Shown: positions 1 to 64,000 of the stretch, piece after piece
How positions within the stretch are numbered: position 1 is the stretch's first letter
How the letters are laid out: every line of letters starts with the position of its first letter
Assembly (NCBI GenBank): GCA_020073615.1
Contig: JAIQEX010000009.1
Location: 1 to 64,000 of the forward strand
Reading direction: 5' to 3'
DNA: 64,000 nucleotides
DNA from: Terriglobia bacterium
GTDB lineage: Bacteria > Acidobacteriota > Terriglobia > Bryobacterales > Bryobacteraceae
The notes under the pieces: generated by a model
The model's input: the letters and a program-made list of their open reading frames with translations, nothing else
The model's database searches: none
What the model was told of the DNA's origin: nothing
Translations under genes and position numbers: made by a program

Positions 1-273
1 AATTCTTCCGCTTCGGCGCGTTCGGCGAGATGGCGAAAACGCGCGCCGGTCTGGCGAAGATGGCCATCGCCGAGGCACGCCGCCGCGGCTGGATCGCGCG
101 CGGCGCGCCGGTTTCGCTCATTGGCGACGCCCCCGCCGACATCCTGGCCGCGCGGAGCAACCACATCCGCGCCATCGCCGTTCAGACCGGCATCACGCCG
201 GTGGCGGAACTGGTGGCGGAGCATCCCGACGTGCTGCTGCGCGATCTGCGCGATCTGCGACTGCGCATGATCG
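1..273 (+). repeat. Left copy of a direct repeat (HAD gene 3' end)
   Basis: Bases 1-273 align without gaps to 2498-2770, offset 2497, with about ten substitutions, mostly at third codon positions. The repeat may extend left beyond the window. The two copies enclose a toxin-antitoxin pair, an integrase remnant and a two-gene cassette. Confidence 0.9.
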
Positions 274-326
274 AGGGCGCAACCGTCAGTGATCTCCGGC
301 CGACGCGATCAAGCCTTCCAGCATGA
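3..326 (+). CDS. HAD-family hydrolase, 3' end only (copy 1, cut by window edge)
   Basis: This is the C-terminal part of a haloacid-dehalogenase-type phosphatase; the 5' part lies outside the window. The visible part has the HAD motif around SLIGDAPADILAAR, which carries the acidic Mg-binding residues. Up to about base 273 it is almost identical to the complete gene at 2080-2778, with roughly ten mismatches. After that the two differ: this copy runs on through about 18 unrelated codons (ATVSDLRP...) before its stop, while copy 2 ends directly after MIET. The last 41 bases overlap the convergent zapA-like gene. It cannot be told whether copy 1 is a complete gene or only a tail. Confidence 0.75.
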   Translation, partial: FFRFGAFGEMAKTRAGLAKMAIAEARRRGWIARGAPVSLIGDAPADILAARSNHIRAIAVQTGITPVAELVAEHPDVLLRDLRDLRLRMIEGATVSDLRPTRSSLPA

Positions 327-534
327 TGGCGAACTCTTCGCTTTTGCGGTCCACCCGGTCCTTGAGCCGGTTCAGATCGCACTCGAGCGCTTGCAGACGG
401 TCCGCCAAGTGCAGGCAGGCAAGCACCGCAATGTGCGTGGAATCGGCGTTGGGGGCCTTCGAGGCGATGGTGAGCATGAGGTCGTCGACACTCGCCGCCA
501 GCGCCTCCTCCTCGCGCGGATGTGCGCCGGGCAC
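286..534 (-). pseudogene. ZapA-like cell-division protein, N-terminally truncated
   Basis: The 82-residue product resembles the C-terminal two-thirds of ZapA, which bundles FtsZ filaments at the Z-ring. The recognisable part is the helix containing STHIAVLACLHLADRLQALE followed by a coiled-coil-like helix. The N-terminal beta strands of normal ZapA (a V-x-I-Y-G-Q type start) are absent. The frame opens directly after a TAG at 538-540 with a GTG at 534 and no visible ribosome site, so the 5' end has probably been lost at a rearrangement breakpoint near base 540. It overlaps the end of HAD copy 1 convergently. A shortened but functional gene is possible but less likely. Confidence 0.5.
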
Positions 535-542
535 CGCCTAAA

Positions 543-553
543 ATGGTATAACA
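543..553 (+). promoter_or_regulatory. Possible extended -10 promoter of brnTA
   Basis: The run TGGTATAAC at 544-552 fits an extended -10 element 12 bases upstream of the brnT start. BrnTA operons are normally repressed by BrnA binding at the promoter. No clear -35 box or operator palindrome is visible, so this is a weak call. Confidence 0.3.
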
Positions 554-563
554 GTCATATCAG

Positions 564-842
564 ATGCGGTTCAGCTTCGATGTGCGAAAGAGCAGGCGCC
601 TCAGAGCGAATCCGCGGCGTGGCATCGGGTTTGAGGAGGCGCGTAAATTGTTCTCACGGCCTTACTGGCTCGATCAGCGATCCGATGTTCCGGAACAGTT
701 TTTGGCCGTCGGCTGGGTGGGCGACCGCCTGTACTCCGTCATCTTTGAAGTCAGGGAAGACGAAGAGGGCGAAATTTTGCATCTCGTCACTTTGTGGAGG
801 TCAACGAAAGAGGAGATCCGACTATATGAAGAAAACTCGTAA
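564..842 (+). CDS. brnT: BrnT-family toxin (RelE-like fold RNase)
   Basis: The 92-residue protein matches BrnT in size and pattern: an N-terminal F-x-F-D-x-R-K segment, the G-I-G-F-E-E-A-R-K-L-F helix, then a strand-rich half ending in W-R-S-T-K-E-E-I-R-L-Y. BrnT toxins are ribosome-independent mRNA endonucleases held inactive by the antitoxin BrnA. The gene overlaps the next gene by 17 bases, typical of coupled toxin-antitoxin pairs. The start ATG at 564 is close behind the candidate -10 box, so the leader would be very short. Base composition is less GC-rich than the flanking core genes, consistent with acquisition. Confidence 0.8.
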   Translation: MRFSFDVRKSRRLRANPRRGIGFEEARKLFSRPYWLDQRSDVPEQFLAVGWVGDRLYSVIFEVREDEEGEILHLVTLWRSTKEEIRLYEENS

Positions 843-1110
843 GTCCGCCAAGCCGGTTTCCGCCGACGGCATTGCTCGTCTGGCGGATCAAGGCAAGGAC
901 GTTTCCCATTTTTTCAAGGGACAAGGGCGCATGGTTCAACCGATTCAACGCGTCAATGTGGACGTCACTGCCGCCATGCTGGAGGAGTTGGACAGGGCCG
1001 CGAAGGACCTCAACGTGAGCCGCCAGGCGGTCATCAAGACTCTCGTCCGGCAAGCGCTCGATCAACACTACCTCGCACAACGCGCGCGGCGGCCTCAGCC
1101 GACGTCCTAG
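826..1110 (+). CDS. brnA: BrnA-like antitoxin (ribbon-helix-helix)
   Basis: This 94-residue protein has a basic N-terminal half and a C-terminal ribbon-helix-helix segment (VDVTAAMLEELDRAAKDL then VSRQAVIKTLVRQALDQH), the DNA-binding and dimerisation fold of BrnA/CopG-type antitoxins. It is expected to wrap BrnT and to repress the brnTA promoter. The ATG at 826 lies inside brnT, preceded by AGGAG at 811-815. The first 40 residues are rich in Lys and Gln and would form the toxin-neutralising extension; in classical BrnA the DNA-binding part is also C-terminal. Confidence 0.78.
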   Translation: MKKTRKSAKPVSADGIARLADQGKDVSHFFKGQGRMVQPIQRVNVDVTAAMLEELDRAAKDLNVSRQAVIKTLVRQALDQHYLAQRARRPQPTS

Positions 1111-1119
1111 CCCGCGACC

Positions 1120-1371
1120 GCTACCGGAGTGCGCCCGGATGGCCGCTATGTGCCAGACCGCGGGCCGGAGGTTGGCTGCGCGACGCCGTAGCCCACTACC
1201 CAAAGCGTCGGGCAGCGTTCATGCAGTCCTTGCGTGTTGTGGTCACTTGTTGATCTGGGCGGTGACGAGTTCGAGCACGCGCTTGGCGGCTTTCGGGCTC
1301 GGCGTAAAGAGCGGAGCTGGCTGCAACTCGGGGACGGGCGTGATCGTGATCGCGGTTTCCGGAGAAGTCAT
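1120..1371 (-). pseudogene. Decayed tyrosine recombinase (phage-type integrase), N-terminal remnant
   Basis: The ATG at 1371 opens a 42-codon frame ending in a TGA at 1243. Its product (PLFTPSPKAAKRVLELVTAQ) resembles the start of the SAM-like N-terminal domain of tyrosine integrases. Beyond the stop, another frame continues the expected pattern with TRKDCMNAARRF, and a further frame gives ANLRPAVWHIAAIRA, like the L-x-x-V-x-P-x-H-V-A-A-Y-I segment of XerC-like proteins. The catalytic domain is absent. The start overlaps the stop of the 69-residue gene by four bases, so it was the third gene of that minus-strand operon. The assignment rests on pattern recall only. Confidence 0.45.
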
Positions 1372-1577
1372 CGCGAGAGTCTCCGCTTGGCCGCCCGGAT
1401 CAGGTCGTCGTAGGTTTTGCAAACGAGGTCGGCGGCCGCGTGAACTTCCTTAACAGTCTTTTTGAAGCGCTCCGGCTGCTCATCTTCCCAGTCTTCGGGT
1501 ATTGCCTGACGGTTTCCGTTGCCGACGATGTCGTCGGGCGTTCTCTTACGCGGCGGCTTTTTCTTTACGCGCGTCAC
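1368..1577 (-). CDS. Small charged protein of unknown function
   Basis: A 69-residue, highly charged protein with a Lys/Arg-rich start (MTRVKKKPPRKRTPDD), an acidic middle (EDWEDEQPERF) and a helical end with two cysteine-poor amphipathic stretches. I do not recognise a family. It is translationally coupled on both sides: its start overlaps the stop of the HExxH gene by four bases, and its stop overlaps the integrase-remnant start by four. The tight three-gene layout suggests a mobile cassette in which this could be a regulator or partner of the upstream protein. Confidence 0.5.
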   Translation of the reverse strand: MTRVKKKPPRKRTPDDIVGNGNRQAIPEDWEDEQPERFKKTVKEVHAAADLVCKTYDDLIRAAKRRLSR

Positions 1578-1969
1578 AGCTTGGCCGGGTCTCCTTGGCT
1601 TGGGAATTCGCTTTCCGCGAAAGCGACCGCCTCCTGTTCCAACGGCGCAGCCGGATAGCCGTGCTGGTTCACTTCGGCGAGGTATTGCTGCAAAAATGCC
1701 GGGATGCTACCGAGGCGCTCGTATTGAGCAACGTGTTTGAGCTCATGTGCGATGAGCGTGGCGTCCCTAAGACAATCCTGCCGGACGATGATGCCGTGAC
1801 CGATGCTCAGCCCGGCCGTACCCGGCGTGATGAGGCCGAAGGCTACTGCGGCCTGTCTGAGGTCGGCGTCGTCGGGTAGAGGTAATTCGGACACTCCGAG
1901 TCGGGCCCGGAACTGGCTCGGCCAGGTCGAACAGCTCTGCCTTGGCCTGCCGCTTCGCGGATGCGCCAT
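1574..1969 (-). CDS. Zincin-like HExxH protein (DUF4157-like)
   Basis: The 131-residue product contains HELKHVAQYERLG, which has the HExxH zinc-binding signature inside the H-E-L-x-H-x-x-Q pattern of DUF4157-like domains. About 25 residues on it has PLEQEAVAFA, where the Glu could be the third zinc ligand. Small proteins of this type are presumed metallopeptidases, but many have no assigned substrate. The N-terminal 25 residues from the ATG at 1969 are low-quality sequence; a GTG further in (before SELPLPDD) is an alternative start. It heads a coupled operon with the 69-residue gene and the integrase remnant. Confidence 0.55.
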   Translation of the reverse strand: MAHPRSGRPRQSCSTWPSQFRARLGVSELPLPDDADLRQAAVAFGLITPGTAGLSIGHGIIVRQDCLRDATLIAHELKHVAQYERLGSIPAFLQQYLAEVNQHGYPAAPLEQEAVAFAESEFPSQGDPAKL

Positions 1970-2079
1970 TCGGCCTTGGCCTGGTTCTCGTTGGGATCCC
2001 GGGCGCAGGCCATCTGCACGAGGCCTACACGGAATTTGGCGAAATGCACAACCCTAATGTACGGTTGGCGGGCCCTGTT

Positions 2080-2778
2080 ATGATTGCAGTTTCCGTGAGC
2101 TACCGCGCCCTGGCCCTGTTCGATATCGACGGCACGCTGGTGCGGCGCGCCGGGCCGCATCACCGCGAAGCGCTGGTCCACGGCATCCGCCGCGTGACCG
2201 GGGTCGAAACCACGACGGATGGCATCCCGGTGCAGGGCATGCTCGACCCCGACATTCTGACGACCATGCTGCGCCGCGCGGGCGTGCCGCGGGCGGCGAT
2301 CCGCGAAGCCCTGCCCGCCATTGCGCGCGCCGCCGAGCGTTATTACCTGCGGGTTTGCCCGGCGCTCCACGACAAGCATTGTCCCGGTGTCGAGCCGCTG
2401 CTCGAGCGGCTTACGCGCCGCGGCATCCTGCTGGCGCTGGTCACGGGCAACCTGACGCGCATCGGATGGCGCAAGCTGGAGCGCGCCGGCCTGCGCAAAT
2501 TCTTCCGCTTCGGCGCGTTCGGCGAGATGGCGAAAACGCGCTCCGGCCTGGCGAAGATGGCCATCGCCGAAGCCCGCCGCCGCGGCTGGATCGCGCGCGG
2601 CGCGCCGGTTTCGCTCATCGGCGACGCCCCCGCCGACATCCTGGCCGCGCGGAGCAACCACATCCGCGCCATCGCCGTCCAGACCGGCATCACGCCGGTG
2701 GAAGACCTGGTGGCGGAGCATCCCGACGTGCTGCTGCGCGATCTGCGCGATCTGCGGCTGCGCATGATCGAGACTTAG
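2080..2778 (+). CDS. HAD-superfamily hydrolase (complete, copy 2)
   Basis: A 232-residue cytosolic HAD phosphatase. The catalytic D-x-D is in LFDIDGTLV (residues about 13-20). A cap domain follows, then the T-G-N motif in LALVTGNL, a conserved Lys in the helix before the last motif, and the acidic metal site in SLIGDAPADIL. This is the layout of subfamily I phosphoglycolate phosphatase-like enzymes; the substrate cannot be told. The start ATG at 2080 is chosen because the domain begins right after it; an upstream in-frame ATG at 1942 would add a 46-residue unlikely leader overlapping the divergent HExxH gene. Its last 273 coding bases are duplicated at the left window edge. Confidence 0.85.
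   Translation: MIAVSVSYRALALFDIDGTLVRRAGPHHREALVHGIRRVTGVETTTDGIPVQGMLDPDILTTMLRRAGVPRAAIREALPAIARAAERYYLRVCPALHDKHCPGVEPLLERLTRRGILLALVTGNLTRIGWRKLERAGLRKFFRFGAFGEMAKTRSGLAKMAIAEARRRGWIARGAPVSLIGDAPADILAARSNHIRAIAVQTGITPVEDLVAEHPDVLLRDLRDLRLRMIET
2498..2770 (+). repeat. Right copy of the direct repeat (HAD gene 3' end)
   Basis: This matches bases 1-273 at about 96 percent by eye. Homology stops at the end of the gene: the sequence after the stop codon at 2778 has no counterpart after the left copy. Confidence 0.9.
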
Positions 2779-3169
2779 CCGCTACGCAATTGCGAGATGG
2801 AATGAGGAGGGCTGTTCTCCAGCGAGACCGTTACACATAGCGTGCGCAGGATACTTGCAAGACGGTATCATGGTGCAGAGTGCGTGGGGAACGGCAATGC
2901 CGGATAGTCACTGAGAAATGTGTACTGATCCAGGGTGGCTGCGTCTCAGGAACCAACGGTCCAGGGATGCCTGAATCAACAGGGCCCGGGCATGGTCGAG
3001 CTGGCCGGTGGCCTAGACTGGGAGGAAGGTTCTTGGACCAGGAAGAGATCGTTGCACACAAACCGTTTGTTGCCTGGGTTGGCCGCAGGTGGCTTTCGCC
3101 TCGGGTTGAACAGGACCTTTTGACTTTATTTCGGTCCGCCTAAATAGTGTTTTCGGATCACAAGACAAT
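2779..3169 (+). other. Gene-free stretch of lower GC
   Basis: About 390 bases between the HAD gene and the 3170 gene. Short open frames exist but show no recognisable motif. No transposase signature, tRNA or strong hairpin is visible. Composition is closer to the following gene than to the GC-rich backbone, so it probably belongs to the same acquired segment. Confidence 0.4.
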
Positions 3170-4009
3170 ATGGGCCAGATTCTCATTGGTGCTGTCGGCA
3201 GCCTCGTTGCAACTGTGGTGGTTCTGTTGACCCGGCTGGCTTTTTACAAGGTCTACGACATGTTTCCCGCACGGGCGCTCTTCAAAGGCATAGTGGGTTC
3301 TGAAAAGTCGTGCCTTGTCTTTGTGTTGAGAATGACCGACCTAGAAAGGAAGGGTGAGTTTCTTGGGTTGCTGCCAACATATGCCGTTGCCACACAACAA
3401 CCACGGTTTGAGCGCCGACAGCTCATTCCTTATGTGAATAGCACGAGCGAAACAACCTCAGTAGCTTATGTTCTTAACGTTCTCGGGTCGGCAGGCAGAG
3501 CAGAAAACATTCAACTTGCGTATGTGGACAAAGATTTTGACAAATGGGACGCCCCGATGTTCATTCTCGGAGGTAGTGTGAAAGCTACAAGAGCCTTCGA
3601 AACCTGTAATCCCTATTTTACCTTCCGGGTTGATCGATTTGTCTTGACGTCAACTGGCGAGTCTTACGTGCCGAAGACCGCTGACCACGACATGGGCCTT
3701 CTACAAAAGATGATTAACCCATCTACAAATCTTCCCGTGTGGGTCGCTATGGGCTGGCGGGGTGCCGGCACAATCGCCGCAACATACGCCTTAACACGCT
3801 GGTGGAAAGAGTTAGGCTTCCTGTATGGAAGCAAACCGTTCGGGATGCTTCTCGAGATGAACGACGCGGACGGCTGGCAGCAGTTTAGGATCGTCCGTTT
3901 CCAGCCGGAAGCCGCTCGGCTTCGGAAGATCGTGCATCCATTGGCGTGGTATCGTCTTCGGCGTACCTTACCGCAGGCGTCGCTCAGGGAGGGGCAGGGA
4001 CTTCACTAA
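3170..4009 (+). CDS. Single-pass membrane protein with SLOG/STALD-like sensor domain
   Basis: The 279-residue protein starts with one membrane helix (about residues 4-24). The rest resembles nucleotide-sensing Rossmann-like SLOG/STALD domains: a strand ending FILGGSVKAT (132-140), an Asp/His turn DHDMGLLQK (172-180), and a glycine loop GWRGAGTIAATYAL (195-208). In known defence systems such domains bind NAD-derived or cyclic nucleotide signals and are joined to Sir2, TIR or membrane effectors. Here the only possible effector is the single N-terminal helix. Codon use is clearly less GC-rich than all neighbours, suggesting horizontal transfer. No partner gene is adjacent. The family call is from pattern recall and is tentative; that it is a real membrane-anchored protein is fairly sure. 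Confidence 0.5.
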   Translation: MGQILIGAVGSLVATVVVLLTRLAFYKVYDMFPARALFKGIVGSEKSCLVFVLRMTDLERKGEFLGLLPTYAVATQQPRFERRQLIPYVNSTSETTSVAYVLNVLGSAGRAENIQLAYVDKDFDKWDAPMFILGGSVKATRAFETCNPYFTFRVDRFVLTSTGESYVPKTADHDMGLLQKMINPSTNLPVWVAMGWRGAGTIAATYALTRWWKELGFLYGSKPFGMLLEMNDADGWQQFRIVRFQPEAARLRKIVHPLAWYRLRRTLPQASLREGQGLH

Positions 4010-4068
4010 GCAGAGGCGGGATTCTCACGGAATCCGCGCGCGTCACCAAGGGTTACGGAAACAACCCG

Positions 4069-5655
4069 CTACCGAACGCGGTACACCAGGTACCTGGAGT
4101 TCTCGAACGCCGCTACGCGATCCAGCCGGTTCGCCGGCTGCAGCACCACATAGCCGATGCCCAGTCCATCGTATTTCGCCAGGTCTGCCGCCCGGAACCC
4201 CCGCGCCATGGTCTGTTGCCAGCGAAACCACCACCGCTCGCCGAAACCCCGCAGGTAATTCACCTGGCCGCCGCCCTTCCAATCTACATAAACGGCGCGT
4301 AGCGCTGCGGAGCGGAACACGCCCGGGGAGAGCGCGCGGCCGGCGTCGGGGAAAATGAATACAGCGTCCTGCGGTGTGTTGGACCGCGCCCATTCGGAGA
4401 GCTGCGCCAGCTCCGGCGTGTGCAAGCGGGGATAGTTGACCACGCCACCCAGCGTGGGAATGGCAAAGAAGGCAACCACCGCCGCCAGCGGTGCGAACCG
4501 TGGCCTGCTCCACACCACCACCGCGGTGAATGCCGCGAGCGCCGCTGCCAGCGCGATGCGGCTCCCCACGAACGGCCCGGTAATCACCGCCTGAAGCGGC
4601 AGCAGGTAGGCCATCGCAAGCCAGGCCATAGCCTCCGCCGGGCGCCCGCGCACCGCCGCGCGCACGCCGGCCACCGCCGTGAGGAATTGCATGCCCAGCG
4701 CTACAAACAGCAGAGTCCGCATGGGCTGCAACTGCGGAATGAGCGCCCATCGCCAGCGCTCCAGCAGCAGCCCCGAGGCCGGCATGGCGGCCACGCCGAG
4801 GATGGACAGGCCCAGCAGCAGCAAGCGCAGCTCCACGGGCATCTCGCGCCGGAGGCGCGCCCACGCCGCCAGGAAGATGACCAACAGGACGATCCAGTGC
4901 ACCACCAGCAGCGGCGGCCAGCTCGAGATCCACACGTAGGCGGCGCGCATCCGCTGGATCTGTTCGTCGGATGGCGCGAGAGCCGCGAAAAACGGCTGTT
5001 CCGCGGCGGCGCCGCCCTGAATGCGCGCGGCCAGCCACAGAATCCCCATGGCGGCAGCCAGCGGCGCCAGACCCCACCACCGGCGGCGCGCGATGGCGAG
5101 CGCCGCAAACAGCCCCCAAAACGGAAGCGCCGTGGGCGCGTGGTACAGAAAAGCGATCGCCGCCGCGATCCCGGCGTCCCGGTACCGCCGGTGCGCCGCC
5201 AGCCCCAAGGCGCACATCACCAGCGGCACGGCGAAGGCGCGCGGCGTGGGCTCATACTCGATGGTCAGCACCTGCGGGCCCGCGATCAGTGCGCCCAGCG
5301 AGCATATGCCGGCCACCGCGAGCGCAGGGCCCGCGGCAAGTCCCATCGCCGCCGCCATCAGGTACAAGCCCCAAATTCCCAGCGCGCGCGCCGTCACCTG
5401 CTCCAGGGCCAGCACCGCGCGAAAACTTAGGCCCGTCACGCGGCGCAACCCCAGAGCGGTTTCGTCGTAGAGCGTGTACGCCACCTGCGATTGCTGCGCC
5501 AGCATATCGTTGCGCAACACGGAGTCATCCCGCAGGTGCTCCAACACGGGCGCATAAATCTGGCTGTCCTGCTGCAGCCAGGTGTGTCCCGGGAATTGAA
5601 AGAAGGTCAGGAGCGCGAGCGCTACCACCGCCGCGGCCGTCGCGACCGGCTTCAT
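4069..5655 (-). CDS. Polytopic membrane protein, DUF6798-like C-terminal domain
   Basis: A 528-residue protein with about ten hydrophobic helices and a soluble C-terminal domain of about 110 residues containing NTPQDAVFIFPD and an F-R-S...Y-V-D-W-K-G-G pattern. This fold and motif order occur in uncharacterised envelope proteins related to GT-C glycosyltransferases, and the acidic site expected in the first outer loop may be the D-S-Q near residue 30. No substrate can be assigned. Its start overlaps the stop of the upstream TPR gene by four bases, so it is translationally coupled as the last gene of the MFS-TPR-DUF6798 operon. Confidence 0.65.
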   Translation of the reverse strand: MKPVATAAAVVALALLTFFQFPGHTWLQQDSQIYAPVLEHLRDDSVLRNDMLAQQSQVAYTLYDETALGLRRVTGLSFRAVLALEQVTARALGIWGLYLMAAAMGLAAGPALAVAGICSLGALIAGPQVLTIEYEPTPRAFAVPLVMCALGLAAHRRYRDAGIAAAIAFLYHAPTALPFWGLFAALAIARRRWWGLAPLAAAMGILWLAARIQGGAAAEQPFFAALAPSDEQIQRMRAAYVWISSWPPLLVVHWIVLLVIFLAAWARLRREMPVELRLLLLGLSILGVAAMPASGLLLERWRWALIPQLQPMRTLLFVALGMQFLTAVAGVRAAVRGRPAEAMAWLAMAYLLPLQAVITGPFVGSRIALAAALAAFTAVVVWSRPRFAPLAAVVAFFAIPTLGGVVNYPRLHTPELAQLSEWARSNTPQDAVFIFPDAGRALSPGVFRSAALRAVYVDWKGGGQVNYLRGFGERWWFRWQQTMARGFRAADLAKYDGLGIGYVVLQPANRLDRVAAFENSRYLVYRVR

Positions 5656-6332
5656 TGCGCGGGCGTCTTATCCAACTGCTGCTTCACCCACACGCGGTTG
5701 GGATTCAGCTCGAGCGCTTTGGTGAAGGCCTGGCGCGCCTCCGCGTCTTTGCTTTCCTTGCGCAGGCCGAGCCCCAGCCACAACCACGCTTCGGCGTTCC
5801 TGGCATCGAGCGCGATGGCCTTGCGAAAATCCGCGACCGCTTGTGCTATGCCGCCGCCCAACTGCGCCGGCAGGTAATAGTTGCCCACGCCGCGCGCCAC
5901 GTAAACCGAAGAGGAGTTGGGCGCCTTGGCCACCGCTTTGTTGATGGCGTCGCGCGCGCGCGGCCCGTAGCTCAGACCGCTGAGCAGGTCCGTGCTGGCC
6001 TGCCCGTAGAGCGTTCCCAGCAGGCGGTAGTATTCCGCCGTGTCGGGTTTGAGCGAAACCGCCTTTTCGGCGGCCTTGATCCCGCGCTCGGCCGCCTTCT
6101 GCGCTTCCTTCTTGTTGCGCTGCTCCAGCAGCACCTCGGCCGTATAGGAAGCCGCCAGCGCCAACCGGTACTGCGCGTCGGCGTCGTTGGGAGCCTGGGC
6201 GGCGGCCGCCGCATAGTCGTTGACCATCTTTTCCAGCGCGGCGCGATCCTGACGGTCGCGCGCCACCTCCAGCGCCGACGGAGCGGCGGCGAGGAAACCG
6301 GCCATGAACAGAGGAAGAAATAAGCGCGTCAT
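5652..6332 (-). CDS. Periplasmic TPR-repeat protein
   Basis: The 226-residue product starts with a signal peptide (MTRLFLPLFMAGFLAAAPSA) and then forms helix pairs of the TPR type. The clearest repeat is AVADFRKAIALDARNAEAWL, followed by AFTKALELNPNRVWV. It probably acts as a periplasmic scaffold. The ATG at 6332 overlaps the MFS stop by four bases and its own stop overlaps the next start by four, so the three genes form one coupled transcript. An in-frame upstream extension exists but has no signal peptide or conserved residues. Confidence 0.75.
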   Translation of the reverse strand: MTRLFLPLFMAGFLAAAPSALEVARDRQDRAALEKMVNDYAAAAAQAPNDADAQYRLALAASYTAEVLLEQRNKKEAQKAAERGIKAAEKAVSLKPDTAEYYRLLGTLYGQASTDLLSGLSYGPRARDAINKAVAKAPNSSSVYVARGVGNYYLPAQLGGGIAQAVADFRKAIALDARNAEAWLWLGLGLRKESKDAEARQAFTKALELNPNRVWVKQQLDKTPAQ

Positions 6333-7534
6333 AATTCCGCAACCCGCCGCTGCACCAGGAAGTAGTACACCCCGAGCAGAACCAGCAGCACGCCATTGAC
6401 GGCGAACACCACGGGAGCCGTAAAGATGGGGACGAGCCATCCCGCGAACAGGTTTCCCGTGGGCATCCCGCTGCGGAACGCGAAGTTGTAGACGCTGATC
6501 ACGCGGCCGCGCATCTGGTTGGTCACAATGAGCTGCACCAGCGAGCTCACCATGGCGAAGACCGCCATCATGGAAGCGCCGGAGAAGAACAGCATGGCGC
6601 AGCTCATGGCAATCGAGCGCGACATCGCGAAGCCGGAGACGCCCGCCCCCAGGCACATCAGCATGGCCAGCGCCACGCGCCCCTTGTTGCGCACGTTCCC
6701 CAATCCGGCCACCGCCAGCGCCCCCACCACCGAGCCCATGCCGGACATGGACAGGAACGTCGCATAGATCCCCGAACCCTGGTGGAAGATCTTATCGGCG
6801 AACACCGGCAGAAAGGTCCGCATGGGCACGCCCAGCGCCGTCATACAGAACCCCAGTACGATCAGCGCCACCATGGCGCTCTGCTTGCGGATGAAGCGGA
6901 TGCCTTCCTTCATGCTGTCCAGAAGGCTTTCGGTAGTCTTCTCCGGCAGGAAACGGATCGTCAACATGAGCAGGGAAACGATGGGCGCCAGAAAAGACAG
7001 CGCGTTCAGCCCGAAGCACCAGGTGTCGCCCAGCGTGTGCAGGGCCCAGCCTCCCAGGGCGGGCCCCACCATCACCGCGGCATTGAACTGGATGGAGTTG
7101 AGCGCGATAGCGTTGGGCATGTCCTCCTTGGGCACCAGCGTGGGAATGAGAGCCGAATAGGCCGGCCCGCCGAACGCCTGCGCGAACCCCACTACGAACG
7201 AGCAGGTCAGAAAATGCCAGACTTTCACCACGTGGAAGCCCACCAGCACGGTCAGCAGAAGCGCGCCCGCCATCTGCACGCATTGCGAGAAGATCAGCAT
7301 GTGCCGGCGTTCGAAGCGGTCCGCCAGCACCCCGCCCAATAGCGAGAATAAGAAGATGGGTGTCGCCTGCAGGATGGGATCGAGGGCCAGCAGGCGTGCC
7401 GAGTGGCTGAGTTTCCAGATCAGCCAGCCCTGCGCGAACAACTGCATCCAGGTGCCGATGGCGGAGGCGCACGCGCCGATCCACATCAGGCGGAAGTCGC
7501 GATACTGAAAAGCTTTGAAGACCCGGCGGAGCAC
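6329..7534 (-). CDS. MFS transporter (EntS/MFS_3-like)
   Basis: A 401-residue protein with twelve predicted membrane helices. It carries the MFS loop motif after helix 2 (GGVLADRFERRHML), repeated weakly in the second half. The start RVFKAFQYRDFRLMWIG is typical of the MFS_3 branch, which includes the enterobactin exporter EntS and macrolide efflux proteins. Export of a siderophore or drug-like compound is the family's usual role, but the substrate is unknown here. First gene of the three-gene coupled operon, transcribed away from the SMP-30 remnant. Confidence 0.8.
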   Translation of the reverse strand: MLRRVFKAFQYRDFRLMWIGACASAIGTWMQLFAQGWLIWKLSHSARLLALDPILQATPIFLFSLLGGVLADRFERRHMLIFSQCVQMAGALLLTVLVGFHVVKVWHFLTCSFVVGFAQAFGGPAYSALIPTLVPKEDMPNAIALNSIQFNAAVMVGPALGGWALHTLGDTWCFGLNALSFLAPIVSLLMLTIRFLPEKTTESLLDSMKEGIRFIRKQSAMVALIVLGFCMTALGVPMRTFLPVFADKIFHQGSGIYATFLSMSGMGSVVGALAVAGLGNVRNKGRVALAMLMCLGAGVSGFAMSRSIAMSCAMLFFSGASMMAVFAMVSSLVQLIVTNQMRGRVISVYNFAFRSGMPTGNLFAGWLVPIFTAPVVFAVNGVLLVLLGVYYFLVQRRVAEL

Positions 7535-7896
7535 GTGGCGAACTTGAAACCTGGATTGTACCAGTTCCAGCCCCGGACGCGCCCGCGGCTACCCGCAGAC
7601 CATCGGCGTCAGGCCCGGCGCACCGGCCGGTCTGCTTCCGAACCCGCAGCCACGTGCAGACCCGGCCGTCCGTCCAACGCGTACGCTGGAAAAACTGCGT
7701 AAGGCGCGCGCCGGCCCGCGGCACCTCCTCTTCATGCACGAAGTAGGTTTGCGCGGGCGTCTCCTCCAGTCCCTGCCGCAGCAGGACCGTCCTGGGACGC
7801 ACCTTCTCTGGGGTATTGGGATCGCCCTCCAGAATGCGCGGCAGCGCCGCGCACTGCAGTTGGATAGTCCGGACGTTGCCGTCCACGTGGACCGGA
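7535..7896 (-). other. Possible degenerate minus-strand coding fragment
   Basis: About 360 bases between the MFS start and the SMP-30 remnant. A minus-strand frame from about 7920 to 7590 gives protein-like sequence (LFIPVHVDGNVRTIQLQ, then ARLTQFFQRTRWTDGRVC), which has better composition than a shadow frame. It has no proper start and runs into the MFS gene out of frame. I do not recognise it; it may be the remains of a gene cut by rearrangement, or part of the MFS leader. Confidence 0.25.
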
Positions 7897-8166
7897 ATGA
7901 ACAGCGAGGTTTTCTTCGATATGACGTCCGCACCGGGCGAAGACGCACTCGACGGCATGAAGGTGGACCAGCGCAGCAACCTGTATGTGTCCGGTCCGGG
8001 TGGTTTGTGGATCATTTCGCCCGAGGGAAAGCATTTGGGAACGGTCATCGCCCCGAAGCACCCGCACAACATGGCCTGGGGGGATGACGATGGAAAGACG
8101 CTGTACCTCTGCGCTCGAAGCGGCCTCTACAAGATGCGGCTGAACATTCCAGGCATTCGTCCGTGA
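7897..8166 (+). pseudogene. SMP-30/gluconolactonase gene, orphan 3' end
   Basis: The 89 codons from the ATG at 7897 match the C-terminal blades of an SMP-30/LRE-like sugar lactonase: FFDMTSAPGEDALDGMKVD, then LYVSGPGGLWIISPEGKHLG, then PHNMAWGDDDGKTLYL. The family is about 290-330 residues long and the first two-thirds, including the metal ligands of the first blades, are missing. The sequence upstream in the same frame is unrelated. No complete copy is in the window. This is another case in this region of a 3' gene tail separated from its body. Confidence 0.75.
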
Positions 8167-8397
8167 GGGCGAAGCGGCCCGATCCCATCCTCTTTTCGCA
8201 CCGCCTACTTGCGACGCGATGCGGATTGGGGCCGGGCCGTGTAGACAGCCTGAATTGACTGGCTTCTCTTGCCTGCACGCTTGACGACGCCCCATCGGCA
8301 GACAGGAACAAGACGGCGCGGCCGCGGGCAGAATCGAACGCGAAAGCCGCCTCAGCTCGTGCTCCCGGACCATCAGGCGCCCCCTGGCCCCAGGATT
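8167..8397. other. Intergenic, no feature recognised
   Basis: About 230 bases between the SMP-30 tail and the 3' end of the M28 peptidase gene. A GTTCGATTC-like string on the minus strand near 8325 recalls a tRNA T-loop, but the flanking arms do not pair, so no tRNA is called. Confidence 0.4.
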
Positions 8398-10221
8398 TCA
8401 TTCCCGCTTGGTCAGCAGCACCGCGGCCTCCAGCGGTTTGCCGTCGCGCAGAACCTTCACCTTCACCTCGTCGCCCGGTTTGTGGGCGCGCAGGGCGTAC
8501 GTAAAGTCGTACAAATTCTGGATCGGCTTGCCGTCGAACTCCACCATCACGTCGCCGGCCTTAAAGCCCGCCTTGGCCGCCGGAGAGCCCTCGCGCACGT
8601 CGGCGAACTTCACGCCCTTGGTGCCCTCGCCGAAATCCGGAATCGAGCCGAAATACGGCCCGTAGCCCGAGCCCGCCGATACCGGCCCCACGGCGCCTTC
8701 GCCGTGCGCCGCCGGCGCCACGCGCACAAACTGCGGCCGCTCGGGGGCCTCGCGCAGATCGCCCGCCACCGCCGCCACCAGTTCCAGCAGCCGGGCCGCG
8801 GCCGGTGCGTCGATCTTCTCCCACGTGTCGCCCGGCTTGTGATAGTCCGCATGCAGCCCGGAAAAGAAGAACAGCACCGGCACCTGTTTGGTAATGAACG
8901 AAGTGTGGTCGCTCGATCCCTCGCCCGGAATGTCCGAGTAGTCGATGTTCATGTGGAACGGCGCCGCCACCCGGTCCAGCGTGGCCCGCAGGGTGGAGCC
9001 GGTGGCCGCGCTGCCGATGTAGACCTTGCCCTCGCGGATGCGCCCGATCATATCCATGTTGATCATAGCCGCCGCTTTCTCCAGCGGAAGCTCGGGATGG
9101 GCCACGTACCAGGCCGAGCCGAGCAGCCCCATCTCTTCGCCCGCGAACGCCAAAAACAAAATGCCCCGTTTCTGCTTTGGCTGCGCCGAGAACCAGCGCG
9201 CCAGCTCGATAACCCCCGCCGTACCCGAGGCGTTGTCGTCGGCGCCCGGATGGATGGCCGTCACCGAAGGCGCCAGCGAATACTGCCCGCCCATCCCCAG
9301 GTGGTCGTAGTGCGCCCCGACGATCACATACTCGGCCGTCTCGCCCGGCAGGTACGCCGCCACGTTGTGCACGGTCTTCACCACGCGCTCAATATCCAGG
9401 CCCGCCTCCACGCGAATGGAATCGGGGAAGGCGAACGATTCGGGCTTCAGGTCCTTGTCGATATCCGCCGCGACGGTAGTGAGGCTCTTGCCGGCATCGC
9501 GGAACCAGCCTTCCACGCGCTCCTCTTTCACCTGCACGAACGGAATGCCGGCATCGAGCGGCCCTTCCGCCACTCCGAACTTCGGCAAGTCGTCCGGCTC
9601 GCCGACGTGGTTGCCGCGGTCGTTGACCAGGATCACGCCCGCCGCCCCGTGCATCTTGGCATTGGTGGCCTTGCTGATGAACTGCGCGTGCGCCGTGAAG
9701 GCGCGCCCCAGGAACACGCTGTGCTCATCGGCTTCTTGAGGTTCGTGGCGCAACAGCAAGACAATTTTGCCCTTTACGTCCATTCCGGCGTAATCGTCGT
9801 AATGATATTCCGGCGCCGTGATGCCATAGCCGGCGAATACCACCGTCCCGCTCACGCTGCCCGACGACGAGAAGTTCAGCGGGATGAAATCTTCGGGGGA
9901 GCGAAGAGCCGTGGTATGTCCGTCTGCGGTGAAACGGAGGTGATTCTTGGCGCCCAATTTCGCGTTCGTGGTTACTGCAAAGGGCTGGAGATAGCTCTTG
10001 CCCTGGACGGGCTTCAGGCCGAACTCGCGAAACTTCCCGGCGAGGAAAGCAGCCGCTTTTTCGAGCTCCGGCGAGCCCGTGGCCCGGCCGCGTAACTCGT
10101 TTGAAGCCAGGAATTTGATGTCGCTCAGATAAAGGTTTGAATCAATCGCCGCGGACGCACCGGACGCGATCCATACCGCGCCCCACAACAGGACCGGCAG
10201 CGCACGTTTCCAGGTTTTCAT
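8398..10221 (-). CDS. M28-family zinc aminopeptidase with PA and PDZ domains
   Basis: A 607-residue secreted peptidase. A signal peptide covers about residues 1-25. A protease-associated insert follows (about 110-270, GYGITAPEYHYDDYAG). The M28 domain (about 285-500) shows all metal positions: AHYDH, PGADDNASG, AGEEMGLLGS, INMDMIGR and a final His in DYHKPGD. A PDZ domain closes the protein (about 510-605, with GSPAAKAGFKAGDVMVEFDG). It should remove N-terminal residues from peptides in the periplasm or outside the cell. The next gene on this strand (DsbA-like) ends 39 bases upstream of its start, so the two may be co-transcribed. Confidence 0.92.
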   Translation of the reverse strand: MKTWKRALPVLLWGAVWIASGASAAIDSNLYLSDIKFLASNELRGRATGSPELEKAAAFLAGKFREFGLKPVQGKSYLQPFAVTTNAKLGAKNHLRFTADGHTTALRSPEDFIPLNFSSSGSVSGTVVFAGYGITAPEYHYDDYAGMDVKGKIVLLLRHEPQEADEHSVFLGRAFTAHAQFISKATNAKMHGAAGVILVNDRGNHVGEPDDLPKFGVAEGPLDAGIPFVQVKEERVEGWFRDAGKSLTTVAADIDKDLKPESFAFPDSIRVEAGLDIERVVKTVHNVAAYLPGETAEYVIVGAHYDHLGMGGQYSLAPSVTAIHPGADDNASGTAGVIELARWFSAQPKQKRGILFLAFAGEEMGLLGSAWYVAHPELPLEKAAAMINMDMIGRIREGKVYIGSAATGSTLRATLDRVAAPFHMNIDYSDIPGEGSSDHTSFITKQVPVLFFFSGLHADYHKPGDTWEKIDAPAAARLLELVAAVAGDLREAPERPQFVRVAPAAHGEGAVGPVSAGSGYGPYFGSIPDFGEGTKGVKFADVREGSPAAKAGFKAGDVMVEFDGKPIQNLYDFTYALRAHKPGDEVKVKVLRDGKPLEAAVLLTKRE

Positions 10222-10260
10222 TTGGTATCCAGACCGGGCAGGCCGCGGGGCCCGCCCATT

Positions 10261-11247
10261 TCACTTCTTCTTGGGCGGTGGGGTGAGCCCGGTCCCAGGC
10301 GCCGTCGTGGGCGGCAATCCCGGCACGTTCAGGGTCAGGTCGCAACCGCAATCCTCGCCGGCGTTCTTGGCGGTCTTCTGATATTCGATCTCGTTATCGA
10401 TGATCGCTTTGAGATTCGGCCAGTCGATTCCGTTGGAAAGCCGCCGGCCGTTGATGAACAGCGTCGGCGTGCCCGTCAATTCGAGCGCCTTGCCTTCGGC
10501 GATCTCCTTGTCCACCTCTTCCTCGGTAGCCTTGGTGTCCATACACTGCCCCAACTGCACGGCGTCGAGGTCTTTCCGGTCCTTGGCCCACCCCATCACC
10601 TTTTCCTTGAGGTTTTCCGCGGTAATCTGTTCCTGCTGGGAAAACATAAAGTCGTGATAGTCCCAGAAACCGGTGGCGGACTGGCGGAACACACACCGCC
10701 CGGCCATCGCCGCGGTCTTGGCCCAGGGGTGCATCTCCAGGGGGAAATCCTTGAAATACAGGCGCACGTCCTTCGGATATCCGATGAGCAGGTTCTGCCG
10801 CAGCATGGTCCCCTCCACCTTGCAGTGCGGGCACTGCAGGTCGCTGAAGACCACCAGCACCACCGGCGCTCCGGGAGTTCCCATGCTCGGCTGAAACTGC
10901 GTTTTGAGTTTTCCCAGGTCGGGCTTGAAGGGATTGTTGGCCACGTCGTAGGCAGTGCCCTGGAAGATCTTCGACCCATCCTTGGAGATGTACAGGTTCA
11001 CGTTCTGCCCCGCGACTCCCTGCGAGATGCGCACTGTGACCTCCTGGAAGCCGGGCACCTCCGAAGGCTTCGGGTCCGAGACCTGCACGTTGAGGTTCGG
11101 GTTGAGCACCCACAGGTGACGCACGTAGGCCTCCAGCGTGGGCTTGTCGAAGGCGGACTTCTTGGGCGTAGTGGGCGGGGTCTGCGCTGGAGTGGCCATG
11201 GCAAACAACAGCGCGGTAGACAAAGAAAGAGACAGCGATCGCGACAT
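10261..11247 (-). CDS. Secreted DsbA-like thioredoxin-fold protein
   Basis: A 328-residue protein with a signal peptide (about 1-21), an N-terminal domain of about 95 residues, and a thioredoxin-fold DSBA domain holding the redox motif C-P-H-C at 139-142 (FSDLQCPHCKVEG). The cis-Pro loop is in LTGTPTLFINGRRL. Two more cysteines in ENAGEDCGCD-like sequence near the C-terminus (GEDCGCDL) are unusual and may bind metal or act as a second redox pair. The role is likely disulfide exchange on exported proteins. The Pro/Lys-rich tail ends PPPKKK. Confidence 0.85.
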   Translation of the reverse strand: MSRSLSLSLSTALLFAMATPAQTPPTTPKKSAFDKPTLEAYVRHLWVLNPNLNVQVSDPKPSEVPGFQEVTVRISQGVAGQNVNLYISKDGSKIFQGTAYDVANNPFKPDLGKLKTQFQPSMGTPGAPVVLVVFSDLQCPHCKVEGTMLRQNLLIGYPKDVRLYFKDFPLEMHPWAKTAAMAGRCVFRQSATGFWDYHDFMFSQQEQITAENLKEKVMGWAKDRKDLDAVQLGQCMDTKATEEEVDKEIAEGKALELTGTPTLFINGRRLSNGIDWPNLKAIIDNEIEYQKTAKNAGEDCGCDLTLNVPGLPPTTAPGTGLTPPPKKK

Positions 11248-11270
11248 TTTCTTCTATTGTAGCGGAAGAA

Positions 11271-12815
11271 TTACAGCACGGGTCCGATCCGCCAGGGCAC
11301 GAATTCCTGGTGGCCCAGACGCTCGGCGCAGGTGCGCCGGCCCGAGGCGGCTGCGAGCAGCAGGTCGAAAATCTCCCGCCCCACACCTTGCACGGTATTC
11401 TCGCCATCGGCGATGCTGCCCGCGTTTACGTCCATATTGTCGGTCATCTGGCGGTAGGTGTTGCTGTTGGTCGCGATCTTGATCACCGGGACGGTGGGGA
11501 ATCCGATGGCGCTGCCGCGGCCGGTGGTGAACGCAATCATGTTGCAGCCGCCCGCCGCCAGGCCGGTGAGCGACACCGGGTCGTAGCCCGGCGTGTTCAT
11601 GAAAACGAAGCCCGGCGCGGTGATCGGTTCGGCGTATTCGTACACCTCGATGAGCGGCGAGGTGCCCCCCTTGGCCACCGCCCCCAAAGATTTCTCCAGG
11701 ATGTTGCTCAGGCCGCCGGCTTTGTTGCCGGGCGTCGGGTTGTCGTCGAAGCTGCCCTCGAAGCGCTTCAGGTATCGCTTGTAATTCGTGATGCAGGCCA
11801 ATAATTTTTCGGCCACTTCCCTGCTTCGCGCCCGCTTTACCAGCAGATGTTCCGCGCCGAAGATTTCGGGCGTCTCCGCCAGCACCGGGGTGCCCCCCAT
11901 CTCCGCCAGCAGATCGGCGCAATACCCCAGCGCCGGGTTGGCGGTGATTCCCGAGAACGAATCCGATCCGCCGCAATTCAGCCCCAGCACGATCTTCGAA
12001 GCCGGCGCCGCGATGCGCCGTTCCTCCGCCGCCTGCTCCAGAAACCGGGCGATCTCGCGGCGCGCCGCCTCCACAGTCGCGCGCGTGCCGCCGCTCGATT
12101 GCAGGGTCAACCCCGCGAGCCGCTTGCCGGCGGGCGCACCCGGTCCCAGATAGTGGTCGATCTGGTTCACCTCGCAGCCCAGCCCCAGAATGACGGCCGC
12201 CGAGACGTTGGGGTGCGCCAGCACGCCGCCGAGCGTGCGGCGCAACTGGTCCACGTCGGGGCCGAAGGCGTGGCCGCAGCCCTCGCCGTGCGGGAATGCC
12301 ACCACGCCGTCCACATAGGGCGGCAGCGTTTCGCCTTCATAGCTGCGGGCGATGCGCTCGGCAGTATGCGCCGCGCAGTTGCTGGCCGCCACCACCGCGA
12401 TGTAATTGCGAGTCCCCACGCGCCCGTCCTCGCGCGCGTACCCGAGAAACGTGGGCGCATCCTCCGGCGGGTGCGGCACGGGCAGGGCGTCCCCTGCGGG
12501 AAACTCGTAGCCCAGCGACGGCTCCTCGAAGGAGAGGTTGTGCGTGTGCACGTGCGCCCCGGCCTCGATGGCCACGCTCGCCCGCCCGATGGCCTGGCCG
12601 TAGCGCTGCACCATCTCTCCCGGCGGCATGACGCGCAAGGCGATTTTGTGTCCGGCCGGAATGGCTCCCCGCGCCACCAGCCGGATGCCCTCCACGGAAA
12701 GTTCCGCCCCGGCCGCAAGGGGCACGCGCGCCACCGCGACATTATCGGTGGGGTGCAGACGAATGAGCGAATTTTGCGCGTTGGGCAGTTTCGCAATATC
12801 AAGTAGCATGCGCAA
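11271..12815 (-). CDS. UxaA-family (altronate/galactarate dehydratase) hydrolyase
   Basis: A 514-residue enzyme with an N-terminal SAF domain (about 1-95) and a C-terminal UxaA-type domain. Typical signatures are GYAREDGRVGTRNYIAVV, a Cys-containing GCGHAFG, GLGCEVNQI, and NCGGSDSFSGITANPA. Family members dehydrate D-altronate or D-galactarate using iron. Substrate is not resolved by sequence alone; sugar-acid catabolism would fit the KdgK-like kinase at 54299 in the same window. The ATG at 12815 follows an AT-rich leader shared with the divergent sedolisin gene. Confidence 0.85.
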   Translation of the reverse strand: MRMLLDIAKLPNAQNSLIRLHPTDNVAVARVPLAAGAELSVEGIRLVARGAIPAGHKIALRVMPPGEMVQRYGQAIGRASVAIEAGAHVHTHNLSFEEPSLGYEFPAGDALPVPHPPEDAPTFLGYAREDGRVGTRNYIAVVAASNCAAHTAERIARSYEGETLPPYVDGVVAFPHGEGCGHAFGPDVDQLRRTLGGVLAHPNVSAAVILGLGCEVNQIDHYLGPGAPAGKRLAGLTLQSSGGTRATVEAARREIARFLEQAAEERRIAAPASKIVLGLNCGGSDSFSGITANPALGYCADLLAEMGGTPVLAETPEIFGAEHLLVKRARSREVAEKLLACITNYKRYLKRFEGSFDDNPTPGNKAGGLSNILEKSLGAVAKGGTSPLIEVYEYAEPITAPGFVFMNTPGYDPVSLTGLAAGGCNMIAFTTGRGSAIGFPTVPVIKIATNSNTYRQMTDNMDVNAGSIADGENTVQGVGREIFDLLLAAASGRRTCAERLGHQEFVPWRIGPVL

Positions 12816-13083
12816 CCCATTATAAGAAGAATTCTGCGTCGGTGAATCGTCACAGGTTCGTAATCATTTATAAACACAGCTTGTGGACGTTTAAATACAA
12901 TTGAATTTACCTGTAGATTACGACATAAATTGGGTATATACTTACTGCGCTTTCCCAAAAATCCGATGTAACGTCACGAACCGGAGTTTCACTACGGAAC
13001 TGTCTGGGACGGGCGCGGCCGGTCTTACGGCGGAGCCGTGCGACAGACCAGGAAAGAGAACAAGAAGGAAAGAAGGAGTAACT
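12816..13083. promoter_or_regulatory. Divergent AT-rich promoter region
   Basis: About 270 bases between two divergent genes. Bases 12820-12970 are strikingly AT-rich for this genome (for example GTTTAAATACAATTGAATTT and TTGGGTATATAC), as expected for promoters in both directions. A purine-rich ribosome site (AGAAGGAG, about 13070-13078) lies just before the sedolisin ATG at 13084. No operator could be fixed by eye. Confidence 0.4.
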
Positions 13084-15498
13084 ATGCCAGAGAATCCCAC
13101 GGAGTACCAAGCAATAGACAACAGCGACCGGCCGCACGCCACGGGTGCGAAACGGGTACGCGCCACCTCCCCCAAAGAGACGATCTCCGTAAGCATTCGC
13201 GTGCGGCCGCGCACGGACGGGCCCGCGATGCCCGATCAGAACCTGCTGGCGGCCACGCCTCCGGGCGCGCGCAAGCATATGACGCGGGAAGAGTTCGCGA
13301 GCGCGCACGGCGCCTCCCCGACGGACCTCGACCAGATCGCGGCGTTCGCCCGCGCTCACGGGCTTACCATCGTCGAGAGCAGCATCCCCCGGCGCACCGT
13401 GGTCTTGTCCGGCACCGCGGAACAGATGAACCGCGCGTTTGCGGTCGAGCTGGGGAATTACGAAACGGCCACGGAAAAGTACCGTGGACACGAAGGCAGC
13501 GTACAGGTCCCCACGAACATCGCCAACCTGGTCGAAGGTGTGTTCGGGTTGGACAACCGTCCCATGGTGCACCCGCACGTCAAGCAAGCGGTTTCGCCGC
13601 ACGGCACCACGCCGCTGACTCCCCCGCAAGTGGCCAAGCTGTACGATTTCCCCACCTCGCCCACGGCGGCCGGGCAGACCATCGGCATCCTCGAATTCGG
13701 CGGCGGGTTCAAGACCGCCGACATTCAGAACTACTTCAACAATGTGGTGCACCTCCCCGTTCCGGCGGTCGTGGCGGTGGGCGTGGACGGCGCCACCAAC
13801 AGTCCGGGCGGCAGCGCGGATACCGAGGTGATCCTCGATATCGATGTCGCCGGTTCGGTGGCCCCCGGGGCGAAACTCGTGGTGTACTTCGCGCCCAATA
13901 CGGTGCAGGGCATTGTCGACTGCATCACCACCGCGGTCCACGACGCGGTGAACCGGCCCTCGGTTCTGTCGATCAGTTGGGGCGGCAATGAAAGCGGATG
14001 GGGCTCGTCCATCAACACCATCACCAAAGCCATCGCCGAAGCCGCGCTGTTGGGAGTGACCATCCTGGTCTCTTCGGGCGACAGCGGCTCGGAAAAACCG
14101 GCGCAGGTGGAGTACTTCGCGTCGGATCCGGGAGTGACCGCGTGCGGTGGCACCACCATTCAGAATGTGGCGGGAACGGCTTTCACGCAAACCACCTGGG
14201 CGGGCAGCGGAGGCGGCATCAGCAACGTCTTCGGGCTGCCCTACTGGCAGACCTGGGCCGGCGTCCCGCACTCGGTGAACCCCGTGGGACACATCGGCCG
14301 CGGCGTGCCGGACATCGCCGGCAACGCCGACCCCAACAGCGGATATATGCTCATCCTCAACGGCGCGAGCACGGGTCCCTGGGGAGGCACCAGCGCGGTG
14401 GCGCCGCTCTATGCCGGACTGGTCGCGCTGTTGAACGCCAGCCTCGGCGAGCCGGTCGGCTACCTCAATTACAATCTGTACGCCTTCGCCGGCCCGTTCG
14501 TGTACAAAGACATCACCACCGGCAACAATGGGCTGTATAACGCCGGACCCGGATACGACTGCTGCACCGGATTCGGCACCGTGGATGGCGCCGCCATGCT
14601 CACGGCGTTGCGCGGCGTCGGCCTGCCGGTGGCCCTGGCCCTGTTCAACGGCAAGCTGCACATGGCCTGGAAAGGCATGGAGTTCGACGACCGCATCTTC
14701 TGGAGCACCTTCAGCGGCGCGACCTGGGCGCCGCAGCAGATGGTGCCCGGCGTGGCGACCAGCTCTGGTGTCGCCCTGGCAGTCTACAACGGAAAGCTCT
14801 ACATGGCGTGGAAGGGCATGAATGCCGATCAAGGCATCTGGTTCTCGAGTTTCAACGGGACCACCTGGACGCCGCAACAACCGGTGCCGGGAGTGGGCAC
14901 CAGCACCGGCCCGCGGCTCGCCGTGTTCAACAACCTTTTGTACATGGCATGGAAGGGCCTCGAAGGAGACCAGCGCATCTTCTGGTCCACCTTCAATGGC
15001 GCAGGCTGGACGCCGCAAGCCGTGGTTCCCAACGTGGCCACCAGCGTCGGACCCGCGCTCGCCGTGTTCGGCAACTCCCTCTACATGGCATGGAAGGGCA
15101 TGTTCGGCGACCAGGCACTGTACTGGTCGAAACTGAACGGCACGGCCTGGGCGCCACAGCAGTTGATCCCGGGAGTGGCCAGCAGCGAGGGTCCGTCGCT
15201 GTGCGCTTTCCAGAACGCTCTTTATGCCATCTGGAAGGGCATGCTCGGCGACCAGACCCTCTGGTATTCCCACTTCAATGGCACAAGCTGGGCGCCGCAA
15301 AAGCAGATCGCGGGCGTGGCCAGCAGCGTGGGACCGTCGCTCGCCGACTTCAACAGCGTGATGTACGCGGCCTGGAAAGGCATGCTGGGCGATCAGGCGA
15401 TCTGGTTCTCCAGCTTCAACGGGACCACCTGGGCGGCGCAGAAGAAGGTGCCGGGCGTCGGCACCAGTCCCGATTACATCGTGGCCAAGACGACCTAG
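13084..15498 (+). CDS. Sedolisin (S53, pro-kumamolisin) protease with C-terminal six-repeat domain
   Basis: An 804-residue acid serine-carboxyl protease. An activation propeptide occupies about residues 45-165. The catalytic domain (about 180-510) shows the E-x-x-x-D pair at E248/D252 (DTEVILDID) and the nucleophile S437 in GGTSAVAP. C-terminal to it are six repeats of about 47 residues built around LYMAWKGM...DQ.I.WS.FNG..WTPQ, which should form a beta-propeller and may bind a glycan or protein surface. No classical signal peptide is seen. The start at 13084 is set by the ribosome site; upstream in-frame codons lack conserved sequence. The repeat appendage is unusual for the family. Confidence 0.9.
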   Translation: MPENPTEYQAIDNSDRPHATGAKRVRATSPKETISVSIRVRPRTDGPAMPDQNLLAATPPGARKHMTREEFASAHGASPTDLDQIAAFARAHGLTIVESSIPRRTVVLSGTAEQMNRAFAVELGNYETATEKYRGHEGSVQVPTNIANLVEGVFGLDNRPMVHPHVKQAVSPHGTTPLTPPQVAKLYDFPTSPTAAGQTIGILEFGGGFKTADIQNYFNNVVHLPVPAVVAVGVDGATNSPGGSADTEVILDIDVAGSVAPGAKLVVYFAPNTVQGIVDCITTAVHDAVNRPSVLSISWGGNESGWGSSINTITKAIAEAALLGVTILVSSGDSGSEKPAQVEYFASDPGVTACGGTTIQNVAGTAFTQTTWAGSGGGISNVFGLPYWQTWAGVPHSVNPVGHIGRGVPDIAGNADPNSGYMLILNGASTGPWGGTSAVAPLYAGLVALLNASLGEPVGYLNYNLYAFAGPFVYKDITTGNNGLYNAGPGYDCCTGFGTVDGAAMLTALRGVGLPVALALFNGKLHMAWKGMEFDDRIFWSTFSGATWAPQQMVPGVATSSGVALAVYNGKLYMAWKGMNADQGIWFSSFNGTTWTPQQPVPGVGTSTGPRLAVFNNLLYMAWKGLEGDQRIFWSTFNGAGWTPQAVVPNVATSVGPALAVFGNSLYMAWKGMFGDQALYWSKLNGTAWAPQQLIPGVASSEGPSLCAFQNALYAIWKGMLGDQTLWYSHFNGTSWAPQKQIAGVASSVGPSLADFNSVMYAAWKGMLGDQAIWFSSFNGTTWAAQKKVPGVGTSPDYIVAKTT
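14623..15471 (+). repeat. Six tandem coding repeats (propeller blades) in the sedolisin gene
   Basis: The repeats are about 141 bases each. Every unit contains an M-A-W-K-G-M/L (or A-A-W-K-G-M) core, then D-Q, then a W/Y-S segment, then a W-x-P/A-Q segment and G-V-A/G-T/S-S. The fifth has an I-W-K-G variant. Their similarity in DNA as well as protein suggests recent internal duplication. Confidence 0.85.
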
Positions 15499-15602
15499 GC
15501 CCGGTCCACAATCGGTTTCCAACTCGACGCGGAGACGCGGGCTCCGCGCCGAGTCTGGAATTTGACGGCATCCGCCGGACCGGCACCCTATAATAAGGCA
15601 AA

Positions 15603-17066
15603 ATGCCGAGAATCCCGCGCGCGTTGTGGCTGGCGCCGCCGCTGGCCTATCTCCTCTACCTCTACAGCCTGGGCGCGGCGGGGTTGATCGGGCCGGACGA
15701 GCCGCGCTACGCCTCCATCGCGCGCCAGATGGCCCGCTCCGGCGATTGGATCACGCCGCGGCTGTGGGGAGAGCCGTGGTTCGAAAAATCCCCGCTGCTG
15801 TACTGGATCGAGGGGGCGGCCTTCCGCCTGGGCTTAGGCCCGGAGCTCGCGCCGCGGCTGCCGGTGGCGCTCGCCGCCATCGCGTTCCTGGGGTTCTACT
15901 GGTGGCTCCTGCGGCGCGAGTTCGGCGGGCGCGCGGCCTGGCTGGCCACCCTCATCCTGGGCACGTCGGCCGGCTGGATTGCCGTCAGCCAGGTGGGCGT
16001 CACCGATCTGCCGCTCACCGCCGCGTTCTCCGCCGCCATGCTGCTGGCGCTGCCGTGGATCGCCAGGGGGGACGCCCGCTTTCTGCCGGCCGCCGCGGCT
16101 CTGCTGGCGCTTGCCGTGCTGGCGAAATATCTCGTGCCGCTGGTGCTGGCCATTCCTCTGGCGTTGGGCTACCGCCGCTGGCGCGACCTGGTCCGCCCGC
16201 GCGTCCTGGCCCCCTTTCTGGTAGTAGCGCTGCCCTGGTATGCGCTCTGCTGGCTGCGCAACGGGCGCGCCTTCATCGACGTCTTTTGGCAGCACCAGTT
16301 CGGAAGGTTTGTTTCCGGAGCGCTGATGCACGTGCAGCCGTGGTGGTTCTATCTGCCGGTGTTGGCCGGCGTGCTGCTGCCCTGGACGCCGCTGCTGGCG
16401 CTCGCCGCGCGCCACGGCGCCGGGCGCGACGCGCGGCGGCGATTCCTGTGGGCGTGGGTGTTGTTCGGCCTGGTTTTCTTCTCCGCCGCCACCAATAAGC
16501 TCCCCGGCTACCTGCTGCCCCTGCTGCCCCCGGCCGCCGCGCTCCTGGCGCTGGCCCTCGACGAAGCTGCCGGCGCCCGCGGCTGGCTGGCGTGCTGCGG
16601 TCTGCTGCTGGTGGCCTTCCCCCTGGCCGCGCCCATGCTTCCGGCCGCCCTCGGAGCCGGCCTGTCGCACGCGCCGCTTCCGGCGTTCCATTGGAGCTGG
16701 CTGCTGGCGGCTGCCGCGGCCGCCCTCGCCTGGAACCTGGAACAGCGCGGCCGCCGCCTGGCTGCCGTGTTGGTCATCGCCTGCGGCGCCGCCGTGGGAA
16801 CCGCCTACCTGAAACGCTCCGCGCTCGCCGCCGTGGACCGGGCCGCATCCGCCCGCACCCTGTGGCAGACCATCGACGGCCGGGCGGACGCGGTGTGCGT
16901 CGACCACATCCAGCGCACCTGGCGCTACGGACTCGATTACTATTCCGCGGCGCCGCTGCCGGAATGCTCCCTCGAATCCCGGCCCCTGTGGGTTCGCCAG
17001 TCTACCGGCGAACCACCATACCTGGCGCCCGCTCCAGCAGCACCGCTTGGGAGGGAAGTACCGTAG
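15603..17066 (+). CDS. ArnT/PMT-like GT-C glycosyltransferase
   Basis: A 487-residue integral membrane protein with about eleven helices. The first periplasmic loop has GPDEPRYASIARQM, the D-E-x-R-Y signature of ArnT-type enzymes, and FEKSPLLYW follows, also typical. ArnT transfers aminoarabinose from undecaprenyl phosphate to lipid A; acidobacterial homologues probably glycosylate lipids or proteins with polyprenyl-phosphate sugars. The C-terminal periplasmic domain is short. No arn genes are near, so the sugar is unknown. It is separated from the next gene by 53 bases on the same strand. Confidence 0.82.
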   Translation: MPRIPRALWLAPPLAYLLYLYSLGAAGLIGPDEPRYASIARQMARSGDWITPRLWGEPWFEKSPLLYWIEGAAFRLGLGPELAPRLPVALAAIAFLGFYWWLLRREFGGRAAWLATLILGTSAGWIAVSQVGVTDLPLTAAFSAAMLLALPWIARGDARFLPAAAALLALAVLAKYLVPLVLAIPLALGYRRWRDLVRPRVLAPFLVVALPWYALCWLRNGRAFIDVFWQHQFGRFVSGALMHVQPWWFYLPVLAGVLLPWTPLLALAARHGAGRDARRRFLWAWVLFGLVFFSAATNKLPGYLLPLLPPAAALLALALDEAAGARGWLACCGLLLVAFPLAAPMLPAALGAGLSHAPLPAFHWSWLLAAAAAALAWNLEQRGRRLAAVLVIACGAAVGTAYLKRSALAAVDRAASARTLWQTIDGRADAVCVDHIQRTWRYGLDYYSAAPLPECSLESRPLWVRQSTGEPPYLAPAPAAPLGREVP

Positions 17067-17119
17067 GGATTGACCCGCACGCGTGCCGCAGTGTACCCTC
17101 AGCATTCCGGGACTGATTC

Positions 17120-18169
17120 ATGATACTGCCACAGACTTACGCCGCGGCCCTGTTCCTGATGATCCTCAGTATGCTGTGCTGGGGCTCGTGGGCGAACACT
17201 TATAAGCTCGCCGGAAAGTGGCGGTTCGAACTGTTCTATTTCGATTATGCTTTTGGACTGCTGCTGGCAGCGCTGCTGTTCGCCTTCACCGTGGGCACCC
17301 TGGGTTATGACGGCTTCACCTTCACCGACGACCTCATGCATGCCGGAAAACGGCAATGGATGTGGGGTTTCATGGGCGGCGTGGTTTTTAACCTGGCCAA
17401 CATGCTGCTGGTGGCGGCCATTTCGGTGGCCGGTATGGCGGTGGCCTTCCCCGTGGCCATCGGACTGGCGCTCATCATCGGGGTCTGCCTGAACTACCTC
17501 ATCAAGCCGGCGGGCAATCCGGCATTCCTGTTTCTCGGCTGCGGCCTGATTCTGGTGGCCATCGTGCTGGATGCCATGGCGTATCGCATCCTCGGCCACA
17601 TTCGCCACGAAGCAGAGGCGCGGGCGGGAAAGGCGGTCACCACGCGCCGCCCCACGCCCATCAAGGGAATTGTCCTTTCTTTGGTCAGCGGACTCCTCAT
17701 GGGCCTGTTTTTCCCACTCGTGGAGAAAGGCAAGGAGGGTGACATAGGCCTCGGCCCCTATGCCATCGCCGTGGTCTTCGCGCTGGGCGTGTTCCTCTCC
17801 ACGTTCGTCTTCAACCTGTTCTTTATGAACCTTCCCGTGGAAGGCGATCCCGTGGAAATTCACGATTACTTCACGGCGGAACCCAAACAGCACCTGCTGG
17901 GGTGGGCGGGCGGCGCCATCTGGTGCACCGGAGGGGTCGCCGCCTTTGTCGCCGCGAGCGCTCCCGAACAGGTGCACATCGGCCCGGCCATCAGCTATGC
18001 CATGGGACAAGGCGCCACCCTCATCAGCGCGCTGTGGGGCCTGCTGGTGTGGAAAGAGTTTCATGGCGCCGGCGGGCGCGTAAAGGCGCTGGCTGGCGCG
18101 ATGTTGATTCTCTTCGCCGCCGGGCTGACCCTGGTCTCGCTGGCGCCGCTCTATACGCGCCCCATCTGA
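17120..18169 (+). CDS. GRP/ureide-permease-like sugar transporter (DMT superfamily)
   Basis: A 349-residue protein with ten hydrophobic helices in two halves. It begins with the characteristic LMILSMLCWGSWANTYKL and has RFELFYFDYAFGLLL in helix 2, features shared by bacterial ureide permease-like and glucose/ribose GRP transporters. It is expected to import a sugar or a related small molecule with protons. A cytosolic loop of about 35 residues (HEAEARAGKAVTTRR) separates the halves. The start ATG at 17120 directly precedes the first helix. Confidence 0.75.
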   Translation: MILPQTYAAALFLMILSMLCWGSWANTYKLAGKWRFELFYFDYAFGLLLAALLFAFTVGTLGYDGFTFTDDLMHAGKRQWMWGFMGGVVFNLANMLLVAAISVAGMAVAFPVAIGLALIIGVCLNYLIKPAGNPAFLFLGCGLILVAIVLDAMAYRILGHIRHEAEARAGKAVTTRRPTPIKGIVLSLVSGLLMGLFFPLVEKGKEGDIGLGPYAIAVVFALGVFLSTFVFNLFFMNLPVEGDPVEIHDYFTAEPKQHLLGWAGGAIWCTGGVAAFVAASAPEQVHIGPAISYAMGQGATLISALWGLLVWKEFHGAGGRVKALAGAMLILFAAGLTLVSLAPLYTRPI

Positions 18170-18275
18170 GGCGGGGCGGGCCTTCCAGCGTGCGGGCTCG
18201 CGCGCCGGGCCGGCCGGGCACGCGAGGAGCATCCCGCCTCTTGCCGCACAGGGCGCCGTGCGGTACCAATGGAGC

Positions 18276-20807
18276 ATGTCTCTGGCCGGCGATCTGCGCT
18301 ATGCGGCGCGCTCCCTGCGCGCCAATCCGGGATTCACGGCCATCGCGGTGGCCTCGCTCGCGCTGGGCATGGGCGTCAACACGGCCATCTTCAGCCTGGT
18401 GGACCAGTTGCTCCTCTGGCGGATTCCGGCGCGCGATCCCGGGCGGCTGGTGACCATCGCGGGCGGCGCCAGCGACACCTATCCCTTCTACCGCGAGTAC
18501 CGCGACCGCAACCAGGTTTTTTCCGGCATGATTGCCGCGAGCCGCCCCGGGAATGTGGGCGTGCGGCCGGAGGGCGTCCCCGCTGCCGAGCTCGGGCACG
18601 TCTCTTATGTCAGCGGCAACTACTTCGAGACCCTCGGGGTGGGCGCCGCCGCGGGCCGCATCCTCGCCGGCTCCGATGATCTCACGCCGGGCGGATCGCC
18701 GGTCGTCATCCTTTCTTATAGCTACTGGCAGCGGCGCTTCAGCGGCGATGTCCGCGCCATCGGCCGCAAGCTCGCCGTGAATGGCTATCCGCTCGCCATC
18801 GCCGGCGTCGCAGAAAGGGGATTCAGCGGGCTGGTCAATGGCCAACCGGCCGATGCTTTCGTTCCGGTGACCATGTTCCCACTGACCACGCCCTCCGCGA
18901 CCCTCTGGAACAGCACCAGCATGACCTGGCTCGCCTGCATGGGGCGGCTCAGACCGGGGATGTCCCTCGCGCAGGCGCAGGCCGGAATGCGCGTGCTCTT
19001 TCCCCAAGCCGTGGAGGCGGTCAACGACGCCGCCGTGAAGGGAGGCGGCCGGCGCCGGAAATACGACCGCGAACGCCAGATCACGCTCGCGCCCGGGCTG
19101 CACGGACTGACTTCCCGCGTAAACGAGATGCTGGATCCGCTGCGGGTGCTGATGGCGGCCACCGGCCTGGTGCTGCTCATCGCTTGCGCCAACGTGGCCA
19201 ACCTGCTGCTGGCGCGTGCCGCCGGCCGGCGGAAGGAGATCGCGGTACGTCTGGCCGTGGGGGCCACGCGCGCGCGCCTGGTCCGGCAACTGCTCACCGA
19301 GAGCCTGGTGCTGGCCGCCGCGGGCGGGACCGTCGGCCTGGCCCTGGCTTATGAGGGAGTCGCGGCGGTGGCGCGCGCCCACATCGTCGATCCCGATCTG
19401 CGCTTCCACCCGAGCCTGGCGGTGGCCGCGTTCTCGTTCGGCCTGGCGGTGGTCACCGGCATGCTCTTCGGGCTGGCGCCGGCTTTCGGAGCCACCAGGC
19501 TGGGACTCACCGAGGCCATGAAAGACGGCGGCGCCGCCGGCCACGGCAGGAGCCGGTTCCGGCTTGGCAAGGTGCTGGTGGCGGGGCAGGCCGCACTCTC
19601 GCTGGCGCTGCTGGTGGCGGCCGGTCTCTTCCTCCGCACCCTGGGGAATCTCGATCGTGTCGATGCCGGCTTCGCCCGCGAAAACGTCCTGATCGTGGAC
19701 GTAGACCCCACCAATCTCGGTTACCAGGGGCACCGCTTGCGGACCTTTTACGATCAACTGCTGGAACGCGCGCGCCGCGTGCCCGGGGTGCGCTCCGCCT
19801 CCCTGTCGCTCAGTACGCCCATGGGCGAGAACGCGCTCATGCGCAGCTTTTCCGCCGAGGGATATCAACCCAAACCAGGGGAAGACCTCAAGGCCAATTC
19901 CAACGCAGTTACCGCCGGGTACTTCACCACTCTGGGAATCCCTCTGCTGCTCGGCCGCGATTTCCGTCCTCAGGATGAACCGGCCTTCACCCCCGGCGAC
20001 AATATGGTGGCCGCCCTGGGACGCGCCAGCGGCGGCTTCAGCGAGGCCCTCTCCAACGCCTCCCGCGTATGCATCGTGAACGAATCGATGGCCCGGCGCC
20101 TGTTCGGCGATAGCAATCCGGTGGGGCGGCGCATCAGTTTTGAAGACCGCTACAGCGCCGCCAACGGAACCGAAATCGTCGGCGTGGTGAAGGACGTTCA
20201 CCAGGACTCGCTGCGCACGGCGGACCGCGATGGCACCATTTATGTCCCGAGCTGGAGCAACGGCGCCGAGGCCCGCTGGCTGGCCCTGCGCATGGCCGGA
20301 GACGCCGCGCCCGCGATTGCGGGGATCCGCCGCGAGTTGCGCGCCCTGGACGCGAACGTACCGATGCTGCGCTTCCGCACGCTGGAGGAGTATGTAAACG
20401 CCGGCCTGCAACGCGAGCGCCTGATCGCCTACCTCGCGGGCTTCTTCGGCGTGCTGGCGCTGGGGCTGGCGTCCATCGGCCTGTACGGCGTGATGGCCTA
20501 CGCGGTAGCGCGGCGGACCAGGGAGGTGGGGATCCGCATGGCGCTCGGCGCCGGGCGCGGCGATGTCGTGGGCATGATCGTTGGCGAATCGCTGGTCCCG
20601 GTGCTGGCCGGCATCGCCGCCGGCATCGCCGCCGCGCTGGCGATGTCTCGCCTGGTGGCCAGCCTGTTATTTGGCGTGGCCCCGCGCGACCCCGCGACCA
20701 TGACGCTCGCCGCGGCGGCACTGGTGGTGGTAGCGCTGCTCGCGGCGGCGATTCCGGCGCGGCGGGCCAGCCGCGTGGAGCCGCTGACTGCGCTCCGCCA
20801 CGAGTGA
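18276..20807 (+). CDS. ADOP-family FtsX/MacB-type permease
   Basis: An 843-residue permease with two MacB-like periplasmic core domains and two FtsX membrane domains. The start DLRYAARSLRANPGFTAIAV and the end RRASRVEPLTALRHE are hallmarks of the acidobacterial duplicated orphan permease family. These proteins lack their own ATPase and no ATPase gene is adjacent; their role is unknown, perhaps peptide or lipid export linked to a separate ATPase. The ATG at 18276 is preferred because family members start M-x-x-x-x-D-L-R-Y; a GTG at 18258 would add six residues. It lacks the N-terminal prefix helix domain seen in the ADOP gene at 35288. Confidence 0.9.
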   Translation: MSLAGDLRYAARSLRANPGFTAIAVASLALGMGVNTAIFSLVDQLLLWRIPARDPGRLVTIAGGASDTYPFYREYRDRNQVFSGMIAASRPGNVGVRPEGVPAAELGHVSYVSGNYFETLGVGAAAGRILAGSDDLTPGGSPVVILSYSYWQRRFSGDVRAIGRKLAVNGYPLAIAGVAERGFSGLVNGQPADAFVPVTMFPLTTPSATLWNSTSMTWLACMGRLRPGMSLAQAQAGMRVLFPQAVEAVNDAAVKGGGRRRKYDRERQITLAPGLHGLTSRVNEMLDPLRVLMAATGLVLLIACANVANLLLARAAGRRKEIAVRLAVGATRARLVRQLLTESLVLAAAGGTVGLALAYEGVAAVARAHIVDPDLRFHPSLAVAAFSFGLAVVTGMLFGLAPAFGATRLGLTEAMKDGGAAGHGRSRFRLGKVLVAGQAALSLALLVAAGLFLRTLGNLDRVDAGFARENVLIVDVDPTNLGYQGHRLRTFYDQLLERARRVPGVRSASLSLSTPMGENALMRSFSAEGYQPKPGEDLKANSNAVTAGYFTTLGIPLLLGRDFRPQDEPAFTPGDNMVAALGRASGGFSEALSNASRVCIVNESMARRLFGDSNPVGRRISFEDRYSAANGTEIVGVVKDVHQDSLRTADRDGTIYVPSWSNGAEARWLALRMAGDAAPAIAGIRRELRALDANVPMLRFRTLEEYVNAGLQRERLIAYLAGFFGVLALGLASIGLYGVMAYAVARRTREVGIRMALGAGRGDVVGMIVGESLVPVLAGIAAGIAAALAMSRLVASLLFGVAPRDPATMTLAAAALVVVALLAAAIPARRASRVEPLTALRHE

Positions 20808-20837
20808 TTTCGACACGGCTTTCTATTTCGGCTTTCT

Positions 20838-21020
20838 ATTTCGGTGACAGGCTATGTAACTCCCAAATCCTCGGCCGCCGGGCTAACCCGGCCCCGCGCT
20901 TTTCCGGTTGGTCAGAAGTGGAGAGTTGGGGGGCGTAGCCTGTCACCGAATCACGCACTGCGCTTTTCCGATTGCTCCGCAGTGGAGTTTGGGGGTTTCG
21001 TAGCCTGTCACCGAATTAGG
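20838..21020. repeat. Cluster of intergenic repeat units (GTAGCCTGTCACCGAA family)
   Basis: Three related units lie between convergent genes. An inverted unit starts near 20839 (TTCGGTGACAGGCTA). Two direct units follow, about 20896-20955 and 20961-21020, each with GCGCTTTTCCG, a GTGGAG block and GTAGCCTGTCACCGAAT. The last 37 bases (20984-21020) recur exactly at 37971-38007. The arrangement resembles REP/BIME-type palindromic repeats. Confidence 0.85.
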
Positions 21021-21046
21021 TGTGTCGAATTAGGTATGTCGGACGC

Positions 21047-21069
21047 CTCCGGACCAACTTGGTCCGGAG
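21047..21069. repeat. Perfect palindrome, 11-base arms, 1-base centre
   Basis: The arms are CTCCGGACCAA (21047-21057) and TTGGTCCGGAG (21059-21069) around a single C. The loop is too short for a normal RNA hairpin, so a protein-binding site or a DNA cruciform is as likely as a terminator. It lies in the gap between convergent genes. Confidence 0.8.
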
Positions 21070-21115
21070 CGTAAAGTCGGCCCGCGAAACAAAGGACTTA
21101 ACTTGCCGTGAGAGC

Positions 21116-21142
21116 GGCGCCGGACCAACCTGGTCCGGCGCC
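21116..21142. repeat. Perfect palindrome, 12-base arms, 3-base centre
   Basis: The arms are GGCGCCGGACCA (21116-21127) and TGGTCCGGCGCC (21131-21142). The inner core GGACCA/TGGTCC is the same as in the palindrome 46 bases upstream, while the outer bases differ but still pair, which argues for selection on the symmetry. It ends 14 bases past the stop of the TonB receptor gene and may act as its terminator. Confidence 0.8.
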
Positions 21143-21155
21143 CGGTGTTCACGGA

Positions 21156-24125
21156 TCAGAACATGATCTTCGCCGCCAGTTGCAGGATGCGCGGATCGTA
21201 GGTGCTCTGGCGGGCCAGGAAGTTCGTCGTGGGCGTGAACTTCCCGTTGGCGAAGCCGTACTGGTTGTTCTGCAGGGTGTTGAAATTCGCGCGGTTGGGC
21301 AGGTTGAAGGCCTCGCCCAGCAAGCGCACCTTCACGCGTTCGCCGACCACGTGGAAATCGCGCGAGAGCCGCAGGTCCCATTGCTCGAAGGCCGGCCCTA
21401 GGATGGTGTTGCGCCCGAGCAAGGGCACGCGGTCGGTGGCGCGGTTGCCGTCGTTATTCGGATCGCCGGTCACCAGCGCCGAGAACCTCCGGCCGGACTG
21501 GATCTGGGCGATACTCGAAACCTGCCAGCCGTTCAGCACCGCCTTGGCTGCCCGGTTCGCGAGCGAGCGGGCGAACGGGATGTCCCAGACGGCGGAGAAG
21601 ACGAAGCGGTCCGGCGTATCGGCATTGCCGGGACCGCGGTCGAGGTTGGGCGCCAGCGTATCCTGGGCGACCTTGGCATCGTCGGTCCCCACCACCACGG
21701 AAGTGGCGTCCGGCACATCGTCGATGATCTTCGAGTAGGTGTACGACGCCAGGAACGTCAGGCTGTTGGCGTAGCGCTTGACGAACTGGATGAAGAAGCC
21801 GTCGTACCGCGAGTCGGCGCCGCTGTCGAAAATGCTGATGCGCCCGAAGGCGGTGATCGCCCGCGCCGGACTGGTGGTGCCCGGATGGCGGAAGTAGCTC
21901 ACCGGCGTGGAGGTGGTGCAGGCCGGGTCGGCGCAGAGTGAGCCCTGGGTGAGCACCGAGGGCAGCAGGTTGATGTCGCGCGTGCGCGTCAGGTTCTGGC
22001 CGTGCACGCCGAGGTAGCCGATGGTGATGGAGGCATCGCGTCCCACCTGCTTTTCGATATTCAGGCTGAACTGGTGGGTGCGCGGCGTGCGGTAATCGGG
22101 GGCGAAGATGTAGAGATTCGGCGGCGCCAGCGGCGGCGCGGCGCTCAGAATGTTGGGATACGTGGGGAAGTTGGGATCGCCCGGGGAGAGCGAAAAATTG
22201 AGCACCTGGATGCCGTTCTGCGAGAACGACGTCCCGGTGAGAATGGTGGGCGTGCGCTCGTAGAAGATCCCGTAGCCGCCGCGCACCACCAGCGTGTCGC
22301 TGCGCGTCGGCTTGAAGGCGAAGCCGAAGCGCGGGGCGAAGTCGTCCTTGGGGGTGGGGATGCGGTTGGTCATCAGGCCGGCCGCTTGCAGCGCCGCGTT
22401 CGGGTTCAGGATGGGAGGCTGCGCGTAGCTGAAGTAGTCGTAGCGCACGCCCAGGTTCAGCGTCAGCCGGTCGTTCACGCGCCAGCTATCCTGCGCGAAG
22501 GCCGCGTATTCGTTGACGTTCGGTTGCGTGGTCGCGCCCGAGGTGCCCGCTCCCGGGAAGGCCTGCTGGAACAGGGAGGGCGTATTGGCGGCGAAGGCCG
22601 CGTAGCTGGGAAAGGTGTAGCTGCCGCTGAACAGGCCGGGGAAGAAGTTGCCGATGCGCACGATGTTGATATCCGCGCCCACCTTGAAGGAGTGCCGGCT
22701 CTTGGTCACCGCCAGCGTCTCAATGAACTGGCTGGTCTTGGCGTTGGTGAAGCGCGGGCTGAAGTTGTTCCGCCCGAAGGTCGGCCCGTTGGTGATCACC
22801 GTCTCCACATTGCTCGAGTTGGCGAAGCCCGGCTCGTTGTCGCGGATGAAGATGTAGCGCGAATCGAACACCATGCTGGCGCCGATCACTTTGGTGTAGC
22901 TGCCCGCGATGTTGTCGGTGGTCACCTGGCTGTTGCCGGTGTGCTCCTGCGCCCCGCTGCTCGTGAAGAAGGTGGTGTTGGCGTTTTCGAAGTTGATGCC
23001 CACGAAGCGGTTGACGTTGTAGCGCACGCTCAGGCGGTCGTTCTGGCCGATATTCCAGTCGACTTTGGCCAGGCCGACATCGTTTTTCGCGCCCACCGTG
23101 TACGGCGTCAGGAATTTGGTGAGCTGCGGCAGGTTGGCCGGCACCGGGATGTTCACCACCACGATCTCGGGCGCGGTGTTGCGCTGGCCGTCGTAATTGC
23201 CGAAGAAGAACAGCTTGTCTTTGACGATCGGCGCGCCCAAGCTGCCGCCGAACTGGTTGAAGTGGTAGGGCGGCTTGGCGATTCCCGAACGGTTGTTGGT
23301 GAACGTGTTGGCGTTCATGCCCTTGTCGCGGAAAAACTCGAAGGCCGAACCGTGCACCTGGTTGGTGCCGCTCTTGGTGATCACGTTGATCACGCCGCCG
23401 CCGGCGCGGCCCACCTCGGCGGGATAGTCGCTGGCGTTCACCTGGAACTCCTGCACGGCATCCTGGCTGAAGGAATACGGCCGGAAACCGGTGCGCCCCA
23501 CGGCCTGTCCGAAGAACAGGTTATTGCTCTCGCCGCCATCCACCAGCAGGCTGTTGGCGGGCCCGCGCTGGCCGCCGAACGCGAGGTCGCCGCCGCGCGT
23601 CGGATCTTTCACCACGCCCGGAGTGAGCACCGTAAAGTCGATGAAGTTGCGTCCGTTCACCGGCAGGTCCGCCACCGATTTCGCGTTCACCATGGTGGAG
23701 GTTTGCGTGCGCGCGGTCTCCACCACCGGCGTTTCGGCTACCACCGTGATGGTCTCCTGGGTGGCGCCCACCTCCAGCGCGATGTTGACCGTGACCTGGG
23801 CGCCAACCTCCAGTTGCAGGCCTTCCCGCCGCACGCCGCGGAAGCCCGCCTGGTCGATGGCCAGCGTGTAGACACCGACCGGCACCCGGGTGAAGTTGAA
23901 GAGCCCGGACTCGCTGGTTATGGCGTCGCGGCTGACGCCGGTCTCCTTGCTGCTGAGACGAACCTTGGCATTGGCCACGGACGCGCCCGACGGGTCCGTA
24001 ACCGTTCCGTTGAGAGTGGCGCCGCCCACTTCCACCTGCGCGAAAGCGGCGGCATAAAAGGCGCACAACAGCAGGAGCAAAGCGGTGCCCCTGCTCATGA
24101 TGCGAAGCGAGTAGATGGTTTTCAT
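21156..24125 (-). CDS. TonB-dependent receptor, Oar-like, with carboxypeptidase-regulatory domain
   Basis: A 989-residue outer-membrane protein. A signal peptide ends near residue 29 (AAAFA). A carboxypeptidase-regulatory-like beta-sandwich follows (about 35-120, GTVTDPSGASVANAKVRL), then a plug domain (about 130-245, with LPVNGRNFIDF), then a 22-strand barrel rich in alternating aromatic residues. This is the common acidobacterial Oar type, thought to take up glycans or peptides or to act in adhesion. The C-terminus LAAKIMF ends with Phe as outer-membrane barrels usually do. No substrate genes are adjacent. Confidence 0.92.
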   Translation of the reverse strand: MKTIYSLRIMSRGTALLLLLCAFYAAAFAQVEVGGATLNGTVTDPSGASVANAKVRLSSKETGVSRDAITSESGLFNFTRVPVGVYTLAIDQAGFRGVRREGLQLEVGAQVTVNIALEVGATQETITVVAETPVVETARTQTSTMVNAKSVADLPVNGRNFIDFTVLTPGVVKDPTRGGDLAFGGQRGPANSLLVDGGESNNLFFGQAVGRTGFRPYSFSQDAVQEFQVNASDYPAEVGRAGGGVINVITKSGTNQVHGSAFEFFRDKGMNANTFTNNRSGIAKPPYHFNQFGGSLGAPIVKDKLFFFGNYDGQRNTAPEIVVVNIPVPANLPQLTKFLTPYTVGAKNDVGLAKVDWNIGQNDRLSVRYNVNRFVGINFENANTTFFTSSGAQEHTGNSQVTTDNIAGSYTKVIGASMVFDSRYIFIRDNEPGFANSSNVETVITNGPTFGRNNFSPRFTNAKTSQFIETLAVTKSRHSFKVGADINIVRIGNFFPGLFSGSYTFPSYAAFAANTPSLFQQAFPGAGTSGATTQPNVNEYAAFAQDSWRVNDRLTLNLGVRYDYFSYAQPPILNPNAALQAAGLMTNRIPTPKDDFAPRFGFAFKPTRSDTLVVRGGYGIFYERTPTILTGTSFSQNGIQVLNFSLSPGDPNFPTYPNILSAAPPLAPPNLYIFAPDYRTPRTHQFSLNIEKQVGRDASITIGYLGVHGQNLTRTRDINLLPSVLTQGSLCADPACTTSTPVSYFRHPGTTSPARAITAFGRISIFDSGADSRYDGFFIQFVKRYANSLTFLASYTYSKIIDDVPDATSVVVGTDDAKVAQDTLAPNLDRGPGNADTPDRFVFSAVWDIPFARSLANRAAKAVLNGWQVSSIAQIQSGRRFSALVTGDPNNDGNRATDRVPLLGRNTILGPAFEQWDLRLSRDFHVVGERVKVRLLGEAFNLPNRANFNTLQNNQYGFANGKFTPTTNFLARQSTYDPRILQLAAKIMF

Positions 24126-24559
24126 GACGGTAACCTCAGTTCAGGACTGTTCCCCAAGTAGATTCAGTGTACCGCGGAGAAAGTGACGAGGAAATAAAAA
24201 TGTCGCTGCAGTTCGATGACGGCTGAGATGAGAATCAAAAGGCCGGCCGAATCGTGGTTGGACGACCCAGCCGGCCCTCGGCGGCTCTCGACCACCCCCG
24301 TGCACGCAAGCGCAACAGCCGGTGGATCAAGACGACACTTATACGCCGCCGGTCACGTTTTCTCTATCTAGCGACATCCCGATTATACGGCGTATTCGGA
24401 TTCCTGTATCCGATTTAATCTATGCTTCGTACTTTTCCACACACTTCGCTCCATCCTTATAAAAGATTCCAATCCCGGCCATAGAAAGTTCCGTCTTGGA
24501 GTCCGCCAACCCATGTTAGACAATCGACTTAGTACGCTTCGTTCGCGCATGGCTCCCCC
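24126..24559. other. Divergent intergenic region between TonB receptor and amtB
   Basis: About 430 bases. The half nearest amtB (24330-24500) is AT-richer than the backbone and likely holds the amtB promoter. GGCCGGCC-type inverted strings near 24242-24282 could form a hairpin (AGGCCGGCCG and CAGCCGGCCC). No sigma-54 -24/-12 pair (GG-N10-GC) could be fixed with confidence, and no known riboswitch was recognised. Confidence 0.35.
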
Positions 24560-25948
24560 ATGAGACAACCGGTAAGACTGTACGTACTGATCCTTCTCTG
24601 GATGCCTGCCCTGTTCGCACAGGCAACGCCAGACCTCACTGCCAGGATGGCCACGCTCGAAGCCGCCGCGAAATCCGCGCAGAGCGCCGGGGACAATGCC
24701 TGGATGCTGATTAGTTCGGCCCTGGTGCTGATGATGACCGGTCCCGGCCTGGCGCTCTTCTATGGCGGCCTGGTGCGCCGCAAGAATGTCCTCGGCACCA
24801 TGATGCAGAGTTTCATCCTGATGGCCGTGGTCACGGTGCTGTGGGCGGTGGTGGGGTACAGCCTGGCTTTCGGCGGTTCGTCGCCGCTGGTGGGAGACCT
24901 GCGCTTCGCGCTGCTCCACAACGTGGGCAGCGCGCCCAATGCCGATTACGCCGCCACCATCCCGCAGCAGACCTTCATGGTCTACCAGTTGATGTTCGCC
25001 ATCATCACTCCGGCGCTGATCTCCGGTGCATTCGCCGAGCGCATGAAGTTCAGCGCCATGCTGCTGTTCACCGTGCTCTGGAGCCTGCTCGTGTATTTTC
25101 CGATGGCCCACATGGTGTGGGGCAAGGGCGGGCTGCTCAACGCCTTCCTGGGCGGCACGGTCCCGTGTTTCGATTTCGCGGGTGGCACGGTGGTGCACAT
25201 CACCTCGGGAGTCTCGGCGCTGGTTTGCGCGCTCTACCTGGGCAAGCGGACCGGCTATCCCGCCCTGCCCATGAAGCCGCACAGCCTGGTGCTCAGCTTT
25301 ATCGGCGCCTGCCTGCTATGGGTGGGCTGGTTCGGATTCAACGCCGGCAGCGCGCTGGGGGCCTCCGCTCTGGCGACCAGCGCGTTTGTCGCCACCCATT
25401 TCGGAGCCGCCGCTGCGGCGCTCGGCTGGATCTGCGCCGAGTGGATGGAAAACGGCAAGCCCAGCGTGCTGGGCGGGATTTCGGGCGCGGTCGCCGGCCT
25501 GGTGGCCATCACTCCCGCCTCCGGCTTCGTTGCGCCGTTCCCCGCCCTGCTGATCGGCCTGTGCGCGGGCGTGGTGTGCTACCTGATGGTCACGCGCGTG
25601 AAGCGCATGTTCGGCTATGACGATTCGCTCGACGCCTTCGGCGTGCACGGCGCCGGTGGAACCTTGGGCGCCCTCCTCACCGGCGTCTTCGCCACCAGCG
25701 CGGTCAACGACGCTTTGAAGGATGGCGCTGGCCGCGCAATGCCTTTAGGCCTAGTGGACGGCAACGGGGTGCAGGTGTTGAACCAGGCGATCGGTTGCGC
25801 CATCGCGTGGGCGCTGGCCATCGCGGGCACGCTGGTAATCCTCAAGGTCTGCGATATGACGGTCGGCCTGCGCGTGAGCAAGGACCAGGAGACCGAGGGC
25901 CTCGATGTCGCCCTGCACGGCGAAGAGGGATATATATTCGAGGGGTAA
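24560..25948 (+). CDS. amtB: Ammonium transporter AmtB
   Basis: A 462-residue membrane channel with an N-terminal signal-like helix and eleven transmembrane helices. Signatures include ALFYGGLVRRKN and the conserved FDFAGGTVVHITSGVSALV stretch, where the Asp and first pore His lie; the second pore His is in FGVHGAGGTLGALLTG. It conducts ammonia/ammonium across the inner membrane and is normally blocked by de-uridylylated PII. It is followed by glnB and glnD on the same strand, 183 bases further on. Confidence 0.95.
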   Translation: MRQPVRLYVLILLWMPALFAQATPDLTARMATLEAAAKSAQSAGDNAWMLISSALVLMMTGPGLALFYGGLVRRKNVLGTMMQSFILMAVVTVLWAVVGYSLAFGGSSPLVGDLRFALLHNVGSAPNADYAATIPQQTFMVYQLMFAIITPALISGAFAERMKFSAMLLFTVLWSLLVYFPMAHMVWGKGGLLNAFLGGTVPCFDFAGGTVVHITSGVSALVCALYLGKRTGYPALPMKPHSLVLSFIGACLLWVGWFGFNAGSALGASALATSAFVATHFGAAAAALGWICAEWMENGKPSVLGGISGAVAGLVAITPASGFVAPFPALLIGLCAGVVCYLMVTRVKRMFGYDDSLDAFGVHGAGGTLGALLTGVFATSAVNDALKDGAGRAMPLGLVDGNGVQVLNQAIGCAIAWALAIAGTLVILKVCDMTVGLRVSKDQETEGLDVALHGEEGYIFEG

Positions 25949-25969
25949 ACAGGAAGGCGCTAATGAGTC

Positions 25970-26075
25970 AAATTTCAATCTCACCGCGGAGACGCGGAGG
26001 AACGGAGACTGCGCGGAGCAGTTCGGCGCTCTCTTCTCCGCGTGATCTCCGCGCTCTCCGCGGCTCCGCGTCGAG
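25970..26075. repeat. Imperfect inverted repeat of CCGCGGAGACGCGG type
   Basis: CTCACCGCGGAGACGCGGAG near 25980 pairs imperfectly with CTCCGCGCTCTCCGCGG near 26045. A related unit (CGACGCGGAGACGCGGG with CTCCGCGCCGAG) is at about 15527-15553. Such elements are dispersed intergenic repeats; here it could also attenuate transcription between amtB and glnB. Confidence 0.55.
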
Positions 26076-26130
26076 TGGGCGTGCCGGGAGTGCTGGCCGG
26101 TCTGAGGCACAGCCTCGCTAGGATCTGTCC

Positions 26131-26469
26131 ATGAAGAAAATCGAGGCAATCATCCAGCCTTTCAAATTGGACGAAGTGAAGGAAGCGCTGAAGGGCATCG
26201 GCATCGACGGCATGACCATCGGCGACGTGCGCGGTCACGGACGGCAGAAAGGCCACAAAGAGGTCTATCGCGGCCAGGAGTACAACGTCGACCTGCTGCC
26301 CAAAGTGAAGCTCGAGATGGTGGTGCCCGCCAGCCGCCTGGAGGAAGTCCTCCGGACCCTCACCGCTGCCGCGCGCACCGGCAAAATCGGCGACGGCAAG
26401 ATCTTCGTTTACGACGTGGCCGAAGCCATCCGCATCCGGAACGACGACCGTGGTGAATCGGCCCTGTAA
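26131..26469 (+). CDS. glnB: Nitrogen regulatory protein PII
   Basis: The 112-residue product has the full PII fold: the start MKKIEAIIQPFKLDEVKEAL, a T-loop GHKEVYRGQEYNVDLLPK with the uridylylation target Y51, and the B- and C-loop signatures RTGKIGDGKIFVYDV. It senses 2-oxoglutarate and ATP/ADP and controls AmtB and nitrogen enzymes. Its 3' end overlaps glnD by 20 bases, so synthesis of the sensor and its modifying enzyme is coupled. Confidence 0.96.
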   Translation: MKKIEAIIQPFKLDEVKEALKGIGIDGMTIGDVRGHGRQKGHKEVYRGQEYNVDLLPKVKLEMVVPASRLEEVLRTLTAAARTGKIGDGKIFVYDVAEAIRIRNDDRGESAL

Positions 26470-28888
26470 GCTCGAGCTCGCCCCTATCCGGGAAGCCTTC
26501 CTGGCCACCGGCGATGCCGAAATCGCGCTCGCCGAGCGCACCGCGCAAGTGGACCGCGGGGTGGCGGAGGCCGCCGCGGATCTGCTCTTTCCCGAAGTGC
26601 CCGCCGGCTTGACCGTGCTCGCCGTGGGCGGATATGGCCGGCGCCAGTTGTTCCCCTACTCGGACGTCGACCTGCTGTTGCTGTTCGCATCCGAGCGGCT
26701 GGCCCTCGCCCGCAAGGACGCCATCGCCGCCTTCCTCCAGAGGCTCTGGGATGCCGGGATGCGCGTCAGCCACGCGGTCCACACTCCGGCCGAATGCGCC
26801 GAGATCCAGGACGGCAACATCGAGTTCAACGTGAGCCTGCTCGACCAGCGCTACCTCGCCGGCGATCGTTCGCTCTACGCCGGCCTGGTGGAAAAGCTCC
26901 CGCGCTTTCTCGAAGCCGGGCGCGATCCGCTGGTGCGCAACCTGGCGCGGCTGGCGCGGGAACGCTATGCCAAATTCGGCAACACGTTCTATCATCTCGA
27001 GCCCAACGTCAAGGAGACGCCCGGCGGCCTGCGCGACTACCAGCTCATCGGCTGGCTCGAACAACTGCGCGTGCCGCACCGGCCCGGGCCGGGCCTGCAT
27101 GAGGCGTTCCGTTTCCTCGCGCGCCTGCGCTGCTACCTGCACTGCCAGGCCGGCCGCGACCACAACGTGCTCTCCTTCGACGCCCAGGACGCCCTCGCCG
27201 ACGACTGGCGCGAGGACAACGCCGCCCGCTGGATGCGCCGCTATTATCGCCACTCCCGCGATATTCATCGCGCCGCTCTGCGGGCTTTGGAAGAGGGCGA
27301 GGCCCGCTACAGCAACCTGTACGCGCAGTTCCGCGAATGGCGCTCGCGCGTTTCCAACACCGACTTCAGCGTGCACCGCGAGCATGCCCATTTCCGCGCG
27401 CCGCAGCGCCTCGCCCTGGAACCGGGACTGGTGCTGCACCTGTTCGAATTCGTGGCGCGTCACGGCATCCGCCTGTCGAGCGAAGCCGCCGAGCTCATCG
27501 ATTCGCGGCTGGCCAACCTGCGCGATACCTTCGCCGAGCCGCAAGCCCTCTGGCCAGCCCTGAACCAGATGTTCACGCTGCCCCATGCGCCACTGGCCAT
27601 TCGCGCCATGCATGAAACCGGCGTGCTCACCGCCGTTTTCCCGGAGCTGGAGCAGATGGAGTGCCTGGTGGTCCGCGACTTCTACCACCGCTACACCGTG
27701 GACGAACATTCCCTCGTCGCCATCGAGAACCTGTGGTCCGTCCAGGGCGCTTACCGCGATCTGCTGGGGGAGGTGAAGCAGCCCGGCGCGCTGCTGTTGG
27801 CGCTGCTGTTTCACGACGTGGGCAAGGGCTCGCCCGGCGAGGGGCACATCGACGCCTCCCTGCGCCTGGCGGAAACCGCCATGCGGCGCATCCGTATGCC
27901 GGCGCCGGAGCGGGCCACCGTTCTCTACCTGATCCGCAAGCACCTGGATCTTTCCGCCGCCCTGCAGTCGCGTGACGTATTCGATCCGCAGACCATCCGC
28001 GACGTGGCCCACCAGGTGGAAACCGTGGAGCGGCTCAAGTCACTCACGCTGGTGACCTGGGCCGACATCAGCGCCGTGAATCCCGGCGCCATGACGCCGT
28101 GGCGCGCCGCACAGCTATGGCAGCTCTACCTGGCGGTCTACAATGAGCTGACGCGCGAGCTGGAGACCGAGCGCATCGGCGAACTCCCCTCCGGCCCGCC
28201 CGAGCGCATGGCGTTCCTCCAGGGCTTCCCCACGCGCTATCTGCGCACCCATAGCGAGGGCGAAATCGACGAGCATATGGCCCTCGAAGCGCGGAGCCGC
28301 GAGCGCGGCGCGGCCGTGGACATCCGCCGCCTGGAATCGGCCTGGCAACTGACGCTGGTCACCGCCGATCGCCCGGGGCTGTTCGCTGCCGTGGCCGGAA
28401 CGCTTTCCAGCTTCGCCCTGAACATCCTCAGGGCCGAGGCGTTCGCCAATCGGCGCGGCGTAGTTTTGGACACCTTCACCTTCTCCGACCCTCTGCGCAC
28501 CCTGGACCTGAATCCCGCCGAGGTGGACCGTCTGCACACCACCATCGAGCGCGTGATTGCCGGGAAGACCGACGTGCGCGCACTCCTGCGCAGCCGTCCC
28601 AAGCCCACGCTTCCGAGCCGCAGGGCGGGCATCCCGCCGACTGTTTCTTTTAACGCGCAGGCCAGCGGCACGGCGACGCTGGTGGAAATCGTGGCCGCAG
28701 ACCGGCCGGGCCTGCTCTACGACCTGGCTTCGGCCATCTCCTCCAGCGGCGGGAACATCGAGGTTGTGCTGATCGATACCGAAGGGCACAAGGCCATCGA
28801 TGTGTTCTACGTGACCGCCGGGGGAAAGAAGCTGGACGCGGAACGGCAGCGCGCGCTGGACGAAGCGCTGCGCCGCGCGCTGGGCTGA
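26450..28888 (+). CDS. glnD: [Protein-PII] uridylyltransferase / uridylyl-removing enzyme
   Basis: An 812-residue bifunctional nitrogen sensor. The nucleotidyltransferase site is GGYGRRQLFPYSDVDLLL (about 61-79). An HD domain with LLFHDVGKGSPG (about 450) removes UMP. Two ACT domains that bind glutamine close the protein (ADRPGLFAAVAGTL and ADRPGLLYDLASAI). The enzyme adds UMP to Y51 of GlnB when nitrogen is low and removes it when glutamine is high. GTG at 26450 or 26453 is the start. Somewhat shorter than the E. coli enzyme. The last about 250 bases are duplicated at 30487-30740. Confidence 0.94.
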   Translation: MVNRPCKLELAPIREAFLATGDAEIALAERTAQVDRGVAEAAADLLFPEVPAGLTVLAVGGYGRRQLFPYSDVDLLLLFASERLALARKDAIAAFLQRLWDAGMRVSHAVHTPAECAEIQDGNIEFNVSLLDQRYLAGDRSLYAGLVEKLPRFLEAGRDPLVRNLARLARERYAKFGNTFYHLEPNVKETPGGLRDYQLIGWLEQLRVPHRPGPGLHEAFRFLARLRCYLHCQAGRDHNVLSFDAQDALADDWREDNAARWMRRYYRHSRDIHRAALRALEEGEARYSNLYAQFREWRSRVSNTDFSVHREHAHFRAPQRLALEPGLVLHLFEFVARHGIRLSSEAAELIDSRLANLRDTFAEPQALWPALNQMFTLPHAPLAIRAMHETGVLTAVFPELEQMECLVVRDFYHRYTVDEHSLVAIENLWSVQGAYRDLLGEVKQPGALLLALLFHDVGKGSPGEGHIDASLRLAETAMRRIRMPAPERATVLYLIRKHLDLSAALQSRDVFDPQTIRDVAHQVETVERLKSLTLVTWADISAVNPGAMTPWRAAQLWQLYLAVYNELTRELETERIGELPSGPPERMAFLQGFPTRYLRTHSEGEIDEHMALEARSRERGAAVDIRRLESAWQLTLVTADRPGLFAAVAGTLSSFALNILRAEAFANRRGVVLDTFTFSDPLRTLDLNPAEVDRLHTTIERVIAGKTDVRALLRSRPKPTLPSRRAGIPPTVSFNAQASGTATLVEIVAADRPGLLYDLASAISSSGGNIEVVLIDTEGHKAIDVFYVTAGGKKLDAERQRALDEALRRALG
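28633..28885 (+). repeat. glnD 3' end, original copy of a direct repeat
   Basis: This aligns to 30487-30740 at an offset of 1855 with about 16 substitutions, so about 93 percent identical by eye. It covers the second ACT domain. Confidence 0.9.
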
Positions 28889-29052
28889 GTTGCCCAGCGT
28901 GGTGGAAGGCCGCACGTCGCCGCCAATGCCTGCGGTCGATCCGCGCGCCGTCGGGATCGCGTGGCTGCGAGTCGATCGACCACGAGGAGCAAGCCGGTTT
29001 CGAGTCATGGTGACAACGGACAATGGTCGACGGAGAAGGGCCGGATCACATC

Positions 29053-29753
29053 TCAAGACCGGGGATGCTTTCGGTTCAGGCAAGTCGTGAAGGCCGCGGC
29101 GATGCCCACGATGAATTCGGCTTCCTCGCGCGGCGGCTCGACGTTCTCTTTGCCGTGCCGCGCGCCTGAATTGCAGGCATAGCCCCACAGGCCTTCAATG
29201 GTTTTTTTCAGATGGCCGGGGGAAGAGGTTGGGGTGCTGACTGAGATAATCCCCAAGCGTCATTTGTTTCTTCGCGCCGGTGATGTCGTGCAGTACGCAT
29301 TCCATGGCGTTCGATGCGCGTTCGATGCGCGTTCGACGGCGCCGCTGAAATCGGGTTTCGGCCGCAGCGACAGGTTGCGGATGGCGCTTTCAATCCGTTC
29401 CGCGGCCGTGGTCCGACCGGCCGCTGTCAACTCGGCCGGAGCAATCTGCACGGTACGCTGAAAGGCCTCATCGCCGCGCATGATGACCTTGCCGTCAACG
29501 AACTGCCAGCCGATGCCAGCGTACTGGAAATAGTCGTTCAACTCCTGCTGGAAAGGGTAGGCCCGCGCGTCTTCATCTCCTTCGGGTTGGCGGCGATGAA
29601 ATCCAGGTCGCCTTCCTCTTTTGAAATTGTGATCGCCTCTGCTGGTGGTGGCCAGTCGTCAATGCCGTACCGGTTGAACAGTCGCTCGATGCGCTCCCAT
29701 AAGAACGCGGCGGACGAATAGCGGCGAAGGATGTCGATGATCGGCTGGCGCAT
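29053..29753 (-). pseudogene. AbiJ-like abortive-infection family gene, frameshifted
   Basis: Pieces of one protein lie in different frames. The N-terminal piece is RQPIIDILRRYSSAAFLW; the middle is ELNDYFQYAGIGWQFVDGKV, continuing RGDEAFQ and RIESAIRNLSLRPKPDFSGA; the C-terminal piece is GHLKKTIEGLWGYA followed by EEAEFIVGIAAA. This order fits AbiJ-type proteins with a C-terminal HEPN-like domain, known from phage abortive infection. Three frame errors are visible: one near 29585, an 11-base tandem duplication near 29310-29330, and one extra C in a C-run near 29220. The last two together restore the frame. The ATG at 29753 is the likely old start. Confidence 0.6.
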
Positions 29754-30121
29754 TTTTTCCGGGCCGGACGAGACCTTGCCGTTCTGAAAATGACGCCTGA
29801 TTATCCATTGGACGAAAACCGGAACCGGTCGGGGAAATGACGTAACATTAACGGCCTTTATGTTGTACGTTGTACCATTTCGCGTCCGCTGAAGACCATA
29901 AGGTGATCCGCCACCCTTCCAGCAGTTCGGCTCACGCTCCGTTGTGGCCCGATTCACTCTCTATGGAAGAGGGCTGTAATCTGGCCATGGCGGCGATTGT
30001 CCTCGTTCGGTTCGTGCTACACACAATGCCGAGTTCGTGCAGCAGTCGCCTCGGCCGCTCTGAACTGTGAGGCGCCGCTTTGTAACGCCTTGGGTGCATA
30101 ATGATGAGAGGAGACCGTGCC
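29754..30121. other. Gene-free stretch in the second accessory island
   Basis: About 370 bases. Part of it continues the open frame upstream of the AbiJ-like start without recognisable motifs. Bases 29830-29880 are AT-rich and may be the old promoter of the AbiJ-like gene. No repeat or RNA was seen. Confidence 0.35.
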
Positions 30122-30376
30122 GTGACCATCACTTTGCCGCTTCAGCCGCAGGAAGAAGCCCGACTCGTCGCTTTGGCTCGTGCCAAGGGCCTCTCCACGG
30201 ACGCGCTGGTGCGCGAGGCGTTGGACCGGATTCTCGCGGAGGCGGGTGCGACTTCCGAACCGCCCGGTTCGGCATCAGGCGCAGCACTCGTCGCGGCAAT
30301 GCAGGATTCTCCCTGCAGGGAGATCGGTCTTGAAGTGCCACGCCATCGGTCCCCCGTGCGAAATGTCGGGTTCTGA
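30122..30376 (+). CDS. VapB-type ribbon-helix-helix antitoxin
   Basis: An 84-residue protein starting TITLPLQPQEEARLVALARA, a beta strand plus helix typical of CopG/ribbon-helix-helix DNA-binding antitoxins, followed by a toxin-binding tail. The GTG at 30122 is chosen because GAGGAG (30108-30113) lies eight bases before it; an in-frame ATG at 30101 has no such site. The stop overlaps the following vapC start (TGATG), so they form a coupled pair. Its toxin partner is cut, so it may now be an orphan. Confidence 0.65.
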   Translation: MTITLPLQPQEEARLVALARAKGLSTDALVREALDRILAEAGATSEPPGSASGAALVAAMQDSPCREIGLEVPRHRSPVRNVGF

Positions 30377-30490
30377 TGGCATGGTTGCTCGACACCAACG
30401 TGCTATCGGAGTTGCGCCGGCTCAAGCCTGAACCGAAGGTCGTGGATTTCGTTGCCGGTCAGCCGCTGGGCGAGCTTTACATCAGCGTCC
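30376..30490 (+). pseudogene. VapC PIN-domain toxin, cut after 38 codons
   Basis: The start WLLDTNVLSELRRLKPEPKV is a textbook PIN-domain N-terminus, with the first catalytic Asp in L-L-D-T-N. Similarity ends after GELYIS. From there the DNA is the glnD tail, read in a different frame, so the frame runs on for 45 nonsense codons to 30627. The three other acidic active-site residues are missing, so the RNase is inactive. The cut marks the right junction of the island. Confidence 0.75.
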
Positions 30491-30755
30491 CGCCGCCGTT
30501 TCTTTTGACGCGCAGGCCAGCGACACGGCGACGCTGGTGGAAATCGTGGCCGAAGACCGGCCGGGTCTGCTCCACGACCTGGCTTCAGCCATCTCCTCCA
30601 GCGGCGGGAACATCGAGGTGGTGCTGATCGATACCAAAGGGCACAAGGCCATCGATGTGTTCTATGTGACCGCCGGGGGCAAGAAGCTGGACGCGGAGCG
30701 GCAGCACGCGCTGGACGAAGCGCTCGGTAGCGCGCTGGGACGGCACGCTGCCTAA
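30488..30755 (+). pseudogene. Duplicated glnD 3' tail (second ACT domain)
   Basis: The glnD frame is open here and encodes EIVAEDRPGLLHDLASAISS through to the end of the ACT domain. It then diverges at the last codons and ends with GRHAA instead of the glnD stop. There is no ribosome site and no 5' part. Substitutions relative to glnD are mostly silent or mild (for example Y to H, E to K), so it was probably under selection as part of a complete gene for much of its divergence. Confidence 0.85.
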
Positions 30756-30784
30756 CCGCTGCCGCCCTCTCCCGTCTGACCCTT

Positions 30785-33202
30785 ATGCGCTCATTCGGTC
30801 AGGACCTTCACTATGCCGTCCGCCTGTTGCGGCGCGCGCCCGGCTTCACGGCCGTTGCGGTCCTCGTGCTCGCGCTCGGAATCGGGGCCAACTCGGCCAT
30901 CTTCAGCGTGGTTGACGCCGCGCTGCTCCGGCCCCTGCCCTTTCACAATCCCGATGGCGTGGTCTCGCTCTGGGAGCAGCCGCCCAGCCACACGCGCAAC
31001 CGGGTATCGCCGCTCAACTTCCTCGACTGGCACGACCAGAACACGGCCTTCAGTAGCATGGCCGCCTACGCCGGCGGCTCGAAGACCCTGCAGACGCCCA
31101 ACGGCGCGGAGCGCCTCGAAGGCCAGTCCGTGACCCTGGAGTTCTTCGACCTGCTGGGCATCCGCCCGATCGCGGGCCGCCTGTTCACCGCCGGGGACGA
31201 ACGCACGCGCGCCGACGTGATCCTGCTCGGCGAGCGCACCTGGCGCAGCCGCTTCGGCGCCGACCCCAGGCTGGTGGGCGGCATCGTGCACCTGGACGGA
31301 AAGCCGTTCACCGTCGCCGGCGTCCTGCCCGCCCGCTTCCAATTCCTTTGGAAGACCGACATCTGGTCGCTGTTCATCGTGACGCGCGACCCCGACCAGC
31401 GGCGCATGCACTACCTCGGCGTTCTGGGCCGGCTCAAGCCCAGCGTGGCGATGGCGCAGGCGCAAACCGCCATGCAGCCGGTCGCCCGGCACATCGCGGA
31501 GATCGCGCCCGCCACCAACCAGGGTTGGGGCATCACGGTCGAACCGCTGCGTGAAGTCATGGTCGGCAGGGAACTGCGCGCCACTTCGCTGGTGCTCGCC
31601 GGCGTGGTGGGCCTGGTGCTTCTCCTGGCGTGCGCCAATGTCGCGAGCCTGATGCTCACGCGCGCCGCCGGCCGGGCGCGCGAGATGGCGGTGCGCGCCT
31701 CGCTGGGCGCGGGAAGCCTGCGGCTGGTGCGGCAACTCCTGACCGAGAGCGTGCTCCTGGCGGCGTTGGGCGGCGCCGCGGGCGTGACGCTCGCCTGGGG
31801 CCTGATCCGCGTGGCGCCAGCGCTGATTCCGCCCGGTACCCTGCCGCCCGGCCTGGATCTCACGCTCGACTTTCGGGTGGCGGCATTCGCCCTGGTGGTT
31901 ACGCTCGCCACCGGCCTCGTGTTCGGTTTGGCGCCCGCCTGGCAAGGAGCGCGGACCTCGCTCGCGGACGCGCTGCGCGGCGGCGGGCGCATCGCCACCT
32001 CGGGGAACGCGAAGTTGCTGGGCGGAATCGCCACGGCCGAGATCGCCATCGGCGTGGTCCTGGTCTCCGGCGCCGGACTGTTCCTGCGCACCCTCGACCG
32101 GTTGAGCCAGGTGGACCCCGGCTTTCATGCCGGCAAGGTGCTCACCATGCACATGAGTCTTCCTCTCACCCGCTATCCCACCCCGGATCGAACGCTCCCC
32201 TTTTACGATGCGGCGCAGCGCGAAATCGAAGCGCTGCCCGGCGTGGTGTCCGCGTCTTTCGGAGGCAGTCTTCCCCTGACCGGATGGGACATCGGGCAAG
32301 GATTCCAGGTGATCGGTGAGCCGGAATTAGAGGCGAGCAAACGCAGTGCGGCGCACTACCAGATTGTGGGGCCGCGTTATTTCGAGACCCTTGGCATTCC
32401 TTTGCTGGCTGGCCGGCCGTTCGGCGATCGCGACACCGCCCGAACGCAGCCGGTCGCCATCGTGAACCAGGAGTTCGTGCGGCGCTGCCTGCGCGGCGGC
32501 CCCGCCATCGGCCGCCACGTGAAGGTGCAGGCCATGGACATGCGCGGCCCGGGGTATGTGGACCGCGAGATCGTGGGAGTGTCCGGGCAGGTCCATGTCG
32601 ACGGTCTCACGGAAACCGAGAGCGCCCTCGAGATCTACGTTCCCCTCGCGCAGAATCCCTGGTTCGACCCTTCCCTTGCCGTACGTACCGGTGGCGATCC
32701 GCTGGCTATGACCTCCGCCGTGAAAGCGGCCGTCGCCAAAGCCGACAAGGATCTCGCGGTGACCGACGTGCGGGCCATGGACCAGATCGCCTACGAATCG
32801 GGGGCCCGCCCGCGCTTCCGGGCGCGCCTGCTGAGCGGTTTTGCGGCTCTGGCGCTGGTGCTCGCGGCGGTCGGTGTGTTCGGCGTGCTGGCCTTTTCGG
32901 TCACCCAGCGGACGCGCGAGTTCGGCATCCGCATGGCGCTCGGCGCGCACGTGGGCGCCGTGCTGCGCATGGTGCTGGCCCGTGGGCTGAGAATCGCCGC
33001 CGTGGGAATCGGCCTGGGCATCGCCGGCGCCGCCGCCCTGGCGCGCAGCCTCGGCGCGCTGCTGTTCGGCGTGAAGCCGCTCGATGCCGTCGCCTTCCTG
33101 AGCGCCGCGGCCATCCTGGCGCTGGTGGCCCTGGCCGCCGCCGCCATCCCCGCCGCCCGCGCCGCCCGCGTGGACCCCGCCATCGCGCTGCGCGAAGAAT
33201 AA
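30785..33202 (+). CDS. ADOP-family FtsX/MacB-type permease
   Basis: An 805-residue orphan permease of the same family as the genes at 18276 and 35288. It starts [20 protein letters not shown], has the FtsX segments [22 protein letters not shown] and [15 protein letters not shown], and ends [13 protein letters not shown]. The two periplasmic core domains lie between helix 1 and 2 of each half. No ATPase gene adjoins. Its last dozen codons reappear at the end of the next gene. Confidence 0.9.
33165..33202 (+). repeat. ADOP gene 3' end, first copy of a short direct repeat
   Basis: Bases 33165-33189 are identical to 35240-35264, and similarity continues to the stop codon with synonymous changes only. 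The second copy closes the ankyrin gene. Confidence 0.75.
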
Positions 33203-33288
33203 GACCGGCCGCAACGCTTCGCCCCCCTGGGCTCCGGTGCGCATGGTATTCTAATGCACCGGCGCCCCTTCTGCCGGGGAGAGTTTCT

Positions 33289-35277
33289 ATGGGTAGATTG
33301 GTATTCCTCTTCGCGATCTGGGTGCCACTCGTGTTTCCGGCGGACTCCAGCGACACCGCCGGGCTGTTTCCGGCCATTCGGCGGGGCGATGCGGCTTTTC
33401 TGAAGAGCCATCTCACGAAGTCCGCCATCGACGCGCGCGACCGGCGTGGAGCGACCCTGTTGATGCACGCCGCGGCCTTCGGGAATCTCGAGACCCTGAA
33501 GCTTCTCCTCGATGCCGGCGCCGATGTAAACGCGCGCAATGACTTCGATGCCACCGCGCTCCTGTGGGGCGCGCGCGATCCGGACAAAGCCCGCCTGCTG
33601 ATCGCGCGGGGAGCCAACGTGAACGCGCGCTCCCGGCAGGGCCGGACGCCGCTGATGCTGGCTGCCTTACGGCCCGGCGGCTCGCCCGTGGTCGCCCTGA
33701 TGCTGACTTCCGGCGCGGATGTTCATGTCGCGGATAAACGCGGCAATACGGCTCTCGGCCTGGCGGCCTCCATTGGCGAAGTGGAGACCATGCGGCTGCT
33801 GCTGTCCAAGGGCGCCGATCCGGAGGCCACGAACGAAAAAGGCGAGACGCCGCTCATTATGGCGACCAAAAGCAAGCAGGCCGATGCGGTCGGGCTGCTG
33901 ATCCAGAAGGGCGTGCGCGTGAATGTCACCAGCACGTCTTCCAATACTGTGCGCCACGGACCCATTGCCATGATTAAGTTGACGCCGCTGCATCGTGCCG
34001 CGGCCTTCGGTCCGCTCGAAATGGTCGGCGGCCTGCTTAAGGCCGGGGCCGACGTGAATGCGCGCGACAGCCGGTCGCTGACGCCGCTGATTTTCGCGGT
34101 GGCCACCGAATACGCGGCGCCGCAGATCGTGCAGACCTTGCTGAAGGCCGGCGCCGACGTGAACGTCCGCGACAACGCCGGCGAAACGGCCCTGGACTGG
34201 GCGGAAAAATTCGGCTACCCGCAAGTGATCGCCGCGCTCAAGAACGCGGGCGCGGAGCGGGGCGTTGCGTATGCCGCCCCGAAGCGGCCCGATATCCCAC
34301 GGGCGCCTGGGGCGGTGGCGCTTTCCCGCAGTCTTGGTCTGTTGCAGAGATCGAGCACGGAGTTCTTCAACCAGAGCGGATGCGTGTCTTGTCATCACCA
34401 GCCGCTGATTGCCCGCGCCCAGCGCGCGGCAAGAGCCGCCGGCGCGGCTGTCGACGAGACGGCGGCGCAGGAACAGTTGTCGCAGATGAAAGCGCAGTGG
34501 TCGGCCTCGCAGGAAGAGTTCCTGCAATCGCTCAACCCCGCCGGTGGACCGAACCGGCTGGCGGAGAACCTGTTGGGGCTGGAAGCGGCGGGCTACCAGC
34601 CGGACACCATCACGGACGCGGCGGTGGTGGACCTGGCCGAATCGCAGGACCCGGAAGGGTATTGGGCCGGCGGGGAAGAGGAGCCGCGGCCGCCTATCAC
34701 GGAAAGCGTGATTGCCGGCACGGCCCGCGCTTTGCGGGCGATCCAGGCCTACTCCTTCCCGGCGCGCGGCCAGGAATTCGCCTCCCGGATCGCGCGCGCG
34801 CGGGCCTGGCTCAAACAAAGCAAGCCGGCCAGCACGGAGGACTTCGCGATGCGGCTTTTGGGCCTCGCGTGGGCCGGTGCGGCCAAGGCTGAGCTGCGGG
34901 AAGCGGCGCTGCCCCTGCTGGCGCTGCAACGGCAGGATGGCGGCTGGGCTGGCAATCCCTATCTGAGCAGCGATGCGTTTTCGACCGGTGAGGCGCTTAC
35001 CGCGCTCGGCGAATCGGGAGCGCTGCGGTTGAAAGACGGCCCATACCGGCGCGGCGTGGATTACCTGCTCGCGACGCAATACGCGGACGGATCGTGGTAC
35101 GTTCGCAGCCGGGCCATCAAGTTCCAGCCATACTTCGAAAGCGGCTTCCCCTTCGGCCCGGACCAGTGGATCTCGGCGGCCGCAACCGCCTGGGCGGCGC
35201 AGGCGATCGCGCCCAGCATCCAGCCGCGAGCATCCGCCACCCGCGTGGACCCCGCCATCGCGCTACGCGAGGAGTGA
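33289..35277 (+). CDS. Secreted ankyrin-repeat protein with CxxCH and squalene-cyclase-like repeats
   Basis: A 662-residue protein. A signal peptide covers about 1-18. Seven or so ankyrin repeats follow (about 25-325, for example GATLLMHAAAFGNLETLKLL). Then comes a CxxCH motif at C365-H369 (SGCVSCHHQPL), the pattern for covalent heme c. A C-terminal alpha-barrel domain has prenyltransferase/squalene-cyclase repeats (LLALQRQDGGWAGNPYLS; LLATQYADGSWYVRSR). Such fusions occur in Acidobacteria and Planctomycetes without known function; a periplasmic redox or binding role is a guess. The final [12 protein letters not shown] is not part of this fold and copies the end of the preceding ADOP gene. 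Confidence 0.82.
   Translation: MGRLVFLFAIWVPLVFPADSSDTAGLFPAIRRGDAAFLKSHLTKSAIDARDRRGATLLMHAAAFGNLETLKLLLDAGADVNARNDFDATALLWGARDPDKARLLIARGANVNARSRQGRTPLMLAALRPGGSPVVALMLTSGADVHVADKRGNTALGLAASIGEVETMRLLLSKGADPEATNEKGETPLIMATKSKQADAVGLLIQKGVRVNVTSTSSNTVRHGPIAMIKLTPLHRAAAFGPLEMVGGLLKAGADVNARDSRSLTPLIFAVATEYAAPQIVQTLLKAGADVNVRDNAGETALDWAEKFGYPQVIAALKNAGAERGVAYAAPKRPDIPRAPGAVALSRSLGLLQRSSTEFFNQSGCVSCHHQPLIARAQRAARAAGAAVDETAAQEQLSQMKAQWSASQEEFLQSLNPAGGPNRLAENLLGLEAAGYQPDTITDAAVVDLAESQDPEGYWAGGEEEPRPPITESVIAGTARALRAIQAYSFPARGQEFASRIARARAWLKQSKPASTEDFAMRLLGLAWAGAAKAELREAALPLLALQRQDGGWAGNPYLSSDAFSTGEALTALGESGALRLKDGPYRRGVDYLLATQYADGSWYVRSRAIKFQPYFESGFPFGPDQWISAAATAWAAQAIAPSIQPRASATRVDPAIALREE
35240..35277 (+). 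repeat. ADOP 3' end copy fused to the ankyrin gene
   Basis: This encodes [11 protein letters not shown], the terminal residues of the ADOP permease that ends at 33202, in frame with the ankyrin/cyclase-like protein. The last ten bases before the next convergent ADOP gene contain no other coding sequence. Confidence 0.75.
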
Positions 35278-35287
35278 GGCCGCGCGC

Positions 35288-37837
35288 TTACTCCCAGCGC
35301 AGAGCGCGGACGGGATCGATGCGCGTGGCGCGGCGGGCCGGGACCGCGCTGGCCAGGCCGGCCGCCAGCACCAGCAGCGCCAGCACACCGCCATACACCG
35401 CCGGTTCGGAGGCCCGTACGCCGGGCAGAACATGGACCAGCAGCGTCGATACCGCCGCGGCGCCCGCCACCCCGGCAAGCACGCCATAGAGCAGCGCGCG
35501 CAGGCTCGACCCCAGCACCAGCCGCACTACCTGGGGCGGGCTGGCGCCGAGCGCCATGCGCACGCCGATCTCGCGCGTCCGCTGGCTCACCACGTAGGCG
35601 AACACGCCGGCCATCCCCACCGACGCCAGGAGAAGCGCGAGGAAACCGAGGAATCCGGCCACCAGCGCGGCATAACGTGAGGGCGCCACCTGGCGGTCGA
35701 AGTTGTCGGCGAGCGCCACCGGCTGGATGGCGGCGCGTGGTGCGAGCTGTTTCACAATCGCCATCACCGGCGCCAGGCCGCCCGCCGATCGCGCCCTCAC
35801 CAGGACCAGAGGAACCAGGTCCCGATGTCCCAGCGGCCAGTACATCGCCGGCTCGACCGAGCCGAGGCCGGTGGTATACGCGTCCTTCGCCACGCCCACG
35901 ATGGACCAGGATTTGCCGTTCGAAGAGAGCGTCCTGCCCACCACGTTCTCGCCGGGCCAGTAGCGGCGCACCGCGGCTTCGTTGAGGATGGTTACGTTTT
36001 GCGCGATGTCCGGCGCGTCGAAATTGCGGCCCCCGATAATGGGAATTCGCAGCGTCTCGAAATAGCCGGGGGAGACGTCGTGCAGGAGGATCGGCTGCCG
36101 TCTGCCGCGCCACTCGAAGCTGGTGGAGGTGGTCGAGTTCCCCAGCGGCATGTCCAGCGACAGGCCGCAGGCCACCAGCCCGGGCGCGTGTTCCACCTGC
36201 GCCAACAACTGCCGCGCGAGCGCGCCGGCGCGCGGACCGCTATAGAGGCTGAGCGGAACGTCCAGTTGCATCGCCGTCACGTTTTGATAGTCGAAGCCCG
36301 GGTCGAGCTGCGAGGTGCGCGCCAGGCCGCGCACCAGCAGGCCGGCTGCCGACAGCAGAATCACGCTGATGGACACCTGCACCGCGAGCAGCACGGTGCG
36401 CAGCGGCAAGCGCGCCGGACCGGAACGGGCTTCCGCCTTCAAGGCCGCGGCTACGCTGCCGCGGGTGGCATGCAGGGCCGGCGCCAGGCCGAAGGCCAGG
36501 CAAGCCACCGCGGCCACCGCCGCCGTGTAAGCCAATACGGTGCCATCGGGTTTGAGCTGAAAGACCACGTCCGAGGCCAGCCAGGCCATCGCCGCCGGCG
36601 GCAGCACGTAGGCCATGGCCAGCCCGAGCGCGGCGGCGGCGATGGCCAGAATCATGCTCTCGACCAGCAATTGGCGGACCAGGCGGGCCCGGCTGCCGCC
36701 GAGCGACAGCCGCACCGCGATCTCTTTGCGGCGCGCTCCGGCCCGCGCCACCAGCAGGTTGCCCACGTTGGAGCAGGCCAGCAACAGCACCAGCGTCACC
36801 GCCATGAAAAGCAGCAGCAGCGCCGGAGCGGCCTGCCGCTTCTGGCTGGGGTTGCCCATCCACGCGGTTCCCGAAACCAGCGCCCGGCCGCCGCGCTCCA
36901 GCCCGTTCTGCGTCCGGAACCGGTCGCTCAGGAGCGACACCTCGGCCTGGGCCTGGCCGCGCGTCACCCCCGGCGCCAGGCGGCCCGCCATGTGTATGCA
37001 ACAGTAATAGGGCGAGGTGAGGTACGACTCGACGCCGGGGTCGTGGGGGCGGAGCAGCTTGCGCGCCGCCAGCGGCGTCCACATGTCGTTCCGCATCGGC
37101 GAGGTTCCGCTGAAGCCCGCCGGGGTAACCCCGACGATCGTGAAGGGAATGTCCTCCAAGCGAACGCGCCGTCCGGCAATCGCCGGGTCGCCGCCGAATG
37201 CGTTGCGCCACAGCGCATCGCTGATCACCGCCACGGCCCGCGGGCCGGCGGCGCGGTCTTCCTCTTCCATGAAGCCGCGGCCGCGCTGCATGTCCACGCC
37301 CAGGACCCGGAAGTAGTTGGCGGTGACGTAGGTCGCTTGCAGGGAACGCTTCTCCAGCCTGACCTGTTCCCCGTTCTCGGCGACCATGAGGCCGGAGAAG
37401 GTCCGGGAATGCGCCGCGACATAGCGATACTCGGCCACGCCGAAGCCGGCGGCGCCTTCGCGAACCGCGCGGGCCACGCTTACCACGCGGCCCGGATCGC
37501 GAACCGGCCAGGGCCGCAGGGCGATCGCGTTGAAGATCGTGAACAGCGTGGTGTTGAGGCCGATGGCGCAGGTGAGCGCCAGCAGCGCCACCAGGGCGAA
37601 GCCCGGCTGCCTCACCAGGTTGCGCCAGCCGTAGGCCGCGTCGCGCCAGACGCTCTCCAGCCACGGCCAGATCCAGACGGCGCGCGCCTCCTCGCGGGCG
37701 TGCGTCATATTGCCCATCTCGCGCAAGCTGCCGCCGGCCTCTCGATTCATGGCGCGATGGAACTCCAACTCCTCGGCCAGATCCGCCTCGGCCCGCCGCT
37801 GGTGGAGGAAGTACCGCATCCGTCGCAACAGTCTCAT
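35288..37837 (-). CDS. ADOP-family permease with N-terminal prefix domain
   Basis: An 849-residue permease. It starts with a cytosolic prefix domain (RMRYFLHQRRAEADLAEELE, about 1-60) found in many ADOP proteins, then DAAYGWRNLVRQPGFALVAL. FtsX segments are LLACSNVGNLLVARAGARRKEI and VVSQRTREIGVRMALGA; the end is ATRIDPVRALRWE. The ATG at 37837 is chosen for its GGAAGG ribosome site; an in-frame upstream start at 37945 adds 36 residues of poor sequence. It is convergent to the ankyrin gene with a 10-base gap. PadR-type regulators often adjoin such genes but none is seen. Confidence 0.9.
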   Translation of the reverse strand: MRLLRRMRYFLHQRRAEADLAEELEFHRAMNREAGGSLREMGNMTHAREEARAVWIWPWLESVWRDAAYGWRNLVRQPGFALVALLALTCAIGLNTTLFTIFNAIALRPWPVRDPGRVVSVARAVREGAAGFGVAEYRYVAAHSRTFSGLMVAENGEQVRLEKRSLQATYVTANYFRVLGVDMQRGRGFMEEEDRAAGPRAVAVISDALWRNAFGGDPAIAGRRVRLEDIPFTIVGVTPAGFSGTSPMRNDMWTPLAARKLLRPHDPGVESYLTSPYYCCIHMAGRLAPGVTRGQAQAEVSLLSDRFRTQNGLERGGRALVSGTAWMGNPSQKRQAAPALLLLFMAVTLVLLLACSNVGNLLVARAGARRKEIAVRLSLGGSRARLVRQLLVESMILAIAAAALGLAMAYVLPPAAMAWLASDVVFQLKPDGTVLAYTAAVAAVACLAFGLAPALHATRGSVAAALKAEARSGPARLPLRTVLLAVQVSISVILLSAAGLLVRGLARTSQLDPGFDYQNVTAMQLDVPLSLYSGPRAGALARQLLAQVEHAPGLVACGLSLDMPLGNSTTSTSFEWRGRRQPILLHDVSPGYFETLRIPIIGGRNFDAPDIAQNVTILNEAAVRRYWPGENVVGRTLSSNGKSWSIVGVAKDAYTTGLGSVEPAMYWPLGHRDLVPLVLVRARSAGGLAPVMAIVKQLAPRAAIQPVALADNFDRQVAPSRYAALVAGFLGFLALLLASVGMAGVFAYVVSQRTREIGVRMALGASPPQVVRLVLGSSLRALLYGVLAGVAGAAAVSTLLVHVLPGVRASEPAVYGGVLALLVLAAGLASAVPARRATRIDPVRALRWE

Positions 37838-37970
37838 ACCGGCACCTTCCGATTGCCAGGCTTTCCCATCGCCTGTCGATGGAAGTAGTATGAGGGAACT
37901 CCGGGCTTCTGTCAAGCCCCATCGATAGACGATGGAAGCAGTCATTCGCCGGCAGGCTGCGAAATCCTCC

Positions 37971-38007
37971 GGAGTTTGGGGGTTTCGTAGCCTGTCACCG
38001 AATTAGG
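37971..38007. repeat. Exact copy of the 37-base dispersed repeat
   Basis: Identical to 20984-21020 (starts GGAGTTTGGGGGTTTCG, ends CACCGAATTAGG). It overlaps the stop codon of the MoaD/ThiS-like gene, whose TAA is part of the repeat. Confidence 0.9.
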
Positions 38008-38296
38008 GGGCGTGCACCCCGCCGGTGATGGACGGCAGAATCGTAATCTCCGCCCCGTCGCGCAGGGGCGTTTGCAGACCGCCCGTATACCGGATATCTT
38101 CGCTGCCCACGAATACGTTGATGTGCTCCCGGATCTGAGCCTGCTCGGTTACCATTCGGTCGCGCATGCCGGGACACCGCTGCCACAGCGCTTCCAGTGC
38201 GGCGGCCAGCGTGCCTGGCGCGGGATCGATCGCGACCCGGCTACTTCCGGCGGCGAAAGAACGCAACGGGCCGGGTATCAAAAACGCAACCGCCAT
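38003..38296 (-). CDS. MoaD/ThiS-family ubiquitin-like sulfur carrier
   Basis: A 97-residue beta-grasp protein: AVAFLIPGPLRSFAAG at the start, EHINVFVGSEDIRYTGG-like middle (about 57-74), and LRDGAEITILPSITGG near the end. The diglycine that would be adenylated and thiocarboxylated is G92-G93, but four residues (VHAP) follow, so it would need trimming before use. The extra residues and stop lie at the edge of the 37-base repeat. MoaD/ThiS genes beside BNR-repeat protein genes are a recurring pair; a link to molybdopterin or thiamin is not implied by context. It is coupled closely to the BNR C-terminal piece just upstream. Confidence 0.75.
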   Translation of the reverse strand: MAVAFLIPGPLRSFAAGSSRVAIDPAPGTLAAALEALWQRCPGMRDRMVTEQAQIREHINVFVGSEDIRYTGGLQTPLRDGAEITILPSITGGVHAP

Positions 38297-38297
38297 G

Positions 38298-38786
38298 CTA
38301 CCGTTTCCTCCGGGCTCCGCCGGTCCCGCGCGGTGAGCTCCGCTTCCCGGATGTAGGGAGCTTGGGTTTCCGCGGCGCGTGGCTGGCCCGGCGCTCCCCT
38401 ACCACGGCGCTCTTCACGCAAACCACCGGGGGCAGGCCCTCCAGAATTTTCCTCCAGCTCTTCCCTTCGTCGGCCGAGCCGTAGAGCTGTCCGCTGCGCG
38501 TGCCGAAGTAAATGCCCGCCGGGTCCAGCGAGTCCGCCGCCATGGCGTCGCGCAAAACCGTCTCATACGAGCCTTTTTGCGGCAGGCCGCGGATGAGCGG
38601 CTCCCAGGTTTCGCCGGCGTTGCGCGTGCGATAGACGCGCAGGCAGCCCTCCGGAGTACAGCGGAACTCGTCGGACTCCATGGGCAGGATGTAGACGCAG
38701 TCGGGATTGTGCGGGTGGCCCGCCATCGCGAAACCATAGTCCGACGGCACGCCATGGGCGATGTCCTGCCAGCTTTCGCCGTAGTT
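38298..38786 (-). pseudogene. BNR/YVTN propeller protein, C-terminal piece
   Basis: The frame encodes NYGESWQDIAHGVPSDYG, then YRTRNAGETWEPLIRGLP and FGTRSGQLYGSADEGKSW, which are Asp-box/BNR blades of a sialidase-like propeller. It ends two bases before the MoaD/ThiS start. The N-terminal part is not upstream on this strand: the middle of the same protein lies next to it on the opposite strand, and the first 20 or so codons lie beyond that. The piece may still be translated from a GTG at 38750 but would not fold as a full propeller. Confidence 0.8.
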
Positions 38787-39431
38787 GGCCGAGCGCGGGC
38801 GCTGGGATGTCGCCGGTCCGTACTTTCACGGGCAAGCGGCGTATGCGCTGGCCTATGACGGCCGGGAAGGCCGCCACCGTTTGTGGGCCTCGACCTCCAG
38901 CATGCTCTGGGGCTCCTTTCTGCGCTACACCGACGACTACGGGCGGACTTGGACCAATCCTCAGGAGGCGCCCATCAAGTTTCCGGCCGACTCGGGCGCC
39001 ACCCTGAAGAACATCTGGCAGATTTGCCTGGGACGCCCGGCGGGAGCCGAACGTCATGTATTGCGGGGTGGAGCCGGCGGCGCTCTACGAATCGCGCGAC
39101 GACGGCGAAACGTTCTCCCTGGTGCGGGGCTTGTACGACCATCCGCACCGCCCCCGCTGGATGCCCGGATTGGGCGGCCTGACCCTGCACACCATTGTGC
39201 TCGATGCGCAGAATCCGCAGCGGATGTACGTGGCCATTTCGGCAGGCGGCGTCTACGCCACCGAAGACGGCGGGCGCACCTGGCAGGCGCGCAACCGCGG
39301 CATTCGCGTGGTGCACATGCCGGAGAAGTATCCGGAGTTCGACGGCCAGTGCGTTCACAAGGTGGTGATGCACCCCGCGCGCCCGGAACGCCTCTTCCTG
39401 CAAAACCATTGGGGCTTGTACCGCTCCGACC
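38787..39431 (+). pseudogene. Inverted middle segment of the BNR propeller gene
   Basis: The plus strand encodes [40 protein letters not shown] and, after a one-base insertion near 39045, [20 protein letters not shown] through to NHWGLYRSD. Joined in the order 39500-39438 (minus), this segment, 38786-38298 (minus), the three pieces restore one continuous propeller protein. The segment has therefore been turned around in place. The extra G near 39045 shifts the frame, so even turning it back would leave a broken gene. Confidence 0.8.
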
Positions 39432-40396
39432 GCGGAGCGCAGCAAAAAGACGCCTTTCATGGTGCCGGCCAGCAACAGAACGTCGCCGTTCCTGACGGTG
39501 AGATGCTTGATGCCGCGGTGCACGGTGGTGCGCGGCCCGCGCTGATCGCCCGGGGGTCCCGCCACGGCGCTGGCCGCTTGAATCGCCTCCAGTGCCGCCC
39601 GCACCTCGCTGGCGCGCTGATAGCGCTGCGCGGGTTCCTTCGCCAGGCAGCGTTGGATGATGGCCGCCAGGCCGGGCGGTATTCGCGCGGGCAGGGGCGG
39701 CGGCGGATCGTGCAGGATGGCGGAGCTGACCTCGAAGGTGGTCCGCCCGTGAAATGGCACCTCGCCCGCCGCGGCTTCGTAGAGCACCACGCCGAGCGCC
39801 CAGATGTCGCTGCGGTAGTCTCCCGGCTCGCCGCGCAGCGTTTCCGGCGACATGTACGACAGCGTGCCGCCGGTCGAGACCGCGGCTTCCATCGTCTCCA
39901 TGGTCCGCGTGCCTTCTACCGGCGCCTCCGCGGCCAGACGCCGCGCCAGGCCAAAATCCAGCACTTTGACCAGCCCTTCCGGGGTCACCATGATGTTGGC
40001 GCTCTTCAGGTCCCGATGCACGAGGTTGCGCCCGTGCGCATGGGTCAGCGCGCCGGCTATCTGGACGCCGTAGCGCATCACGGACTCGCTCGCCAACCCT
40101 CCAGTGACGATCGAGGCGCTCAGCGGCTTGCCCTCGATCAGTTCCATCACGATGTAGAACTCACCGCCGGCTTCGCTTACTTCGTGCACGGTGCAGATGT
40201 TCGGGTGGGAGAGGGCGGAAGCCGCGCGTGCCTCCCGCAGCAGGAATTGCCGGGCCTCCCGGGCGAGCGTTTCGCCCACGAATTTCAATGCGACGTCGCG
40301 CTGCAACACTTCGTCGCGCGCCCGGTAGACTACTCCCATGCCGCCCTGTCCGAGCTTGGCAACGATGCGGTAGTGTCCCAGCACCCTGTCGATCAT
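38975..40396 (-). CDS. Ser/Thr protein kinase, C-terminus fused to the start of the BNR gene
   Basis: The kinase domain (about residues 8-275) is complete: [14 protein letters not shown], the Lys in [23 protein letters not shown] and [10 protein letters not shown]. Residues from about 299 to 322 ([19 protein letters not shown]) are the N-terminus of the BNR protein, in frame with the kinase. After that the frame enters the inverted segment and is nonsense until 38975. A kinase-propeller fusion is plausible for Acidobacteria, but a secondary fusion is possible. There is no membrane helix after the kinase domain. Confidence 0.75.
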
Positions 40397-40613
40397 GGAG
40401 TTTCGCTCTCATGTTACCAGGACGGCGGTCAACCGGTCCTTCGCGGCCTCATCCAGCGGAACCGGTGGTGGGGGCGCACGTCACCGTGCACGCGACCGCG
40501 CCGAGCGTCTGTTTTCGCACCATGCCGGCCGCCGGATCTCCTCATTCCGCCCAATTTGGCGACCGCCTTGCTCCGCAAAAATGCTAGACTTCTGCCGTAA
40601 CGAAAGGTCGTGT

Positions 40614-41186
40614 ATGAAGAAAACCACTGGACTGCTGGCGCTACTGCTGGCACTTTCGGTCGTGACATGGGCGCAGGACCGGCGCAAGGAAGACGAGCAC
40701 CAACGCAACGAACAACACCATAACATCCCCGCTCATGGTCCCCCTCCCGCGCGCGCGGAACATGCGCCGCACGGGCAGCCGCCGCCCGCCGCGCCCGAGC
40801 ATCGCGGCGATGAGCATCGCAGTTTCGCCGATCATCCCGGGCATCCCGAGGCGCCCCACGTCCATCCCAACGGGCAGTGGGTAGGACACGATGCCGGGCG
40901 CAACGACCGCCGCTTTCACCTGGAGCGGCCCTTCGAACATGGGCGCTTCACCGGCGGCTTCGGACGCTCGCATATCTTCCGGCTCGGCGGTGGGAACCGG
41001 GAACGCTTCTTCTTCAATAACTTCTTTTTCAGCGTTGCCCCCTTCGATTTTGAGTACGTCAACGGCTGGCTCTGGGATTCCGATGAGATCACCGTCTTTG
41101 AAGACCCGGATCACCCAGGCTGGTACCTTGCTTATAACGTGCGTCTGGGCACCTACGTCCACGTGCAGTATCTGGGGCCGCGGTAG
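40614..41186 (+). CDS. Secreted His/Pro-rich protein
   Basis: A 190-residue protein with a signal peptide ([20 protein letters not shown]). A His-, Pro- and Glu-rich segment follows (about 30-110, with [20 protein letters not shown]), then a small aromatic C-terminal domain with [19 protein letters not shown] and [15 protein letters not shown]. The His-rich part may bind metal ions. The C-terminal domain resembles those of uncharacterised periplasmic proteins often seen in proteobacteria and acidobacteria. An AAAGG ribosome site precedes the ATG at 40614. The gene is divergent from the kinase gene. Confidence 0.7.
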
Positions 41187-41315
41187 GCAGGGGCCGGGGG
41201 CCGGGGGCCGGGGGAAGGAAACTCGCTTCGCTCGCGACTTTTTCCAGAACGCTGCGAGCGAAGCGAGCTTCCTAGCCCCGGCCCCTGGCCCCTGGCCCCT
41301 GGTCCCTTTCTTCCC
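41187..41315. repeat. Long inverted repeat with G-rich arms before tssK
   Basis: An inner stem of about 18 bases (AACTCGCTTCGCTCGC at 41220-41235 against GCGAGCGAAGCGAGCTTCC at 41254-41272) is flanked by GGGGCCGGGGGCCGGGGG on the left and a matching C-rich run on the right. It sits between the His-rich gene and tssK and could end transcription of the former or lower that of the latter. The G-rich arm could also form a quadruplex. Confidence 0.75.
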
Positions 41316-41337
41316 GTTCTGCTACCTTGTTTCCAGA

Positions 41338-42693
41338 ATGAAGCGCCTGCAACCGGTGATCTGGACCAAGGGGACCTTCCTCAGCCCGCAGCACCTTCAG
41401 CTCCAGGACCGCTACCTGGAGAACCTTTTGCAGTTCCAGCTGGAGGGCTTGTCCTTCCGGCCGTGGGGGTTCCGCTCCCTGCAGATCAGTCAGGAGGCGC
41501 TGTCCGCCGGCGCGTTCGGCATTTCCTCAGCCGCCGGCATTCTGCCCGATGGCCTGCTGTTTGAAATCCCCGGCTCCGACAGTGCCCCGCCGCCGCGTCC
41601 ACTGGCCGATTGCTTCGAGCCCGACCAGACCGCCGTCGAGCTTCACCTCGCCGTGCCGCAGTATCGCGAGCGCGGCCTCAACGTGGCCGCGGCGGGACGC
41701 GAGGGCGGTGCCCGCTATCGCGCCGAAATCGAGCTGTTCCGCGACGAAAATACCGGGCTCTCGGAAAAGCCCGTCCAGGTGGCCCGCAAGAACCTCCGCG
41801 TGCTGGCGGAAAGCGAATCGCGCGACGGCTACTCCACTTTGCGCGTGGCGCGCGTGCGCCGCAGCGAGGCCGGCACGTTTCAGCTGGACCCGCGCTACGT
41901 CCCCCCGCTGCTCGATTTCAGCGCCAGCGAGTATCTCACCGCCATCGCGCGCCGCCTGGTGGAGATTCTCAGCGCGCGTTCCAGCGCCATCGCCGGCCTG
42001 CGCCGCCAGAAAAACCAGAGCCTCGCGGACTTCACCGCCGCGGACATCGCCAATTTCTGGCTGCTCTACACCATCAACACCGCGTTTCCCACTTTCCGAC
42101 ATCTCTTCGAAACGCGCGGCGGCCATCCCGAGGCGCTCTTCTCCGCCATGCTTTCGCTAGCCGGCGCGCTCACTACGTTTTCCGTGGATATTCATCCCCG
42201 CGATCTGCCGGCCTACGATCACGACGACCTGGGCCGATGCTTCACCGCGCTCGACGAGAAACTGCGCCTGCTGCTCGAAACCGTGGTGCCGAGCAACTTC
42301 GTATCGCTGCCCCTCAAGCTGGTGCAGCCTTCCATCTACGCCACCTCGCTCGATAACGAGAAATACCTGGTCGACACCAAGATGTACCTGGCGGTGAGCG
42401 CCGAGGCGAGCCAGGCGGAAATCGTCAACAAGACCCCGCCGCTGGTGAAGGTCTGCTCCGCCAGCCACATCGAACACCTGGTGCGCCAGGCGCTGCCGGG
42501 CGTGGCGCTGACGTATGTGCCCGCGCCGCCCAGCGCCATCCCCGTGAAGCTCAACTACCAGTACTTCAGCCTGAGCCAGTCCGGCGTGGTTTGGGAAGCC
42601 ATACAACGCGCGCGCAACCTGGCTGCCTACGTTCCCGGCGATCTGCCGAACCCGCAGTTGGAGCTGATCATTCTGTTGCCGCAAGCCGGTTGA
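41338..42693 (+). CDS. tssK: Type VI secretion baseplate protein TssK (first copy)
   Basis: A 451-residue TssK, the trimeric baseplate adaptor that docks the phage-like baseplate onto the TssJLM membrane complex. Signatures are the start VIWTKGTFLSPQHLQLQDRY, the shoulder DRYLENLLQFQL, and the central FRDENTGLSEKPV and FWLLYTINTAFPTFRHL. Neck and head domains follow. It differs from the second copy throughout, so this is an old duplication or two separate acquisitions. The PP2C gene follows after seven bases. Confidence 0.88.
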   Translation: MKRLQPVIWTKGTFLSPQHLQLQDRYLENLLQFQLEGLSFRPWGFRSLQISQEALSAGAFGISSAAGILPDGLLFEIPGSDSAPPPRPLADCFEPDQTAVELHLAVPQYRERGLNVAAAGREGGARYRAEIELFRDENTGLSEKPVQVARKNLRVLAESESRDGYSTLRVARVRRSEAGTFQLDPRYVPPLLDFSASEYLTAIARRLVEILSARSSAIAGLRRQKNQSLADFTAADIANFWLLYTINTAFPTFRHLFETRGGHPEALFSAMLSLAGALTTFSVDIHPRDLPAYDHDDLGRCFTALDEKLRLLLETVVPSNFVSLPLKLVQPSIYATSLDNEKYLVDTKMYLAVSAEASQAEIVNKTPPLVKVCSASHIEHLVRQALPGVALTYVPAPPSAIPVKLNYQYFSLSQSGVVWEAIQRARNLAAYVPGDLPNPQLELIILLPQAG

Positions 42694-42700
42694 GGGGCCT

Positions 42701-45253
42701 ATGCAAACATCGAACCGGTGGCCCCATATCTGGCTGGCAGCGCTGTTTGTGGTCGTCCTGGCCAGCCAGACCACCTTCACCGTGGATTTGATCCGCGATC
42801 TTACCGCGGACTATTGCGCCACGCCGGTCTCGATCGGCTATCCCTGGCCCACCATCACGGCGGTCCACTATGGGAAGGAGACCGGCCTGAGCGTGGGCGA
42901 CCGGATTGTCGCCGTGGACGGCCGGCCCCTCGCCGGGTATGTTGCGTATGACGCCATCATCCGCTCCAGGCATCCGGGCGATGCGCTCGCCATTGCGACG
43001 GATCGCGGCGGCCAGGTGGCAGAGCACCGCGTCGTGCTGGCGCCGCTCGTGCCCCGGTCAAGCGGCTTCCTGTGGTTCTTCGCCGCAGTCACCTGGATGC
43101 TGCTGCCGTGGCTTTCGATCGCCCTGGGGTTCTGGGTAGCGGCCATGCGGCCGCGCGACCTGCGCGCCTGGCTGACGCTCGGCATCCTGTTGGGCCTGAG
43201 TCAGTTGGATCGTCCGGCCGCGCTGAGTGCGCTCGGCTGGCCGCCGGCCGTCGGTGTTCCCTCCGCCGTGTTTCGCGAGCTCGCACAGCCTGCGTGGTCC
43301 ATCTGCATGATGTGGTTCGGGCTCTGCTTCCCGCATCCCGGCCGCATGGACCGGCGCCTGCCGTGGATTAAATGGCTGCTGACGGCGCCCCTGGCGCTGA
43401 TGGCGCTGTGGAACGGACTGCGCACCGCCGGGCTGGCGCTGGCGGCGGAGACCACCAACCGGCTGTTGCCCCGCCTTCCGGGGCCCGACTGGTTCTGGAT
43501 CGTGCTGCTGTTCGGAACCACCAGCCTCTTCTTCATGGGGCTCGGCGAGAAGTACGGCGACGAGTCGCTGGCCAGCGACGACCGGAGGCGATTGAAGCTC
43601 CTCTACTGGGGATGCACCGTCGCCATGACCCCGATGTTCCTCCTGTTCATCGTTACCGGCGTCTTCCTGCACCGCCAGCCGGGCGATGCGGATGGACTGT
43701 GGCTGCCGTTATCCCTGATGATGATGCTCCTCTTCCCGCTCACCATGGCGTATGTCATCGTGGTCCAGCGCGCGCTCGATGTCCGCATGGTGGTCCGCCA
43801 GGGCGTGCAGTACGCGCTGGCGCGGCGCGGCATCGTGGCGCTCCGGGTGCTAATTACCGGCGGGGTAGCGATGCTGGCTATTTCGCTTGCCGGAGCGCGC
43901 GACGTGAACCGTCCGCGGAGCATCGCCTTGCTGGCGGTGGGCATCGCCCTGGTTTTCCTGGTGCGCAACCAGGCCGACCGCCTGCGCCGCTGGGTGGACC
44001 GCCGCTTCTTCCGCGAAGCCTACAACGCGGAGCAGATCCTGGGCGAGCTGAGCGAGCAGGTGCGCACCATTCTCGATCGCGACGCGCTGCTCCAGACCGT
44101 CACCCGCAAGCTTTCCGAATCGCTGCACGTGGAACGCATCGCGGTCATGCTGCAGGCCGGCGGTGCGTTCCGGCCGGCATTCGCTACCGGCTATGCCATG
44201 CCGCCCGAAGTCGCGTTCGCCGGCGAAGCCGCCACGGTGAGCGAGTTGCGCCGTTCGCGCGAGCCCGTGGCCGTCGAGCAGCCAGCCTCCGGCAGCGACC
44301 GGGAAGCACTTCATCGCCTCGACGCGCAACTGCTGCTGCCGCTCGCGTCGAAAAAGGAGTTGCTCGGCTTCATCAGCCTTGGCCCCAAGAAATCCGAGGA
44401 GCCGTATTCGCCGAGCGACTCCCGCCTGCTGCGCACGGTGGCGGCGCAGACTGGCCTGGCGCTCGAAAACAGCCGCCTTTCGGAAGTCATCGCCCACGAG
44501 GTGGCGCAGCGCGAACTGCTTCACCGCGAGATCGAAATCGCGCGCGAAGTGCAGGAACGGCTGTTCCCGCAGAACATGCCGGTGGTGGCGGCGCTGGAAT
44601 ACGCGGGACACTGCCGGCCGGCGCGCGGCGTGGGCGGCGATTACTACGATTTTCTGGCGCTGTCGGACGGCCGCCTCGGCCTGGCCATCGGCGATGTCTC
44701 GGGCAAAGGCGTGCCCGCGGCGCTGCTCATGGCCAGCCTGCAGGCTTCCGTGCGCGGGCAATCGCAGGCCGGCTCCGACGTAGCGGGCCTCATGGCCAAC
44801 GTGAACCGCCTGGTGTGCGACGTCTCACCCGAGAACCGCTACGCCACGTTTTTCTACGCGCAGTTCGACCCCGCGTCGCGCCGCCTGGTCTACACCAACG
44901 GCGGCCACAACGCGCCCATTCTGCTGCGCGGCGCGGAGGTCGTGCTGCTGGAGACGGGCGGCCCGCCAGTGGGACTCTTCCCGCGGTCGCGCTACCAGCA
45001 GGCGGAGATCGCACTCGAGCCCGGCGACCTGTTGATACTCTACACCGACGGCATCAGCGAAGCGGAAAATCCCGCCGAAGAAGAGTGGGGCGAGGATGCT
45101 CTCATTGCGACCGCCCGCGCCTGCCGCGATCGGCCGCCGAGCGAGATGCTGGCGCGCATCATGGAAGCAGCCGACGCGTTCGCCTCCGGCGCTCCTCAGC
45201 ACGACGACATGACGTTGGTGATCGCCCGCGTGCTGGCGAAGCCGCTGGAGTAG
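42701..45253 (+). CDS. Membrane PP2C/SpoIIE-type phosphatase with PDZ and GAF domains
   Basis: An 850-residue protein. A first membrane helix is followed by a PDZ-like periplasmic domain (about 45-105, GLSVGDRIVAVDGRPLAGY), then about seven helices, a GAF-like domain (about 460-590), a coiled linker with EIEIAREVQERLFPQ, and a SpoIIE/PP2C domain with GVGGDYYDF (about 641-649), GDVSGKGVPAALLM and DGISEAENP. It should remove phosphate from Ser/Thr residues. Lying inside the type VI cluster, it may act like PppA against the kinase at 50829, though PppA itself is a small soluble enzyme. Confidence 0.87.
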   Translation: MQTSNRWPHIWLAALFVVVLASQTTFTVDLIRDLTADYCATPVSIGYPWPTITAVHYGKETGLSVGDRIVAVDGRPLAGYVAYDAIIRSRHPGDALAIATDRGGQVAEHRVVLAPLVPRSSGFLWFFAAVTWMLLPWLSIALGFWVAAMRPRDLRAWLTLGILLGLSQLDRPAALSALGWPPAVGVPSAVFRELAQPAWSICMMWFGLCFPHPGRMDRRLPWIKWLLTAPLALMALWNGLRTAGLALAAETTNRLLPRLPGPDWFWIVLLFGTTSLFFMGLGEKYGDESLASDDRRRLKLLYWGCTVAMTPMFLLFIVTGVFLHRQPGDADGLWLPLSLMMMLLFPLTMAYVIVVQRALDVRMVVRQGVQYALARRGIVALRVLITGGVAMLAISLAGARDVNRPRSIALLAVGIALVFLVRNQADRLRRWVDRRFFREAYNAEQILGELSEQVRTILDRDALLQTVTRKLSESLHVERIAVMLQAGGAFRPAFATGYAMPPEVAFAGEAATVSELRRSREPVAVEQPASGSDREALHRLDAQLLLPLASKKELLGFISLGPKKSEEPYSPSDSRLLRTVAAQTGLALENSRLSEVIAHEVAQRELLHREIEIAREVQERLFPQNMPVVAALEYAGHCRPARGVGGDYYDFLALSDGRLGLAIGDVSGKGVPAALLMASLQASVRGQSQAGSDVAGLMANVNRLVCDVSPENRYATFFYAQFDPASRRLVYTNGGHNAPILLRGAEVVLLETGGPPVGLFPRSRYQQAEIALEPGDLLILYTDGISEAENPAEEEWGEDALIATARACRDRPPSEMLARIMEAADAFASGAPQHDDMTLVIARVLAKPLE

Positions 45254-45280
45254 ACCTGAGGGCGGGGCAGACTGGGCAAG

Positions 45281-45330
45281 CTAAAGCATGCCCCCCTTTG
45301 CATGCACGATCCTGGTGGGGCATGCTTTAG
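45281..45330. repeat. Perfect stem-loop, 14-base arms
   Basis: The arms CTAAAGCATGCCCC (45281-45294) and GGGGCATGCTTTAG (45317-45330) flank a 22-base loop. It lies between the PP2C gene and the second tssK gene. There is no T-tract, so it may be a dispersed intergenic repeat or a processing site rather than a terminator. Confidence 0.8.
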
Positions 45331-45407
45331 ATTGCCATTCGGTCTGGTGTCCATTCGGTCTGGCGTCCCGCGCCTTGCCGCCTATGTTACAGTATCCGCA
45401 CAGGCCT

Positions 45408-46751
45408 ATGAAGCTGCTTTCGAGGGTGGTCTGGTCGGAAGGCATGTATCTGGGGCCGCATCATTTCCAGGTGCAGAGCCGGTATTTCGAAGATTCCATC
45501 CAGTTCGCCACTTCGTCACTTTGGTTTGGTTCTTACGGGCTGGCCGGTGTGGAGCTCGACCGCGACGCGCTCGAGAACGGCACCGTCTCGACCGTGCACG
45601 CGCGCGGCATCTTTCCCGACGGCCTGCCCTTCAACATGCCGGAGAGCGATGCGCTGCCGGCGGCGCGCGCCATGGGCGACCTGTTTCCGCCCACGCGCGA
45701 CGGCGTGGTGGTGATGCTCGCCATTCCGCCGCGCAAGCCCAACGGGTACAACTGCGCGCTCGAAGATGGGGCGGCAGGCGAGGCCCGCTATGTGGCCGAA
45801 TCGCGCGTGCTGCACGACGAGAATACCGGCGCCGACGAGCGGCCCGTGCGGCTGGGCCGGAAGAACCTGCGGCTGCTGCTCGATACCGAGCCGGCCGGCG
45901 ATCTGATAACGCTGCCGCTGGCGCGCGTGGTGCGCGACGGCTCGGGGCACTTCGTTTACGACGGCAACTTCGTGCCGCCGGTTTTGCAGATCAGCGCCAG
46001 CGCGCGGCTCATGCTGCTGGCGGAGCGGCTCATCGGGATTCTCGACGAAAAGGCCGCCGCCATCGGCCGCGGCGCAAGCGGGCCGCGCGCGGAGTTCTCC
46101 ACGCGCGAGATCGCCAATTTCTGGCTGCTGCACGCCGTGAATTCGGCGCTCGCGCCGCTGCGCCATCTGCTGGTCGCCAAGCGCGGCCACCCCGAGGAGC
46201 TGTTCCTGGAGCTCTCGCGCCTGGCCGGCGCGCTATGCACCTTCGCGCTCGATTCGCACCCCCGCGACCTGCCGCTCTACGATCACCAGAACCTGAGCGC
46301 GTGCTTCGAAAAGCTCGAGCGGCACATACGCGCGCACCTGGAAACCGTGGTTCCCACCAACTGCCTGTCGATTCCGCTGGCGGCGGCGGGCGATTACTTC
46401 TACGAGGGAGAAATCGCCGACCAGCGGGTGCTGGGCCGCGCGCGCTGGGTGCTGGCCATACGGTCCCATATGAGCGAACCGGAGCTGATGGCCAAGGCGC
46501 CGCAACTCATCAAGGTCTGCACGCCGCCGTTTGTGCGCGAGCTGGTGAAGCGCGCGCTTCCCGGCCTGGCACTTACGCATCTGCCCGTCCCGCCACCTGC
46601 CATTGCGGCGCGCGTGGAGACGCAATACTTCGGGATCAGCAGGAACGGCCCGTGCTGGGACCATATGACGCAGTTGCGCAAGGTGGGGGTGTACGTTCCG
46701 GGCGAGTTTCCCAGCCCGGAAGTGGAGATCTTCGTAGTGCTGGAGCGCTGA
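45408..46751 (+). CDS. tssK: Type VI secretion baseplate protein TssK (second copy)
   Basis: A 447-residue TssK: LLSRVVWSEGMYLGPHHFQV at the start, LHDENTGADERPVRLGRKNL in the middle, and EIANFWLLHAVNSALAPLRH before the head domain. The W-x-E-G-M-x-L-x-P-H-H-F-Q motif is the classic TssK start, more canonical than in the first copy. The ATG at 45408 is chosen because the motif follows it at once; the frame is open further upstream through the stem-loop. tssL starts two bases after its stop. Confidence 0.92.
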   Translation: MKLLSRVVWSEGMYLGPHHFQVQSRYFEDSIQFATSSLWFGSYGLAGVELDRDALENGTVSTVHARGIFPDGLPFNMPESDALPAARAMGDLFPPTRDGVVVMLAIPPRKPNGYNCALEDGAAGEARYVAESRVLHDENTGADERPVRLGRKNLRLLLDTEPAGDLITLPLARVVRDGSGHFVYDGNFVPPVLQISASARLMLLAERLIGILDEKAAAIGRGASGPRAEFSTREIANFWLLHAVNSALAPLRHLLVAKRGHPEELFLELSRLAGALCTFALDSHPRDLPLYDHQNLSACFEKLERHIRAHLETVVPTNCLSIPLAAAGDYFYEGEIADQRVLGRARWVLAIRSHMSEPELMAKAPQLIKVCTPPFVRELVKRALPGLALTHLPVPPPAIAARVETQYFGISRNGPCWDHMTQLRKVGVYVPGEFPSPEVEIFVVLER

Positions 46752-46753
46752 CC

Positions 46754-47464
46754 ATGTCCCCTTCCGCCGATACCCGCAGGCCGGAAAACCTGCCGCTGCT
46801 CTATCAGGAAGTGCTGACCGCCATCGAGCGGCTGCGCGCCAGCCGGCAGGGCGTCAGCGATGCGCAGGCGTTTCGCCATCACACGCGCGAGGCGTTGAAG
46901 ACCGCCGCCGGCCAGGCGCTGGCCGCGGGCTATCCCTCCGAGGACGTGAAGCTGGCCACGTTCGCCACCGTGGCGTTCCTGGACGAATCGGTGTTGAACT
47001 CGCAGAACCCCATCTTCGCCGACTGGCTGCGCAAGCCGCTCCAGGAGGAGCTGTTCGGCACGCATATCGCGGGGGAAGTGTTCTTTCAGAACCTGCAGCA
47101 CCTGCTCGGGCGCAACGATTCGGCGGACCTGGCCGACCTGCTGGAAGTGCACTACCTGTGCCTGCTGCTGGGCTTCGGCGGGCGCTACAGCGCGGGCAAT
47201 CGAGGAGAGCTGAGCCAGGCGATGAATGCCACCGCGGAAAAGATCCGCCGCATACGGGGCCGCTTCGGACCGCTTTCGCCGAACTGGGTGCTGCCGGGGG
47301 AAACGGCGCGCATCCGGAACGATCCATGGGTGCGGCGGCTGGCGATCATCGCGGTAATCTGCGCGGCGCTCATGGTGCTGCTGTTTGTGGTGTATAAGGT
47401 GGTGCTCGGCGGTGGGGTGCACGTGGCGGCGGTGTCGATGTTTACCGGGGCGCGCCCATGCTGA
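46754..47464 (+). CDS. tssL: Type VI secretion inner-membrane protein TssL (DotU/IcmH)
   Basis: A 236-residue protein with the DotU fold: YQEVLTAIERLRASRQG, AFLDESVLNSQNPIFADWL, and LLEVHYLCLLLGFGGRYS. One C-terminal membrane helix (about 194-218) anchors it. TssL binds TssM and the baseplate through TssK. No peptidoglycan-binding OmpA-like extension is present. The gene overlaps tssM by seven bases. Confidence 0.93.
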   Translation: MSPSADTRRPENLPLLYQEVLTAIERLRASRQGVSDAQAFRHHTREALKTAAGQALAAGYPSEDVKLATFATVAFLDESVLNSQNPIFADWLRKPLQEELFGTHIAGEVFFQNLQHLLGRNDSADLADLLEVHYLCLLLGFGGRYSAGNRGELSQAMNATAEKIRRIRGRFGPLSPNWVLPGETARIRNDPWVRRLAIIAVICAALMVLLFVVYKVVLGGGVHVAAVSMFTGARPC

Positions 47465-50400
47465 CCATCTACATCGTTCTCGGGCTGGTGCTGGTTGCGC
47501 TCGTCGTCCTGGTGATTTTGCTGTACCTCAAGAAGAAGAAAGCCAGGGCCGCGGCGGGCCAGCCGGAAGAGCCCTCCGGCGCGGGCTCCGACGAGATCGA
47601 CCAGCTCATGCGCGAGGCCGAGGGCCGGCTGGCGGCGGCTAAACTCGGGCCGGGCGCGCACGTGGGCAGCCTGCCGGTGTACATTCTGCTGGGCGATGCC
47701 GGCAGCGCCAAGACCAGCGTCATTTTGAATTCGGGCCTCGATTCGGAGCTGCTGGCCGGACAGGTCCACCAGAACGCCAACGTGGTTGCGACGCGCACCG
47801 CCAACCTGTGGTTTTCGCGGCGCGTGATTTTCGCGGAAGCCGGCGGCAAGCTGCCCGCCGAGCCGGCGAAGTGGGGCCGCTTCGTCAAGAAGATGCAGCC
47901 GCGCTCCTCGGTGGTGGGAGCGAAAGAGCAGGCGCCGCGCGCGGCCGTGGTGTTCTTCGATTGCGAGAACTTCACCAAGCCGGGCGCGCCGGATCTGGCG
48001 GTGAACGCGGCGCGCAACCTGCGGGCGCGGCTGGTGGAGATTTCGCAGGCCATGGGAATCACGCTGCCGGTCTACGTGCTGTTCACCAAGATGGACCGGC
48101 TGCCGTTCTTCACCGAGTACGTGCGCAACCTCAGCAACGACGAAGCCACGCAGGTGCTGGGCGTGACCCTTCCCATGCTGACGCGGCGCAGTGAAGGGGT
48201 GTACGCGGAAGAGGAATCGGCACGCCTGACGGGGAATTTCGAGCGGCTGTTCCGATCGCTGGCCGACGCGCGGCCGGAGTTTCTGGCGCGCGAAACGGAT
48301 GCCGCGAAACTGCCCGCGGCCTACGAGTTTCCACGCGAGTTCCGCAAGATTCGGCCTACCCTGGTGCAGTTCCTGGTGGACCTGTGCCGGCCGAGCCAGT
48401 TGACCGTGGCGCCGTTTCTGCGCGGCTTCTATTTCACGGGGGTGCGCCCCATCGTGATCAACGAGGCGGCACCGGTGGCGGCGGCCCAGCCGCAGCAACA
48501 GGGCGGGTACGGCTCGGTCTCGGGCGCGACCGGAATTTTCAGTGCCGGCGGACGCGCGGCTCCCGGTCCGGCGCCCGGCCCGACTCCGGTGGTGGGTACC
48601 CGGAAGGTGCCGCAGTGGCTGTTTCTGAGCCACCTGTTTCACGATGTGCTGCTGGCCGACCGCGCCGCCCTGGGCGCGAGCGGCGCGAGCACCAGGACCA
48701 GCGGGGCGCGGCGCATCCTGCTGGCCGCGGCGGCGGGCGTGTGCCTGCTGCTGGCGATCTGCTTCACGGTTTCCTACTTCAAGAACCGCGCGCTCGAGAC
48801 CGATGTGCGCGACGCGGCGCGGGGAATCGCGGCGGGGGAATCGGCCGGCGCCGACCTGGCCTCGCTCGACAGCCTGCGGCGGCTCGAAACGCTGCGGCAG
48901 TCGCTCGCCACCCTGGTGACGTACCGGCGCGAAGGGGCGCCGCTCGGCTATCGCTGGGGCCTGTACATTGGAGACGATCTTTATCCGGAGGCGCGGCGCG
49001 TCTATTTCGAGCGCTTCCGGCAACTGCTTTTCGCCCCCACCAGGGACCGCATGGTGCAATACCTGGGCGGCTTGCCGGCGACGCCCGGGCCGGAGTACGG
49101 GCCGACCTACGACGCGTTGAAGGCCTACCTGATGGTCACCTCGCACCACGACAAGAGCACGCGGCTTTTTCTGCCGCCGCTGCTGCTGAAGTGGTGGAGC
49201 GGCGGCCGTAGCGTGGATGCGGACCGTCTGCCACTGGCGCAGAAGCAGTTCGACTTTTACGCCGACGAGCTGAAGGAAGAGAACCCCTATTCCAAGGAAA
49301 ACGACAGCTTCACCATCGAAAAGGCGCGGCGCTACCTGGCGCATTTCGCGGGCGCCGAGCGGGTCTATGCGTTCATGGTGGCGGAGGCGGGCAAGAGCAA
49401 TCAGCCGATCAACTTCAACCGCCAGTATCCGGGCTCGGCGCAGGTGGTGGTGGAAACGCACGAAGTGCCGGGGGCATTTTCCAAGGGCGGATGGAATTTC
49501 ATGAAGGACGCGCTGGCGCACGTGGACCGCTATTTCAGCGGCGAGCAGTGGGTGCTGGGCGACCAGGGCTCGGCGACCATCGACCGCGCGAAGCTGGAGC
49601 AGGACGCGCGGGCGCACTATTACGGCGACTTCGCCGGCCAGTGGCGGGCGTATCTGAAGGGGGCCGCGGTGGTGCGCTACGCGTCGCTAAAGGATGCGGC
49701 GGAGAAGCTGAAGCTGCTTTCCGGCAACCAGTCGCCGCTGCTGGCGTTGTTCTGCGTGGCGTCGCAGAACACGGCGGTGGACGACGCCGGCGTGGCCAGC
49801 CTGTTTCAACCGGTGCAGACGGTGGTGCCGCCGCAGTGCGGCGACCGCTACATTGCGCCGCCCAACCAGAACTACATGACCGCGCTGCTGACCTTGCAGG
49901 GATCGCTCGAAGGGATTTCGGGCGAGGGGGGCGCGCCCGGCGACGCGGCCGCGGCCGGCACGCTGGCCAACGCGGGGCAGGCCAAGCTGACCACGCGGCA
50001 GATGGCGCAGGCGTTCCAGCGCGATCCGCAAGGGCAGATCGACAGCGGCTCGCAGGCGTTGTTGGAGCAGCCCATCACCTACGTGGAGGGGCTGCTGCGC
50101 AACATCGGCCCGGCGGAGCTGAACGGCAAGGGCAAGGGCTTGTGCGCGCAGATGCGCCCGGTGCTGAGCAAGTATCCGTTCGCTCCCGCGGCCACCGCGC
50201 AAGCTACAGTGGCAGAGATCAACGCCATCTTCAAACCGAAGGAGGGCGCCGTCTGGCAGTTTTACGACGCCAACCTGCAAAAGGCGTTGACCCACCAGGG
50301 ACCGCAATTCGTGCCCGCCGCGGCCGCGGGCGGCATCCAGATCAACCCGGCGTTTCTCGCGTTTCTGAACCGCGCCGCGGCATTCACCGACGCCGCCTAT

Positions 50401-50829
50401 GCGGGCGGCGCAGCGGATCCCCAATTGCATTACACCGTGAAGCCGGTGGTTTCGGCGGAGACGGAGAGCATCAAGCTGGCCATCGACGGGCAGAACGCGA
50501 ATTTCAGCGGCTCGAGCGCGGCGGCCAAACCATTCGTGTGGCCGGGCGCGGCGCACGGGGTGCAACTGGTGGTGAAATTCAAAGGCGGCAGCGAGTTCAC
50601 CTATCCGAGCTACGAGGGGCTGTGGGCCGTGTTCCAGTTCGTGGGGGACGCGGACAAGCGCCAGGGATCGTTGATCGAGATGACCCTGCGCGGCGGAAAG
50701 CAGGGGCGGCCGGTGCTCAATCCGGCGGGCCAGCCGGTGACCGTCAGCTTCGATATCACCGCGGCGCCGCCGGTCTTCGATCGCGGCTATTTCTCCGGGC
50801 TGGGCTGCGTGTCCGAAGTGGCGAAGTAA
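47458..50829 (+). CDS. tssM: Type VI secretion inner-membrane protein TssM (IcmF)
   Basis: A 1123-residue protein with a membrane helix at 3-24, a cytosolic GTPase-like domain with Walker A GDAGSAKT (79-86), a second membrane helix at about 419-441 (LLAAAAGVCLLLAICFT) and a large periplasmic part ending in the C-terminal domain that contacts TssJ. Most TssM proteins have a two-helix hairpin at the N-terminus; only one helix is seen here, as in the shorter branch of the family. The stop overlaps the kinase start by one base. Confidence 0.93.
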   Translation: MLTIYIVLGLVLVALVVLVILLYLKKKKARAAAGQPEEPSGAGSDEIDQLMREAEGRLAAAKLGPGAHVGSLPVYILLGDAGSAKTSVILNSGLDSELLAGQVHQNANVVATRTANLWFSRRVIFAEAGGKLPAEPAKWGRFVKKMQPRSSVVGAKEQAPRAAVVFFDCENFTKPGAPDLAVNAARNLRARLVEISQAMGITLPVYVLFTKMDRLPFFTEYVRNLSNDEATQVLGVTLPMLTRRSEGVYAEEESARLTGNFERLFRSLADARPEFLARETDAAKLPAAYEFPREFRKIRPTLVQFLVDLCRPSQLTVAPFLRGFYFTGVRPIVINEAAPVAAAQPQQQGGYGSVSGATGIFSAGGRAAPGPAPGPTPVVGTRKVPQWLFLSHLFHDVLLADRAALGASGASTRTSGARRILLAAAAGVCLLLAICFTVSYFKNRALETDVRDAARGIAAGESAGADLASLDSLRRLETLRQSLATLVTYRREGAPLGYRWGLYIGDDLYPEARRVYFERFRQLLFAPTRDRMVQYLGGLPATPGPEYGPTYDALKAYLMVTSHHDKSTRLFLPPLLLKWWSGGRSVDADRLPLAQKQFDFYADELKEENPYSKENDSFTIEKARRYLAHFAGAERVYAFMVAEAGKSNQPINFNRQYPGSAQVVVETHEVPGAFSKGGWNFMKDALAHVDRYFSGEQWVLGDQGSATIDRAKLEQDARAHYYGDFAGQWRAYLKGAAVVRYASLKDAAEKLKLLSGNQSPLLALFCVASQNTAVDDAGVASLFQPVQTVVPPQCGDRYIAPPNQNYMTALLTLQGSLEGISGEGGAPGDAAAAGTLANAGQAKLTTRQMAQAFQRDPQGQIDSGSQALLEQPITYVEGLLRNIGPAELNGKGKGLCAQMRPVLSKYPFAPAATAQATVAEINAIFKPKEGAVWQFYDANLQKALTHQGPQFVPAAAAGGIQINPAFLAFLNRAAAFTDAAYAGGAADPQLHYTVKPVVSAETESIKLAIDGQNANFSGSSAAAKPFVWPGAAHGVQLVVKFKGGSEFTYPSYEGLWAVFQFVGDADKRQGSLIEMTLRGGKQGRPVLNPAGQPVTVSFDITAAPPVFDRGYFSGLGCVSEVAK

Positions 50830-52442
50830 TGCAATTGCCCGCGCGCATCGGCAAGTACGAGCTCGAGGAGTTTCTAGGCGGGGGGATGTCGCAGGTTTAC
50901 CGCGCGCGCGACACGGTGATCGGGCGCACGGTGGCGGTGAAGATCCTCACCGAAGCCGGCTGCGAGGACGCCGATGTGAAAGCGCGCTTTCTGGCCGAGG
51001 CGCGCATGGCGGGCAATATCGCGCACGACAACGTGCTGCGCATTTACGATTTCGGCGAAGACGAGGCGCACCGCCCGTTCCTGGTGATGGAATTCCTGCG
51101 CGGGGAAGACCTGCGCCACGCCATCAAGGGCGGCCGCACAGGCGATCTGCGGGGGAAGTTGGCCATCGCGCGGCAGGTGGCGCGCGCGCTGGAGCACATC
51201 CACGAGCAGAAGATCATCCATCGCGACATCAAGCCGGAGAACGTGCATATCGACGAAGCGGGCGTCGCGAAACTGATGGATTTCGGGATCGCCAAGACCG
51301 AGGGGCTGCAGATGACGCGCGCGGGCTACGTGCTGGGGACGCCGTATTACATGGCGCCGGAGCAGGTGACCGGGCAGAACGTCACCGAACAGGTGGATGT
51401 CTACGCGTTCGGCGTGCTGCTGTTCGAGCTGGTGACGGGAAGCAAGCCAATTCACGGCGATACCGTGGAACGGATCTTCTACAGCATTCTGAACGAGCCG
51501 CTGGACCTGGAGCCGATGCGCCAGGCGGGCGTGCCGCAGGGGTTGTGCGACCTGGTGGCGCGATGTACGGCGAAGAACGCGGGCGAGCGGCCGCGGGGAT
51601 TCGCGCCGGTGTGCGCGGAGCTGGAACGCATCGCCGGCGAACTGGACGGGGCCACGGTGGCGCTCGCGGCGCCTGCGCCCGCGCGGCGGTCGTGGCTGCT
51701 GCCGGCTGCGGTGCTGGCGGCGCTGGTCGTGGCGGTGGTCTTGTTCGTAGCACTGCGCCCGAAGGCGGCGCCGGAGCTGGCGAGGAGCATCCGCGCGCGG
51801 TCGGGCGAGATGGTGCTGGTGCCCGCGGGGAAATTTCTGTTCGGCGAGAAGAAGGAACCGGTCGATATGCCGGCGTTCTACATCGACCGGACGGAAGTCA
51901 CCAACGCGTTGTACGCCGCATTCTGCAACGAAACGCATCGCGACCTTCCGCCGGATTTCACCACCGGACAGCCGGATTATCCAGTGGTGAATGTTTCGAT
52001 ACTGGATGCACAGGCCATGGCGAACTGGGCCGGTGAGAGGCTGCCCACCGCGCGGGAATGGGAGAAGGCGGCGCGCGGCACAGACGGCCGGATATTTCCG
52101 TGGGGCAACGAGAAGGACGCGTCGCGCGCCAATGTGGGCACGAAGCAGGTCCGGCCGGCGGCGGACCTGGCCGCCGGCGCCAGCCCGAGCGGCGCGTTAA
52201 ACATGGTGGGCAATGTCTGGGAGTTTGTGTACGACCTGACCTCCCCGAGCCCGCAAGCGCTAAAACATTTCAAGGATCTTTTGCAGCCCGCGCCGGCGGC
52301 GGACGAGCCATGGTACACGATTCGCGGCGAATCGTTTCAGGAATCGGCGCTGGACGACAAAGTAATCTGGGACGCGGCGACGGTGCCGGCGCGCTGGAGG
52401 GGCTTGAATATCGGCTTCCGGTGCGTGAAGGATGCGCGATAG
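50829..52442 (+). CDS. Ser/Thr kinase fused to an FGE/sulfatase-modifying-type domain (PpkA-like role)
   Basis: A 537-residue protein. The kinase domain (about 7-265) has [39 protein letters not shown] and [11 protein letters not shown] membrane helix (about 286-306) leads to a periplasmic domain (about 318-537) of the formylglycine-generating-enzyme fold: [36 protein letters not shown] and [11 protein letters not shown], ending GLNIGFRCV. In known type VI clusters the kinase PpkA phosphorylates Fha1 to fire the apparatus. The periplasmic domain probably senses a ligand rather than catalyses; the active-site cysteines were not identified. Confidence 0.9.
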
Positions 52443-52455
52443 GCGCAGGAGCTAT

Positions 52456-54282
<1,827 letters not shown>

Positions 54283-54298
54283 GGAGCGCCGACGAACC

Positions 54299-55393
54299 AT
54301 GCCGCTGAAGGTGAGGCCGAAGGAGGGATGCCGCTGGGACCTGGTGGCGCTGGGGGAGGTGATGCTGCGCCTGGACCCGGGCGACGGCCGCATCGCCACC
54401 GCGCGCAGCTTCCGCGTGTGCGAAGGGGGCGGCGAATACAACGTGGCGCGCGGGCTGAAGCGCTGCTTCGGCATGGACACGGCGATCATAACGGCGCTGG
54501 CCGACAATCCCGCGGGGCGCCTGGTGGAAGACCTGATGTACCAGGGTGGCGTGGATCAATCGCTGGTGCGGTGGGTGCCATACGACGGTGTGGGCCGCAC
54601 CGTTCGCAACGGGTTGAACTTCACGGAACGCGGCTTCGGGGTGCGCGCGGCGGTGGGATGTTCGGACCGCGGGCACACGGCGGTATCGCAACTGCGGGCG
54701 GGGGAGATCGACTGGGATCGCATCTTCGGCGCGAGCGGCGCGCGGTGGTTCCATACGGGGGGAATCTTCTGCGCACTGTCGGAGACTACGCCGGCCGTGG
54801 CCATCGAGGCGATGGAGAGCGCCCGGCGCCATGGGGCGATCGTGTCGTACGACCTGAATTACCGGGCGTCGCTGTGGAAGGCGATCGGGGGAACCAGGCA
54901 GGCGCAGGCGGTGAACCGGAGGATCGCGCCGCTGGTGGATATGATGATCGGCAACGAGGAGGACTTCTCCGCGGCGCTGGGCTTCCCGGTAGCCGGCGTG
55001 GACGAACATCTTGCGGATTTCGAGACGGACAATTTCCGGAAGATGATCGAGCGGGTGGTGGCCGAGTTTCCGTTCGCGGTGGTGGCGACCACGCTGCGGA
55101 AAGCCACCACGGCCACCAAGAACGATTGGGGGGCGATCTGTTATAGCGAGGGCGCGTTCCACGAAGCGGCGCACCGGCCGGGGCTGGAAATCTACGACCG
55201 TGTCGGCGGCGGAGACTCGTTCGCGTCGGGGCTGATCTACGGATTCCTGACGGGCCGGCCGCCGCAGTGGGCGGTGGAATGCGGGGCGGCGCACGGCGCG
55301 CTGGCCATGACGACTCCGGGCGACACCTCGATGGCGACGCTGGCGGAGGTGCTGCGGGTGATGGAGGGCGGCGGGGCGAGGATCGCGCGGTAG
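54299..55393 (+). CDS. PfkB-family sugar kinase, 2-keto-3-deoxygluconate kinase-like
   Basis: A 364-residue ribokinase-family enzyme. The start is VALGEVMLRLDPGDGRI. The first glycine motif is EGGGEYNVARGL, SYDLNYRASLW is typical of KDG kinases, and the catalytic base is D306 in RVGGGDSFASGL. KDG kinase makes KDPG in sugar-acid breakdown, which would fit the UxaA-type dehydratase at 11271. It lies 16 bases after the GH3 gene and is probably co-transcribed. Confidence 0.82.
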   Translation: MPLKVRPKEGCRWDLVALGEVMLRLDPGDGRIATARSFRVCEGGGEYNVARGLKRCFGMDTAIITALADNPAGRLVEDLMYQGGVDQSLVRWVPYDGVGRTVRNGLNFTERGFGVRAAVGCSDRGHTAVSQLRAGEIDWDRIFGASGARWFHTGGIFCALSETTPAVAIEAMESARRHGAIVSYDLNYRASLWKAIGGTRQAQAVNRRIAPLVDMMIGNEEDFSAALGFPVAGVDEHLADFETDNFRKMIERVVAEFPFAVVATTLRKATTATKNDWGAICYSEGAFHEAAHRPGLEIYDRVGGGDSFASGLIYGFLTGRPPQWAVECGAAHGALAMTTPGDTSMATLAEVLRVMEGGGARIAR

Positions 55394-55431
55394 GAGGGCG
55401 AATGTGGCATAATCTTACTGGAGTCTTACCC

Positions 55432-55698
55432 ATGGAGACCACTCGGCTTTCGACCAAGGGACAAATCATCCTGCCTAAGTCAATCCGTGATTCCCGGGCA
55501 TGGGCGCCGGGCACAGAATTCACCATCGAAGAGAGCGGCGACGGAATTGTGCTCCGTCCCGCGGCCCGCTTCCCCGCGGCCGATCTCGAACAGGTGGCCG
55601 GCTGTCTGCGGTCCAAACGCAAATCGACAACGCTCGCGCAGATGAGCGCCGCGATTGGGCGCGAGGTGAGGCGGCGCCATGATCGCGGTCGATACTAA
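55432..55698 (+). CDS. AbrB/MazE-type antitoxin (VapB)
   Basis: An 88-residue protein with a swapped-hairpin AbrB domain at the N-terminus: TRLSTKGQIILPKSIRDSRA then GTEFTIEESGDGIVLRP. The C-terminal half (about 50-88) would bind the toxin. It overlaps vapC by 20 bases. It should repress its own promoter; a TGTGGCATAATCTT string at about 55404-55417 just upstream resembles a -10 region. Confidence 0.85.
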   Translation: METTRLSTKGQIILPKSIRDSRAWAPGTEFTIEESGDGIVLRPAARFPAADLEQVAGCLRSKRKSTTLAQMSAAIGREVRRRHDRGRY

Positions 55699-56074
55699 CG
55701 TCCTGGTCCGGCTGCTGACGGGCGACGAGCCCAGGCAGGGAGCGGCTGCGCGCTCGCTGTTTGCGTCCGGGCCGATCTGGATCGCCAAGACGGTATTGCT
55801 CGAAACCGGCTGGGTGCTGCGCAGCCGGTACGGGTTTGAGGAGAGGGCGATCCGCGATGCATTCACGAAGTTGCTCGGTCTCAAGAACGTACAGGCGGAG
55901 GATGAATCCGCGGTGGCCGCCGCGCTGGCGCTCACGACCCACGGAATCGAGTTCGCCGACGCGATGCACCTGAGCAGCAGGCCGCCCGGAGCCAGGTTTG
56001 TTTCTTTCGACAAGTCCTTCGTGCAGCGGGCGAGGCGCGCCGGCGTTGCCGAAATTTCCAGCCGACCTGCTTGA
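55679..56074 (+). CDS. vapC: VapC toxin, PIN-domain RNase
   Basis: A 131-residue PIN protein with the full acidic site: D5 (MIAVDTNVLVRLL), E42 (LLETGWVLRS), D94 (FADAMHL) and D111 (FVSFDKSFVQRA). VapC toxins cleave tRNA or rRNA when freed from VapB. The overlap with the AbrB-type gene confirms the pair. It lies between a sugar kinase gene and the housekeeping run, a typical place for a late insertion. Unlike the copy at 30376 it is intact. Confidence 0.9.
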   Translation: MIAVDTNVLVRLLTGDEPRQGAAARSLFASGPIWIAKTVLLETGWVLRSRYGFEERAIRDAFTKLLGLKNVQAEDESAVAAALALTTHGIEFADAMHLSSRPPGARFVSFDKSFVQRARRAGVAEISSRPA

Positions 56075-56206
56075 GTCCCGCGACAAAATCGAAATGGCGG
56101 TCGCCCTGAGCAGCGGCAAACCATGGCCGCCAGCCAACGTTCGTATCGCGTCCGGGGGCGCGACCGCCTGGCTGCCCGCGGGCGGCGTGATATGCTCTCC
56201 TGCGGG

Positions 56207-56491
56207 ATGGCGTCCAAGGGGAAAGCGGCGCGGCGGTGGCTGGTGCGGGGACGGGTGCAGGGGGTGGGGTTCCGCTATTTCGCGCAGCGCGCGGCGTGGG
56301 AGTTGAAGTTGACGGGTTACGCGCGCAACCTGGACGATGGGCGCGTGGAGGTGTACGCGGCGGGCAGCGAGGAAGCTCTGGCGCAGATGGCGGGCCTGCT
56401 GCATCGCGGGCCGCGGTGGGCGGAGGTGCGCGGCGTGGAAGAGCAGCAAGCGGCGGTGGAGGGTGGCGGCGAGGAATTTCGGATAGATTGA
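56207..56491 (+). CDS. acyP: Acylphosphatase
   Basis: A 94-residue protein with the acylphosphatase signature [20 protein letters not shown], carrying the phosphate-binding loop and catalytic Arg, and the second motif [17 protein letters not shown] with the catalytic Asn. It hydrolyses acyl phosphates in the cytosol. The ATG at 56207 is preferred; an ATG at 56192 would add five residues. Confidence 0.92.
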
Positions 56492-56509
56492 GGTATAAAT
56501 AAAGGACCG

Positions 56510-57031
56510 ATGGAAGATCTCAAGAAACTGATCCGGGAAGTGCCGGACTTTCCCAAGCCGGGGATTTTGTTTTACGACATCACCACGCTGCTCAAGGATA
56601 AGGGCGGGTTTCGCGGGGTGATCGACGGGCTGAAGCTCCAGTACCGGGAAGCGCAGGTGGATGTGGTGCTGGGGATCGAGGCGCGGGGCTTCATTTTCGC
56701 ACCGGCCCTGGCGTATGCGCTGGGCGCGGGCTTCGTGCCGGTACGGAAGCCCAAGAAACTGCCGGCGGCATGCGTGAGCGTGACCTACGACCTGGAATAC
56801 GGCACCGACAGCCTGGAGATGCACAAGGACGCGATCGGCAGCGGCAGCCGCGTGCTGATTGTGGACGATCTGCTGGCCACCGGCGGCACGGCGGCGGCGG
56901 CGGGGCGCATGGTGCGCGAGGCGGGCGGCACGGTGGCGGGCATGGGATTCGTAGTGGAGCTGACGTTTTTGGGGGGGCGGAAGAAACTGGCGGGGTACGA
57001 CGTGTTCTCGCTGCTCCAATACGACCAATGA
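56510..57031 (+). CDS. apt: Adenine phosphoribosyltransferase
   Basis: A 173-residue purine salvage enzyme: [20 protein letters not shown] at the start, [18 protein letters not shown] for adenine contact, and the PRPP loop [17 protein letters not shown]. It makes AMP from adenine and PRPP. The stop overlaps the ispE start by four bases (ATGA). Confidence 0.96.
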
Positions 57032-57984
57032 GCGCCACGCGCCGGGCCCGGGTGCGGGCGGTGGCAAAAATCAATCTCGACTTACGGGTGCTGGCCCGGC
57101 GGCCGGACGGCTACCACGAGCTGCGCACGATCCTGCAGACGATTTCGCTGGCGGATACGCTGGAGATCGCCTTCACGCCCGGACGGAAGACCATCATTGC
57201 GCTGGAGGACGAGCTCACCATACCGGACAACCTGGTGGTGCGGGCGGCGCGCCGGGCGATGGAGGCGATGGGGGCGGCGGGTCGGGTGGAGATGCGGCTC
57301 ACCAAGCGGATTCCCATGGGAGCGGGGCTGGGCGGCGGATCGTCGGACGCGGCGGCGGTGCTGTTGGCGCTGCCGGTGCTGGCGGGGCGCATTGTGAGTC
57401 TGCGGAAATTGAGCGAAGTGGCGGGCGAGTTGGGAAGCGACGTTCCGTTCTTTCTGCTGGGCGGCCGCGCGGTGGGGATCGGGCGCGGGACGGAGCTTTT
57501 TCCGCTGCCCGACGGGCCGCGGGCGCGGGGGGTGCTGGTGGCGCCGGGCGTGCATGTCTCGACGGCGGAGGCGTACCGCGCGTTGAGCCCGCGTTTGACA
57601 ACCGAATCCCCACAAAATAAAATATTTAGTTTCCAGTCGCACACGTGGGATCGAAGTGTCGGCGAAGCTGCGGCGAACGATTTCGAAGCAGTGGTCTTCG
57701 CGCGGCACCGGCGGCTGGCCGCGGTTAAGAAGCGGTTGCTGCGCGCCGGGGCCCGGCCGGCGCTGATGACGGGCAGCGGTTCGGCAATCTTCGGGTTGTT
57801 TGGCACGGGCGACGAGGTTTCGCAGGCGATGGAGTTACTGGGGGCAAGCGGCCCCCATGGAGAGGAAGCAGCGTTTCGCATTTCGCTGGTCAGCCGTCCG
57901 CGCTACCGTTCGCTGTGGTGGCGCGCCTTACAGGAGCACATAACCGGGAGAGTATGGCCGCCCCAAAGCCGACACGTGCGATGA
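57028..57984 (+). CDS. ispE: 4-diphosphocytidyl-2-C-methyl-D-erythritol kinase
   Basis: A 318-residue GHMP kinase of the non-mevalonate isoprenoid pathway. It shows [20 protein letters not shown], the ATP loop [16 protein letters not shown], and the C-terminal [12 protein letters not shown]. The ATG at 57028 is coupled to apt. The C-terminus runs 31 bases into prs. The ispE-prs-rplY-pth order is a conserved bacterial arrangement. Confidence 0.95.
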
Positions 57985-58925
57985 TTCACGACCGATTGCA
58001 ACTTTTCACAGGAAACGCCAATCCCGCGCTGGCGGATGAAATCTGCCGGGACCTGGGGATCGAGCTGGGCCGCGCCATGGTCAAGACGTTCGCCGACGGC
58101 GAGATTTACCTGCAGATCCAGGAGAACGTGCGCGGGGCGGATGTCTTCATCATCCAGCCGACGTGCACGCCGGTGGAGCGCAACCTGATGGAGCTGCTGC
58201 TGATGACCGACGCGCTGAAGCGCGCCTCGGCGGAGCGCATCACGGCAGTGTTACCCTATTATGGTTATGCCCGCCAGGACCGGAAGGACAAGCCCCGGGT
58301 ACCAATCTCCGCGAAACTGATCGCGGCGCTGCTGGAGACGGCGGGAGCGGACCGGGTATTGACGCTGGATTTGCACGCGGCGCAGATCCAGGGGTTCTTC
58401 GATATCCCGGTGGACCACCTGTTCGCATCGCCGGTATTGATCGAGTATTTCAAAGCGGTGAACCTGGCCGACATCACCGTGGTGTCGCCCGACGCGGGCG
58501 GGGTGGAGCGGGCGCGGGCGTTCGCCAAGAGGTTGAATGCGCCGCTGGCGATCATCGACAAGCGGCGGGAAGAGGCGAATATCGCCGAAGTGATGAACGT
58601 GGTGGGCGAAGTGGAAGGAAGCCATTGCCTGCTGGTGGACGACCTGATCGATACCGCGGGGACCCTCGTGAAAGGCGCCGAGGCGCTGCTGGAGAAGGGC
58701 GCGGCGAGTGTTTCGGCCTGCGCTACGCACGCGGTGCTTTCGGGCGAGGCGGTGAGCCGGATCGACAATTCGTGCTTGAAGGAAGTGGTGGTGACGAATT
58801 CGATTCCGCTGTCGGAAGAGGCGAAGCGATCGAGCCGGATCAAATCGCTGTCGATTGCCAGCCTGCTGGCGGAGGCGATCCGATCGATACACGAAGAGAC
58901 TTCGGTGAGCGTGTTGTTTATTTGA
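57954..58925 (+). CDS. prs: Ribose-phosphate pyrophosphokinase
   Basis: A 323-residue PRPP synthetase: [20 protein letters not shown], the ATP-site [16 protein letters not shown], the flexible loop [19 protein letters not shown] and the PRPP loop [13 protein letters not shown]. It supplies PRPP to apt upstream. The ATG at 57954 has GGGAG just before it and overlaps the end of ispE; a start at 57915 would add 13 residues. Confidence 0.96.
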
Positions 58926-59005
58926 AAGATTGACGGGCCATCGAACCCACGGAAGCCGGCGCAGCCGCCGGTGAACGGACTTCGAACCCGCACGGGAGAA
59001 ATGAA

Positions 59006-59710
59006 GTGAGAAAAGACATTACCGTAGCCGCCGAGGTGCGCGCCTCGCGCGGCAAGAACGAAGCGCGCCGCACGCGCCGCGCCGGACAGATACCGGCGGT
59101 GGTGTACGGCGCATTCCAGGACCCGGTCAGCGTAGCGGTGAATCCGCGCGAAATCCTCAAAATCATCCACAGCAACACGGGGTACAACACCATCTTCAAC
59201 CTGGCGGTGGCTGGGGGAGAGACCACGCCGGTGATGCTGGTGGACCAGCAGGTGGACCCGGTGAAGGGGTACATGCTGCACGCGGATTTCAAGCGCATCG
59301 ACCTGGCCAAGCGGATCCGCATCAGCGTTCCGGTGCATACCACGGGCGAGGCGAAGGGCGTGAAGGTGCAGGGCGGGCTGCTGGAAACGATCACGCGCGT
59401 AATCGAAATCGAATGCCTGCCGGACGAGATTCCGGAAGGGTTCACGGTGGACGTTACGGAGCTGATGATCGGGCAGGCCAAGCGCGCCAGCGACGTGGCG
59501 CTGGCCGGCTCGATGAAGTTGGTGAGCTCGCCCGACACGGTGATTGCGCACGCCGTGGCGCTGCGCGCCGAAGAAGTGGTCGCCCCGGCCGCCGAAGCGG
59601 TGGTCGCGCCCGAAGCGGGCGCAGCCGGCACGCCGGCCGAACCGGAAGTAATCAAAAAAGGCAAGAAGGAAGAAGAGGCCCCGGCCGAGGAAAAGGGCAA
59701 GAAGAAGTAA
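59006..59710 (+). CDS. rplY: Large ribosomal subunit protein bL25 (CTC form)
   Basis: A 234-residue protein of the long CTC type: an N-terminal 5S rRNA-binding domain (ASRGKNEARRTRRAGQIPAV, VVYGAFQDPVSVAV) and the C-terminal TL5 domain with VPVHTTGEAKGVKVQGGLLE. The last 40 residues are an Ala/Glu/Lys-rich tail ending EEKGKKK. The GTG at 59006 is the start. Confidence 0.95.
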   Translation: MRKDITVAAEVRASRGKNEARRTRRAGQIPAVVYGAFQDPVSVAVNPREILKIIHSNTGYNTIFNLAVAGGETTPVMLVDQQVDPVKGYMLHADFKRIDLAKRIRISVPVHTTGEAKGVKVQGGLLETITRVIEIECLPDEIPEGFTVDVTELMIGQAKRASDVALAGSMKLVSSPDTVIAHAVALRAEEVVAPAAEAVVAPEAGAAGTPAEPEVIKKGKKEEEAPAEEKGKKK

Positions 59711-59716
59711 GGCGCC

Positions 59717-60307
59717 ATGTACCTGGTGGCCGGCTTGGGGAACCCGGGGGAAGAGTACGCGCTCACGCCGCACAACCTGGGGTTCCTGGCCGTGGACCGG
59801 CTGGCGGAGCGGCACGGCATACGCGTGAGCCGGCGCGATTCCCGGGCGCTGGCCGGCGTGGGCGAGATCGACGGACACGCGGTGATGCTGGCGAAGCCGC
59901 AAACGTATATGAATTTGAGCGGCACGTCGCTCGCGCCGCTGATGGAAAAGCACGGGATTGAACCGGGCCGCCTGGTGGTGGTGTACGACGAACTGGACCT
60001 GCCCTGGACGGCGCTGCGGATCAAGCCGAGAGGCTCCGCGGCCGGGCACAAGGGCATGGCGTCGGTGATTCGGGAACTGAAGACCAGCGACCTGGTGCGC
60101 GTACGAATGGGGATCGATCCGGGCCATCCGGTGAAAGATGGCGCAGAATTTGTGCTGGCGCCGCTGGGGCGCTCGCAGAGGAAGGAATTGGACGAATTCA
60201 TCGACTATGCAGCCGATGCGGTTCGCGCCATAATCGCCGAGGGCGTCGTAAAGGCCATGACGAAATACAATCGTCGCGCCCCAGGCTTACAAAACGAGGA
60301 AGAATGA
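59717..60307 (+). CDS. pth: Peptidyl-tRNA hydrolase
   Basis: A 196-residue enzyme: [20 protein letters not shown] with the catalytic His, [20 protein letters not shown], and the [20 protein letters not shown] region. It frees tRNA from stalled peptidyl-tRNA. The family usually has T-R/K-H-N at the His; here it is T-P-H-N, a small change. The stop overlaps the rpsF start by four bases. Confidence 0.96.
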
Positions 60308-60762
60308 GGATTTACGAAGAGCTTTTCATAGTAAAGCCGGATGCGCCGGACGAAGAGGTGGACCAGTTCGTGGAGCAGATACGGACGCAGTTGGTCGCGG
60401 CCGGCGCCACGGTAGACAAAGTCGACAAGTGGGGCAAGCGGAGGCTGGCCTACCGCGTGGACAAGTACCGCGAAGGCACGTACGTGCTGTTCCAGTTCAC
60501 GGCGGGGCCGGAATCGGTGAAGGAACTGGAGCGCCGCCTGCGTGTTTCCGACGTGGTGTTGAAGTTCCTGACGGTGCGCATCGACGAGACGCTGAAGCGG
60601 CTGGAGAAGCGGAAGAAAGAGCGCGACAAGCGCATGGCGCGGCGCGCGGTGAGCGCGGGGCCGGGCGGGCCGGGGCCGGCGCCGGCGCAACCCATGCCGG
60701 GGCAACAGACGGAATCGCCGGCGGCCCTTCCGGGCATGCCGGGCGCGCCGAGGGAGGCTTAA
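60304..60762 (+). CDS. rpsF: Small ribosomal subunit protein bS6, with long tail
   Basis: A 152-residue bS6: [40 protein letters not shown], and [20 protein letters not shown]. The core ends near residue 110; a Pro/Gly/Gln-rich tail follows (for example [14 protein letters not shown]), longer than usual. bS6 binds bS18, encoded next, on the 30S platform. Confidence 0.95.
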
Positions 60763-60765
60763 GCG

Positions 60766-61065
60766 ATGGCGGAGTTCAAAGGAAGACCAGGCAGCGCGGG
60801 ACAGCGGCCGACCGGCGGCGACAAGGCGGTGGCCACGCAGAAGAAGCAGTATTTCCGGCGCAAAAAAGTGTGCCGGTTCTGCGTCGAGAAGATCGACGAC
60901 ATCAACTACAAGGACGTGAAAATGCTGCACGCGTTCGTGGCGGAGCGGGGCAAGATCGTGCCGCGCCGCATTTCGGGGGTGTGCGCGCCGCACCAGCGGC
61001 GGCTCACCGACGCCATCAAGAAGGCGCGGAACATCGCGCTGCTGCCGTTTGCGGCGCAATTCTAG
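60766..61065 (+). CDS. rpsR: Small ribosomal subunit protein bS18
   Basis: A 99-residue protein: [20 protein letters not shown] with a C-x-x-C pair kept, then [20 protein letters not shown] and [16 protein letters not shown]. The four cysteine positions suggest a zinc-binding (C+) form. The rpsF-rpsR-rplI order is standard. Confidence 0.96.
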
Positions 61066-61083
61066 CGGCGGGAGGTAGCCGGC

Positions 61084-61530
61084 ATGGAAGTCATATTAAG
61101 AGAAGACATCGACAAGGTGGGCCTGCGCGGCGAAGTAGTGAAGGTGGCCGCGGGGTACGCGCGCAATTTCCTGCTGCCCAAGAAGATGGCGGTGGCGGCG
61201 ACGGAAGCCAACAAGAAAATTGTGGAGCAGGAGCGCCACGCGCACCTGCGCAAGGAAGCCAAGCTGCACAGCGAGGCGCAGGATCTGTCCAAGCTGTTGA
61301 CCGGCGTGAGCGTGACCATTAAACAGAAGGCCGGGGAGAACGACCAGTTGTTCGGTTCGGTGACGTCCAAGGACGTGGCCGACGCGCTGGCGGGGAAGAA
61401 CTTCACCATCGACCGGCGGAAGATCCAGTTGGACGACCCGATCAAGCAGTTGGGCGAGTTCAAGGTGCCGGTAAGACTGCACAAAGACGTGATTGCCGAA
61501 GTGGTGGTGGTGGTGGTGAAGGAAGAATAG
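61084..61530 (+). CDS. rplI: Large ribosomal subunit protein bL9
   Basis: A 148-residue protein: EVILREDIDKVGLRGEVVKV and AAGYARNFLLPKKMA form the N-terminal rRNA-binding domain; a long helix (about 40-75) joins it to the C-terminal domain FGSVTSKDVADAL. The end has a run of valines (AEVVVVVVKEE). It is the last gene of the ribosomal trio. Confidence 0.96.
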   Translation: MEVILREDIDKVGLRGEVVKVAAGYARNFLLPKKMAVAATEANKKIVEQERHAHLRKEAKLHSEAQDLSKLLTGVSVTIKQKAGENDQLFGSVTSKDVADALAGKNFTIDRRKIQLDDPIKQLGEFKVPVRLHKDVIAEVVVVVVKEE

Positions 61531-61561
61531 GGGCCGGGGGCCAGGGGCTGGGGGCCAGGGC
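61530..61561. repeat. G-rich spacer repeat after rplI
   Basis: A run of GGGGCC/GGGGCCAGGGG units directly after the rplI stop and before the next ATG, similar to the arm of the inverted repeat at 41187. It may form a G-quadruplex. Confidence 0.6.
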
Positions 61562-62365
61562 ATGGATCGGTTTCCGGCGGTCTTCTTTGCGCATGGGTCG
61601 CCCGTGTCGGCGCTGGGCGGCGATGATCATGCGGCGGCGCTCACGGCGTTCGGCGAGCGCGTGCGGGGCATGCGGGCCATCGTGGTGATTTCGGCGCACT
61701 GGCAAGTCTCGCGGCCACTGCGGATCACGGCGTGGGACCGCGCGCCGTTGGTCTACGATTTCGGCGGCTTCCCGGAGGAACTGTACCGCATCACGTATCC
61801 CGCGCCGGGGGACCCCGCGCTGGCGGCGCGGATTGCGGGCGTGCTGCGCGCCGGCGGCCAGGACGCAACGTTCGAAACGACGCGCGGGCTCGATCACGGC
61901 GCCTGGGTTCCCATGCGGCTGGCTTGGCCGGAGGCGGCCACTCCAGTGCTCGAGCTATCCATGCCCTTCGTTGAACCGGAGGATCTGTTTCACCTGGGCC
62001 GAGCGCTCCGCCCGCTGCGCGAGGACGGCATCGTGGTGGCGGCGTCGGGCGGCATCGTACACAATCTCTCGCGCGTGCGCCTGGAGGACAAGAACGCCCC
62101 GGTGGACGAATGGGCCGCGGAGTTCGACCACTGGGTGGCGGAGCAGATGCGGGGAGGAAAGCTGGAGAAGCTTTTTGCGTACCGCAGGGAGGGGCCCCAT
62201 GCGCGGCTGTCGGCCCCCACGAGGGAGCACTTCGATCCCTTGTTCGTGGCGCTGGGAGCGGCGTATCCCGGGGAGCGCGTGGAGACGATTTTCGAGGGCT
62301 TCCAGTACGGGAACCTGTCGATGCGGAGTTTCGCCTGGGGGAACCAGGCGCCGGGGGAGTCGTGA
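61562..62365 (+). CDS. DODA-type extradiol ring-cleavage dioxygenase (YgiD-like)
   Basis: A 267-residue class III dioxygenase. Metal ligands are in FFAHGSPV (His), ISAHWQVSRP (His), GLDHGAWVPMRLAWP (His) and ASGGIVHNLSRV (His). E. coli YgiD and plant DODA open the ring of DOPA. Acidobacterial copies may act on aromatic catechols. The stop overlaps a GTG start of a small frame by three bases. Confidence 0.9.
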   Translation: MDRFPAVFFAHGSPVSALGGDDHAAALTAFGERVRGMRAIVVISAHWQVSRPLRITAWDRAPLVYDFGGFPEELYRITYPAPGDPALAARIAGVLRAGGQDATFETTRGLDHGAWVPMRLAWPEAATPVLELSMPFVEPEDLFHLGRALRPLREDGIVVAASGGIVHNLSRVRLEDKNAPVDEWAAEFDHWVAEQMRGGKLEKLFAYRREGPHARLSAPTREHFDPLFVALGAAYPGERVETIFEGFQYGNLSMRSFAWGNQAPGES

Positions 62366-62577
62366 ACATCAGGCTGAAGGACTTGGTCCGGGAAAATTCG
62401 CGAGAGATCGCCGCCCAGGATGCCGGTACGGGCCGAACGCGGAGGGAGCGCGAGGCCCTGGAGCGCAGCTTCGGCTGTTCCGGTTCAAGATCGGCAAGCG
62501 GACATGGAAGCGGGCGAATTTGTATGCCCGCTCGTGAGGCTGCCGGCCGCGGTTGTAAGCCGGTGGTCAGCGAATGA
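62362..62577 (+). CDS. Small reading frame coupled to the dioxygenase gene
   Basis: A GTG at 62362 overlaps the dioxygenase stop (GTGA) and opens 71 codons starting NIRLKDLVRENSREIAAQD. The first 38 residues look protein-like; the rest (GCSGSRSASGHGSG) looks decayed, and another frame there gives RFKIGKRTWKRANLYARS. It may be a gene truncated by the accessory insertion that follows. I do not recognise it. Confidence 0.35.
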   Translation: MNIRLKDLVRENSREIAAQDAGTGRTRREREALERSFGCSGSRSASGHGSGRICMPAREAAGRGCKPVVSE

Positions 62578-62968
62578 ATTCGATTTGGAATATGCCGGCT
62601 GCAGCAAGAGGCTCGAACTCGTGCCGATCGGCGGTAACGAGACTGGCACCGAGCCTGTTGGCCAACGCCAAGGCACAGCAGTCAGCCAGCGACACTCTTC
62701 GGTAGATTGCTTTGAGGCGCCCGATTTCGCGCCAAAACTCCGAGTCCATATCATTTCGCTCCTCAATGCCGAGGCTGAGCAAATCGTCGATCGCCGATTC
62801 CGCCGTGCTCTGGGTCGAAGCCCTCCAGAAATCGCAGTAGACTTCGCAGAGGTTTAGTGCGTGAACGTAGCACGTTTGCGGAAGGCTGAGGAAACTCTGA
62901 ACTGCCTCGGCGCCCGGTTCGTCGCGGAGAAACGCGATCAGTCCGGAAGCGTCAATGACCGTGCTCAT
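62567..62968 (-). CDS. VapC-like PIN-domain toxin
   Basis: A 133-residue PIN protein: D6 in STVIDASGLIAFLRDE, E42 in NLCEVYCDFW, an Asp in VSLADCCALALANRLG and one in LVTADRHEFEPL. All four acidic positions are present, so RNase activity is likely. The ATG at 62968 overlaps the upstream HEPN-like gene by 17 bases; a longer frame upstream has no conserved sequence. Confidence 0.88.
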   Translation of the reverse strand: MSTVIDASGLIAFLRDEPGAEAVQSFLSLPQTCYVHALNLCEVYCDFWRASTQSTAESAIDDLLSLGIEERNDMDSEFWREIGRLKAIYRRVSLADCCALALANRLGASLVTADRHEFEPLAAAGIFQIEFIR

Positions 62969-63431
62969 CGTGTTCCAACCGCCGCTCATCCGCCTTTCTA
63001 GCAATGAATTCGGCGGAGCTCGTGGGCACGAACTTGTATTTTCCCCGAGCCTGCCGAGGTCCTTCGGTAGACGTCCTGGTCGGGAGGCGTGGGCCAACAA
63101 TAATCCCGCTCGTCAGGGATCTCCGGACATCTTCAACCATTTCTCTCGCCTGGTCCAAAGTCACGCTGGCCACATGAGGGCGGGCGACGCTGTTGCGCAA
63201 CTTAGACCATTTTTCCATCCGCTTCCGGTCCTCAGACGCTCCTTGTTCCCGGAGACCGGCAAGGATCGGCTCCACCACTACGCCTGCGACCACCACGGCC
63301 GCGGCGGGGAGATTCAACGCGAGGAGCGTCTCCGCTTCATCCAGGAAACGTAAATATACGGACCGGTTGGAGAGTTGGATGGCGGCCGCCAGGTGCTCGG
63401 CAACGTCTTGCGGCAGAATGGGTGCGGCCAT
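62952..63431 (-). CDS. HEPN-like domain fused to a VapB-like antitoxin tail
   Basis: A 159-residue protein. Residues 1-110 are helical and resemble a HEPN fold: FLDEAETLLALNLPAAAVVV, then KWSKLRNSVARPH with R79-x6-H86, the spacing of the HEPN RNase motif. Residues 128-159 (RGKYKFVPTSSAEFIARKAD) look like the toxin-binding tail of antitoxins that precede PIN genes. As a unit it is probably the antitoxin of the VapC gene it overlaps. Whether the HEPN part cuts RNA or only dimerises is open. Confidence 0.6.
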   Translation of the reverse strand: MAAPILPQDVAEHLAAAIQLSNRSVYLRFLDEAETLLALNLPAAAVVVAGVVVEPILAGLREQGASEDRKRMEKWSKLRNSVARPHVASVTLDQAREMVEDVRRSLTSGIIVGPRLPTRTSTEGPRQARGKYKFVPTSSAEFIARKADERRLEHDEHGH

Positions 63432-63525
63432 GGGGAACGCCTATCTTCAGTATGGCTCATTCCAGTACGAGCGTGATCGATCTCAAACTGGCTGCCCTCG
63501 GGAATCCGGTCTCGCTGTACAGCCC

Positions 63526-63548
63526 AATAATTTAGTTGCTAAATAATT
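63526..63548. promoter_or_regulatory. Palindromic operator candidate
   Basis: ATTTAG (63530-63535) and CTAAAT (63539-63544) flank TTG, and the pairing continues outward after one mismatch (AAT/ATT). The AT-rich, near-perfect dyad 20-40 bases before the start of the next gene resembles MarR-type binding sites. No regulator gene is adjacent. Confidence 0.5.
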
Positions 63549-63567
63549 ACGATTGGAGTACTATGAT

Positions 63568-63891
63568 GTGCATATGGCAAAGGTGAGAGTTCCGGTGAGG
63601 TTTGAATTTGAGGTGATCCCGATTGAGAAGGTCCCTTCTCGAACTCCCATCGTCTATCCGCCCGCGGACCAACGAGGATCGGAGTACGACAGAATACTCC
63701 GATCCTTAGACAATAACCCCGGCCGCGCGGTGAAAATCATCCGCAAGAACCGCGTTCCATTAGCAAACCTCACCATCAAAGAGCGGCGCGGGATTCAGTC
63801 TGGCCTGATCACAATCAGCAAGAACAGGCTGGAGAAGATCGGCACCCGAGTCGAATCGGATGCGGTTTACGCATTTGTCGAAGCAGAGTAA
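63568..63891 (+). CDS. Small protein of unknown function under a palindromic operator
   Basis: A 107-residue protein, mostly strand-like at the start (VRVPVRFEFEVIPIEKV) with a basic middle (GRAVKIIRKNRVPLANLTIK) and end FVEAE. The GTG at 63568 is preferred, with GGAG (63556-63559) eight bases ahead; ATG at 63574 is an alternative. Base use is less GC-rich than the backbone. I do not recognise a family; an antitoxin or a small DNA-binding protein is possible. Confidence 0.55.
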   Translation: MHMAKVRVPVRFEFEVIPIEKVPSRTPIVYPPADQRGSEYDRILRSLDNNPGRAVKIIRKNRVPLANLTIKERRGIQSGLITISKNRLEKIGTRVESDAVYAFVEAE

Positions 63892-63907
63892 CATCAAGAG
63901 CGCGGCC

Positions 63908-64000
63908 CTACAGCGGGATATTGCCGTGCTTTTTGCGGGGCATGGTGTCCACCTTGTTTTCCAGCATGCGGAGGGCGCGGATGACGCGGGGGCGCGTCTC
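63908..64000 (-). CDS. Acyl-CoA carboxyltransferase (PccB-like), C-terminal end
   Basis: Thirty codons before a TAG at 63908-63910 encode RPRVIRALRMLENKVDTMPR and then KKHGNIPL, the near-invariant C-terminus of propionyl-/methylcrotonyl-CoA carboxylase beta subunits. These transfer carbon dioxide from biotin to the acyl-CoA. The rest of the gene lies outside the window. Confidence 0.8.
   Translation of the reverse strand, partial: ETRPRVIRALRMLENKVDTMPRKKHGNIPL

Follow-up and report, generated by a model that had tools for sequence, protein, structure and literature searches.

Accessory mosaic DNA at a duplicated HAD gene in a draft acidobacterial genome

Introduction

Foreign DNA that matches a bacterial chromosome at one end only can leave a duplicated piece of its target behind. 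In Escherichia coli, a fragment with one-end homology to lacZ gave 60 clones, 56 of which carried a partial target duplication, and these duplications were ascribed to a circular molecule recombining through a single crossover (Amarir-Bouhram et al., PMC3240628). Gene duplication by natural transformation has also been described in Streptococcus pneumoniae, where it produces merodiploids (Johnston et al., PMC3784515). The pneumococcal duplications are mostly 100–900 kb and self-derived, though a small one, of about 3.3 kb and lacking flanking repeats, was observed as well (PMC3784515).

Here we analyze a locus in the draft genome of an uncultured soil acidobacterium of the family Bryobacteraceae, at which accessory DNA lies beside two copies of a phosphatase-like HAD hydrolase gene. 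It offers a small, readable case in which foreign scrap DNA appears to have been joined to an acidobacterial chromosome via homology to one ordinary gene, an integration that would leave the duplicated gene around its cargo.

Results

The genome is a 6.96-Mb MAG-like draft (252 contigs, 98% complete, 2.1% contamination), and the window, by which we mean the whole 64,000-bp stretch that was analyzed, has as its first base the end of one of these contigs (C118). The features at this end of the window are as follows.

1–326, plus strand: HAD copy 1 (HAD1), 3′ part; homology to copy 2 stops at 275
286–521, minus strand: zapA′, a 236-bp 3′ fragment of zapA that lacks 76 bp at the 5′ end
544–562, plus strand: conserved TGGTATAACAGTCATA(TCA) motif, probable promoter/operator; also precedes brnT in other genomes
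564–842, plus strand: brnT-like gene, intact ORF, 92 aa, predicted RNase toxin (PF04365)
826–1110, plus strand: brnA-like gene, 94 aa, predicted ribbon-helix-helix (RHH) antitoxin; overlaps brnT
1243–1371, minus strand: first ~42 codons of a XerD-like tyrosine integrase gene (N-terminal stub); matches the N-terminus of L076, an integrase of 328 aa, at 62% identity
1368–1577, minus strand: 69-aa ORF; overlaps both neighbors, at ATGA with the start of the integrase and at GTGA with the stop of HExxH
1574–1885, minus strand: HExxH (HELKH) protein gene, 5′-truncated; the N-terminal ~65 aa present in relatives are missing
1900–2079, minus strand: aguB′, a fragment of the 5′ end of an N-carbamoylputrescine amidase-like gene, with the aguB/HAD intergenic region
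2080–2778, plus strand: HAD copy 2 (HAD2), complete gene, 232 aa; stop codon position as in G001, a genome of the same genus
2779–4068, no strand: second accessory stretch, from the end of HAD2 to the DUF6798 gene; GC down to 0.47
3170–4009, plus strand: orphan ORF, 279 aa, no family match
4069–5655, minus strand: conserved gene for a DUF6798-containing membrane protein; right border, and native HAD neighbor in G001

Positions 1–275 and 2498–2772 form a gapless direct repeat of 96% identity (264 of 274 positions in a second alignment), far beyond chance and as reported in the first-pass annotation. That annotation took both copies for the 3′ ends of HAD genes, which holds for copy 1 as it stands in the window; copy 2 is a complete gene preceded by aguB′. 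The appearance of two 3′ ends is partly an edge effect, since the window starts where the contig does. The annotation had also asked whether copy 1 is complete to the left of the window, and a second contig, C72, bears on this: its positions 1–272 (minus strand) are 98% identical to window positions 1939–2210, which cover the 5′ part of HAD and the intergenic region between HAD and aguB; farther along, C72 carries an intact aguB and then aguA (gene names that we presume from a Pfam CN_hydrolase match and the neighboring sequence). On the basis of this match, the 5′ part of HAD1 very probably lies on the end of C72, and HAD1 is very probably a full gene too.

C72 stops in HAD at the equivalent of position 2210 and C118 starts at the equivalent of 2498, leaving the middle ~287 bp of HAD1 absent from the assembly; this segment was found on no other contig of the genome. 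Such an absence is expected if both HAD copies are near-identical there and the assembler merged them. We infer both the C72–C118 join and the identity of the two copies in mid-HAD across this unassembled gap. At its other end, HAD1 is cut inside its last two codons, losing the last native codon and the stop, and the ORF reads through to 326, so that the full product is predicted to be ~247 aa with a run-on end.

The duplicated block consists of the whole HAD gene and ~180 bp upstream of it (the aguB 5′ part and the intergenic region), and aguB′ carries an internal deletion of ~60 bp. Over their assembled parts the HAD copies differ at 16 of 546 sites (2.2% in the 5′ part and 3.7% in the 3′ part), with 6 of the 10 differences in the 3′ part being synonymous. 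Assigned to branches, changes are more numerous on the HAD1 side at both ends (3 versus 1 in the 5′ part, 7 versus 2 in the 3′ part), a polarity that seems to give no clean sign of reciprocal chimaeras and is not decisive.

G001, the only same-genus genome compared, carries on one contig aguA–aguB and a single HAD gene, followed after a 70-bp spacer by genes for the DUF6798 membrane protein, a TPR protein, and an MFS protein. The reverse complement of C72 aligns to the left half of this locus and C118, from about position 4069, to the right half; this collinearity indicates that both contigs flank one locus. Positions 276–4068 are absent from the G001 HAD locus, and since G001 has a single HAD gene and a 70-bp gap, the ~3.8 kb between HAD1 and the DUF6798 gene are accessory. 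Judging by its parts, this segment is a mosaic of zapA′, the BrnTA pair, a HExxH–69-aa–integrase operon, the aguB′–HAD block, and the stretch with the orphan ORF.

A wider comparison drew on 52 HAD loci of the family taken from public genomes, some of them shortened by contig ends. None has a second HAD gene (0/52), and zapA, BrnT, HExxH, orphan ORF, or related integrase genes were not found in the DNA fetched for these loci. Across them aguB is often the divergent neighbor of HAD. The DUF6798 gene follows HAD in the genus only, and the 3′ side of HAD therefore changes often across the family. The first-pass annotation placed an island between the repeats, ending at 2778, and named relatives with two full HAD genes around the same cargo, as an old vertically inherited arrangement, as the pattern that would speak against insertion. 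That pattern was looked for and not seen, and we reject an old HAD pair given one HAD per locus throughout the family; the island is accessory (an empty site in G001, 52 loci without the cargo), but it extends to about 4068.

Between the repeats, the truncated zapA and the BrnTA pair are present as first annotated. zapA′ is 94% identical to the intact zapA of the same genome, which lies on contig C8, next to rplT and to what we take for a DUF1684-like gene, and 12 of the 14 differences are synonymous. On the branch of zapA′ itself 8 of 10 changes are synonymous (a probability of ~4e-4 if a quarter of random changes were synonymous), so the fragment diverged mostly as a working gene in another lineage. 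It is about as far from its own genome's intact zapA as is the zapA of G001, whereas the HAD copies are much closer to each other.

The junction between HAD1 and zapA′ holds ~10 bp of filler at 275–286. Both homologies stop where the respective gene ends on its 3′ side, a pattern that random breakage would not predict. In G001 as well as here, the stop codon of zapA overlaps the start of the gene that follows; the zapA′ break is therefore exact. The first-pass annotation had expected related genomes to show a single HAD–zapA locus, which was found in none of them: zapA is not the native neighbor of HAD. A native HAD–zapA locus was accordingly rejected, as zapA sits with rplT and the DUF1684-like gene on C8 and adjoins HAD in 0/52 loci.

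The order of the BrnTA pair, with brnT upstream of an overlapping RHH-type brnA, is the one expected of such systems. BrnT matches PF04365 below the cut-off (E 2.5e-5); BrnA matches RHH_1 above the cut-off and the NCBIfam BrnA model below it (E 4.5e-14). Relatives of both proteins that are 87–93% identical occur in three other genera of the family and in another family, in genomes whose HAD proteins are just 58–74% identical, which indicates that the pair moves horizontally. The BrnTA pairs at four loci in other genomes (L050, L051, L052, and L053) each have TGGTATAACAGTCATA upstream, and these pairs appear to be a recently spreading acidobacterial subgroup that falls below current Pfam and NCBIfam cut-offs. 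We rejected the idea of a mobile cassette with fixed ends, as homology elsewhere covers the operon and operator alone. With regard to a possible integron cassette array, no common edge sequence was found among BrnTA neighbors in other genomes, and the stretch 3′ of brnA (1110–1245), the one end checked for an attC-like fold, folds no better than its shuffles (z −0.57).

The three genes at 1243–1885 form a minus-strand operon with overlapping stop and start codons (GTGA and ATGA). Its HExxH protein shows weak similarity to eCIS_core. The HExxH ORF and the remnant of a tyrosine integrase were both named in the first-pass annotation, which saw a cassette in the former and decay in the latter; the HExxH gene is 5′-truncated relative to its relatives, and the integrase is an N-terminal stub and not a gene decayed along its length. 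A search of 298 other genomes of the class gave no relative of the 69-aa protein, and no integrase was found among the ORFs listed at the loci of two HExxH relatives (L071 and L072). These two results led us to reject the trio as a recurring module.

The second accessory stretch (2779–4068) is absent from G001 and from 39 other relatives. Across 199 other genomes of the order, its orphan ORF, with GC near 0.5 and a hydrophobic N-terminal stretch, has a single relative, which is weak and partial (35% identity). Searches of Pfam, NCBIfam, PADLOC, PHROGs, plasmids, and viral contigs returned no relative, and PDB matches reached only E near 0.9. At the four edges of the accessory DNA (276, 1900, 2772, and 4068), no att-like repeats, target duplications, or inverted repeats of at least 7 bp were found beyond the HAD repeat.

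Discussion

We are highly confident that an accessory insertion of some kind at the HAD locus is real, and it probably arose through homologous recombination rather than through an integrase. Homologous integration is favored because the duplicated block shares homology with exactly the locus that it occupies, which chance insertion would not explain. As to the route, our data suggest, with about even confidence, a Campbell-like additive integration at HAD, by single crossover, of a scrap molecule derived from a congener. The ancestral order would have been that of G001, with aguA–aguB (leftward), HAD (rightward), and the DUF6798 gene. The scrap molecule would have held an HAD/aguB′ block of ~870 bp and 1.6 kb of other fragments: the 3′ end of a congener's zapA, the BrnTA pair, and the broken HExxH–69-aa–integrase operon. 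A single crossover inside HAD, with a circularized fragment or by an equivalent unequal exchange, would then have yielded, in this order, native aguB, a HAD1 whose 3′ end is foreign, the cargo, the aguB′–HAD2 block, and native sequence again.

The cargo lies between direct repeats that share homology with the resident locus, as a Campbell-like integration would leave it. Outside the repeats, the left side (C72) is native up to HAD, and on the right 1.3 kb of other DNA precede the DUF6798 gene; single-crossover integration needs a second event for this stretch (2779–4068), which might have been added separately or lost in G001. The collapse of mid-HAD, set against the differences outside it, suggests a homogenized crossover or conversion tract. 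The mismatch in divergence between zapA′ and HAD may mean that the pieces differ in age and source. The cargo is mostly debris; BrnTA, its sole intact module, may help to keep the segment through addiction.

The same order could have come about if the aguB′–HAD block had first been tandemly duplicated in this lineage, with successive small insertions following by illegitimate end-joining. This course is possible but unlikely: while several junctions resemble unrelated truncations with short filler (as at HAD1/zapA′), and zapA′ and the HAD copies have diverged unequally, as separate events would give, the synonymous share of the HAD 3′ differences implies copies long selected or from separate lineages, and many independent insertions would be needed within 1.6 kb.

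Assembly error deserves consideration in a MAG-like draft of so many contigs, especially for a feature that begins at a contig end and has copies differing by a few percent, as strain variants would. We nevertheless find it doubtful that the left 2.8 kb of C118 mix strains or chimeric reads, since the junctions lack long k-mers common to the native loci, aguB′ (deletion included) and HAD2 run without a break into the remainder of C118, and some strain would still need to have the same tandem order.

The first-pass annotation proposed that an element inserted into the HAD 3′ end and brought a replacement end with it. In its fullest form, this explanation has an element integrate by its own tyrosine integrase, restore the gene end with its own copy, and then decay. 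The integrase remnant fits such a history, as does the cut of HAD1 in its last two codons opposite a HAD2 that keeps the native stop position. We consider it very unlikely all the same, and do not uphold the proposal: the duplication takes in the whole gene and DNA upstream of it, the integrase is a 42-residue stub in the middle of the island, the edges show neither att-like short repeats nor a target duplication, and a related integrase lies nearby in 0/52 family HAD loci. Set beside known 3′-end elements, the locus shares the empty site (in G001), and it has neither a complete integrase nor a duplication limited to an att core.

A similarly slim chance attaches to two further readings taken together, namely that the HAD1–zapA′ junction is the relic of a true convergent HAD/zapA locus in an unsampled congener (which would have arisen there through a chromosomal rearrangement whose two breakpoints fell at gene ends, before being imported), or that the HExxH–69-aa–integrase operon is what remains of a small mobile element not yet described.

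Single-crossover integration of scrap DNA stands as our preferred reading, and the locus carries a caution for annotators: a contig end can disguise a full duplicated gene as a "replacement 3′ end" and so mislead island callers applied to MAGs.

Compared with known systems, the BrnTA pair resembles type II toxin–antitoxin systems of that name in placing the toxin gene before an overlapping RHH antitoxin gene, with an operator-like motif upstream; both proteins fall below the curated BrnT and BrnA cut-offs, so the pair belongs to a divergent acidobacterial subgroup. Genomic islands in gene 3′ ends likewise place accessory DNA next to the end of a gene, and the integrase remnant here is a further likeness, but this locus duplicates a whole gene and has neither an att-type short repeat nor a complete integrase. 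The merodiploids of S. pneumoniae are alike in that a donor fragment and sister chromatids give rise to tandem gene copies (PMC3784515), though the unit here is ~2.5 kb and includes foreign DNA. Single-crossover integration in E. coli (PMC3240628) also places foreign DNA between two copies of a target segment and involves a block homologous to the target; in contrast to those clones, we infer the event, and the circle, from an old natural locus in an uncultured acidobacterium, where the duplicated block is a whole gene and the cargo is itself a mosaic. The locus is an ordinary accessory mosaic and a further example of an already known process.
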